From the NCBI GenBank assembly GCA_003223215.1, contig QHYH01000135.1, forward strand, positions 1 through 37,699: DNA of 37,699 nt, written 5' to 3'. Below are positions 1 through 37,699 of the stretch, piece after piece (position 1 is the first letter of the stretch; every line of letters begins with the position of its first letter). The position numbers and the translations under genes are program-made. Under the pieces are notes generated by a model that searched no databases, was not told the DNA's origin, and worked only from the letters and a program-made list of their open reading frames with translations. This DNA is from Acidobacteriota bacterium (lineage in GTDB: Bacteria; Acidobacteriota; Terriglobia; Acidiferrales; UBA7541).

Positions 1-828
1 CGTCGAACTTCCAGCAGCTTGGAGATGGTGGCCTTATTTCCGTTCGCGAATGTTGGGCGCATATTGCCCATCATTGCTCATTTTTCGGAGTATGTCGAAT
101 TATTTATGCGCACCTATATAGCTCGTGCGGCTATGTAGTGAACCGGTTCTCGCCGTGAGCAGACAGCCGCTCACTCCAATGACCGATGCGACGACGTGTT
201 TATTCCGGGAGTGAGTAGCGCTAGATTTGGAACCTTGAAGCGCATGCTTTTCCACTAAGCGTTCGCCGTTTGGCTGCATGTTTCTTTCCCGCCTTCCGAT
301 GCAGCGCACGCTTCCAGAGCTTGCATGAGGGGAAGTGCACTTCAGCAATGCGATAAAAACGAGGAAGGGCTTGCAGAGATACCACAATCTTGGTTGCGAC
401 AATCTTGCTTTTGCCGTCAAGCTTTTCGACCGCCAGCGGCACATGCTGGTTGGTATAGGCTCACTCAGAGACATCGGTATCTTTGGGGACGAGGGTATAT
501 GACTACAAGTCTTACGTCTGACATGAAAGACTCCCAGTGAGCAAATTCCTCTCAAGACCCAGAGGAGGTCAGGTCCCCTGCTAGACAGCACACAGCGGCC
601 CCAATAAGACTACAAAGCAGCGCCAAAGTTACAGATTCTCTTGAATCCATAGGGCCCACCCTTCCGGATCAATTCGGTAATTTAGCCTCACGACATCTAA
701 GGTTTCGGATGCTTTTTTGTTCAATTCTGAGAAACTTTAGAGCGATTACGCAATCTCATGCGGAGCACTGGTCTGGAGGATGCAGCCGCAATTGATCGAG
801 GCAGGCCGTTTCGCGATGGGGAGAAAGC
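1..828. other. Gene-poor left edge with a possible PilZ-like fossil
   Basis: No convincing intact gene is visible. On the minus strand, at about 221-480, one frame reads like the end of an acidobacterial PilZ-type domain (a GKSKIVATKIVVSLQ stretch followed by PRFYRIAEVHFP). It has no supported start or complete domain, so it would at most be a fossil. At 71 on the minus strand an ATG opens a reading frame that leaves the window after about 23 codons, too short to name. The rest shows no repeat, RNA or coding signal that I can support. Confidence 0.25.
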
Positions 829-940
829 ATGAGTGAAAAGGCGGAAAGGTTTGGACGTGCTGGAACCCGATGATCAGGCGCGCTTCAAATGTTTGGTGCT
901 CCCGCTGATGCGGCTTTCAATTTGGCGCGCTGGTTGCCGC
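829..940 (+). pseudogene. ECF sigma factor N-terminal fossil
   Basis: The remains of the start of an ECF-type RNA polymerase sigma factor. A Shine-Dalgarno-like GGGGAG precedes ATG 829, which reads MSEKAE. The frame at 833 then gives LDVLEPDDQARFKCLVLP, and the frame at 907 gives DAAFNLARWL. Joined, these match the usual opening of acidobacterial ECF sigma factors (LEPDDQ, then LVLPHLDAAFNLARWLTR). At least two frameshifts separate the pieces, and the rest of region 2 and all of region 4 are missing. It cannot encode a working sigma factor. The family call rests on remembered motifs, not a search. Confidence 0.5.
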
Positions 941-1126
941 CGGGCCTACTCACCCGAGATCGGCCTTCTCATTGAAGGACTTACTCAGACGTTGGTGGCA
1001 AATGCATCGTTCCCACGGTTGGTTAAGACTCCCGGCGATGCCAAAGGCTTATGAGTTGCCTTGTGGTGCTACGATCATCATAGAAATGGATTTGGGCTGG
1101 TAGGAACAAGCGGACCGCCGCAGTAG

Positions 1127-2107
1127 GTGCTTGGAATGGACATCCTCAAGATCATCGCCAACAAGGGATTCCGGCATGCTGTCGCGCAAAGCGTAATTGC
1201 CTGCTTGGTCCTGACGTCACTTACTGTTGTCTGCTACCGACTGTATTTGAATATTGCTACGGCCTGCCTCCTCTATATTATTGTCGTGGTCTTCCTAGCC
1301 CGCGCGGGGAACTTTGCCTCATCAATTGTTGCCTCCATCATCGCGGCTCTGTGCTTGGCGCATCTTGCTCCCCCCGCTTATTCTTTTCGGGTTGACGATC
1401 CGCTCGATGATGTGGCCATCGCAGCTTTCTTGATCACTTCGTCGGTCATCGCTCGTCTGGTCTCCAAGCTCCGCGAGATGAGGGACGAGGCCGCCTCAAG
1501 CGTAAACCGCAAATTGATTGAAGCAGAAGAGAAGGAACGTTTGCGGATCGGGAAAGACCTCGACGATAATATCTGTCAACGTATGATCCTGCTGGCTCTT
1601 CAGCTTCAACAATTGGGGACAGACGCTTCCGACCAACTGCGGAAGCAATCCTTGGAGATAAGCACCGACATTCAAGCCCTGGCGCACACCTTGTACCCTT
1701 CAAAGCTGGAATATTTGGGGCTGGTGGTGACTATGAGAGCTTTCTGCGGAGAGTTCGCCGTACGGCACAAAGTGGAGATTGACTTTGGAAGCCACGATGT
1801 GCCAAGCCGTCCGCCGCTGGAAATTTCACTTGCCCTGTTCCGAGTGCTGCAGGAAGCGCTGGACAACTCGGCGAAGCATAGCGGGGAGCGGCAGTTTAAA
1901 GTTGAGCTGTTCGGGACACCGGGCGCAATCCATCTCATCGTGAGCGACCCGGGGGTAGGCTTTGACCACAAAGTGTCCGTGAAGGGAAACGGCTTTGGTC
2001 TCACCAGTATGAGGGACCGGCTGAAGCTGGTGAATGGAGCGTTTTCAATCGACTCACAGCCAAAGCGGGGCACGAAGATACATGCCAGCGTGCCGCTCAG
2101 AGAATAG
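1127..2107 (+). CDS. NarL-type sensor histidine kinase lacking the phospho-acceptor His
   Basis: Membrane sensor kinase of the HisKA_3/HATPase_c (NarX/DegS-like) class, 326 aa from GTG 1127; ATG 1136 is an equally possible start. Residues about 20-115 form several hydrophobic helices resembling the KdpD-type DUF4118 sensor. A coiled linker (about 115-138) leads to the dimerisation box. That box normally reads R-I-A-R-E-L-H-D-x-x-x-Q, but here it reads RIGKDLDDNICQ, so residue 146 is Asp (GAC at 1562-1564) where His should be. The ATP-binding half looks intact: N-box EALDNSAKHS, G1 DPGVGFD and G2 GNGFGLTSMRDR. Autophosphorylation at the normal site should be impossible. It may be a pseudokinase, a phosphatase or binding partner, or an early pseudogene. 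No response regulator gene is adjacent. The ECF fossil upstream and the GAF fossil downstream suggest a decaying regulatory region. Confidence 0.85.
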   Translation: MLGMDILKIIANKGFRHAVAQSVIACLVLTSLTVVCYRLYLNIATACLLYIIVVVFLARAGNFASSIVASIIAALCLAHLAPPAYSFRVDDPLDDVAIAAFLITSSVIARLVSKLREMRDEAASSVNRKLIEAEEKERLRIGKDLDDNICQRMILLALQLQQLGTDASDQLRKQSLEISTDIQALAHTLYPSKLEYLGLVVTMRAFCGEFAVRHKVEIDFGSHDVPSRPPLEISLALFRVLQEALDNSAKHSGERQFKVELFGTPGAIHLIVSDPGVGFDHKVSVKGNGFGLTSMRDRLKLVNGAFSIDSQPKRGTKIHASVPLRE

Positions 2108-2109
2108 TT

Positions 2110-2550
2110 CCGCCTTCGCGGGCCGAGGATGAGGCACCCAAATTTAAGCGGCATCGATTTTCGCAAGTTCGCGCAGTTCAGCTTCCGGCACAGGAAATTC
2201 TGCGGTCTACAATCCAAGCAGACAACGAGCTCCGGAAATACCATGTGGTTGGCGAATTGTTGTTTTGCTTCGGTGACAATGTGACACTGCGCTGAACCTT
2301 GACACCGTACCAATTCGCCAGGCACAGCATCAGCGTGTATGACTTCGCGTATGTTCGCTGCGATCGCGCGCAAGACCTCCCGCAGGTTGAGGCTAGACGT
2401 GATTCTGGTCGTCAGATTGAGGAGCAACTCAAGCCGCTCGTTTTGACGCTGAAGTTCCGTTTCTCTGCTCACGGCTATCCGAACCGTCAACTTGGTGGCC
2501 AAAAACCTACAATCAGATGATGATCCATTTCGCGCTGAGGTCACAAGCAC
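2110..2550 (-). pseudogene. GAF-domain (sigma54 activator-like) fossil
   Basis: A minus-strand frame read from about 2469 down to 2323 gives ELQRQNERLELLLNLTTRI, then TSSLNLREVLRAIAANIREV and IHADAV. This is the typical linker and start of the GAF domain in FhlA-like sigma54 activators of Acidobacteriota. After DAV the similarity breaks. Later pieces in other frames (VPEAELRELAKIDA; LKFGCLILGPRRRN near 2125-2165) could be the rest of the domain after frameshifts. The AAA+ and HTH domains are absent. The open frame continues antisense into the kinase gene, but that part is a shadow. The N-terminal match is clear and the extent uncertain. Confidence 0.5.
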
Positions 2551-2769
2551 TAGGTTCAGGTTTCGCCCTTGCGGCTCCGACCACTTTTCCGGATAGTTGG
2601 CCTTTCGTTGAAGTGGCTCCCTAGCAAAGGGGAATTCATGCGTTCCTCAAGGATGACGGGCAATCCGGACGTAATCCACTTGGCTGAAAAACCTTTCCGT
2701 AGAAGTGGTCGAACCCCGTTATTTGCGGTTTCAAGACACGCCTCCCGCTAAGGGACGTATCCTCCGCAC

Positions 2770-2798
2770 TTGGACGCAAAATCTCTAAAATGTACAAT
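2770..2798 (+). promoter_or_regulatory. Sigma70-type promoter of tRNA-Ser
   Basis: A -35 box TTGGAC (2770-2775) and a -10 box TACAAT (2793-2798) are separated by exactly 17 bp. Transcription would start near 2805, about 25 bp before the tRNA gene. Spacing, box quality and position make this the best promoter in the window. Confidence 0.65.
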
Positions 2799-2830
2799 GG
2801 TGCTTTTGTGAACTGCTGTATTATCAATCC

Positions 2831-2920
2831 GGAGGAGTGGCAGAGTGGCTGAATGCGGCGGTCTTGAAAACCGTTAGACTCGAAAGGGTCTCGGGGGTTC
2901 GAATCCCTCCTCCTCCGCCA
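2831..2920 (+). tRNA. tRNA-Ser(UGA)
   Basis: A 90-nt class II tRNA. Acceptor strand GGAGGAG (2831-2837) pairs with CTCCTCC (2910-2916), followed by discriminator G and an encoded CCA (2918-2920). The anticodon loop CTTGAAA carries TGA, which reads UCA and related serine codons. There is a long variable arm, and the T loop is TTCGAAT with one G-U pair in the T stem. The segment from the anticodon loop to CCA is repeated at 7475-7532 and 12484-12541, so this gene appears to be an integration site whose 3' part was supplied by the incoming element. Confidence 0.96.
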
Positions 2921-2965
2921 CTAAACCCAAAGCAGCTGTGGAGTCAGAGAGATTGCACCTCTCAC

Positions 2966-3222
2966 TTAAGCGGGCGACTGCGCAGGCAGCCTTTTCCAGC
3001 CAGCATTGCGCCAACACTTGTAGCGATGCGACCAGATGCGCCGCCGGACCCAGCCGTCGAGACGTTGGAAGGGCTTTCGGATGTGGGCGCGTTTGTAATA
3101 CTCGACCCACCCTCGCGAGAGCGGGTTTAGCTCCTCAATCAGCTCCTTGGTTTTCAAAGGTGTCGTCCGTTTGGTTCGCTGCCATCCCTGGTCCATGAAA
3201 CGACGAATGGACTTCTTCTTGG
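2966..3222 (-). pseudogene. Group II intron maturase/RT C-terminal fossil
   Basis: The minus-strand translation contains TPLKTKELIEELNPLSRGW, then VEYYKRAHIRKPFQRLDGW, then VRRRIWSHRYKCWRNAGWKR. This is the C-terminal maturase (GIIM) domain of group II intron reverse transcriptases, where the family has ELNPxxRGWxxYY...FxxLDxWxxRRL. A stop lies just upstream of GVPKKKSIRRF, and the reverse-transcriptase domain with its catalytic YADD is absent. No group II intron domain V is visible toward the tRNA. It lies about 45 bp from the tRNA 3' end inside segment A. The family call is secure; the element is dead. Confidence 0.75.
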
Positions 3223-3393
3223 GTACACCCTAACAAGTCTTCGCAGGATTCACGAGCAGCGCGCTTCAGGGGGGCACGCGGTGCTGAGGTACCATTGCCC
3301 GATGACCCCGAGCCGCGCATCGCACCAAATGACTTAGATTGATGCAGGACTTGCTGACTTGACATCAAACCTAGCTTGGAGCATCATACGTGC

Positions 3394-3621
3394 ATGAGAA
3401 CCACACTTTCGCTGGACGACGATGTTTTTCGGGAAGTAAAGGCGTACGCTGAAGCTCGAGACGTCGCCATCGGTAAAGCGGTATCGGAACTAGTGCGCCG
3501 GGGGCTACATGCACCCTTGCAAACCCGCCTCGTCAACGGCTTTCACGTCGTCGAGCTTCCGCCTGGCTCGCCGGCTGTAAGCACCGAGGATGTCGAAAGA
3601 CTCCAGGACGAATTGGAGTGA
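3394..3621 (+). CDS. VapB-like ribbon-helix-helix antitoxin
   Basis: A 75-aa antitoxin read from ATG 3394, with GGAG 12 bp upstream. The N-terminus MRTTLSLDDDVFREVKAYA is the DNA-binding strand and helix A of a CopG/Arc-type ribbon-helix-helix, and helix B ends near SELVRRGL. The C-terminal tail (ELPPGSPAVSTEDVERLQDE) would wrap the toxin. Its stop codon overlaps the GTG start of the PIN-domain gene by 4 bp (GTGA), so the two are translationally coupled. Such pairs repress their own operon. A longer TTG start at 3376 is possible but unlikely. It is the first intact gene of segment A. Confidence 0.85.
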   Translation: MRTTLSLDDDVFREVKAYAEARDVAIGKAVSELVRRGLHAPLQTRLVNGFHVVELPPGSPAVSTEDVERLQDELE

Positions 3622-4058
3622 AAGCCGGTTTTTTGCTGGACGTCAATGTCCTTATCGCGATGGCCTGGCCCACCCACCGCGCTCATGAGAAAGTCCAGGA
3701 ATGGCTCGCGCGCCACGCGCGCGAAGGGTGGGCAACATGCCCACTGACCCAGACCGCCTTCGTCCGCATACTCTCGAATCCTGCTTTCTCTCCAAATGCG
3801 CTCACCCCCGCGGATGCTCTCGCCCTGCTACAAGCCAACCTTGGCCATCCCGCGCACCGATTCTGGCCGGACGAGGTCAGTCTTGCCCACGCACTTGAAC
3901 CATTTGCTCAGCGCTTGGCGGGCCATCAACAAGTGACGGATGCCTACTTGCTAGGACTTGCGATGCATAAGAAAGGAAAGCTTGCCACCATGGATCGCGC
4001 AGTTCGAGCGCTGCTGCCGGACAAAAGTCTGGAAGGCGATTTCCTGACAACGATATGA
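3618..4058 (+). CDS. VapC-like PIN-domain ribonuclease toxin
   Basis: A 146-aa PIN-domain protein starting at GTG 3618, overlapping the antitoxin stop. Acidic active-site residues are visible: D8 in FLLDVNVLIA with N10, D108 in VTDAYLLGLA and D126 in LATMDRA. The position often occupied by Glu in the TCPLTE motif is Gln45 (TCPLTQTAFVRILSNP), a variant I recall in this VapC subfamily. The family cleaves RNA, often tRNA anticodon loops, when freed from VapB. Length and gene order are standard. In this context it probably acts as an addiction module that stabilises segment A. Confidence 0.88.
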   Translation: MKAGFLLDVNVLIAMAWPTHRAHEKVQEWLARHAREGWATCPLTQTAFVRILSNPAFSPNALTPADALALLQANLGHPAHRFWPDEVSLAHALEPFAQRLAGHQQVTDAYLLGLAMHKKGKLATMDRAVRALLPDKSLEGDFLTTI

Positions 4059-4298
4059 GGACAATTCACGTATTCACTATCCTGGTTCCGAGCAGCTGTT
4101 TCCGGATGATGAAGAAATGTGCTTCTTGCTGGATCAGGTCCGCGTTGGGGGCAAGCCAGCTTATTGCTTACCTCACCGTGGGTTCATGCGAGCCGGACGC
4201 GTCTTCGGAGGAAGCCGCTAGTCAAACGCTGCTCCCCACGACGTATCGCTTCGCCGACAGTTTACGATTAAACGCATCTCCTTCGTGAGGTTGCGGTA

Positions 4299-4943
4299 GT
4301 GTCGATGTCTGCCAACGCGCACAAGCCTATCATCGCTATTCTGATTCTACTGGTGGCGTCATTTTCGTCTGCCCACGCCGCCCCGCATTCGGGTGCGAGC
4401 GCCGTCAATCTCGTGGCTCCTCCTCCTCCGAGCCCCAATTCGTACCCGGCTGCGCTGTACACCGTAGGCTCCCAAAGAAAACTCCTTCTCATCCGCCAGC
4501 TCTTTACTCCCGAGCATGTACTTTATACTCCGTTTCCGCTAGCTCCCACCCGGAGTCTGGCGAGGAGCCTCAGCACCGTTGTTTGGCAAGTGCGTGGGCG
4601 CCCATCGGGATCGCGCCTGGACCACGGGCAAACAGGAAGGAACCAAATTACTTCTTGTTTGCCGACCGCTCGGCCAGAACCCGTCTTCCCTTCGCGTTTT
4701 GAGATGTTGGTGAAGGATGTACCGCAGCTTCAACAGGCCCGAGGCGTTGCTAGTGGAGTGGCCGCCGTCTTGAGCGAGGATTCGCGGCACGCGGACTGGG
4801 ACCACGCGGGAGAAGTAGCTATTGCGGCAGTTCTGCAAATGCGGCGCGGAATTGGCGATAGTACAGGCTGGTGGTCCCTTCGAAACCGGAGTCGGTCCCC
4901 ACGAGCAACCAGAGGCTGCCTGTCGCAGCTGTTCGGACTGTGA
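4299..4943 (+). CDS. Putative secreted protein, probably decayed
   Basis: The N-terminus from GTG 4299 (or ATG 4305) is a good signal peptide: KPIIAILILLVASFSSAHA followed by APHS, with GAGG upstream. After about 65 residues (APPPPSPNSYPAALYTVGSQ) the sequence no longer looks protein-like, and the last 125 bp lie antisense to the lipoprotein gene. Another frame ending at about 4701 (PNYFLFADRSARTRLPFAF) may be the original C-terminus after a frameshift. The secretion signal looks real and the rest is doubtful. The stretch before it, 4059-4298, shows no recognisable gene. Confidence 0.3.
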   Translation: MSMSANAHKPIIAILILLVASFSSAHAAPHSGASAVNLVAPPPPSPNSYPAALYTVGSQRKLLLIRQLFTPEHVLYTPFPLAPTRSLARSLSTVVWQVRGRPSGSRLDHGQTGRNQITSCLPTARPEPVFPSRFEMLVKDVPQLQQARGVASGVAAVLSEDSRHADWDHAGEVAIAAVLQMRRGIGDSTGWWSLRNRSRSPRATRGCLSQLFGL

Positions 4944-5541
4944 AGGGCGCAACACTGTCCAGCCTCTTAGTTTCATACACTAGGTGGACGCAATCGGTTG
5001 AACTGTTCTCTATCGTGCCGATTACTATGGCATCTTTGCCCCCCAAGGACTGGTTGCCCTTATCAATGTTCATGAGGAATTGGCCATTGCTTTGAAGAAC
5101 CGGCTGCGGTTCAATGGCGGAAGCTCCCGTCTTGACCCACACGGATTTACCGGGAGCACCGCCAATTCCAACACACTCTTTGGACTCGTTCGTAGCAAAT
5201 TCAACATGGAAGCCGGCATTATAGGCGGTCGCCGGCTTCAGACCGGTGATCCGCACTTTGAGAAACATAAACAAATCGTCGCTATGATTATTGCCGCTGA
5301 TGAAAAACCCGGTTCTGGTCTGGTCCAGCGGGGATGGCAGAGGTTTGATGCCGGATGCCAGTTCAAAGAAAGCTTCTTGTCCAGCCGGGTAGTCGGAAAA
5401 GCCGGCGCTCCAGCCCTGCGCTCCATTGGCGAAATCAAATTGGAATAGTTGGCCCGGCTCCGGCTGGATAATCCCACCGCAGCTGAAGAGATAGAGAGAA
5501 CAAACAACCACCAACGGAACGATTGTCCATCTTCCAGTCAT
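4819..5541 (-). CDS. Predicted lipoprotein of unknown function
   Basis: A 240-aa protein read from ATG 5541, chosen because AAGGTG sits about 8 bp upstream and a signal peptide follows at once. The signal MTGRWTIVPLVVVCSLYLFSCGG ends in lipobox LFSC, so the protein should be lipid-anchored at Cys20. The mature part (FQFDFANGAQGWSAGFSDYP, then FFELASGI and a LKVRITGLKPATAYNAGF segment) looks like a beta-sandwich or carbohydrate-binding-like fold, but no catalytic motif is visible. Its C-terminus overlaps the doubtful secreted ORF on the other strand. I do not recognise a named family. It is cargo of segment A. Confidence 0.75.
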   Translation of the reverse strand: MTGRWTIVPLVVVCSLYLFSCGGIIQPEPGQLFQFDFANGAQGWSAGFSDYPAGQEAFFELASGIKPLPSPLDQTRTGFFISGNNHSDDLFMFLKVRITGLKPATAYNAGFHVEFATNESKECVGIGGAPGKSVWVKTGASAIEPQPVLQSNGQFLMNIDKGNQSLGGKDAIVIGTIENSSTDCVHLVYETKRLDSVAPFTVRTAATGSLWLLVGTDSGFEGTTSLYYRQFRAAFAELPQ

Positions 5542-5792
5542 AACTAGCACCTTGCAAGACGATTTTGAGTGCGGGTCGAGCCTGTTACCATACTGTTTCA
5601 TGCACCATTGATGCACTCTCAGCTGCCTCAGTTGTACTTGGCCTGGCGCCGCTGGTCGATTGCGGCCGAGTGACGAGCAACCCGGAAGTTGGCAAGCAAT
5701 CCCAGCTCAGTTCCGAATGTCGACAAACCGCCAGGAGACGGGTCGCTTCGCTGTGTGATAATTGCAGGCGCAAACGGGGGAAAGGAATCGTC

Positions 5793-6268
5793 GTGAGCGG
5801 CAGCTTAGCAAATTCTTCGGCAGTCGTGGCTTTCTTCGCAGTTCCCAGCACGGTGATTTGGTCGTACTCCGTCGGTGGAGTAGTTCTTGCAATCGGGCTG
5901 GCCGCGATTTTTCTTCGCGGCCATTGGCAAAAGGCGCGAGGACTCGACAAGCTGATTCTCTTGGGACGTACCTGGCGGCCGCGGTTTACGTGGTCGCGGG
6001 TATCCTGTTGCTGGTTGGTAAGAAAACCCGCGCGGCAGCGACGTGGCTGGGCTTGACCGTGCTCTTCGTGGTGTTGGTGGTCTACGTGCCGATCGGAGTA
6101 GTGGAACGCGCCAGCCTCGACAAGGGCCTGAATTATTTGGCGGAGACGCTGATGTTTTGCGGCACTGTTCTCCTGCTGGCGGGCACCATGCCGCGCGAAG
6201 CATCGCGGCGGGAGTCATCGGCTGATCAGTGGCCCCACGAAACGCGCATCCCCAAAGTAGTAGGTTGA
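5793..6268 (+). pseudogene. DoxX-like membrane protein, disrupted
   Basis: GTG 5793 (AAAGGA upstream) opens a frame with one membrane helix (WSYSVGGVVLAIGLAAIFL) followed by GHWQKARGLDKLILLG, the usual lead into DoxX-type proteins. The match then jumps one frame to TYLAAAVYVVAGILLLVGKK, TRAAATWLGLTVLFVVLVVY and LNYLAETLMFCGTVLLLAG, the later DoxX helices. About 40 residues expected between the halves seem to be missing, and the frame differs. This is best explained by a deletion that also shifted the frame near 5968. DoxX-like proteins are small integral membrane proteins of poorly defined redox or respiratory role. It could conceivably be expressed as a shortened protein from an internal start. 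Confidence 0.5.
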
Positions 6269-6370
6269 TCGATTTCACGTCCCCTTTTCGCAAAAATAGA
6301 GAAGTGGACAGTTCGTCTGCTCTGCGCACCGTCCAAGAGTAACGTTTGGGGCGGGATAGCCTAGACAAGG

Positions 6371-6739
6371 CTACAAGTTCGCGCCGAAGGCAAGCAGTCG
6401 GCCGTCGCAATCCTTCACTACAAATTCACGCGACTGCCATGGCGTGTTGCCAAGTCCACGCGTGAATTCCACGCCGCGAGCTGCATACTCGGCGTAAAGA
6501 GCGTCGGCATCTTCGATGAGTAGGTAGGCGTCGAGCAGTTCGTCCGAATATTTGTCGGGGTTCGCGGTGGGAGGAGCGGCACAACGGAAATGAATCTTAT
6601 GCTGGTCGCGTGCAACGATGGCGTAAACGGGCGGGTCCTGCCAGGTGCCCAAACACCTGAAGCCAAGCTTATCTGTGTAATAGGCAAGAGTGCCGGGAAT
6701 GTCCAAGGTGAAGAACTGAGGCGCGATCTGACGAATCAT
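6371..6739 (-). CDS. VOC-fold (glyoxalase/bleomycin-resistance-like) protein
   Basis: A 122-aa protein from ATG 6739. It shows the two beta-alpha-beta-beta-beta halves of the vicinal-oxygen-chelate fold: QFFTLDIPGTLAYYTDKLGF at the start and FVVKDCDGRLLAFGANL at the end. The C-terminal glutamate that often binds metal in glyoxalases is not in its usual place (LLAFG), so metal chemistry is uncertain. Its start lies 16 bp after the end of another VOC gene on the same strand, so the two form an operon. VOC members include lyases, dioxygenases and drug-binding proteins, and the substrate cannot be deduced. Confidence 0.8.
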   Translation of the reverse strand: MIRQIAPQFFTLDIPGTLAYYTDKLGFRCLGTWQDPPVYAIVARDQHKIHFRCAAPPTANPDKYSDELLDAYLLIEDADALYAEYAARGVEFTRGLGNTPWQSREFVVKDCDGRLLAFGANL

Positions 6740-6755
6740 GGGCAAAGCCTACTAC

Positions 6756-7133
6756 TTACACGTCCGACCGGAAATCATAGAAGACACGAATGAAATTGCC
6801 ATCAAGATCGGCGGCCAGAAACTCGCGCAGCTTCCACGGTTTGTCCTCGGGTTCGGAAACGATCTTCGCGTGCGCGGCCTTCCACTCTTTGAAGAGTTCG
6901 TCTACCTCAGCCTTGCTCTCGAGATTGAGCCAGAAAAGGATAGGGCCTGTGTTGCCGTAGGAGCGTCGGAACGGGTGATTGGTGATAAACAGTCTGCAAT
7001 TCCCCCTTGAAATGCCGGCAATGCCGCCTTGCTCGTCGCCCCAATCGAAGGTGAAGCCCAGCGTGTTGACATAGTAAGCAGCGGCTTTGTCGACGCTGGC
7101 CGCGGGGATCTCTGGGACAGCAGCAGGGAACAT
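6756..7133 (-). CDS. VOC-fold protein, first gene of the pair
   Basis: A 125-aa VOC-fold protein; ATG 7133 is preferred over GTG 7136. It opens with AVPEIPAASVDKAAAYYVNT and LGFTFDW, a typical first module, and ends with LREFLAADLDGNFIRVFYDF, the second. The middle segment GNCRLFITNHPFRRSYGNTG resembles VOC proteins annotated as bleomycin-resistance-like. It is upstream of, and presumably co-transcribed with, the VOC gene at 6371-6739. The two differ enough to be paralogues rather than a recent duplication. They may act as a heterodimer, since VOC proteins are often dimers, but this is inference. Confidence 0.82.
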   Translation of the reverse strand: MFPAAVPEIPAASVDKAAAYYVNTLGFTFDWGDEQGGIAGISRGNCRLFITNHPFRRSYGNTGPILFWLNLESKAEVDELFKEWKAAHAKIVSEPEDKPWKLREFLAADLDGNFIRVFYDFRSDV

Positions 7134-7360
7134 CACGCGGCGAATCGTAGCACGAGGACGCGGCCTGGACCCAGGAATATGAGGGGTGAGTTCAAGCTAA
7201 CAGTTTCGGCCATCGGTCGTGATTAACGGCGAAGTAAGCAATCCGGTCAATTCCCGGATGGCATTACGGAAATTATGTGATGGCCCTTCACGATCCGCCT
7301 GAAGAGAGTCTTAAGTACGCGCGAAATCCGTTTTCAGTCCTCGATTCGCCGTAAATGGCG

Positions 7361-7474
7361 TTTATCCCAACTTATCCCAATAAGCTGCCAACCGTGCCCA
7401 AACCGTCCTGAGCGAGCCGAACGGCGTCTTTAGTTTTCAGCAACTTACCAGCGAGCCAGCGCGCAACCACCCGC
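7361..7474 (+). repeat. Conserved att arm, copy 1
   Basis: This 114-bp stretch directly precedes the tRNA-Ser 3' copy and aligns without gaps, at about three quarters identity by hand, with 12370-12483, which precedes the third copy. It starts with two short direct repeats, TTTATCCCAA and CTTATCCCAA, candidates for integrase arm-binding sites. No gene is seen between 7134 and 7474. Confidence 0.6.
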
Positions 7475-7533
7475 CTTGAAAACCGTTAGACTCGAAAGGG
7501 TCTCGGGGGTTCGAATCCCTCCTCCTCCGCCAC
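7475..7533 (+). repeat. tRNA-Ser 3' copy (att-like direct repeat 2)
   Basis: Identical over 59 bp to 2863-2921, running from the anticodon loop through the variable and T arms, acceptor strand and CCA. The 5' half of the tRNA is absent, so this is not a tRNA gene. It marks the junction between segments A and B. Confidence 0.9.
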
Positions 7534-7539
7534 AAAGTG

Positions 7540-7582
7540 TTACCTATGTCTCAGGCCGCTCATTACCTCTGTCTCACGCCGC
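7540..7582 (+). repeat. Two tandem 20-bp repeats, IS-end-like
   Basis: TTACCTATGTCTCAGGCCGC (7540-7559) and TTACCTCTGTCTCACGCCGC (7563-7582) are direct repeats with 18 of 20 bases equal and a 23-bp period. Tandem repeats of about 20 bp with a TTACCTATGTCTC core recall the termini of IS21/IS481-type insertion sequences. No transposase gene is nearby, so this would be a remnant end. Confidence 0.45.
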
Positions 7583-7706
7583 GCAGCTTGTAGCTCTGGA
7601 GCTAGAAGGGTTGTTCTTTCGGTTGAGGCGAGAGATTACGCTGCTCTTCAGAGTTTTGTTTTAATTCTTTAGTGCACTGCCCAGACGGCCTTATAATCCA
7701 GCTCTG

Positions 7707-7850
7707 CTAAATTGCTGTGCGACGTGTGGCGTTCCCGTTCGCAGTGACTTCCGGCACATCCTTGATGTAGTGGGCGAGGGTTGTGTTGACGCTGGAATGG
7801 CGCAACAGCCCCTTGGCTGCCATCGGATCGCAGGTTATCACGGTAAGCTT
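7707..7850 (-). pseudogene. Tyrosine recombinase (integrase) C-terminal fossil
   Basis: The minus-strand reading gives DPMAAKGLLRHSSVNTTLAH followed by YIKDVPEVT. This is the end of the catalytic domain of phage-type integrases: the LLxHSSxxTTxxxY box with its His and the nucleophilic Tyr (TAC at 7767-7769). The upstream Arg-Lys-His-x-x-Arg part is not found in any frame up to about 8060. It lies about 170 bp inside the left boundary of segment B, where island integrases usually sit. The rest of 7851-8342 shows nothing I can identify. Confidence 0.65.
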
Positions 7851-8345
7851 CGTTGGTGGCGTCGCTCCATTGCTGGGAGAAACACCTGTTTCCGCTTGTG
7901 TTTGTGGAACTCCAAGTGAACGAAGAGAGAAAGATCGGCTCCACCACAATAAATGGACTGGAATGCCCGCTTCCGACAAGGCTTCGCTACGCGATTTGTC
8001 TTGTTCGCAGTACTCTAATCAAGTACAGGACCGAGTGGGACCACAGTCTTAAGGCGTTCACCTGACTTGACAGCGCCGCTCCCGGCTGCTACAAGAAAGC
8101 GGTTTTGTGCTGTTAAGGCCCGCCCTTTCAAAAGTGTCGGAGTTCACCCCAGGGCTCCTGCCTAGTTGTCCAGCCTAATCGCCTAGCTCATCGGGTGTTT
8201 CCTCGCGGTTGGGGGCGTGTCCCTCAATCGAGAAAGAGGCACGTTGCATGCGCACGCCTTCGAAGCGGCCGCATGAACCTGCCAGCTTGTAAATTTCGCT
8301 GCCCGATGCAGTTTCGATGCAGCTGCCAATTTGGGGTAAATCGTG

Positions 8346-8945
8346 ATGATGCTTTCCCGCTATGTACGAGCAGTCAAAAGTTACGTCCATTCCCGCTTAG
8401 CACCGCGCGCCGACCATGCCGATGACGTCGTCCAAGATGTGTTTCTCGCAGCATGGGAAAATCTACGCGCTTACCGCGGAAACTCATCCCTGCAATCCTG
8501 GCTGATGGGCATCGCGCGCAACAAGGTCAAAGATTATTATCGGGCGCGCTTGCGCGAACCAGATCTCCTCGAAACCGATAAAGAAAATTCCGGGGCACAA
8601 ATTGCCCCCCCGCAGATCGACGATCACTTGGACAAGGAACGCGCGCGAATAAAAATCCGTAGAGTGCTGAACGAATTGCCAGAAAAATACCGAGTCATCC
8701 TCCTCTGGCGGTACTGGAACGAATTTCCCGTCAAAGGGATTGCCATGCGGATCGGCAAGACCGAAAAGGCGACAGAACGAATGCTCGCGCGCGCGCGCGA
8801 TGAATTTCGGCTGGTTTGGGATCAGTTGTCCAGGGATTCGCGCCCGGAAAGTGCGGCAGTGTTGCTATTTGGAGATTTTGCTTCTAATTCCGCGCGCTCT
8901 GTTCATCCATCGCAAAAATTTCCTAGAGAAAATTTTACAGCGTAA
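8346..8945 (+). CDS. ECF-type RNA polymerase sigma factor
   Basis: A 199-aa sigma70-family factor. Region 2 covers about residues 5-60 and includes DHADDVVQDVFLAAWENL and SLQSWLMGIARNKVKDYYR (the -10 recognition and melting part). Region 4 covers about 105-160 (VLNELPEKYRVILLWRYWNE, then IGKTEKATERMLARARDEFR, the -35 helix-turn-helix). An in-frame stop at 8337 fixes the start to GTG 8343 or ATG 8346/8349, which leaves region 2.1 slightly short. About 40 residues follow region 4 with no known domain. No anti-sigma gene with a membrane helix is next to it, unusual for this family. The downstream beta-propeller gene could be a target, but this is inference. Confidence 0.88.
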   Translation: MMLSRYVRAVKSYVHSRLAPRADHADDVVQDVFLAAWENLRAYRGNSSLQSWLMGIARNKVKDYYRARLREPDLLETDKENSGAQIAPPQIDDHLDKERARIKIRRVLNELPEKYRVILLWRYWNEFPVKGIAMRIGKTEKATERMLARARDEFRLVWDQLSRDSRPESAAVLLFGDFASNSARSVHPSQKFPRENFTA

Positions 8946-8968
8946 AAATTTCAGCGGGGGATTTTCTC
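8926..8968 (+). promoter_or_regulatory. Mutually exclusive hairpins at the sigma gene 3' end
   Basis: GAGAAAAT (8926-8933) can pair with ATTTTCTC (8961-8968). Within the same stretch AAATTTTAC can pair with GTAAAAATTT (one bulged A) around the sigma stop codon. The two pairings exclude each other. No T-run follows, so this is not a standard terminator. It may be a 3' end or attenuator-like structure before the propeller gene, or chance in AT-rich sequence. Confidence 0.3.
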
Positions 8969-9092
8969 GCCAACTCCGACTTAACAAGAGCGCGACGGCA
9001 AAACTGTCCGCAAACTTGGAGTGAAAGTCCGATGCAGTGGAAGGAATTGTGACTTTTGCTCAAGTTCAATACAAACGGAGGTTCTAAAGATC

Positions 9093-10286
9093 ATGATAGG
9101 TGGAAAGTCAGTCGCAAAGTTGTTTTGCATGCTCCTGGCAGTGTGCGCTGTTGCACTGTTCGGGATCATGCCCGGAGCACGCCTGGCTGCCCAGTCCACC
9201 GGCGCTGTTTATGTCCTGTCCAACCAACCGGTTGAAAACGCTGTGATCGTCTTTCACAGAAATGCCGATGGCACGCTGTTGCCTGGGGGTAGCTTTCCCA
9301 CTGGCGGCGCCGGCTTCGGCAGCGGACCCAATCCCCTCGGCTCGCAAGGGGCGTTGATGCTGAGTGCGGATAACCGCCTGCTATTCGCCGTTAACGCGGG
9401 GAGCGATTCCATCACCTCTTTCTCGGTGGCCGGCGACTCTCTCACCGCACTGCAAACCGTGCCGTCAGGCGGAACCATGCCCGTCAGCCTGACCGTGTAC
9501 AAAGACATGCTCTACGTGCTGAACTCCGGCGGCGCATCACCCAACATTACCGGTTTCCGGATCACGCCGGAAGCGCACCAGGCAAAGCTCCTGGCGCCTA
9601 TTCCGGGCTCGACGCAATTCCTCCCCAATAGCAGTGCGGCTGCTGCTGCGGAGATTTCCTTTACTCCCGACGGCGGATCCTTGTTGGTGACTGAGCCAGC
9701 AGTTAACCAAATTGTTTCCTTTACCGTGGGCTCGGGTGGACACGCGGCGCCTGCCGGCACCTTCTCTGCTTCCGGCGCCGGGAGTTCAGCCTCTGCTGGC
9801 GGCGGGCCGTTTGGCTTGGCGTTCAGCAGGGATATCGTCGTCACGGCCAATACGGCTGGCGACACTCCTCAAGCAGGCAGTATGAGCTCGTATGCCGTGT
9901 TGCCCAGCGGCGAACTCGCTCCTGCATCACCAGCTGTGATGAATAACCAAACCGCATCTACTTGGGCTCTCATAGCGGAAAAGGGGAGTCTTGCCCTCAC
10001 GACCAATACCGTGAGCGGCACGATCTCCAGCTTCGCGATTGCTCCGAAGACCGGTACCCTCACCTTAATTCAATCCGCAGCCGCCTCCATCCTGGCCCCA
10101 GACGGCAGCACCTTGAATCCGTCTGACATGGCCTTGAGCAGTGAAGGCCGCTTTCTGTACGTTCGCAACGGCGCGAACGGAACCGTCAGCGCCTTCGCGC
10201 TCCAGGCGAATGGCAGCTTGAGACCACTCGCGCAGACGCAAGTCAGCAGCCTGCCGGACACCGCCGCAGGAATCGCTGCTCGCTGA
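9093..10286 (+). CDS. Secreted lactonase-type (YVTN-like) beta-propeller protein
   Basis: A 397-aa protein read from ATG 9093, chosen because GGAGG lies about 11 bp upstream and a signal peptide follows (FCMLLAVCAVALFGIMPG, ending ...RLAAQ). The mature part consists of repeated blades such as AVYVLSNQPVENAVIVFHRN, LFAVNAGSDSITSFSV, LYVLNSGGASPNITGFRI and FLYVRNGANGTVSAFAL. These are typical of the seven-bladed 6-phosphogluconolactonase/3-carboxymuconate-cyclase-like family. In secreted acidobacterial members the enzymatic activity is unproven, and binding or surface roles are possible. It lies 147 bp after the ECF sigma gene on the same strand and ends just before a strong terminator. Confidence 0.88.
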   Translation: MIGGKSVAKLFCMLLAVCAVALFGIMPGARLAAQSTGAVYVLSNQPVENAVIVFHRNADGTLLPGGSFPTGGAGFGSGPNPLGSQGALMLSADNRLLFAVNAGSDSITSFSVAGDSLTALQTVPSGGTMPVSLTVYKDMLYVLNSGGASPNITGFRITPEAHQAKLLAPIPGSTQFLPNSSAAAAAEISFTPDGGSLLVTEPAVNQIVSFTVGSGGHAAPAGTFSASGAGSSASAGGGPFGLAFSRDIVVTANTAGDTPQAGSMSSYAVLPSGELAPASPAVMNNQTASTWALIAEKGSLALTTNTVSGTISSFAIAPKTGTLTLIQSAAASILAPDGSTLNPSDMALSSEGRFLYVRNGANGTVSAFALQANGSLRPLAQTQVSSLPDTAAGIAAR

Positions 10287-10311
10287 TAGCCGTAACTTCT
10301 GTACATGGCCA

Positions 10312-10350
10312 AAAGCAAGGGCACGATAAGATCGTGCCCTTGCTTTCCTT
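10312..10350 (+). terminator. Strong intrinsic terminator, possibly bidirectional
   Basis: A perfect 16-bp inverted repeat, AAAGCAAGGGCACGAT (10312-10327) and ATCGTGCCCTTGCTTT (10331-10346), has a 3-nt loop. It lies between two convergent genes, 26 bp after the propeller stop. The flanking A-run and T-run are short, but the stem can form from either strand. Confidence 0.85.
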
Positions 10351-10430
10351 ACTGAGTTTCACCTACGGGACACAAGAGCTACATCCGCATAACCGTCCCT
10401 GGCGGAAGCGTTTCAGCCTCCTCTTGCCGC

Positions 10431-11999
10431 TCATTGGCAGGTCGGAAACTTGAAGGATGCGATTCTCGTGCTCCAGTTGTACGTCCCGCTGTACATTAGG
10501 TATTCGTTCGTATACCAAAATGTGCAGTCGTCCACTGGGTCCATGCTCATGCTGCTATAGTCGCCCCAGCGACTCAAGCCGACCACTTGTGAGCCTGCGC
10601 CAGGCTGAATGCTGTTTTCACCTTCCATAGTGCCCAACGGATCTATGGGAACACGTCCGGTGAAGCGAATTGCCGGAAACACGCTTCCGCTCGAAGTGCT
10701 GTACCCAAGCGCGATATTCCCAGCCTTGTCCATCGCGATGCTGCCCATCCAACGTGAAGTGGAATCGGGCGAGAAGGTGCCCTGCTGATGTACCGTCGGA
10801 GAGCTGTTGGGGCTCTGGATTTCATACCAGCGCACGCCGGTTACTTGACTATGTTTTCCTCCGCTCACGTGAATGGAGTGGTTGACGAGTAGCGATTCGG
10901 TTCCGCTGCGATTGCGATACGCCAGCCGGTACATCAAGCGGTCCCCCAGCGAGTCCAATTTTGTGCTAGTTGATGGCTGCGGAATGCAAGTGCCTCCACT
11001 GCACGCTTCACTGAACGTCGCAACGGGAATTACCGTCGGGCCAGTAAAGGTCGAATTCGCAGGCTTGGTGAAATCCACATGAAACTTGAATAGGTTCAAC
11101 GAATTGCTTCCGAAGCTCATGTAGAAATTCGGTGAACCAGACGGCGGCGCCGTTGCCCCGTCCAAGTCCGAGGGCAGGAGGCTGCCTACACTGGAGCTCT
11201 GCTGGAAGCAGACCTTCGTGGCTGTTGCACCCGTTAACATGGCGCTTCGATCAAAAGCGCAGGCGATGGGCCCCGTGAACGTGTTCCCGCTGAACGCGTT
11301 GAAGGAGGCATAGTACGCGTCGGGCCACACTCCCAGTTTCGGATAGTCAGGGAAAAGGGTCGTGTTGTTGGGCGCAGCAAAAGCATATCGATTATATGTT
11401 CCCGTTGCGTCGGAAGTGGTCGAAATGGCTATGCAATACATGTACGGCGAAACGTAAACCGGCTGCGCCAGCACCCACCGCCCCGCTGCTTTGTCATACT
11501 GCGCGATGGGGTCGCCGCTGTTGTTTGTCTCGCAAGGTCCGCCAAAACCGTTCCACAGTGTGTTTCCTGCAGTAGGGCCCGCAACGAGATTCCCGGTCGT
11601 TTTGTCGAACACCGCGAAGTCCAGGTTCACCCATTGCACGTACTGTGTCGCACCAGCAGCGCCGTTTGTATCCGGGGGCGCACAGCAGTTGAAATAACTG
11701 TTGTCGATCCCTATGCCCACACCCTGAAAATTCTGGCCGGCCGCCGTGTTCACAAGTGGACCAGCCGAACTCTGCAGCGCAGGATCCGGCTGCGATACCA
11801 ACTCGCGGGGTCCGTGGGTCAGACGCAGTCGTCTCTCGTGTTTCGGTTCAGACGGGCTAGGAGACCGTGGCAAATCGCGCAACGCGGGCGAAACATCATG
11901 CTTTACATCAACACTTACTTCAGGCTGGCTTTGGGCCCACACTCGATTGGGAATGCATAGCACACAAAACCACACCAGGGGGATTGATTTCCGGATCAC
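10431..11999 (-). CDS. Large secreted protein of unknown function
   Basis: A 522-aa protein from GTG 11999, preferred over TTG 12011 because GGAGG sits 5 bp upstream. A signal peptide (KSIPLVWFCVLCIPNRVWAQ) precedes a low-complexity linker rich in Pro and Ser. The main domain starts near residue 95 (GIGIDNSYFNCCAPPDTNGA) and contains conserved-looking segments TQYVQWVNLDFAVFDKTTGN, DPIAQYDKAAGRWVLAQPV, LFPDYPKLGVWPDAYYASFN and RWGDYSSMSMDPVDDCTFWY. The pattern resembles sialidase- or propeller-like secreted proteins common in Acidobacteriota, but I see no catalytic residues to name an activity. Several cysteine pairs suggest disulfides after export. It converges on the propeller gene across the shared terminator. 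Confidence 0.85.
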   Translation of the reverse strand: MIRKSIPLVWFCVLCIPNRVWAQSQPEVSVDVKHDVSPALRDLPRSPSPSEPKHERRLRLTHGPRELVSQPDPALQSSAGPLVNTAAGQNFQGVGIGIDNSYFNCCAPPDTNGAAGATQYVQWVNLDFAVFDKTTGNLVAGPTAGNTLWNGFGGPCETNNSGDPIAQYDKAAGRWVLAQPVYVSPYMYCIAISTTSDATGTYNRYAFAAPNNTTLFPDYPKLGVWPDAYYASFNAFSGNTFTGPIACAFDRSAMLTGATATKVCFQQSSSVGSLLPSDLDGATAPPSGSPNFYMSFGSNSLNLFKFHVDFTKPANSTFTGPTVIPVATFSEACSGGTCIPQPSTSTKLDSLGDRLMYRLAYRNRSGTESLLVNHSIHVSGGKHSQVTGVRWYEIQSPNSSPTVHQQGTFSPDSTSRWMGSIAMDKAGNIALGYSTSSGSVFPAIRFTGRVPIDPLGTMEGENSIQPGAGSQVVGLSRWGDYSSMSMDPVDDCTFWYTNEYLMYSGTYNWSTRIASFKFPTCQ

Positions 12000-12369
12000 A
12001 CAGGCCTCCAAATTTGAGTTTTGGACTACGAAGACAACTTCACCGCCAGCAAACGCCGTGGCGGTTCCGCCAAGCCCGGACGAGGAAATCTGGAGAGGGA
12101 ACGAGGGAGCTGGGCGAACTTGTCTGTCTTGTAGAAGATTTATTTTTGCTTGTCAACAAAAGAATGGAAGAAGAGTCACCAAGCGATTAATCTCGGTGGC
12201 AGGGACGCGGTCGGAGAGCTGCTGCGCTGGGTGATGTGGCCCGTATACTTGCCTTCGCCCGTGTTAGGTACACTAGCAGGGAGGCGAAAAGAACCGATCG
12301 ATGGATGACTTCCTTGGCGCAGGATTGGGTGCAACTAAAGTCCTCGGTCCACCGCGCGCTGCAATCGCC

Positions 12370-12483
12370 TTTATCCCACTTTATCCCGATAGGCTGCCAT
12401 CCGTGCCCAAACCGTCCAGAGTGGGCCGAACGCCATCTAGTGTTATCATCAACTTAGGCCGGAGCCGAGGCACAATCACCCGT
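12370..12483 (+). repeat. Conserved att arm, copy 2
   Basis: The counterpart of 7361-7474, with the same length and no gaps, starting with TTTATCCC repeats (12370 and 12381). It directly precedes the third tRNA-Ser 3' copy. The rest of 12000-12369 holds no gene or RNA that I can support. Confidence 0.6.
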
Positions 12484-12541
12484 CTTGAAAACCGTTAGGC
12501 TCGAAAGGGTCTCGGGGGTTCGAATCCCCCCTCCTCCGCCA
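12482..12541 (+). repeat. tRNA-Ser 3' copy (att-like direct repeat 3)
   Basis: Sixty bp matching 2861-2920 with two differences: A to G in the variable arm, and T to C in the T stem, which turns a G-U pair into G-C. The 5' half of the tRNA is lacking, so it is not a gene. As the outermost copy it may be the displaced original 3' end of the chromosomal tRNA gene. Confidence 0.88.
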
Positions 12542-12670
12542 GAAATCCAAGGTACAACAATAAGCGCCGCCTAAAATAGTCTCCGCAATCCATTTATATT
12601 CTAGCCAAGCCGAGGAATTTCAAAACGGCGGCGCCAGTTACGAGAGCCTATACTGGAAGCCGCCAAGTCT

Positions 12671-14488
12671 ATGACCTCGTCCCGCACCATCACTTGGAGC
12701 CTGGGGATTTGGGCGTTCGTCCTTGCCCTTTATGCCGGCGTTTCCCTGTCGCATCCGCGCGGCTCGCAGACGCTAGTCGCGTTCGGCGATGTGGTGCAGT
12801 GCACCGTGCCGTTGATTGCGAATGCCGGGCTGCTCCTCAACGCGGGTACGCCGTACTGGCGGCGCAACATCTTCTGGATGCTGATCGCGTTGAGCTGCAC
12901 GCTATGGATGATCGGGCAGTTTGAATGGACCTATTATGAGGTCTATCTACATAAGCCGTTGCCCGGGCTGTATCCAGGCGACATTCTGTTTTTCTTGCGG
13001 GGCATTCCGCTAATAGCTGCGCTGGCTCTCCAACCGCACCGCAAGCGCGGCGAGGTGCGCGCCCGGCTCGGATACCTGGACTTCGGCCTGTTGTTGGCCT
13101 GGTGGACGTTCGTTTACATCTTTTTTGTGATGCCCTGGCTTTACGCGACGCCGGATATCGCCCAGTACAATCACAATTTCAACGTTATCACCGACACGCA
13201 AAACGGCCTCATTGTGCTCGGGCTCATGTTGTTGTGGCTGCGAAGCCGCGGGGCTTGGAAAAAAGTGTACTTCCATCTGCTCGGCGCTTCTGTGGTTTAC
13301 ATGCTGGCCTCTTTGGTCGTGGATGTGCAAAGTGATGTCGGCATTTATTACACGGGAAGCCTGTACGACCTCCCGATTATTTCTTCTTTTTTCTGGCTCG
13401 CATTGGCCGGCTTGATCGCTTATTTGAATCGCGCGCAACTGGACGCCGCTCAGCCGGGGGAATCGCTCGATTCCCGCGACGATTCCGCAGAAAATGTCCA
13501 CGGTTGGTCCAGCCATCTGGCCATGACGGCGGTCGTTTCTCTGCCTCTTCTCGCTCTATATAGTTTGCATGCCGACAATATGGAACCGGGCGTTCGTGAT
13601 TTCCGGTTGGTGACCACCGTGGTGGCGGCGTTGCCGCTAGCCGGCTTGATCTTTGTGCGCAGCCACTTTGCGGAGGTGGACCGCGCCCGCCTGCTCGTGC
13701 GGTCCGAACAAGCACTGAAAAATCTGAAGCGCCTTCAGGCGCAGCTCGTTCAAACGGAGAAGCTTGTGTCGCTGGGGCAGCTCGCCGCCGGTGCCGCCCA
13801 TGAAATCAATAATCCTCTCGCCGCGATTCTCGGGTTTTCCGATCTCCTGGCCGATGATCAAACCCTGCCTGAGAAGGCGCGTTGCACGGCTTCGAAGATC
13901 CGCGAACAGGCACGGCGGACCAAAACGCTGGTAGGAAATTTGCTCAGCTTCGCGCGCCAGGTGCCCCCCGAGCGCACGCTCCTCGATATCAATACCGTGG
14001 TAAACAATGCCGTTCAGCTTCGCGCACTCGACCTCCGCCCTTCCACGGCGCGCATTGAACAACAGCTCGAATCAGTGCTTCCCGGAGTGCGCGGCGATGG
14101 GAATCAGCTCATGCAGGTCTTCTTCAATCTCATAAGCAACGCGGTGGACGCCATGGAAGCGCACCAAGGCGGCCTGCTTACGATTAAGACCATGCGCGAC
14201 CGCGGCAACGTGGTCATTCTGTTTTCCGACACCGGTACCGGCATCAAGGAGCCGCATCGCGTTTTCGATCCCTTTTACACCACCAAACCCGTGGGTAAGG
14301 GCACAGGTCTCGGTCTGAGCATCTGCTTCGGAATCGTTCAGGAACACAGCGGGAAGATTCTTTGCTACAACCGCCAGGAAGGCGGCGCGGTTTTTCGCGT
14401 CGAACTGCCGGCGGTTCTTGCGGGCCTTCCAGCCAGGGAATTACAACAGCTCACCGCCCAAGGATCGAATCCGCGCAAACGCGCTTGA
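12671..14488 (+). CDS. Multi-pass membrane sensor histidine kinase
   Basis: A 605-aa class I histidine kinase. Residues about 8-330 contain some 8-10 hydrophobic helices with short loops and no large periplasmic domain, so it probably senses something in or near the membrane. The H-box is LGQLAAGAAHEINNPLAAIL with His377. The ATPase domain has the N-box NLISNAVDAM (Asn490), DTGTGI (520-525) and GTGLGLS (544-550), all intact. There is no receiver domain and no adjacent response regulator. The first gene to the right of the islands, it is followed on the same strand by an ABC exporter 94 bp downstream, which could be its output. That link rests only on proximity. Confidence 0.92.
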   Translation: MTSSRTITWSLGIWAFVLALYAGVSLSHPRGSQTLVAFGDVVQCTVPLIANAGLLLNAGTPYWRRNIFWMLIALSCTLWMIGQFEWTYYEVYLHKPLPGLYPGDILFFLRGIPLIAALALQPHRKRGEVRARLGYLDFGLLLAWWTFVYIFFVMPWLYATPDIAQYNHNFNVITDTQNGLIVLGLMLLWLRSRGAWKKVYFHLLGASVVYMLASLVVDVQSDVGIYYTGSLYDLPIISSFFWLALAGLIAYLNRAQLDAAQPGESLDSRDDSAENVHGWSSHLAMTAVVSLPLLALYSLHADNMEPGVRDFRLVTTVVAALPLAGLIFVRSHFAEVDRARLLVRSEQALKNLKRLQAQLVQTEKLVSLGQLAAGAAHEINNPLAAILGFSDLLADDQTLPEKARCTASKIREQARRTKTLVGNLLSFARQVPPERTLLDINTVVNNAVQLRALDLRPSTARIEQQLESVLPGVRGDGNQLMQVFFNLISNAVDAMEAHQGGLLTIKTMRDRGNVVILFSDTGTGIKEPHRVFDPFYTTKPVGKGTGLGLSICFGIVQEHSGKILCYNRQEGGAVFRVELPAVLAGLPARELQQLTAQGSNPRKRA

Positions 14489-14582
14489 AGGGCCCTGCTT
14501 TGCTCGGCATCCTCGCTAAACCGCGTGCGACTCGTGTTAGAGTTTTCCATCTTGGGAGCCCGCTCCTTTCCACGGAGACCGA

Positions 14583-15371
14583 ATGCCCGAAATAGCCATT
14601 CGCACGCAAAGGCTGACCCGCAGATTCGGGAACCTCACCGCCGTTGACGGCGTCGACCTCCAGGTTGCCGCCGGCCAGTTCTTCGGTTTCCTCGGGCCGA
14701 ATGGTGCGGGCAAATCCACGACCATTAAGATGCTCACCGGCTTGCTTGCACCAACCGCGGGAAGCATGGACCTTCTCGGGCTGGACTTTGCGACGCATCC
14801 GGTCGAAGTGAAGCGCCAGATCGGGGTGGTGCCGGAAGGCATGGGGCTTCTCGAACGCCTCACCGGTTCGGAATACTTGCAATTCGTCGGGCGCATGTAC
14901 GGTCTAGATCGCCGAATGACACAACAGCGCGCGAACGAGTTGCTGGATTTCATGCAACTCGCGGACCGCCCCAAAACGTTGATCGCGGACTACTCGCATG
15001 GCATGCAAAAGAAACTGGCGCTTGCCGCCGCGGTCATTCACGGGCCGCGGATTTTGTTTCTGGATGAGCCGTTCGAAGGCGTCGACGCGCTCGCAGCGGG
15101 TGTGCTCAAAGCTCTTCTGGGTCGCATGACCGAGCGCGGCACTACGATTTTCCTGACATCCCACGTTTTGGAAATTGTCGAGCGCCTTTGCAGCCACGTG
15201 GCCATCATTCACAAAGGGAGGCTAGTGGCGCAGGGTTCGCTGGAAGAGTTGCGCGCCGACATTTCCGGCGAGGCCGGCAGCAAAACGACGCTCGAACAGG
15301 TGTTTCTCTCGATTGTGGGGCAGGACGGCACCGAACGCCCACGTTTGGAAGAACTCTCATGGCTGATGTAG
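14583..15371 (+). CDS. ABC-2 type transporter ATP-binding subunit
   Basis: A 262-aa ATPase of the ABC-2 exporter class. Walker A is GPNGAGKST (38-46), the signature region reads YSHGMQKK (137-144), Walker B is ILFLDEPFEGVD (157-168) and the switch His lies in LTSHVLE (His194). The signature departs from LSGGQ but is common in this subfamily, which pairs with large permeases. Its last 13 bp overlap the start of the permease gene, so the two are translationally coupled. It powers export of an unknown substrate at the inner membrane. Confidence 0.95.
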   Translation: MPEIAIRTQRLTRRFGNLTAVDGVDLQVAAGQFFGFLGPNGAGKSTTIKMLTGLLAPTAGSMDLLGLDFATHPVEVKRQIGVVPEGMGLLERLTGSEYLQFVGRMYGLDRRMTQQRANELLDFMQLADRPKTLIADYSHGMQKKLALAAAVIHGPRILFLDEPFEGVDALAAGVLKALLGRMTERGTTIFLTSHVLEIVERLCSHVAIIHKGRLVAQGSLEELRADISGEAGSKTTLEQVFLSIVGQDGTERPRLEELSWLM

Positions 15372-17008
15372 CCAGCCCCATCGGGATACTGACGCAAGTT
15401 CGTGTGGTTGCCGGGCTGCGCTGGCGCATTCTTCGCAACGGTCTGCGCAAGAAGGCCAGTCGTTTCGATCTGCTCGGCCTGATCCTTCTCGGAGTTTTTA
15501 GCGGATTTTTCGTGGTGGGGCTGTGCGTCGCTTTCTTCACCGGTGCTTATGCGTTTCTTTCCGAAGGCCGCTTCGGCTTGTTTGGGCTGCTGTTCTGGTG
15601 CATTTTCCTGTTCTGGCAGCTATTTCCCATTTTTGCAGCGGGGTTCGGGGCCAGCTTCGAATTCCGCTCGATGCTCCGTTTTCCGCTGAATCTCACCGCG
15701 TTTTACGTCATCGGTCTGGCCTACGGCTTGGCGGATTTTTCCGCGGTGGCATCAGTTTGCTGGCTTGCCTCCATGACACTCGGCGCGGCAGCAGCGCGGC
15801 CGGGAGTGCTGCCCGCGATGCTGTTGGTTGCGGCGCTGTTCTTATTGCTCAACGTGACTTTGGAGCGGCTTGTTGGTTCGTGGCTCGAGCGGTTGCTCTC
15901 GCGGCGCCGGACCCGCGAGTTGTTTTTCGCTCTGTTCATTCTCGCAATGGTTTCTCTGAACCTCATCGAACCGACTATGCGCCACTATGGCGGATTGTTG
16001 GGGCCGCTGGCTCTGCGGATCATTCCGTATTTTGCGTGGCTTCCGCCTGCACTTGCGGGCAGAGCGATTGCGGCGGCCGCCGAGGCCCGGTTCGGATGGT
16101 TGGTTTTGGGTTCGGCGGGGCTGTTCGTTTATGCCGCGGTGTTCAGCGTTTTTCTCTGGCGGCGATTCGCTTCGCAATATCGCGGAGAAGAACTGAGTGA
16201 AACCGCAGCGCCCGTGCCTGCGGCAGCACGCGCCCTAGCAAAACCGGCAGACTCCTCAGATCGTTTGAGTGCGCTATCGCCGCAAGTGGCCACGGTCGTC
16301 CGTAAAGAGTTCCGCTACCTCACGCGCAACACGTTTTCCTTTTTCACCCTGATCATGCCCCCGGTAATGGTCCTCATCTTTGGCACCATGTTTGCCGGAA
16401 AACACCCGGCCTCGGAGCATCCGGTCTCTCCTGAAATGCTTTTCCCGGGCATCATGGCCTATCTCGTCCTGATTCTGATGGGGCCTGCCTATAATTGCTT
16501 TGCCTTTGAAGGCCGCGGCATCCAAACCTACTTCATGGCGCCGCTGCATTTTCGTGACATTTTTCTTGGCAAGAATCTGATGCTCCTGTCGGTGCTGGGC
16601 GTTGAAACCGTATTGTCTTTGGTGATGCTCGCCTGGCTGCTGGGATTGCCCTCGCTCCCCGTCTTCCTGGCTACGATGGCTGCCATCGTGTTTGCCGTCG
16701 TTGGGCAGCTGAGTATTGCCAACTGGTCTTCGGTCACCTTTCCGCGCAAGCTCGAATTCGGCCAGATCCGCGGTCAGCGGCAGTCCGGTATGGCCGTGCT
16801 CCTGGCCTTTGCCGCCCAAATTGTGTTCGGCGGAGTGTCCGCGGTGGTTCTTTTTAGCGGGCGCTGGACGGGGAATCGTTGGTTCCCCGCTGAAGCCTTC
16901 ACCTTGCTTGCGGCGGCGGCCGTCGGTGGCTACTTTGCCTCGCTTGACAGCATGTCGCGGCTGGCCGAAGAAAAGAAAGAAGTGCTGATCGAAGCGTTGT
17001 GCCGATGA
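15359..17008 (+). CDS. ABC-2 type transporter permease subunit
   Basis: A 549-aa membrane protein starting at ATG 15359 inside the end of the ATPase gene. There are about 12 hydrophobic segments in two halves: first around FDLLGLILLGVFSGFFVVGL to LFVYAAVFSVFLW, then FFTLIMPPVMVLIFGTMF to FTLLAAAAVGGYFASL. A hydrophilic Ala/Pro-rich linker (AAPVPAAARALAKPADSS) separates them. The second half begins with VVRKEFRYLTRNTFSFFTLI, the typical cytosolic coupling segment of ABC-2 permeases. A double-length permease suggests it works as one polypeptide with the ATPase dimer. Substrate unknown. Confidence 0.9.
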   Translation: MADVASPIGILTQVRVVAGLRWRILRNGLRKKASRFDLLGLILLGVFSGFFVVGLCVAFFTGAYAFLSEGRFGLFGLLFWCIFLFWQLFPIFAAGFGASFEFRSMLRFPLNLTAFYVIGLAYGLADFSAVASVCWLASMTLGAAAARPGVLPAMLLVAALFLLLNVTLERLVGSWLERLLSRRRTRELFFALFILAMVSLNLIEPTMRHYGGLLGPLALRIIPYFAWLPPALAGRAIAAAAEARFGWLVLGSAGLFVYAAVFSVFLWRRFASQYRGEELSETAAPVPAAARALAKPADSSDRLSALSPQVATVVRKEFRYLTRNTFSFFTLIMPPVMVLIFGTMFAGKHPASEHPVSPEMLFPGIMAYLVLILMGPAYNCFAFEGRGIQTYFMAPLHFRDIFLGKNLMLLSVLGVETVLSLVMLAWLLGLPSLPVFLATMAAIVFAVVGQLSIANWSSVTFPRKLEFGQIRGQRQSGMAVLLAFAAQIVFGGVSAVVLFSGRWTGNRWFPAEAFTLLAAAAVGGYFASLDSMSRLAEEKKEVLIEALCR

Positions 17009-17046
17009 TGCAGGCCGAGTGTCATGGTCTAAGAGGAGAATGCTTC

Positions 17047-19251
17047 ATGAAGTGGCTCGTTCGAACCGCGAGTTCGCTGCTATTTCCTTTGCTCATCGCT
17101 TGCTCCGCAAGTGCGCAGGCCGCTTTTGATTGCCATTTTGACCAAGTACCCGCAGTTTCGGGCTACGAACAGCCGCTGATCGAGGAGCTTCGCGCGGAGC
17201 TGCGCCCTCTCTCACCCAAGACCGATAATGTCGGTAACCTTTGGGTTACCTTTGGGAGCGGCTCGCCGCAACGCCTGCTGGTTACGCCCGTCGATGAACC
17301 TGGTTACGTCGTCAGCGAGATCACTCCGGACGGCTACTTGCGCGTGCAACGCTTGCCGCAAGCCGCACCCAATCCGGTATTTGACACGCTGCATTTTGCC
17401 CAGACAATTTGGGTAATGACGCGCTCCGGAAAGAAAGTTCCCGGAGTCTTCGCCGGGCTGAGCATTCATCTTCAGCCCGCGCGTGTTAACCCCCCGAAAA
17501 TGAATCATCCCGACGAAATGTACGTGGATCTTGGCGCCACAGGCGCTGCCGACGTGCATGCTGCGGGGGTGGACCTCCTCGATCCAATTGCACTCCAACG
17601 GAAATGGTTTCCGGTAGGCCAAGGTGGGGAAGCAGGAGCGGCCGCCGGCGATCGCTTTGGATGCACCGTATTGTCGCAGTTGCTGGAACGAATCAAGGAC
17701 GCCAAAGCGAAAGGAACAACAACCGTCGCGTTTCTAACGCAACAGTGGACCGGAGGGCGCGGCCTCAACCGTTTACTGGAAGAGACAAAGCCAGACGAAA
17801 TGATTTTTGTCGGCCGCATGGCGACAGGCGGCAAAAGCGTCGCCAGGGCCGGTACCGCGGCGCTCACGCCTGGGGATGGCGTGCTTCTGGGAGTGGAAGA
17901 CGCGTCAGCGCCGCTGAGTGCGTTTCCCGGCGAGATCAAAGCCATTGCCGAAGCGGATGGCGAACGCGTGACAGCCGTAAGCGCGTCACTACCACGGATA
18001 GCGGGCTATGCCAAGCCAAACGCATTTCCGGAACGCTTCGCGCAACTTGGAATTCCGACACTTTGGCCGGTGACCCCTGGGGAGTCCATTTCCTCGGGCG
18101 ATAGCGGGAATCTGGAACGACTGCTTGAAGCGTATTTACAGGTCCCTAAGTCCACCACTGGCGGGCTACGAGGAGGTTCTGGCGGCGGCACCACGATCTC
18201 CGACCTTAAAGCGCTGGTCGACGCGTATGGCGCAAGCGGCCATGAAGAAAACGTTCGCAAAGTGGTTCTCAATCGGTTGGATCCAAGATTGCAGAAAGAA
18301 GCGGAGACCGATGCGGACGGAAACCTGATCTTGCATCTTGGCGATCGAAAGCCCGACGCAAAGTCGCCACGGATTGCGTTTGTAGCGCATATGGACGAGA
18401 TCGGATACGAGGTGAAGAAAATAGAAAACGATGGGCGACTCTTGGTATCCGTTCTGGGAGGAGGCTATCCAGAATACTTTCTGGGGCATGTTGTCGTCAT
18501 TCATAAAGCCGATGGGAATTCTGTTGGCGGGGTGCTCGAGTTGCCGGCAGGTTGGGATCAGCCGGGATTCGAATGGCCGCATGGGCCGCACTCGATGGAA
18601 GAGCCCGTGTACGTTTACCTCGGCACGCGCTCCGCGGAAGAAACGCAGAAGCTCGGAATCAAAGTGGGGGATTGGATCACCATTCCCAAGGAATATCGCC
18701 CCCTGCTGGGAACGCGCGCAAACGCGCGCAGCTTCGATGACCGGGTCGGTTGCGCCGCGCTTGTCGAAGCGGCGCGGGCGCTCGGGCGGGATTTGCCGGG
18801 GCGCGACGTGACGTTTATCTGGTCGACGGAAGAAGAAGTCGGGCTGAAGGGCGCAGCGGCAGCCGCGGAGCACATGGCCAAACAGGGCCGCACGCCCGAT
18901 TTTGTCTTTGCCATCGACACTTTCGTCAGCGCCGATTCTCCGCTCGAATCGAAGCGCTTCGCTGACGCAGAAATTGGCAAAGGATTCGTGGTTCGGGCAG
19001 TAGACAATTCGAACATCACGCCGCGCGAATATGTCGATCGTGTCGTCAAGCTGGCGTACGAAAACGGCATCCCCGCGCAATTCGGCGTCACCGGCGGCGG
19101 CAACGATGGCGCGGTCTTCACGCGTTATGGCTCGGTGAATATTCCCCTGGGCTGGCCTTTGCGCTATTCGCATTCCCCAGCCGAAATCATCGATACGCGC
19201 GACCTCGACGCTCTCGCCAAGATCGTCACAGTACTGGCGAGAAGCTGGTAG
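17047..19251 (+). CDS. Secreted tandem M42-type metallopeptidase, first copy inactive
   Basis: A 734-aa protein from ATG 17047, chosen for a GGAG 8 bp upstream and the signal peptide that follows (LLFPLLIACSASAQA, with a possible lipobox LIAC). It holds two homologous M42-like aminopeptidase domains joined by a Gly-rich linker (GGLRGGSGGGTT). The second copy (about 380-734) keeps the dinuclear metal site: His448 in AHMDEIG, Asp564 in SFDDRVG, the catalytic EE pair at 595-596 in STEEEVGLKG, Asp624 in AIDTF and His709 in YSHSPAE. In the first copy (about 30-370) the aligned positions read Pro81, Gly201, Gln232-Gln233, Arg and Glu, so it should bind no metal. It follows the exporter permease after 38 bp on the same strand and may be co-transcribed. 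Confidence 0.9.
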   Translation: MKWLVRTASSLLFPLLIACSASAQAAFDCHFDQVPAVSGYEQPLIEELRAELRPLSPKTDNVGNLWVTFGSGSPQRLLVTPVDEPGYVVSEITPDGYLRVQRLPQAAPNPVFDTLHFAQTIWVMTRSGKKVPGVFAGLSIHLQPARVNPPKMNHPDEMYVDLGATGAADVHAAGVDLLDPIALQRKWFPVGQGGEAGAAAGDRFGCTVLSQLLERIKDAKAKGTTTVAFLTQQWTGGRGLNRLLEETKPDEMIFVGRMATGGKSVARAGTAALTPGDGVLLGVEDASAPLSAFPGEIKAIAEADGERVTAVSASLPRIAGYAKPNAFPERFAQLGIPTLWPVTPGESISSGDSGNLERLLEAYLQVPKSTTGGLRGGSGGGTTISDLKALVDAYGASGHEENVRKVVLNRLDPRLQKEAETDADGNLILHLGDRKPDAKSPRIAFVAHMDEIGYEVKKIENDGRLLVSVLGGGYPEYFLGHVVVIHKADGNSVGGVLELPAGWDQPGFEWPHGPHSMEEPVYVYLGTRSAEETQKLGIKVGDWITIPKEYRPLLGTRANARSFDDRVGCAALVEAARALGRDLPGRDVTFIWSTEEEVGLKGAAAAAEHMAKQGRTPDFVFAIDTFVSADSPLESKRFADAEIGKGFVVRAVDNSNITPREYVDRVVKLAYENGIPAQFGVTGGGNDGAVFTRYGSVNIPLGWPLRYSHSPAEIIDTRDLDALAKIVTVLARSW

Positions 19252-19430
19252 TAGCCGCGGCCATATCTGAGGCTAACTCATCTCGATTCACCGACTTGAG
19301 GTGCTTTTGCGGATGTTTTTTCAAGCTTGCTCCCGATGGGGAAGAGCCTCCTAAGGCTAGCTTAGAATGTGAGCTGGTTTTCCGGGCGAGATGCTTTGTG
19401 CCGTGAATTTAAATTCGAGCAGAGCTGTGA

Positions 19431-20528
19431 CTAGGATCTCTCTTCCAGGAACTGTGCATAACGCGAGGCGATCGCGGTCCAAGAAAAATAGCGCTGCTGC
19501 GCGATCCAGCTGCGCTGCGCAAGAGAAGCGCGGTAGTGTTCGTCCTGCAGGACATGGAGCAGAACTGTGCCGAGATCGTTTTTTTTCTGCGGCGAGTAAA
19601 ATGCCACCCCCGCTTCCGTGATGAGCGAGGATGTCTCCGATCCTTCGGCGGCAATTACCGGCAATCCGCAAGCGATTCCTGCTATGGCGCTGCCTCGGCG
19701 CGTGGAGATCGGCCCGCGAACAAAGAGGAGCACGTCGCAACTGAACAACGTTCGCGCGACATCTTCGTTCGAAAGCAAGCCCAGCACTTGAATTTCAACG
19801 GGAGCGCCATCCAATTGTTTGAGGAACTCGCTTTCGGTCTCTTTCGAATTGCGGCCCAGAACGGTCAGTTGCAGATTTCCGACGTGCGAAGATGCGAACC
19901 GCACGGCTCCGACAATCTCGCCGATTTCCTTTTGCGTGGCACTCCCTCCCGTGACGCTAAACACCGCGATTTTCAATTTCCCACGTCTCGCAATGGTCTT
20001 TCGGGAAGCCGCTTCTCGGGAAACCGGCAGATTTGCGCCAACCGGTATGAAAACCGAGTGCCTGTATTGTGGCCGCATCCAGGAGAGCTTCTCCATCGGA
20101 ACCGTGAAGACCGCCACATCGCAAAGGTCCATCGCGTGCCGCATCGCGCGCAATTGCGCTTGCCGCCGCAGCAGGTCAATGATGCGCGTTCCGGCAAACG
20201 GCTCGACGTCATGGTAGACGACGGCCACGCGCACGCCAGCTCCTTTTAGAATCTCCAGAACACGGGAAAATCGTAGTGGAAATCCCCGCGAGGACCAAGC
20301 CAAGGCAGTGTATTGCACAATGACCCACAAGCCTTTCCAGGTTTTCGCCCGGCCCCGAAGGGCCTGCAAGGCGCCGCCCCATCCCCCCTCCTCCCAGGGC
20401 ACTCTCTCGATAGTCAGTCTGATTCCTTGCGCGCGAAGTGCTTCGCTAAGGTACCAGCAATATTCTTCCACGGCGTCCGTCGGTGTATCAGCTCGTCCCA
20501 GAAGCGCAATGGTGGCCAGCCGGATCAT
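19431..20528 (-). CDS. GT4-family glycosyltransferase
   Basis: A 365-aa GT-B fold transferase from ATG 20528. The N-terminal acceptor half starts MIRLATIALLGRADTPTDAV and contains VAVVYHDVEPFAG. The C-terminal donor half begins near KIAVFSVTGGSATQKEIGEI and contains the nucleotide-sugar site region RRGSAIAGIACGLPVIAAEG. The usual Glu of the GT4 EX7E motif is not obvious (SAIAGIACG). It probably acts in cell-surface glycan synthesis in the cytosol; donor and acceptor are unknown. It follows the epimerase gene on the same strand, with a glycosyltransferase fossil in between. The stretch 19252-19430 beyond it is empty. Confidence 0.85.
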   Translation of the reverse strand: MIRLATIALLGRADTPTDAVEEYCWYLSEALRAQGIRLTIERVPWEEGGWGGALQALRGRAKTWKGLWVIVQYTALAWSSRGFPLRFSRVLEILKGAGVRVAVVYHDVEPFAGTRIIDLLRRQAQLRAMRHAMDLCDVAVFTVPMEKLSWMRPQYRHSVFIPVGANLPVSREAASRKTIARRGKLKIAVFSVTGGSATQKEIGEIVGAVRFASSHVGNLQLTVLGRNSKETESEFLKQLDGAPVEIQVLGLLSNEDVARTLFSCDVLLFVRGPISTRRGSAIAGIACGLPVIAAEGSETSSLITEAGVAFYSPQKKNDLGTVLLHVLQDEHYRASLAQRSWIAQQRYFSWTAIASRYAQFLEERS

Positions 20529-20538
20529 TTACGAGTGC

Positions 20539-20655
20539 TCAATTCTCGACTAAAAATGATTCCACATCTGCGTGCGCAGCCTTCTTCAGCGCATTTCGCC
20601 GGATGGTTCCCTTGTGCTCACGGAAGGGTTTCGTCGTCTTGAAGAACGTGAGCAT
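20539..20655 (-). pseudogene. Glycosyltransferase N-terminal fossil
   Basis: A 38-codon minus-strand frame from ATG 20655 reads MLTFFKTTKPFREHKGTIRR, then NALKKAAHADVESFLVEN. The first 24 residues match the start of a glycosyltransferase often found in acidobacterial and cyanobacterial glycan loci (MLTxFxTxKPFxGHxGxIQRNALxSW, from memory). The rest is deleted. It sits between the epimerase and the GT4 gene on their strand, so the operon once had another transferase. Confidence 0.5.
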
Positions 20656-20688
20656 TTCTTGCTTGTCCTTGTCTCCCGCGAGCGTTTC

Positions 20689-21738
20689 TTACTTCAGTTG
20701 TTGCCGCTCGGACGCGATGATCTCTTCGAGGATCGCGTCCAGCCCGCGCGTGATCTTCCAGTTGGGATAATCCTTCTTGAATTTCCCCAGGTTCGAGATG
20801 TAGCAGATGTGATCGCCCTTGCGGGCTTCCTCGACATAGCGCCACGTCAGTTGCTTGCCGCTCATTTGTTCGATACGCTCAATCGCTTCCAGCATCGAGA
20901 TGCTGTTCTCGCGTCCTCCGCCGAGGTTGTAAACTTCGCCAGGCCGGGGACTTGCCGCAAATTCTTCGATCGCGCGCACCACGTCGTAGCTGTGGATGTT
21001 ATCGCGCACCTGCTTGCCTTTGTGGCCAAAAACAGAGTACGTGCCGCCGCTCAGAGTGACTTTCACCAAATACGACAAAAATCCATGGAGCTCGACGCCG
21101 GAATGCGACGGGCCGGTCAGGCATCCGCCGCGAAGGATGCCTACCCTCATTTTGAAGTACCGCCCATATTCCTGAGCGACGAGGTCGGCGGCTGCCTTCG
21201 ACGCTCCAAGCAACGAATGCAACGTGCGGTCGATCCGGCAGGTCTCGTCAATGCCGTCGTAATCTTCAAGGCGCGCATAGTCGTAGCGCTTCTCGAGCTC
21301 TTTTAGCGGAATCTCGTTGGGCGCGTCACCGTACACTTTGTTGGTACTCAGAAACACAAAGACCGCTTCCGGCGAATGCTGCCGCGTGGCCTCGAGTAAA
21401 TTCACTGTTCCCAAAGCGTTTATCTCAAAATCGAGCAGCGGAATGTCTCTTGCCTTGTCATGCGAAGGTTGCGCCGCGCAATGCACGATCAGGTCGAAAC
21501 GCTGCGTTCGAAACAGTTCTTCGATCAGGGCACGGTCGCGAATATCCACAGAGGCGTGCGTGAAGCGCTTTGTCGTGCGCTTAAGCCTCTCCAAGTTCCA
21601 CAGCGTGTCTCCTGTGGGCCCGAAGAATACGCGGCGCATGTTGTTATCCACGCCGGTGACCTCGTGACCCTGCCGGTCAAAATGTTCCACGGCTTCCGAA
21701 CCGATCAGCCCACTGCTTCCTGTAACGAGCACCTTCAC
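20689..21738 (-). CDS. NAD-dependent epimerase/dehydratase (CDP-paratose 2-epimerase-like)
   Basis: A 349-aa extended short-chain dehydrogenase/reductase from ATG 21738. The NAD-binding motif GSSGLIG (7-13) and the acidic cofactor residue in GVDNNMRR are clear. The active-site strand reads [12 protein letters not shown], with Ser131-Thr132. The catalytic YxxxK normally reads YGxSK, but here it is [10 protein letters not shown] with Leu177 before Lys181. I recall Phe or Leu at this place in some CDP-paratose-epimerase-like paralogues, so the enzyme may use another base or have an altered reaction. It is the first intact gene of the minus-strand glycan locus and would make or modify a nucleotide sugar. 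Confidence 0.88.
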
Positions 21739-21896
21739 GTTGCGAATCTCTTCTCCCCGGCACGGCCGCGAATCCTCTGCGCCTAGCGTCCTCCGAGCAC
21801 AGCGTGCCTCAGACGCTGCCTATTTGTGGACGACCGTTTTCTTTCCGCAAGGAGCATAGCAGCAGTCCCTACGTTTAACACCGGCGAGAGAACTCG

Positions 21897-22076
21897 TCAC
21901 ATAAGCGGGATGGATCGCGACGCTTCCATCGCAGAGACCCGGCCATGCCATCCCAGGCACTTCGATACCAGCAGCGCGTAGAGTCCATGGTGCGTTCCGA
22001 CATCGACAACGGTCATGTCGCGACGCAACGGAACCACAGAAACAAAGCGAACGTATGGAATCTTGTATATTCCAGG
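21897..22076 (-). pseudogene. FkbM-type methyltransferase fossil
   Basis: A minus-strand frame of about 60 codons between stops, lacking a start, reads VVPLRRDMTVVDVGTHHGLY, then ALLVSKCLGWHGRVSAMEAS. This is SAM-binding motif I and the following strand of FkbM-like methyltransferases (MTVVDVGANxGLY...GRVxAxEP). It lies upstream of the epimerase on the same strand, in a gene-free gap of 690 bp (21739-22428) that otherwise holds nothing I can identify apart from the leader of the next gene. Confidence 0.5.
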
Positions 22077-22428
22077 TACCTATTTCTGTATGTCTACTGA
22101 AGCAAACCCACGAGATTGCAACTAAGGCCTTATGTGGCAGTGCCTTACCTCCCTAGATGGATGGTATATAAATTGCGGCGCCTTTAAGGAAGCCTGCCTT
22201 TGAACGCAGTTTACCAGGGAATTGAGTTTCTGTGATGAGAGGTCGATTTAGAACAACTTCGGTAAGAGTTAGGGGGTCTGCGAGTCCTACCAAGGAAGTT
22301 CCGAGGTGTGTTGGGGGCACTCTTCGCTTCCAATTGTTCAGGATTCTACAAGCCGGTAGTGCGCTCACGCAGTCATTCCGAGAGGGATGATCGTAGCTTA
22401 GCTGCGATCGGGGGAGAGGAAACAAAAA

Positions 22429-25400
22429 ATGAGAAAATCTCTGTATTGGTTATGCATGGTGGTCCTGCTGTTGAGCCTTGGTCGCACCAAGGCCTTTGCT
22501 CAGGCTACGGCAAGTGCGACGATTCAAGGCACGATTACGGACAAATCGGGAGCGGTCGTGGCCGGCGCGGAAGTCGTAGTGAAAAACAAGGCTACGGACA
22601 TTACAAGAACTACTTCGAGCGATGAGACTGGTTCTTACCGCTTCGAATTGTTGCCTGTGGGGACCTATACGGTCACCGTCACGAAAGGCGGATTTGGAGC
22701 TTTTACGCAAACGATCGAAATTCTCGTCGGTCAGACCGCGACCGCAAATGCGGAGCTAAAGCCGGGTGCGGAAAGTGAGGTCATCGAGGTGACCAGCGAA
22801 GCGCCCCTTCTCGATCAAGCCAAGACCGACGTGAGCCAGAACATCACACCGACAGAGGTCCAAGAGCTGCCCATGGTCGGACGCGATGTTGCCAATCTCG
22901 CCTACCTGGCGCCCGGCGTGAAGCCTGCCGATTCTTACGACCCCACAAAAAACCGCTATGCCATTCTTTCGGTCAACGGAAACAATGGACGCGACGTGAA
23001 CGTGACGGTTAACGGTGTGGACAATAAGGACAACACGGTGGGCGGCCCAGTCATGCAGCTTCCGTTGGAGGCGGTGGCGGAATTCCAGATCAGCACACAG
23101 CGGTTCTCAGCCGTGAATGGACGCTCGCAAGGCGCGGCGATCAATATGATTACCAAGTCGGGCACGAACCTCCTTCACGGCTCTTTCTTCGGCTATTTCC
23201 GCGCCACCAATTTGAACACGGATGAGAAGGATCCCAGCGGCACGGGCACCACAACTAAGTCTCATCCCGACTACACACGCCAGCAATTTGGGGGATCGTT
23301 GGGGGGCACATTTAAGAAGGACAAGCTCTTTGGTTTCTTTGCCCTCGAACGCGAACGCGAACACCAAGCACAGACAGTGGACGCCACGTCTCTCAGTGAG
23401 CTGACCATCGCGGAGGCGAACGGTTTTGCGGCTCAGCCTTCACCCACGATTCCGCGGCCTTTCTTTGAATGGCGTTATAACGGCCGGATGGACTGGGTCA
23501 TCGACAGTAAGAACAGCGCCTACCTCAGCTACACCTCGCAGGTTAATGACAGCCTGAATGACCAGTCGGACGCCACGATGGACCTAACCGAAGGCAACTT
23601 CACCAGAAACCACCTGATCGCGAGCAATCTTACGTTGAACTCCAACGTCTCAAATACGACCGTCAACCAATTCACATTTGGCTATCAGTATTGGAACAAC
23701 CTCATTGACAGCAACTTGCGTGCTCCTAACATCATATTCCCAAACGCCTCGTTCGGTACCAACACGAACGTTCCTCAGCAATCTTTCCAGAAGAAATGGC
23801 AATTCAAGGATGACCTTTCAAAAACGATTGGCCACCATACAGTGCAGGCGGGCGTAGACTTCATCTACAACCCTGTCGAGGGCGGCTTTTTTGAGTTCAA
23901 TCCCACGCTTCTAATTCGCTTTGGAGCCAACCCCAGCACGATCTTGGACAATCCTTCAACGTATCCACAAGGGTTTGCCACGCCAGGCCTAGTTACTGAA
24001 ATGTCCATCGCCAACGGGAACCCGTACTTCCTGGTGGCCACCAAACAGCTCGGTTTCTACGGCCAGGATACTTGGAGAGTTAAGCCTCGTCTGACGCTCA
24101 ACCTCGGCCTTCGTTGGGACAAAGATTTCAATATGATTGGCGGTTCGGAGATCCAGAACAGCCGCACTTACCAAGAGCTGGTTGCGCTTAACAGCCCGAT
24201 CTCCAATCCTTATGTCAGCCGGATTGCGCACGACGACAACAAGGACTTCAGCCCACGCATCGGCTTCGCCTACGATTTGACCGGCCGGAGCAAGCACGTG
24301 GTGCGCGGAGGGTTCGGCCTCTACTTTGGGAATGTGTTCCAAAACATCCCGTTGTTCATGGAGCAGCAGGCCAACGCCACCATTTTTCAGACTTTATTCG
24401 ACATCACCGACCCCGTCAAAGACACCGTCCCGGGAACTGGGATACCTCTCGGCCAATGGCGTTATGGCGTGGACCCCATGCCCACGATCGCGCCTCCGTC
24501 GTCGCAGCTCAATCCCGGCAGCGTAGGCCGTCTGATGGACCCAAACTATCGCAACCCAGTGACCGAAGAGTTCAATGGCGGCTATAGCTTGGCGCTGAAT
24601 GCAAACGCAGCGGTAGAAGTGGAATACACCCACGTTCTTGGCCTGCACGACAATAAGACCATCAACGTCGACCAGAAGGTGCCCGTAAATGGAACCTGCT
24701 GCACCCGCCCGCTCGATGGTGCCTTTACAGCATCGAATCCGCCGCTGCCGGAATTGGGGAGCGTTCGCAACGACGAGTCGATTGGCCGTTCTCACTACGA
24801 CGGGATAAACTTCACATTCCGTCAGCGCATGAGCCATCGTTTCCAGCTGTATGCCAACTACACGCTGGGGTGGGCGTATGCCTATGACGGCGGAGGTGCT
24901 TCGTACCGCACCTACCCCAGGCTTTCCACCAACCCGTTTGCTAGCTACGAGTGGGGCCCGTCGCCGAACGACGAGCGGCACCACGTCACCATCAGTGGCA
25001 TCGTCGATTTGCCAAAAGGCTTCCAGCTCTCGCCAATCTTGCAGTTCGGCTCGGCGCGTCCTTACAATCTAACCAACTCATCGAACACGCTAAACACCGG
25101 AGGAGGCACGGCGAGTGCCGTGGTCGTGCCCACGAACGCTCCTACGAACTGGTTCGCATTCGCAGGGAATGCCACAGGGGCGCAGAACTGCTTCTACGGG
25201 TTGAACGGAGTTACGCAGGGATGCACGATTGCGAAGTATGATCCGCTGCGCGGCGACCCTTTCTTTGAGCTCGACACGCGGCTCGCGAAGAATATCAAGT
25301 TCGGCGATCGCATGAACTTGCAATTGCTCGCACAAGCGTTCAACCTGACCAATCGCGCCAACTATGGCAACAACTTTGGCAATAACATTGCCTCGCCTTC

Positions 25401-25494
25401 GAGATTCGGTCATCCGGTCGGATTCATCGCCCCGGCCAGCACCATCATTCCACACGCACTGTGGGGTGAACTCGGCGCCCGTTTCACGTTCTAA
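22429..25494 (+). CDS. Oar-like TonB-dependent outer membrane receptor
   Basis: A 1021-aa receptor from ATG 22429, with a GGAGAGG ribosome site just upstream. A signal peptide (SLYWLCMVVLLLSLGRTKAF, then AQA) precedes a carboxypeptidase-regulatory-like domain at about 28-110 (ATIQGTITDKSGAVVAGAEV ... LPVGTYTVTVTKGGF). The plug follows at about 125-245, with ELPMVGRDVANLAYLAPGVK and NVTVNGVDNKDNTVGGPVMQ. The remainder is a large beta-barrel with repeated aromatic strands such as FYGQDTWRVKPRLTLNLGLR, ending in ...GELGARFTF with the C-terminal Phe needed for outer-membrane assembly. Acidobacteriota carry many such receptors, thought to import oligosaccharides or other large nutrients; the ligand is unknown. 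A terminator follows directly. Confidence 0.94.
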   Translation: MRKSLYWLCMVVLLLSLGRTKAFAQATASATIQGTITDKSGAVVAGAEVVVKNKATDITRTTSSDETGSYRFELLPVGTYTVTVTKGGFGAFTQTIEILVGQTATANAELKPGAESEVIEVTSEAPLLDQAKTDVSQNITPTEVQELPMVGRDVANLAYLAPGVKPADSYDPTKNRYAILSVNGNNGRDVNVTVNGVDNKDNTVGGPVMQLPLEAVAEFQISTQRFSAVNGRSQGAAINMITKSGTNLLHGSFFGYFRATNLNTDEKDPSGTGTTTKSHPDYTRQQFGGSLGGTFKKDKLFGFFALEREREHQAQTVDATSLSELTIAEANGFAAQPSPTIPRPFFEWRYNGRMDWVIDSKNSAYLSYTSQVNDSLNDQSDATMDLTEGNFTRNHLIASNLTLNSNVSNTTVNQFTFGYQYWNNLIDSNLRAPNIIFPNASFGTNTNVPQQSFQKKWQFKDDLSKTIGHHTVQAGVDFIYNPVEGGFFEFNPTLLIRFGANPSTILDNPSTYPQGFATPGLVTEMSIANGNPYFLVATKQLGFYGQDTWRVKPRLTLNLGLRWDKDFNMIGGSEIQNSRTYQELVALNSPISNPYVSRIAHDDNKDFSPRIGFAYDLTGRSKHVVRGGFGLYFGNVFQNIPLFMEQQANATIFQTLFDITDPVKDTVPGTGIPLGQWRYGVDPMPTIAPPSSQLNPGSVGRLMDPNYRNPVTEEFNGGYSLALNANAAVEVEYTHVLGLHDNKTINVDQKVPVNGTCCTRPLDGAFTASNPPLPELGSVRNDESIGRSHYDGINFTFRQRMSHRFQLYANYTLGWAYAYDGGGASYRTYPRLSTNPFASYEWGPSPNDERHHVTISGIVDLPKGFQLSPILQFGSARPYNLTNSSNTLNTGGGTASAVVVPTNAPTNWFAFAGNATGAQNCFYGLNGVTQGCTIAKYDPLRGDPFFELDTRLAKNIKFGDRMNLQLLAQAFNLTNRANYGNNFGNNIASPSRFGHPVGFIAPASTIIPHALWGELGARFTF

Positions 25495-25526
25495 ACGGGG
25501 AATCTCTAATACTTAACGATTCGACG

Positions 25527-25562
25527 CTGGGCTGCCTCGAAACGAGTCAGCCCAGGTTTTTT
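25527..25562 (+). terminator. Intrinsic terminator after the first TonB receptor
   Basis: CTGGGCTGcCTCG (25527-25539) pairs with CGAGtCAGCCCAG (25543-25555), with one internal mismatch and an AAA loop, followed by G and a six-T run (25557-25562). It lies 32 bp after the receptor stop codon. Confidence 0.88.
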
Positions 25563-25810
25563 GTTCATCGCACGCGAACACAGTCCCAGCTCAAACCATC
25601 AGAAAAAGTTGAGAATGGTCAATAGTAACGCTCTCGCCAATTGCTTTCTCAGCTGAATTGGCGGATTCTGGTGCGGTTCGAACCTCTCGGTTCGGCTGGC
25701 GCGAACTTCAGGAGCCTAAGGTTTCGAAACGAACGAAGATCCGGCCCTCGAGAGTTGGAAGGAAAATGAGTTGCCGGGCCAGCAGCCTGCCCGGTACGTG
25801 GGTCGCCTCG

Positions 25811-25993
25811 ATGCACTGGTTGATTCTGGTTCTAATTGCAACGGCCACTGTGATTTTGCTCTGCGGACTGTTCCGCTGGGCCTCGGCGGACGCAAAGATT
25901 GACGCGAAGATTGCCAAAGAGGATTTTCGCGCCGAGCAGGACTGGCGTGGCCTGCACCGTTCCGCCATCGACGCCCCCGATCGGGAACGTTGA
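25811..25993 (+). CDS. Small hypothetical membrane protein
   Basis: A 60-aa frame from ATG 25811 with one clear membrane helix (WLILVLIATATVILLCGLF) and a charged tail (DAKIDAKIAKEDFRAEQDWR). No ribosome site is visible and the upstream frame extension is unconvincing. It ends where the decayed DUF6159-like gene begins, so it may be a fragment rather than a gene. No function can be assigned. Confidence 0.3.
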   Translation: MHWLILVLIATATVILLCGLFRWASADAKIDAKIAKEDFRAEQDWRGLHRSAIDAPDRER

Positions 25994-26690
25994 CCAGGCG
26001 CCGGGCAAACAGTTGATGTGGTTTCCGGTTCTCTCAGCGATCAGATGAGTGTTGGTCACGGCCTTTATCGCTACGGGCGGCACGCTGCTCATCATGCCGG
26101 CCATGGCGTCGGCAGCAGCGAATGACCAGCCATTTCATCCCAACCAGTCGCCGCTGTTTCTGATCGGCATGTTCACGATGTACGTGGCGAACTAATTTCG
26201 TCATCGTGTTCTTCAACGTCGCATTAGTGGGCGTAGCTAACAGCCGTCTGATGGGCGGCAACTGGACCTTCCGCGACGGCATTGAGCTGGCCTGGGCGCG
26301 CAAAGGCACGATTTCGCAGTGGGCGTTTGTGGCCGCTACAATAGGCATGATTCTGCGCGCTCTCGAGGAGCGCATGGGCCTGATCGGCCGACTGGTGATG
26401 CGCATCATTGGCATTGCCTGGGCGGTGGCCTGCTACTTCGTTGTGCCGGTGCTGGCGTTTGAAGACCTGACTCCCATCGCGGCCATCAAGCGCTCTTCGA
26501 GGCTCTTCCGCGATACCTGGGGCGAAAAAGTGAAACGCGTCAGGGACACGGCACGTCTCATGTGCAAGCGCGTGTGTTGGCTTGTTTTATCGGGATGGCC
26601 AGGCCTCGACGTGGAGTGACTTATCTCCTGCTCCAGCGTCGGCCTGGCCACCGTACTTTTTGAGCCACCCTGTTGACGAATCGAGCGGCG
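25989..26690 (+). pseudogene. DUF6159-type membrane protein, decayed
   Basis: Successive pieces match a multi-pass membrane protein of the DUF6159 kind. KQLMWFPVLSAI is followed by an in-frame TGA (26046-26048). Then come VTAFIATGGTLLIMP and FLIGMFTMYVAN, broken by TAA (26193-26195). Then, in the next frame, FVIVFFNVALVGVANSRLMG, LAWARKGTISQWAFVAATIG and FEDLTPIAAIKRSSRLFRDT. Removing one A from CTAATTTC at 26192-26199 restores NYFVIVFF exactly. The C-terminal part (FIGMARP..., SVGLATVLF) survives only in scattered frames. At least three lesions make a sequencing error an unlikely explanation for all of them. Confidence 0.6.
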
Positions 26691-26795
26691 ATTCTTACTC
26701 TGTTGCGGAAGGGCTTGAGCAGGTATTAAGGCAGCCGCTCGTAGTTGTGATGCTCCTGCGAACCTACTGACTCGGGTGAGGCCAAGTCTGGATCC

Positions 26796-29750
26796 ATGCG
26801 TAATGAAGTTCGAAAGCAGATCGCCCTTGCCATTTCATTTTTCGGCGCAGCCGTCCTTGTGTCCTTTCCCCCTGCGGTAAGGGCCCAGAACCCGGGTGGT
26901 TCGCTCCTTGTCACGGTGCAGGATTCGACTGGCGCCCGAGTGGCCGGAGCGAGTGTTTCACTGACCCAGGAGAAATTCGCGATATCGCGCACAGGCAAGG
27001 CCGACGCCCAAGGCGAAAAACGGTTCGAATCACTGCAGCCGGGAAGTTACACGGTTACGGTGAACGTCACAGGCTTTGCGGAAAAGACCGCCGCGGTGGT
27101 CGTCGCGGTGAGCAGCCAGCCGGTGCTGGTGGTAACGCTCCAACCGCAATCCGTCCGGGAATCCGTGGAGGTGCGCGACCGCGGCCCTTCGCTTGCGAGC
27201 CAGCCTATTGAGACGACCAGCAGCACCATCAAGACCGTCATCACGTCATCCGACCTTGACGAAGTGCCGCTTTCCGCGCGCAGCTTCGCCAACATTTCTT
27301 ATCTCGCTCCTTTTACCGCGCCGGTCGAACCTTCAGACCCCACGAAGGCCCGCATCACCGCGGTTTCTTTTGGCGGAAGCTCCGGGTTGAACGTGGACCT
27401 TTCCGTCGACGGCGGCGACAACAACGACGACTACATCGGCGGCTTCCTGCAGAATTTCTCGCCGGAGGCCGTCGGGGAGTTCGTCGTTCGAACCTCGCAG
27501 TTCGGCGCCGATACTTCAAGGACCAACGGTGGAAGCGTGATTATCTCGACGCGCCGCGGCACGGATGATTGGCACGGCAGCGCCTCCTACTATTACCGCG
27601 GCAGGGGCTTGAACGCGCGAAACGCGCTCGACAATCCTGAACCGAATCCCAAGCAGCCGTTTTCGCGCCAAAACGGAGTCGGCTCGCTTGGCGGACCGCT
27701 CAAAGTCAAGAAGCTGTGGTTCTTCACTTCTTACGAATACATTGACGAGAACGCCAGCCTGGCCTACAGCGCGAAATCGCTTTCCGAATTCAACGCGCTG
27801 GCGCAAATGGCTGCCGCAGGGGATCTGCCCGACGTTTCTTCCATTGCCACGATTCCGTCCTCTGTCTCCGTCCCTTTTCGCGACACGCTTTTTTCGACGC
27901 GCCTCGATTGGACGCAATGCTCGCACTCGCAATGGTTCGCGCGCGGCTCGCTCGACCGCAACACTACGAAGAACGATCTATTGCAACAGGGGGCCTTGCC
28001 ATCGACCGGCGCGACGACTACGTCGAACTACTACAACGTGCTGATGAACAACCAGTTACAATTCTCGCCGTCTTGGCTCGGCACGCTCACTCTGGAAGCC
28101 AGCGGATTCCATCACACCAAACTGCGCAACTCCGAGATTGGCCAGGCGTTGAATTTTCCCTTCACCGTGAGCTTCCTCACGACTTCCGGCCTTGAGACCT
28201 TCGGCGACAATCAGTTTGCCACCGCCATTACCGCGTTCCCCATTGAGCGCGACCAGCAGAAATACCAGTTCCGCTACGACGTTTCGCGAGCCGCGGGGCG
28301 TCACGCAGTGCGCTTTGGAGTGAACCTCATCCACGAGCCGGTCCTGCGCGGCGAGCTTACCGGCAACCGTGAGACCGTTTTCACTTACCTGCAAGATCCG
28401 AGTTTCTATGTCTCGAATCCGGGCGTACTCGGGACCTGCGCTTCTTCGAATCCCGATCCGAATTGTCCGGCGGTCCATACCGCGGGGCCATTGGACGGCT
28501 CCTTCTCGCAAAGCATCCGGCGCCTCGGGCTATATGCGGAAGATTCATGGCGCGTTACTCCGTCTTTTACTTTGAACGCGGGCTTGCGTTACGACACGAC
28601 CTTTGGATTGTTTATCGCCGCCGGCCACGATCAAAGGCTGAATCCGGCGCTCGCGGGCAATGGCGTTGTTTCCGGAATCCCGCACGATTACCGCAAGGCG
28701 ATCGCGCCGCGCTTAGGCGTTGCGTTCGCGCCGCATGGATCCGCCACAACCGTCCTGCGCGCGGGAGTCGGAATGTATTACAACGATCTCGCGCAGAACG
28801 GCTGGGTGGACGCGTTCACCGCGGTCAACCAATTCAATCTCGCGAACGGCACGAGCACGCCGGCGCTGATCGATTCGAACTACCACACGCCGTACGCGCT
28901 GATGGCCAGCGCGGCCTACGAGCACGAGTTAGGAAACAATTGGCGGTTGAGCCTCAGTTACGAGCATCAGCAAGGAGGACACCAATATCGGCGCTACGAG
29001 TATCCGGGTTTTTCCCTTTTTCGCAGCGATAACCGCTCCATCTACGACGGCTTGGCCGTGCAGATGCAACACAGCTTCGCTCACCGCTTCGAATTGACGG
29101 CCAATTACGTTCTTGCGCACGCGACCACCTGGGGCGCCACCGTCGGCGAACTGTTCGATTACGTCAACGGTGTTTCGAACGTTCACGATCCCTTCGGTCC
29201 CGGAGATCACGGTCCTTCCGGCGAAGATATCCGCCATCGCTTCGTACTGGTTGGCGTCTTGCAACTTCCCTGGAAATTCGAGGCGTCCACCTTGGCGCAG
29301 TTGGAAAGCGCTCGCCCATACACCATGACGACCCCTTTCGATGTCAACGGCGATGGAGTGGCGAATGACCGTGCGGTAGTAAATGGCGTGCAGACGACGC
29401 TCGATGAGTTCCGCGGTTCGCCTTTCTATCAGGTGGATGTGCGCGTAAGCCGTAACATCGTTCTTGGCGAGCGCGCCACTCTGCGGCCGTTCGCCGAATT
29501 TTTCAATCTTTTCAACCACCTGAATCCAGGCAATAACTACGTGCCGGATATCTCGGCGTTGCCCACGCCAGTGAACAATCCTGCCAACGCCACAGCTTTT
29601 TGCCTCGACCCCGCCTGCACACAGACGAAGCCCATCACCAGCCTGAACCAACTGCGTGTTCCGGCAGGTGCGCTTGGCGATTTCTTCGGACCGGGCACAA
29701 CCGTGGGCATTCCTTTCGCCGCACAAGTGGGCCTAAGGCTCACCTTTTGA
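26796..29750 (+). CDS. Second Oar-like TonB-dependent receptor
   Basis: A 984-aa outer membrane receptor from ATG 26796. The signal peptide (IALAISFFGAAVLVSFPPAV, then RAQ) is followed by a carboxypeptidase-regulatory-like domain (SLLVTVQDSTGARVAGASVS ... LQPGSYTVTVNVTGF). A plug-like region includes EVPLSARSFANISYLAPFTA and VDLSVDGGDNNDDYIGGFLQ, and the barrel ends ...AAQVGLRLTF with a C-terminal Phe. The architecture is the same as the receptor at 22429 but the sequence is divergent, so this is not a recent duplication. The Asp/Asn-rich motif GDNNDDY and the segment FDVNGDGVANDRAV could bind calcium. Ligand unknown. A weak ribosome site suggests modest expression or an uncertain start. Confidence 0.93.
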   Translation: MRNEVRKQIALAISFFGAAVLVSFPPAVRAQNPGGSLLVTVQDSTGARVAGASVSLTQEKFAISRTGKADAQGEKRFESLQPGSYTVTVNVTGFAEKTAAVVVAVSSQPVLVVTLQPQSVRESVEVRDRGPSLASQPIETTSSTIKTVITSSDLDEVPLSARSFANISYLAPFTAPVEPSDPTKARITAVSFGGSSGLNVDLSVDGGDNNDDYIGGFLQNFSPEAVGEFVVRTSQFGADTSRTNGGSVIISTRRGTDDWHGSASYYYRGRGLNARNALDNPEPNPKQPFSRQNGVGSLGGPLKVKKLWFFTSYEYIDENASLAYSAKSLSEFNALAQMAAAGDLPDVSSIATIPSSVSVPFRDTLFSTRLDWTQCSHSQWFARGSLDRNTTKNDLLQQGALPSTGATTTSNYYNVLMNNQLQFSPSWLGTLTLEASGFHHTKLRNSEIGQALNFPFTVSFLTTSGLETFGDNQFATAITAFPIERDQQKYQFRYDVSRAAGRHAVRFGVNLIHEPVLRGELTGNRETVFTYLQDPSFYVSNPGVLGTCASSNPDPNCPAVHTAGPLDGSFSQSIRRLGLYAEDSWRVTPSFTLNAGLRYDTTFGLFIAAGHDQRLNPALAGNGVVSGIPHDYRKAIAPRLGVAFAPHGSATTVLRAGVGMYYNDLAQNGWVDAFTAVNQFNLANGTSTPALIDSNYHTPYALMASAAYEHELGNNWRLSLSYEHQQGGHQYRRYEYPGFSLFRSDNRSIYDGLAVQMQHSFAHRFELTANYVLAHATTWGATVGELFDYVNGVSNVHDPFGPGDHGPSGEDIRHRFVLVGVLQLPWKFEASTLAQLESARPYTMTTPFDVNGDGVANDRAVVNGVQTTLDEFRGSPFYQVDVRVSRNIVLGERATLRPFAEFFNLFNHLNPGNNYVPDISALPTPVNNPANATAFCLDPACTQTKPITSLNQLRVPAGALGDFFGPGTTVGIPFAAQVGLRLTF

Positions 29751-29811
29751 TGAGAAAGCGTCGCCCGAAGACTAGATGACCACGCCCTTAGGCTGGAATT
29801 CCGTGCAGATG

Positions 29812-30158
29812 GATCACTCGCGGGGGAACACTCCAGAGAGGCTTCTTCTACATCGGTGCAGGGCCCTCACGCTTGGATTCCGTGAACCTGGACACCTTTC
29901 AGCGGATAGTGGAGAAAATGTCGGCGGCTGAGAGTCTGACACTGACCAGCCCTCCAGTCGAATTCCGCGTGAAGAAACATCCTTTCGTGCGCCGATTTCG
30001 ACCGCGGCATCGGCGCAGTCCACATGTACCGGTCGATGGTCCAAACCGTTGCGGGCGACGATCTCCTTACGATCGAAATCTATGCCTACTCGACTGAAGG
30101 ACTCCAGCAAATGGCCGCATCTCTTCAAACCATGGCAATTCCGGACAAAGAGCCTTGA
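29812..30158 (+). pseudogene. Frameshifted small protein of unknown function
   Basis: One frame from about 29817 reads FFYIGAGPSRLDSVNLDTFQ, RIVEKMSAAESLTLTSPPVE and FRVKKHPF. The next frame continues with DFDRGIGAVHMYRSMVQTVA, GDDLLTIEIYAYSTEGLQQM and ASLQTMAIPDKEP to the stop at 30158. The two halves join at about 29990, which looks like a single frameshift. The start is lost or non-standard. I do not recognise a named family. Nothing else is seen between 29751 and 30272. Confidence 0.5.
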
Positions 30159-30272
30159 GTCGCCTCAGCACTCAATGAATCATAGCCACCTAGCTTCTTC
30201 ACAAGAGGGGACAAGCATGTTTTGAAACACCGAAGGAGCTGTAGTAGGCTCGGCGGCGAGCTGGGAGGGAAC

Positions 30273-31961
30273 ATGAGGACATGTTGGGGAGAGGTTTTGA
30301 GTGCGGTGGGTTGCCTCGCGTTTTTCTTGTTTTCGGCAGATGCGCAGGCGGCTCAAAGATTCGAGATCTCGTTTCCCACGGCCGTGCATGCAGGGTCAAT
30401 TACGGGGCGGGCCTATGTGGTGATTACCAAGACGGATACGCCGGAGCCGCGGCTCGTGGCGGGCAGCTGGGGAGATTCGGGGCCGCTGTTCGGTGTGGAC
30501 GTAAATAAGCTGGCAGCAGACGAGACCGCGGTGATCGATGAGAGCACATTTGGTGCGCCGGTGCACAGCTTACGGGATATTCCCGCGGGTGATTACTTCG
30601 TGCAGGCGATCCTGAATATTTATACGGAGTTTCATCGCGCGGATGGACATCGGGTCTGGCTGCACATGGACCAGTGGGAGGGGCAGCACTTCAACCGGTC
30701 GCCGGGAAACCTGTATAGCGAGGTGCAGAAGGTGCATCTGGATCCGGCGGCTGGATACAAAATCAAGCTGAGTTTGACGAGGGCGATCCCGCCAATCGAG
30801 GTGCCGCCAGACACGCCCTGGGTGAAGCACATCAAGATTCAGAGCGAAATGCTGACGAGGTTCTGGGGGCACCCGATGTACATCGGCGCGATTGTGCTGT
30901 TGCCGAAGGGTTATGACGAGCATCCCAACGCGCGCTATCCGGCGATTTACGAACAGAACCATTTCAGTCTTCAGCCGCCCTTCGGATTCTCGACCGAGGA
31001 CCGGTCCATTCCTCCGGAACTGCGGACGACGCTGACGAACCTGAACCGTGAGACGGGATACGAGTTTTATCAAGCGTGGAATTCGGAGAATTTTCCGCGA
31101 ATGATCGCAGTGACGTTTCAACATCCGACGCAGTATTACGACGATTCGTACGCGGTGAACTCGGTGAACAACGGACCGTATGGCGATGCGCTGGTGAAAG
31201 AGATGATTCCGTATCTCGAAGCGCACTTTCGGATGATAGCGAAACCGTATGCGCGTGTGCTGACGGGAGGATCGACCGGAGGATGGGAGTCCCTGGCGGC
31301 GCAAGTGTTTTATCCCGGTTTTTTTGGCGGGACATGGACGCTGTATCCCGACCCGATTGATTTTCGCTGGTACGGAACCGTGAATGCCTACGAGGATGAC
31401 AACGCGTTCTTCGAGCCGAAGCACACGTGGGTGCAGGTGCCGCGGTCTATCATGCGGACGGCGGAGGGGCAGGACGAGATTACCGTGCAGCAGTTCAGCG
31501 AGCGAGAGGCGGTGCTGGGTAGCCACGGCAGGTCGGGGGAGCAAATTGAGATTTGGGACGCCGCGTACGGACCGATTGGCGACGATGGGTATCCAAGAGC
31601 GCTGTGGGACAAGAGAACGGGAAAGATTGATCACAGCGTGGCCATTTACATGCGCGACCACGGCTACGACCTGAGTTATAACGTTAAGACCAATTGGGCA
31701 ACGCTGGGGCCAATGCTGCAAGGCAAGATTCATATTTATGTCGGAGACATGGACAATTTTTATTTAAATTTGGCGGTGTACAAGTTTGAGGAGATGGCCA
31801 AGGATTTGCACAATCCCGAATGCCAATGCGAGTTTGCATATGGAAGGCCGATGAAGGGACATGGCTGGCAGCCGGTGACCACGGCGAATCTGGTGCGGCG
31901 AATGGCAGAGCATGTGGAGAAGAACGCGGGTGGAGAGGACGTGAAGCAGTGGCATTACTGA
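30273..31961 (+). CDS. Secreted esterase-like alpha/beta hydrolase
   Basis: A 562-aa protein from ATG 30273, chosen for the GGAGGG directly upstream and the signal peptide (EVLSAVGCLAFFLFSADAQA). An N-terminal beta-rich domain (about 28-190) precedes an esterase-D-like catalytic domain. The nucleophile elbow is TGGSTGGWESL, with Ser334 in G-x-S-x-G. The preceding segment ALVKEMIPYLEAHFRMIAKP is typical of that family. The acid and His are not certain: candidates are Asp in YVGDMDNFYL and His in MKGHGWQPV. It is probably an exported hydrolase acting on esters or peptides in the periplasm or outside. It appears to be a single-gene unit. Confidence 0.85.
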   Translation: MRTCWGEVLSAVGCLAFFLFSADAQAAQRFEISFPTAVHAGSITGRAYVVITKTDTPEPRLVAGSWGDSGPLFGVDVNKLAADETAVIDESTFGAPVHSLRDIPAGDYFVQAILNIYTEFHRADGHRVWLHMDQWEGQHFNRSPGNLYSEVQKVHLDPAAGYKIKLSLTRAIPPIEVPPDTPWVKHIKIQSEMLTRFWGHPMYIGAIVLLPKGYDEHPNARYPAIYEQNHFSLQPPFGFSTEDRSIPPELRTTLTNLNRETGYEFYQAWNSENFPRMIAVTFQHPTQYYDDSYAVNSVNNGPYGDALVKEMIPYLEAHFRMIAKPYARVLTGGSTGGWESLAAQVFYPGFFGGTWTLYPDPIDFRWYGTVNAYEDDNAFFEPKHTWVQVPRSIMRTAEGQDEITVQQFSEREAVLGSHGRSGEQIEIWDAAYGPIGDDGYPRALWDKRTGKIDHSVAIYMRDHGYDLSYNVKTNWATLGPMLQGKIHIYVGDMDNFYLNLAVYKFEEMAKDLHNPECQCEFAYGRPMKGHGWQPVTTANLVRRMAEHVEKNAGGEDVKQWHY

Positions 31962-32025
31962 AGGGGCGTAACAAAATAGATGCAATAATGAGCTAAAGAA
32001 AGAGCGCGGACCTAGACGACCACAC

Positions 32026-32265
32026 TTAGGCTGTGGCTTTCTGAGGAGATGGTCGCACACTCGCGCGGCCGGAGTTCCAAGCTGGCGGGTCACTTGCGGG
32101 GAAGGACTCCAAAGAAGCTTCTTCCACGATATCTAGTAGTTCTTCTTGCCCGGGAACCTCCCCGGTTTCACTCCGAGATCTTGGGACCTGTTGAACTTCT
32201 TTCGCCACAGCGGCTCTATTGTACCGCACGAGGTGCTGCTCGAGGGGCATTGGCAATCTTCGCAT
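32026..32265 (-). CDS. Small conserved protein with SFPASDPPAW motif
   Basis: A 79-aa minus-strand protein from ATG 32265, with GGGAG about 10 bp upstream; ATG 32250 is an alternative. The C-terminal half contains DIVEEASLESFPASDPPAWN, a short motif I recall from small uncharacterised proteins in many bacteria (EEASxESFPASDPPAW). The N-terminal part is basic, with no signal or membrane helix. It lies upstream of and divergent from ffh, 63 bp apart, so promoters of both lie in this gap. Function unknown. Confidence 0.55.
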   Translation of the reverse strand: MRRLPMPLEQHLVRYNRAAVAKEVQQVPRSRSETGEVPGQEELLDIVEEASLESFPASDPPAWNSGRASVRPSPQKATA

Positions 32266-32328
32266 GCCGGTGCACTCCCTCGCGTTGGCTGATATTCTAG
32301 AGAAGCTGATAAGGAACCTGTCTGAGTT

Positions 32329-33672
32329 ATGTTTGAGAACCTGACCGAAAAACTGCAACGAGCCTTCAAGAACCTGCGCGGGCGGGGCAAGCTCACCGAA
32401 GAGCATCTCGACGCGGCCCTAGCGGAGATCCGCGATGCGCTGCTCGAAGGCGACGTCAACGTGGGAGTCGCCGACGAGCTGCTCACCAACATCCGCAAAA
32501 AAGCCATCGGCAGCGAAGTGATGCTGCAACTCTCTCCCGACCAGCAGGTCGTCAAAGTCGTGCGCGATGAACTGGCTGCGCTGCTCGGCAAGCACGCGAA
32601 GCCGCTGTTTGCTGCGAAGCCTCCTTCGGTGTGGATGATCGTTGGTCTGCAAGGCTCCGGCAAAACGACCACGACCGGCAAACTCGCCAAATGGCTTACC
32701 CAACATGGGCACCGGCCTATCTTGGTGTCCACCGACGTGTACCGCCCCGCCGCGCGGGAGCAGCTCACGCAAGTGGCTAAAGCGATTGGCGCGGCGCTCT
32801 GGCCCGGCGCCGGCACCGACAAACCAATCGAAATCGTCAAGGGGGCTATCAAGGAAGCAAAACTGTCCGCGAGCGACGTCATCCTCGTGGACACCGCCGG
32901 CCGCTTACACATCGACGACGAGCTGATGAACGAGCTCAGCGTGCTCAAGAAAGAATTGCAGCCGACCGAAATCCTGTTTATCGCGGACGCCATGATCGGC
33001 CAGGACGCGGTGCGGTCGGCAGGCGAATTTCACAAGCGGCTCGGCCTGACCGGAGTGATTTTGACCAAGCTCGACGGCGACGCGCGCGGCGGCGCGGCGC
33101 TGAGCATCAGCAAAGTTTCCGGCGCGCCGGTGAAGTTTGTGGGCTTGGGCGAGAAATACGACGCCCTGGAAGGGTTTTATCCCGAGCGCATTGTTTCGCG
33201 CGTCTTGGGCATGGGCGACATCCTGTCGCTTATCGAGCGCGCCGAACAGGTGGTGGATCGGAAAGCCGCTGAGGAGCTCGAACGCAAGCTCCGCAAGTCG
33301 GAATTCACGCTCGAAGATTTCCGCGACCAGCTCCGGCAAGTGCGCAAGATGGGACCGCTTGAGCAGATTGTGGACATGCTGCCGAAAATGGGGCCGCTCG
33401 CGAACTTGCCAAAGAATGCAAGCGTGGACGAGAAAAAGCTCAAACAGGTGGAGGCCATCATAAATTCGATGACCGATGAAGAGCGGCGCGATCACAACGT
33501 CATTGACGGCAGGCGGCGGAAGCGCATTGCGAAGGGCAGCGGCACCACGGTGCAGGACGTCAACACCGTCCTAAAGCAGTACCTGCAAATGCGCACCATG
33601 ATGAAGCAGTACGGCGCCATGGCCCTACGCGGCAAAATGAGAGGCCTCGGCAAACTCTCGGGCCTGTCCTGA
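32329..33672 (+). CDS. ffh: Signal recognition particle GTPase Ffh
   Basis: A 447-aa SRP54 protein of normal length. The N domain (1-85) starts MFENLTEKLQRAFKNLRGRG. The GTPase domain has G1 GLQGSGKTTTTGKLAK (Lys112), the SRP-specific insertion with DVYRPAAREQL, G3 DTAGRLHIDDEL (Asp188) and G4 TKLDGDARGG (246-255). The methionine-rich M domain (about 325-447) includes KMGPLEQIVDMLPKMGP and LQMRTMMKQYGAMALRGKMR, which bind 4.5S RNA and signal sequences. With FtsY it delivers nascent membrane proteins to the Sec translocon. It is the clearest housekeeping gene of the window. Confidence 0.98.
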   Translation: MFENLTEKLQRAFKNLRGRGKLTEEHLDAALAEIRDALLEGDVNVGVADELLTNIRKKAIGSEVMLQLSPDQQVVKVVRDELAALLGKHAKPLFAAKPPSVWMIVGLQGSGKTTTTGKLAKWLTQHGHRPILVSTDVYRPAAREQLTQVAKAIGAALWPGAGTDKPIEIVKGAIKEAKLSASDVILVDTAGRLHIDDELMNELSVLKKELQPTEILFIADAMIGQDAVRSAGEFHKRLGLTGVILTKLDGDARGGAALSISKVSGAPVKFVGLGEKYDALEGFYPERIVSRVLGMGDILSLIERAEQVVDRKAAEELERKLRKSEFTLEDFRDQLRQVRKMGPLEQIVDMLPKMGPLANLPKNASVDEKKLKQVEAIINSMTDEERRDHNVIDGRRRKRIAKGSGTTVQDVNTVLKQYLQMRTMMKQYGAMALRGKMRGLGKLSGLS

Positions 33673-33720
33673 CGAGTTTGGTCTGGACTGAAGAGACTTC
33701 GTCGGCTGTGTCGCGGCGAT

Positions 33721-34887
33721 TCAATTTTTCGCGGGCAAAAACAGGTCCGCGACTTCGAGCGATAGCTTTTCTGGATCGAGGTCGGTGCGGTTGGAAAGAA
33801 TGATGATAGTGAGGTTTTCTCCGAGGAAGCGTTCGACCACGGTACGAAAGCCCATCGTTGATCCGGTGTGCCACATGCGCGGGTGGCCGTTGTAAGGATC
33901 GAGGAACCAGCCAAACCCGTAGCAAACGACTTTGCCCGGATGAAGATTGTCGCCGTTCGGTTCTTTGGGCCAATGCGGTTCGGAGCCGTCGTTGAGTTTC
34001 ACCGGCGTTAAGGCGGGCTGCATTTCTTTGTCGCTGAGCAGCGCGTGATTTCCGAGCGCGTCGTCCCACTTTGCGAGATCTTCGAGATTCGAGTATATGC
34101 CGCCGTCGCCAAGCGTTGCCGAGGTTGCGCTTTGATCGGTCTCCTTAAACAGACCATTTTCTTTGGAGTGGCCGAAGGCGCGATTCGCAACCTCGTTTTT
34201 TCCTTTTTGGTAGGCGATCGTGTGATGCATCTTCAGCGGAGCGAAAATGCGGTCGCGAAGGAATTCTCCGTAAGGTTTTCCTGAGGCTTTGGCGACGATC
34301 AGACCGAGCACGACATAACCGGAATTGCTGTAGGACCAACTCGTGCCGGGCGCAAACTTCCCCGATTGTTCCTTCTCCAACAACTTTAAGACCTCATCGT
34401 CCTGGATTTGTTTTTCGGGAGACCACATCGAGCCATTCGCTTGTTCTGCTTCTGCCATCAAATCTTCGTAATCCGGCAAACCGGAAACGTGATTCAGAAG
34501 GTTACGAACCGTGATCGTTTTTCCATAATCCGGAAAATCCGGAAAGACTTCGCCGAGCGTTTCGTCAGCTCGGAGTTTTCCGTCGTGCACCAGAAGCATG
34601 ACGGCCATAGCGGTAAATTGCTTGGTAAAGGAAGCCAGGCGGAAATTGGTGCGCGCATCGATTTTGACTTTCGAGCGGAGATCGCGCACGCCGTAGGCGC
34701 GCTCGAATGCGGTCTTGCCATTGTGGCGCACCAGCACCGCGAGACCCGGCGCGTCCGGGGAAGTCAGGGCCAAAAAAAGCTCATCTACCTTCTTCTCCAC
34801 AAGGGCCAGAGAGGTTTGCTCTCCCAAGGTACTTGCTACGCCTAAGGGGGAGAGAACTAAAGCCAAGCCAATGAGAACGCGATTCAC
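33721..34887 (-). CDS. Serine hydrolase of the class C beta-lactamase family
   Basis: A 388-aa protein from ATG 34887 with a signal peptide (VLIGLALVLSPLGVASTLGE). Penicillin-binding-protein-type motifs are complete: SFTK with nucleophile Ser86 and Lys89, YSN at 186-188 and HTG at 340-342. The family contains AmpC beta-lactamases, D-amino-acid peptidases and esterases; HTG in place of KTG points to a peptidase or esterase rather than a true beta-lactamase. It is expected in the periplasm. It converges on ffh with 48 bp between and diverges from the XRE regulator, which might control it. Confidence 0.93.
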   Translation of the reverse strand: MNRVLIGLALVLSPLGVASTLGEQTSLALVEKKVDELFLALTSPDAPGLAVLVRHNGKTAFERAYGVRDLRSKVKIDARTNFRLASFTKQFTAMAVMLLVHDGKLRADETLGEVFPDFPDYGKTITVRNLLNHVSGLPDYEDLMAEAEQANGSMWSPEKQIQDDEVLKLLEKEQSGKFAPGTSWSYSNSGYVVLGLIVAKASGKPYGEFLRDRIFAPLKMHHTIAYQKGKNEVANRAFGHSKENGLFKETDQSATSATLGDGGIYSNLEDLAKWDDALGNHALLSDKEMQPALTPVKLNDGSEPHWPKEPNGDNLHPGKVVCYGFGWFLDPYNGHPRMWHTGSTMGFRTVVERFLGENLTIIILSNRTDLDPEKLSLEVADLFLPAKN

Positions 34888-35120
34888 CGAGTCTCCTTTC
34901 GTGCGCGTCGAAGAATATCACGCTTATGACGATAAGCCCCGATGACACGGTTCTCGTCCAGGGGGCGGGAAACTCGCGGCTACTTTCCACGGCTAACGAA
35001 GCTCAATTGGTACAACCCTCGTCCTCGACGTTTACCCCTCAGTTCGATTAGAGTTTAGAGACTGACCCGGATGGGCGATATCCATGGCCCTAGCAAAAAG
35101 GCCAGAACCGAGGAACGTTG

Positions 35121-35495
35121 ATGATTTTGGGCGAACGGCTCCGCACTGTACGTGAACAGAAAGAATTGTCGCAAGGCGACGTGGAGAAACGCTCAGGCCT
35201 TTTGCGCTGCTACATTTCGCGCGTGGAAAATGGGCACACCGTTCCGGCAGTCGAAACGCTGGAAAAACTCGCCCGCGCGCTGGAAGTCCCGATGTATGAG
35301 CTGCTGTATGAAGGGGAAGAACCGCCGAAAGCCCAGTTGCCCGGGGGAAAGTCAGGCCAGAAGTTGTGGGGTTCCTCGGGAAAAGATGCGAGGTATTTGA
35401 GGAAGCTGCAACAATGCCTGGCCCGCATGAGTGAGGAAGACAGGGATCTCCTTCTGTTCACCGTCGGAAAGATTAGCAAGTCAAAGAAGCAGTAA
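35121..35495 (+). CDS. XRE-family transcriptional regulator
   Basis: A 124-aa regulator from ATG 35121, preferred over TTG 35118 because GAGGA sits 6 bp upstream. The Cro/C1-type helix-turn-helix occupies residues 3-60 (LGERLRTVREQKELSQGDVE, then SGLLRCYISRVENGHTVPAV). A linker EGEEPPKAQLPGG follows, then a C-terminal helical region (YLRKLQQCLARMSEEDRDLL) for dimerisation. This architecture is widespread in Acidobacteriota. It is divergent from the serine hydrolase gene across 233 bp, a likely shared regulatory region. The 303 bp after it (35496-35798) hold nothing I can identify. Confidence 0.92.
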   Translation: MILGERLRTVREQKELSQGDVEKRSGLLRCYISRVENGHTVPAVETLEKLARALEVPMYELLYEGEEPPKAQLPGGKSGQKLWGSSGKDARYLRKLQQCLARMSEEDRDLLLFTVGKISKSKKQ

Positions 35496-35798
35496 AAGAC
35501 TCAATCAACACAAAACGAGATTTCCAAACGCTTGCCCGCACGCTCTCGAAGTGGTTTCTAAAGGGAATGGCTGAAAATGCACATGTTCGGCAGCGGCTGT
35601 ACAACTTTCGTGCAACCCTTGCTATAAGATGCAAACCGCGCAAGTCTACGCGTTTGGCGGCGGACTCATTCGGCGGTTCTGCAGCTAGCCCGGGTCGACC
35701 ATTTATCGCCGTTGTTAACGGAAGCAAAGAGCTTCGAGCGTTCGACGATCCGCTCTCTTAGCTGGAGCGCCTACAGGGTGCGTGCTCAACTGACCGGT

Positions 35799-37699
35799 TT
35801 ACTTGAATCCGGTTCCGATGGAACTACGGTTGGTCATGGCATCGATCACCTTGCCGTTCTGGAAGTCGATTTCAATCTCCTTCCGCGAGTTCGCCATTTG
35901 CGGAAGGAAACCCACCACCGCGGGCGGACTGCCATATCCGCTCTGGATACCCGTGTCGATCACGTCTCCCGAGTCGCCGACGAATACGTATCGTCCGTCG
36001 AGGCTGTGGTGCAACCAACCATCCCCGAGGCAGTCGTACGCGCAGGGGCTCTCCGTGTTAAGCAACCCATGATTAAGCTTGACGTCAAATTTCTGCACTG
36101 GTTGCACGCCGCTGATGTCGAAGACGTGCACATAGCCGTTTATCGAATCCATCACGTAGAGCCACCTCTCATCCGGTGACATCGAAATCCCATGCGAAGG
36201 TGTGGAAGGACAATTTGTCGAACAGTTGCTCGAAAATCCAGCGACTGGAACTTTGAAACGGACCGCCCCCGTCGTCAAGTCTATCTGCTCGAAGCCCAGG
36301 AAATTTGTCTCCGTTATATACGCGGCCGTTTCTTCGGCATTGATGGTGAAGGGCCGAATCGTGTTCGCCGTATTGGCCGATGTGAAATACACAGTGTTGT
36401 TGGACACGTTGGCCGCTTGAAATAGGGTCGATTGTCGGCCACCCAGATACACGTGGCCATTAAACACGATCGTGTTGTGAGGATTGCTAGCCCGCGACCC
36501 TGCGATCGTAGCGATCTCACTCCCGGTTTTGGCATCCACCACGTGCCATGTCGTGCTATTGGCCAACTCGCCGTCGGGCATGTAAATCACCGCACAATCT
36601 GGGGTGATCGCGTGGCTGTCGATGCCGTGCGAATAATGCTGTGTCCAAACCACGGTATCGCTGACCAGATCATAAGCGAACAGGCCCCCGTTGCCACTGG
36701 AGCCACCATCTCCGCCAAAGCTGACATACAACGTGCCATTGCCAGCGCATGCGACGGTACCGCGGGTGCCGGTGCTGGTCGGTATGCCCTTGGACTTAAC
36801 CAGCGGGAATCCAGCAGTGTCCAGGTCATACACATAGAGCGTCCCATCGGTGAACACATACTCATAGTGATTCGCCGTCGATGTCCCGCTGACCATGAGC
36901 GTGACCTGAACCGTCTGCGGGCTCCCTGTGGCGCCCGGAGAGGAGATGGTTACGTTGCCATTGTAGGTACCAGCCGTGAGACTTGCCGGATTCACCGTGA
37001 CGCTGACTGTCCCTGGCGTAGTGCCGTTCATCGGTGCCGCGGACAACCACGTACCTCCGGAAGTCGACGCCGTGAAACTCAACGCGGCTGGACTCGCAGT
37101 GACTGAAACTGACTGAGCCCCCGGCACGGCTGATCCGATCTGATAGTTGAACGACAGCGTCGTTGGCGTAACTGTCAGGGTCGAGACGGTGGTGTTTACC
37201 GTAAGAGCCAGTGTGGTCGTATGACTCAGTGTGCCTGAAGTTCCGGTGATCGTCACCGTGGACATTCCGGTCGCGGCGGTGCTGCTAGCCGTCAGCGTCA
37301 AGGTACTCATCGCACTCGTGGGCGTGGTGGGATTCGTGCTGAACGACGCCGTGACGCCGTTCGGCAGGCCGGATGCGGCCAAATTAACGTTTCCGGTAAA
37401 GCCGTTTTGGGGAGCGACGGTGATGGTGCTCGAGCCTTTAGATCCCTGAGTGATGGCCAGGGTGCTCGGCGACGCGGAAAGACCGAAGTCCGGCGTGCCA
37501 CCGGCGGCGTTCACCGTAAGAGCCAGTGTGGTCGTATGACTGAGTGTGCCTGAAGTTCCGGTGATCGTCACCGTGGACATTCCGGTCGCGGCGGTGCTGC
37601 TAGCCGTCAGCGTCAAGGTACTCATCGTACTCGTGGGTGTGGTGGGATTCGTGCTGAACGACGCCGTGACGCCGTTTGGCAGGCCGGATGCGGCCAAAG
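35799..37699 (-). CDS. Secreted Ig-repeat plus beta-propeller protein, N-terminus beyond window
   Basis: At least 632 residues; the frame runs off the right edge, so start and signal peptide are not seen. The visible part begins with near-identical Ig-like repeats of about 105 aa (FGLSASPSTLAITQGSKGSS ... TLSHTTTLALTV). A BACON-like module follows (LTVTPTTLSFNYQIGSAVPG ... GNVTISSPGATGSPQTVQVT). A YncE-type beta-propeller completes it (TLYVYDLDTAGFPLVKSKGI, WLYVMDSINGYVHVFDISGV, RYVFVGDSGDVIDTGIQSGY). It is probably exported and perhaps surface-attached, acting in adhesion or ligand binding. No catalytic residues can be named. A 315-bp DNA duplication underlies the repeats. Confidence 0.85.
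   Translation of the reverse strand, partial: LAASGLPNGVTASFSTNPTTPTSTMSTLTLTASSTAATGMSTVTITGTSGTLSHTTTLALTVNAAGGTPDFGLSASPSTLAITQGSKGSSTITVAPQNGFTGNVNLAASGLPNGVTASFSTNPTTPTSAMSTLTLTASSTAATGMSTVTITGTSGTLSHTTTLALTVNTTVSTLTVTPTTLSFNYQIGSAVPGAQSVSVTASPAALSFTASTSGGTWLSAAPMNGTTPGTVSVTVNPASLTAGTYNGNVTISSPGATGSPQTVQVTLMVSGTSTANHYEYVFTDGTLYVYDLDTAGFPLVKSKGIPTSTGTRGTVACAGNGTLYVSFGGDGGSSGNGGLFAYDLVSDTVVWTQHYSHGIDSHAITPDCAVIYMPDGELANSTTWHVVDAKTGSEIATIAGSRASNPHNTIVFNGHVYLGGRQSTLFQAANVSNNTVYFTSANTANTIRPFTINAEETAAYITETNFLGFEQIDLTTGAVRFKVPVAGFSSNCSTNCPSTPSHGISMSPDERWLYVMDSINGYVHVFDISGVQPVQKFDVKLNHGLLNTESPCAYDCLGDGWLHHSLDGRYVFVGDSGDVIDTGIQSGYGSPPAVVGFLPQMANSRKEIEIDFQNGKVIDAMTNRSSIGTGFK
37201..37699 (-). repeat. 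315-bp-period tandem repeat encoding Ig-like domains
   Basis: The stretch 37201-37384 recurs at 37516-37699 with about four base differences by eye, a period of 315 bp or 105 codons. The repeat is in frame and continues past the window edge. Such high identity indicates recent duplication or gene conversion within the secreted repeat protein. Confidence 0.85.

Follow-up and report, generated by a model that had tools for sequence, protein, structure and literature searches.

A double peptidase of a soil bacterium, predicted to be exported, is encoded in the stretch of Acidobacteriota DNA analysed here (37,699 nucleotides, hereafter the window), and sequence comparisons suggest that its two homologous halves jointly build one active site. 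The N-terminal half (D1) and the C-terminal half (D2) would associate as an M42-type dimer, in which D2 gives the metals and the general base and D1 a loop histidine (loop His) that acts in trans. We assign this reading, which draws on residue patterns and on analogy with characterised enzymes, a probability of about 0.7.

The gene is a single ORF, uninterrupted from the ATG at 17047 to the stop codon at 19251, and encodes 734 residues. Its modular organization is the following.

17047..19251, plus strand: M42 protein with two fused domains, 734 aa and stop codon (single ORF, Pfam M42 matches)
17047..17121, plus strand: predicted N-terminal export signal, residues 1-25 (hydrophobic stretch)
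17134..18147, plus strand: D1, metal-dead M42 domain, residues 30-367 (Pfam, predicted structure)
18148..18195, plus strand: glycine-rich linker, residues 368-383, without start codon and without export signal
18196..19248, plus strand: D2, metal-intact M42 domain, residues 384-734 (Pfam, structure match to TET2)

Two M42 domains on one polypeptide had been proposed in the initial annotation, and both halves indeed score over the curated cut-off of the Pfam M42 family (PF05343, 23.2 bits), D1 with 98.5 bits (E 4.8e-28) and D2 with 205.9 bits (E 9.1e-61). M42 matches in the genome (8.8 Mb, 97.65% complete) occur at this ORF alone. In phmmer searches of PDB sequences, both halves match M42 enzymes, PhTET1 being the top match (E-values of 3.4e-16 for D1 and 8e-44 for D2). 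The best score of the whole protein against the NCBIfam M42 equivalogs (glutamyl and lysyl aminopeptidases, and others) is 203.2 bits, below the cut-off of 412, and no M16 family appears in the Pfam results up to an E-value of 1. Residues 1-25 reach a best 12-residue Kyte-Doolittle mean of 2.12, and the best hydrophobic window in the linker is 0.64.

The predicted models of D1 and D2 both have the M42 fold, including the dimerisation-domain insert. D1 modelled alone (pTM 0.85) matches M42 structures end to end, as evidenced by its similarity to the M42-type enzyme 1ylo, the best structural match (Z 32.6, 312 residues, 3.2 A), and to TET2 (Z 31.9); the earlier view that D1 keeps this fold is thus borne out. 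The D2 part of the full-length model matches TET2 (1y0y) with Z 38.7 over 324 residues. The pTM of that model (0.82) only suggests a settled arrangement of D1 and D2. By sequence and fold D1 is a homologue of M42 enzymes, and not an M42 enzyme on its own.

D2 carries five metal ligands and the base (H448, D564, E596, E597, D624 and H709).

18388..18396, plus strand: His448-x-Asp450 (alignment)
18553..18555, plus strand: Trp503, at the loop-His position of ordinary M42 enzymes (alignment)
18736..18738, plus strand: Asp564, bridging metal ligand (alignment)
18832..18837, plus strand: Glu596 (general base) and Glu597 (metal ligand), roles assigned from the homologous PfTET3 Glu207/Glu208 (PMC4745047)
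18916..18918, plus strand: Asp624, metal ligand (alignment)
19171..19173, plus strand: His709, metal ligand (alignment)

Metal roles in D2 are assigned because of the PfTET3 residues, described as His314, Asp177 and Glu208 for M1, Asp177, Asp230 and His63 for M2, and Glu207 as the base (PMC4745047). The complete set had been recognized before, with the glutamate pair placed at 595-596. The pair is 596-597: the D2 motif TEEEVG aligns with QEEVG of the TETs, and residue 595 is variable in relatives, whereas 596-597 are constant.

In D1, the alignment with D2 reveals that the five metal ligands and the base have all been replaced, as had been claimed. Some partners differ from those originally named: the glutamate pair corresponds to Gln233-Trp234 (not 232-233), Asp624 to Gly256 (not Arg) and His709 to Val342 (not Glu).

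17287..17289, plus strand: Pro81, replaces metal ligand His448 (alignment)
17293..17295, plus strand: Asp83, retained counterpart of Asp450 (40/40 D1 rows with letters)
17467..17469, plus strand: His141, loop His, with a proposed role at the D2 site (invariant in D1)
17527..17529, plus strand: Asp161, invariant in D1; Tyr524 in the D2 of the window (alignment)
17647..17649, plus strand: Gly201, replaces bridging ligand Asp564 (alignment)
17743..17748, plus strand: Gln233-Trp234, replace base Glu596 and ligand Glu597 (alignment)
17812..17814, plus strand: Gly256, replaces ligand Asp624 (alignment)
18070..18072, plus strand: Val342, replaces ligand His709 (alignment)

The replacement does not extend to the whole active site of D1: Asp83, the partner of D450, is retained in 40/40 rows. 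The annotation had also overlooked the loop His of D1 (H141), which is lost in D2 (W503).

The metal site and the loop His are lost reciprocally. Rows of D1 (41), D2 (40) and ordinary M42 proteins (32, including the close-relative groups L115-L120 and L022-L027 without L024) were compared at columns conserved in ordinary M42 proteins; L050 was kept out of the domain tables owing to a frameshift within the D2 of that record. In this first set the metal-site columns are retained in D2 and lost from D1. H448, D450, D564, E596 and E597 are present in 40/40 D2 rows and H709 in 38/38, and the partner of E597 is Glu in 0/41 D1 rows. The loop His shows the opposite distribution, being found in 40/40 D1 rows with letters, 2/39 D2 rows and 31/32 ordinary M42 rows. 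The D2 loop column mostly features Tyr or Trp in place of His; the only D2 domains with His in this column are L057 and L058, from the same genus. The lone ordinary M42 protein without loop His is E. coli YpdE (L136), in which the column is a gap.

A second set was drawn from genomes fetched after the pattern was seen, with one duplicate removed (L154, identical to L040) and L159, from a genome already used, omitted. To its 37 D1 rows the window's own family contributes 29 and the rest of the phylum 8. The loop His is found in 37/37 D1 and 0/37 D2 rows, no D2 row with letters has lost a metal residue, and the E597 partner is Glu in 0/37 D1 rows. Both sets summed, the loop His is present in 77/77 D1 and 2/76 D2 rows, and in 31/32 ordinary M42 proteins with metals intact. 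Loss of the loop His from D2 may be a single inherited event, so that the rows are not independent.

Other columns show weaker patterns. Asp161 behaves like the loop His in the first set, less strictly (D1 40/40, D2 14/40, ordinary M42 32/32). In the second set it is found in all D1 rows and also in 32/39 D2 rows (duplicate included); because most D2 rows of this set keep Asp161 too, the residue is non-reciprocal within the window's family. Arg at the 238 column is present in 25/41 D1, 3/39 D2 and 31/32 ordinary M42 rows of the first set.

Only 14 of 310 D1 columns are occupied by one residue in at least 95% of rows. Besides His141, the positions that persist are Asp161, Asp83 and, otherwise, mostly glycines. 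A conserved pocket at the old metal site of D1 was looked for across the phylum in the first set and was not found. For instance, the partners of E596 (Q, S, E, R, others), E597 (W, L, Y, V, others) and H709 (G, Q, A, H, others) all vary across the phylum. Inside the window's own family, the QQW-type motif is well preserved. Asp83 and Asp161 match the loop His in invariance in D1, a metal-free domain.

The pair occurs in both fused and split forms. A search with the window protein matched 30 of 61 genomes, and 16 of the 61 (window included) hold one full-length fused match. Searches with the family alignment matched 48/297 genomes in a phylum draw at E 1e-20, ordinary M42 proteins included, 39/396 genomes in a larger, overlapping draw at E 1e-60, and 54/95 genomes within the order. 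In L019, L021 and 14 further loci, D1 and D2 are encoded by distinct genes next to each other. At every split locus the D1 gene adjoins D2, in most with D1 ahead; the pairs of L071 and L142 are in reverse order, with D2 ahead of D1. A hydrophobic N-terminus typical of export is found in the window protein and in the split relatives, where it occurs in 16/16 D2 and in 15/15 readable D1 genes (best 12-residue mean at least 1.90); no stretch as strong occurs in the linkers of the window protein and 10 fused relatives (maximum 1.81). A start codon after the linker in homologues had been named as evidence against the double form. Some genomes do have such a start, yet there D1 is the adjacent gene and has its own predicted export signal, so the pairing of D1 and D2 stands. 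The reading frame is apparently broken in L050 (inside D2), L033 (at the N-terminus) and G012 (across contig pieces).

The dead half is present in every surveyed genome in which the pair was readable. A contig scan, with patterns taken from one protein and thus reaching close relatives only, yielded 20 loci, of which 19 carry Acidobacteriota names and one (L039) is titled Gammaproteobacteria; L039 is possibly a mislabelled MAG. Among plasmids, 83 records match. Two of these cover more than 80% of the query, with both halves on the same single M42 gene, and the 10 regions opened contain one M42-type gene each.

Phylogenetic analyses reveal that D1 and D2 are an ancient duplicated pair in Acidobacteriota, each half of single origin. 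In the domain tree, a branch with an SH-aLRT of 100 sets the 40 D1 rows apart, and another with 98 the 40 D2 rows. D1 (99), D2 (99) and 23 ordinary rows (99) are separate in a tree with more ordinary M42 rows, from which near-duplicate rows were omitted. An unpaired M42 protein, predicted to be exported and featuring both metals and loop His (L066 / L128, G129:C86), is nearest to the D1/D2 pair; L066 is a natural control that would represent the ancestral state. In the larger tree, a quick search and thus of modest weight, L066 falls on the D1/D2 side, next to D2 (84).

Distances among D1 domains correlate with those among D2 domains (r 0.889, 39 genomes; the top of 2000 permutations is 0.231). 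On the concatenated tree the fused/split label requires five changes (bootstrap range 4-6), and at least four changes are forced by well-supported branches. L065 and L079 were omitted from this tree, and one domain of each from the domain tree. Such recurrent joining of one and the same pair would be a classical indication of joint action. Purifying selection acts on D1, with dN/dS of 0.10-0.14 in four of five relatives (the fifth is saturated); D2 shows values of 0.075-0.091 in five comparisons. D1 is the faster-evolving half (mean p-distance 0.67 vs 0.55 for D2). The idea of a two-domain form with a conserved pseudo-enzyme half, predicted to be exported, therefore agrees with the presence of D1 in all readable pairs and its dN/dS.

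The region upstream of the M42 gene encodes the following proteins.

12671-14488, plus strand: histidine kinase, just upstream of the M42 gene
14583-15371, plus strand: ABC ATPase
15359-17008, plus strand: membrane protein without Pfam match, probably an ABC permease

Of 17 related loci, 9 have the kinase next to the M42 gene and 8 the ABC ATPase and permease; the rest have none, some of them with short flanks. This neighbourhood is a feature of nearer relatives and holds little information on function. Elsewhere in the window, 22429-25494 and 26796-29750 encode large outer-membrane beta-barrels with carboxypeptidase-regulatory-like and TonB-receptor-like matches, 32329-33672 an SRP54-type GTPase (signal recognition particle protein), and 33721-34887, on the minus strand, a serine beta-lactamase-family protein (PF00144), a family with many non-resistance enzymes among its members. 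A Trypsin_2 search of the window's own genome gave no lead.

A role for the loop His is known from related enzymes. In human DNPEP, a member of M18, His170 at the tip of a dimerisation-domain loop is reported to complete the active site of the opposing subunit; it touches the carbonyl oxygen of a substrate analogue, and the His170Phe change abolishes activity (PMC3472314). The authors describe the His as conserved in M42 and propose a loop-swapped site common to M18 and M42; the loop is disordered in the M42 structures available to them (PMC3472314). In TET2 the counterpart is His123, which is said to stabilise bound substrate. H123 mutants bind substrate more weakly, mutations in the loop have up to tenfold effects on Km, and H123 may lie near the site of the adjacent subunit, but this reach is no more than suggested for M42, as the distance between His and site varies among structures from 4 to over 20 A (PMC8993905).

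The reciprocal pattern bears on this point. If the loop His acted in cis, D2, the bearer of the metals, would be expected to keep it. If it acts in trans, only the His of D1 serves the metal-bearing site and the His of D2 would serve the dead one; retention in D1 and permitted loss in D2 are then predicted, as observed. The pair is therefore read as one site shared by two half-degenerate copies. An exported M42 aminopeptidase would have duplicated once, long ago, and given rise to an obligate pair of specialised copies, which are in one chain here. D2 would have retained the two-metal site and the general base and lost the loop His; D1 would have lost the metal site and base and retained the dimerisation-domain loop His. 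The two would associate as in an M42 dimer, His141 of D1 extending into the D2 site, so that each pair makes one complete active site. In this scheme we infer the physical pairing, the trans reach of His141, the aminopeptidase activity and the export.

We also think it rather probable that such complementary decay in an exported M42 lineage, one copy losing the metals and the other the trans-acting loop His, left each half incomplete and locked the pair together, whether fused or separate. The loop His would thereby be shown to act in trans, and the product would be an asymmetric, half-sited enzyme and not the TET tetrahedron. An asymmetric D1-D2 pair has no place on the twofold axes of a symmetrical TET tetrahedron, and the two kinds of domain would exclude a tetrahedron of identical subunits. 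PhTETs are described as assembled from dimers (PMC4220976). The different assembly suggested at the outset is likely, and it is probably smaller or less symmetrical than TET. The Arg at position 238 of D1 corresponds to PfTET3 Arg212, which sits at the subunit interface (PMC4745047), and its frequent loss from D2 fits an altered assembly.

Other roles for D1 have to be weighed against a shared site. Dead halves often bind partners, and D1 could be a pseudo-enzyme that holds a regulator or a peptide substrate in its old cleft, feeding or gating D2. This seems unlikely to us: the QQW-type motif, well preserved near the window protein, is in its favour, but the old metal-site positions drift freely over the phylum, and the constant positions are His141, Asp83, Asp161 and, for the most part, glycines. 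The original suggestion that the dead half binds substrate thus lacks a metal-site pocket conserved across the phylum, while a part of it is retained in the invariant loop His, whose counterpart in related enzymes acts on the active site of the partner. A slightly less likely alternative is that D1 is only a scaffold, its dimer interface keeping D2 folded or assembled. His141 could be retained for a structural reason, and the enrichment of the interface-type Arg238 in D1 agrees with a scaffold role. However, D2 needs the same fold and yet has lost the loop His, which a scaffold leaves unexplained, as it does the weaker substrate binding of TET2 His123 mutants (PMC8993905). The invariance of Asp161 and Asp83 in D1 is not accounted for by the His alone.

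We regard it as highly improbable that D1 is a functionless relic kept by chance, or that the fusion is an artefact of assembly or frame. The faster evolution of D1 would be expected of a relic, but this explanation is already contradicted by the fused full-length relatives, by split genomes that retain a D1 gene with its own predicted export signal, by the dN/dS of D1 and by its invariant loop His. An artefact is rejected, given the one frame in the window and the fused matches in other genomes.

The structures described do not settle whether M42 enzymes use their mobile loop His in cis or in trans (PMC8993905, PMC3472314). A lineage with metals and loop His on separate domains would answer this question by natural genetics, and the separation opens trans action to direct tests by point mutation and by splitting the partners.

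The closest homologues of known function are the M42 (TET) aminopeptidases, such as P. horikoshii TET1-TET3 and T. maritima TmPep1050, which resemble the window protein in fold, in the metal ligands and base of D2 and in the loop His of D1. A TET subunit is complete by itself, having both the metals and the loop His, whereas here these are split between two copies, His141 being in D1 and Trp503 in D2; moreover, the pair is one chain or two adjacent genes and is predicted to be exported. Two M42 paralogues in one complex are described for the PhTET2-PhTET3 hetero-dodecamers (PMC4220976) and for B. subtilis YtoP-YsdC (PMC10090944). Unlike the proposed D1-D2 pair, PhTET2-PhTET3 complexes are modelled from homodimer blocks (PMC4220976). 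We found no description of a dead partner in the parts of these two reports consulted (PMC4220976, PMC10090944), nor any report of a dead M42 partner in titles and abstract openings of the open-access literature, and the term M42 is absent from the main text of a 2024 review of inactive metallopeptidase homologues (PMC11266112).

Donation of a His by a partner also occurs outside M42. In DNPEP (M18), His170 of the partner subunit completes the site, the role proposed here for D1 (PMC3472314); DNPEP is a homododecamer of identical subunits, whereas donor and acceptor are different domains in our case. In M20, a conserved dimerisation-domain His has a proposed or demonstrated active-site role in DapE and aminoacylase-1; these are homodimers with a different dimerisation domain, and the role of the DapE His is described as unconfirmed (PMC4012986).

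M16 peptidases also combine a half with a metal site and a homologous half without one, either fused, as in IDE, or as separate subunits, as in MPP and SPH2681/SPH2682 (PMC12731061). The inactive M16 half is reported to complete the site through an Arg/Tyr pair (PMC12731061), whereas a dimerisation-domain loop His is proposed here. The M16 fold is unrelated, and the likeness is one of analogy only. By that analogy, the half-site principle known from IDE and MPP would here be found within M42. If this is true, the pair is an M42 counterpart of the M16 'two halves' design that arose in a different fold: by its working principle it would be closest to M16 peptidases. In sequence and fold, D1 and D2 alike group with M42.
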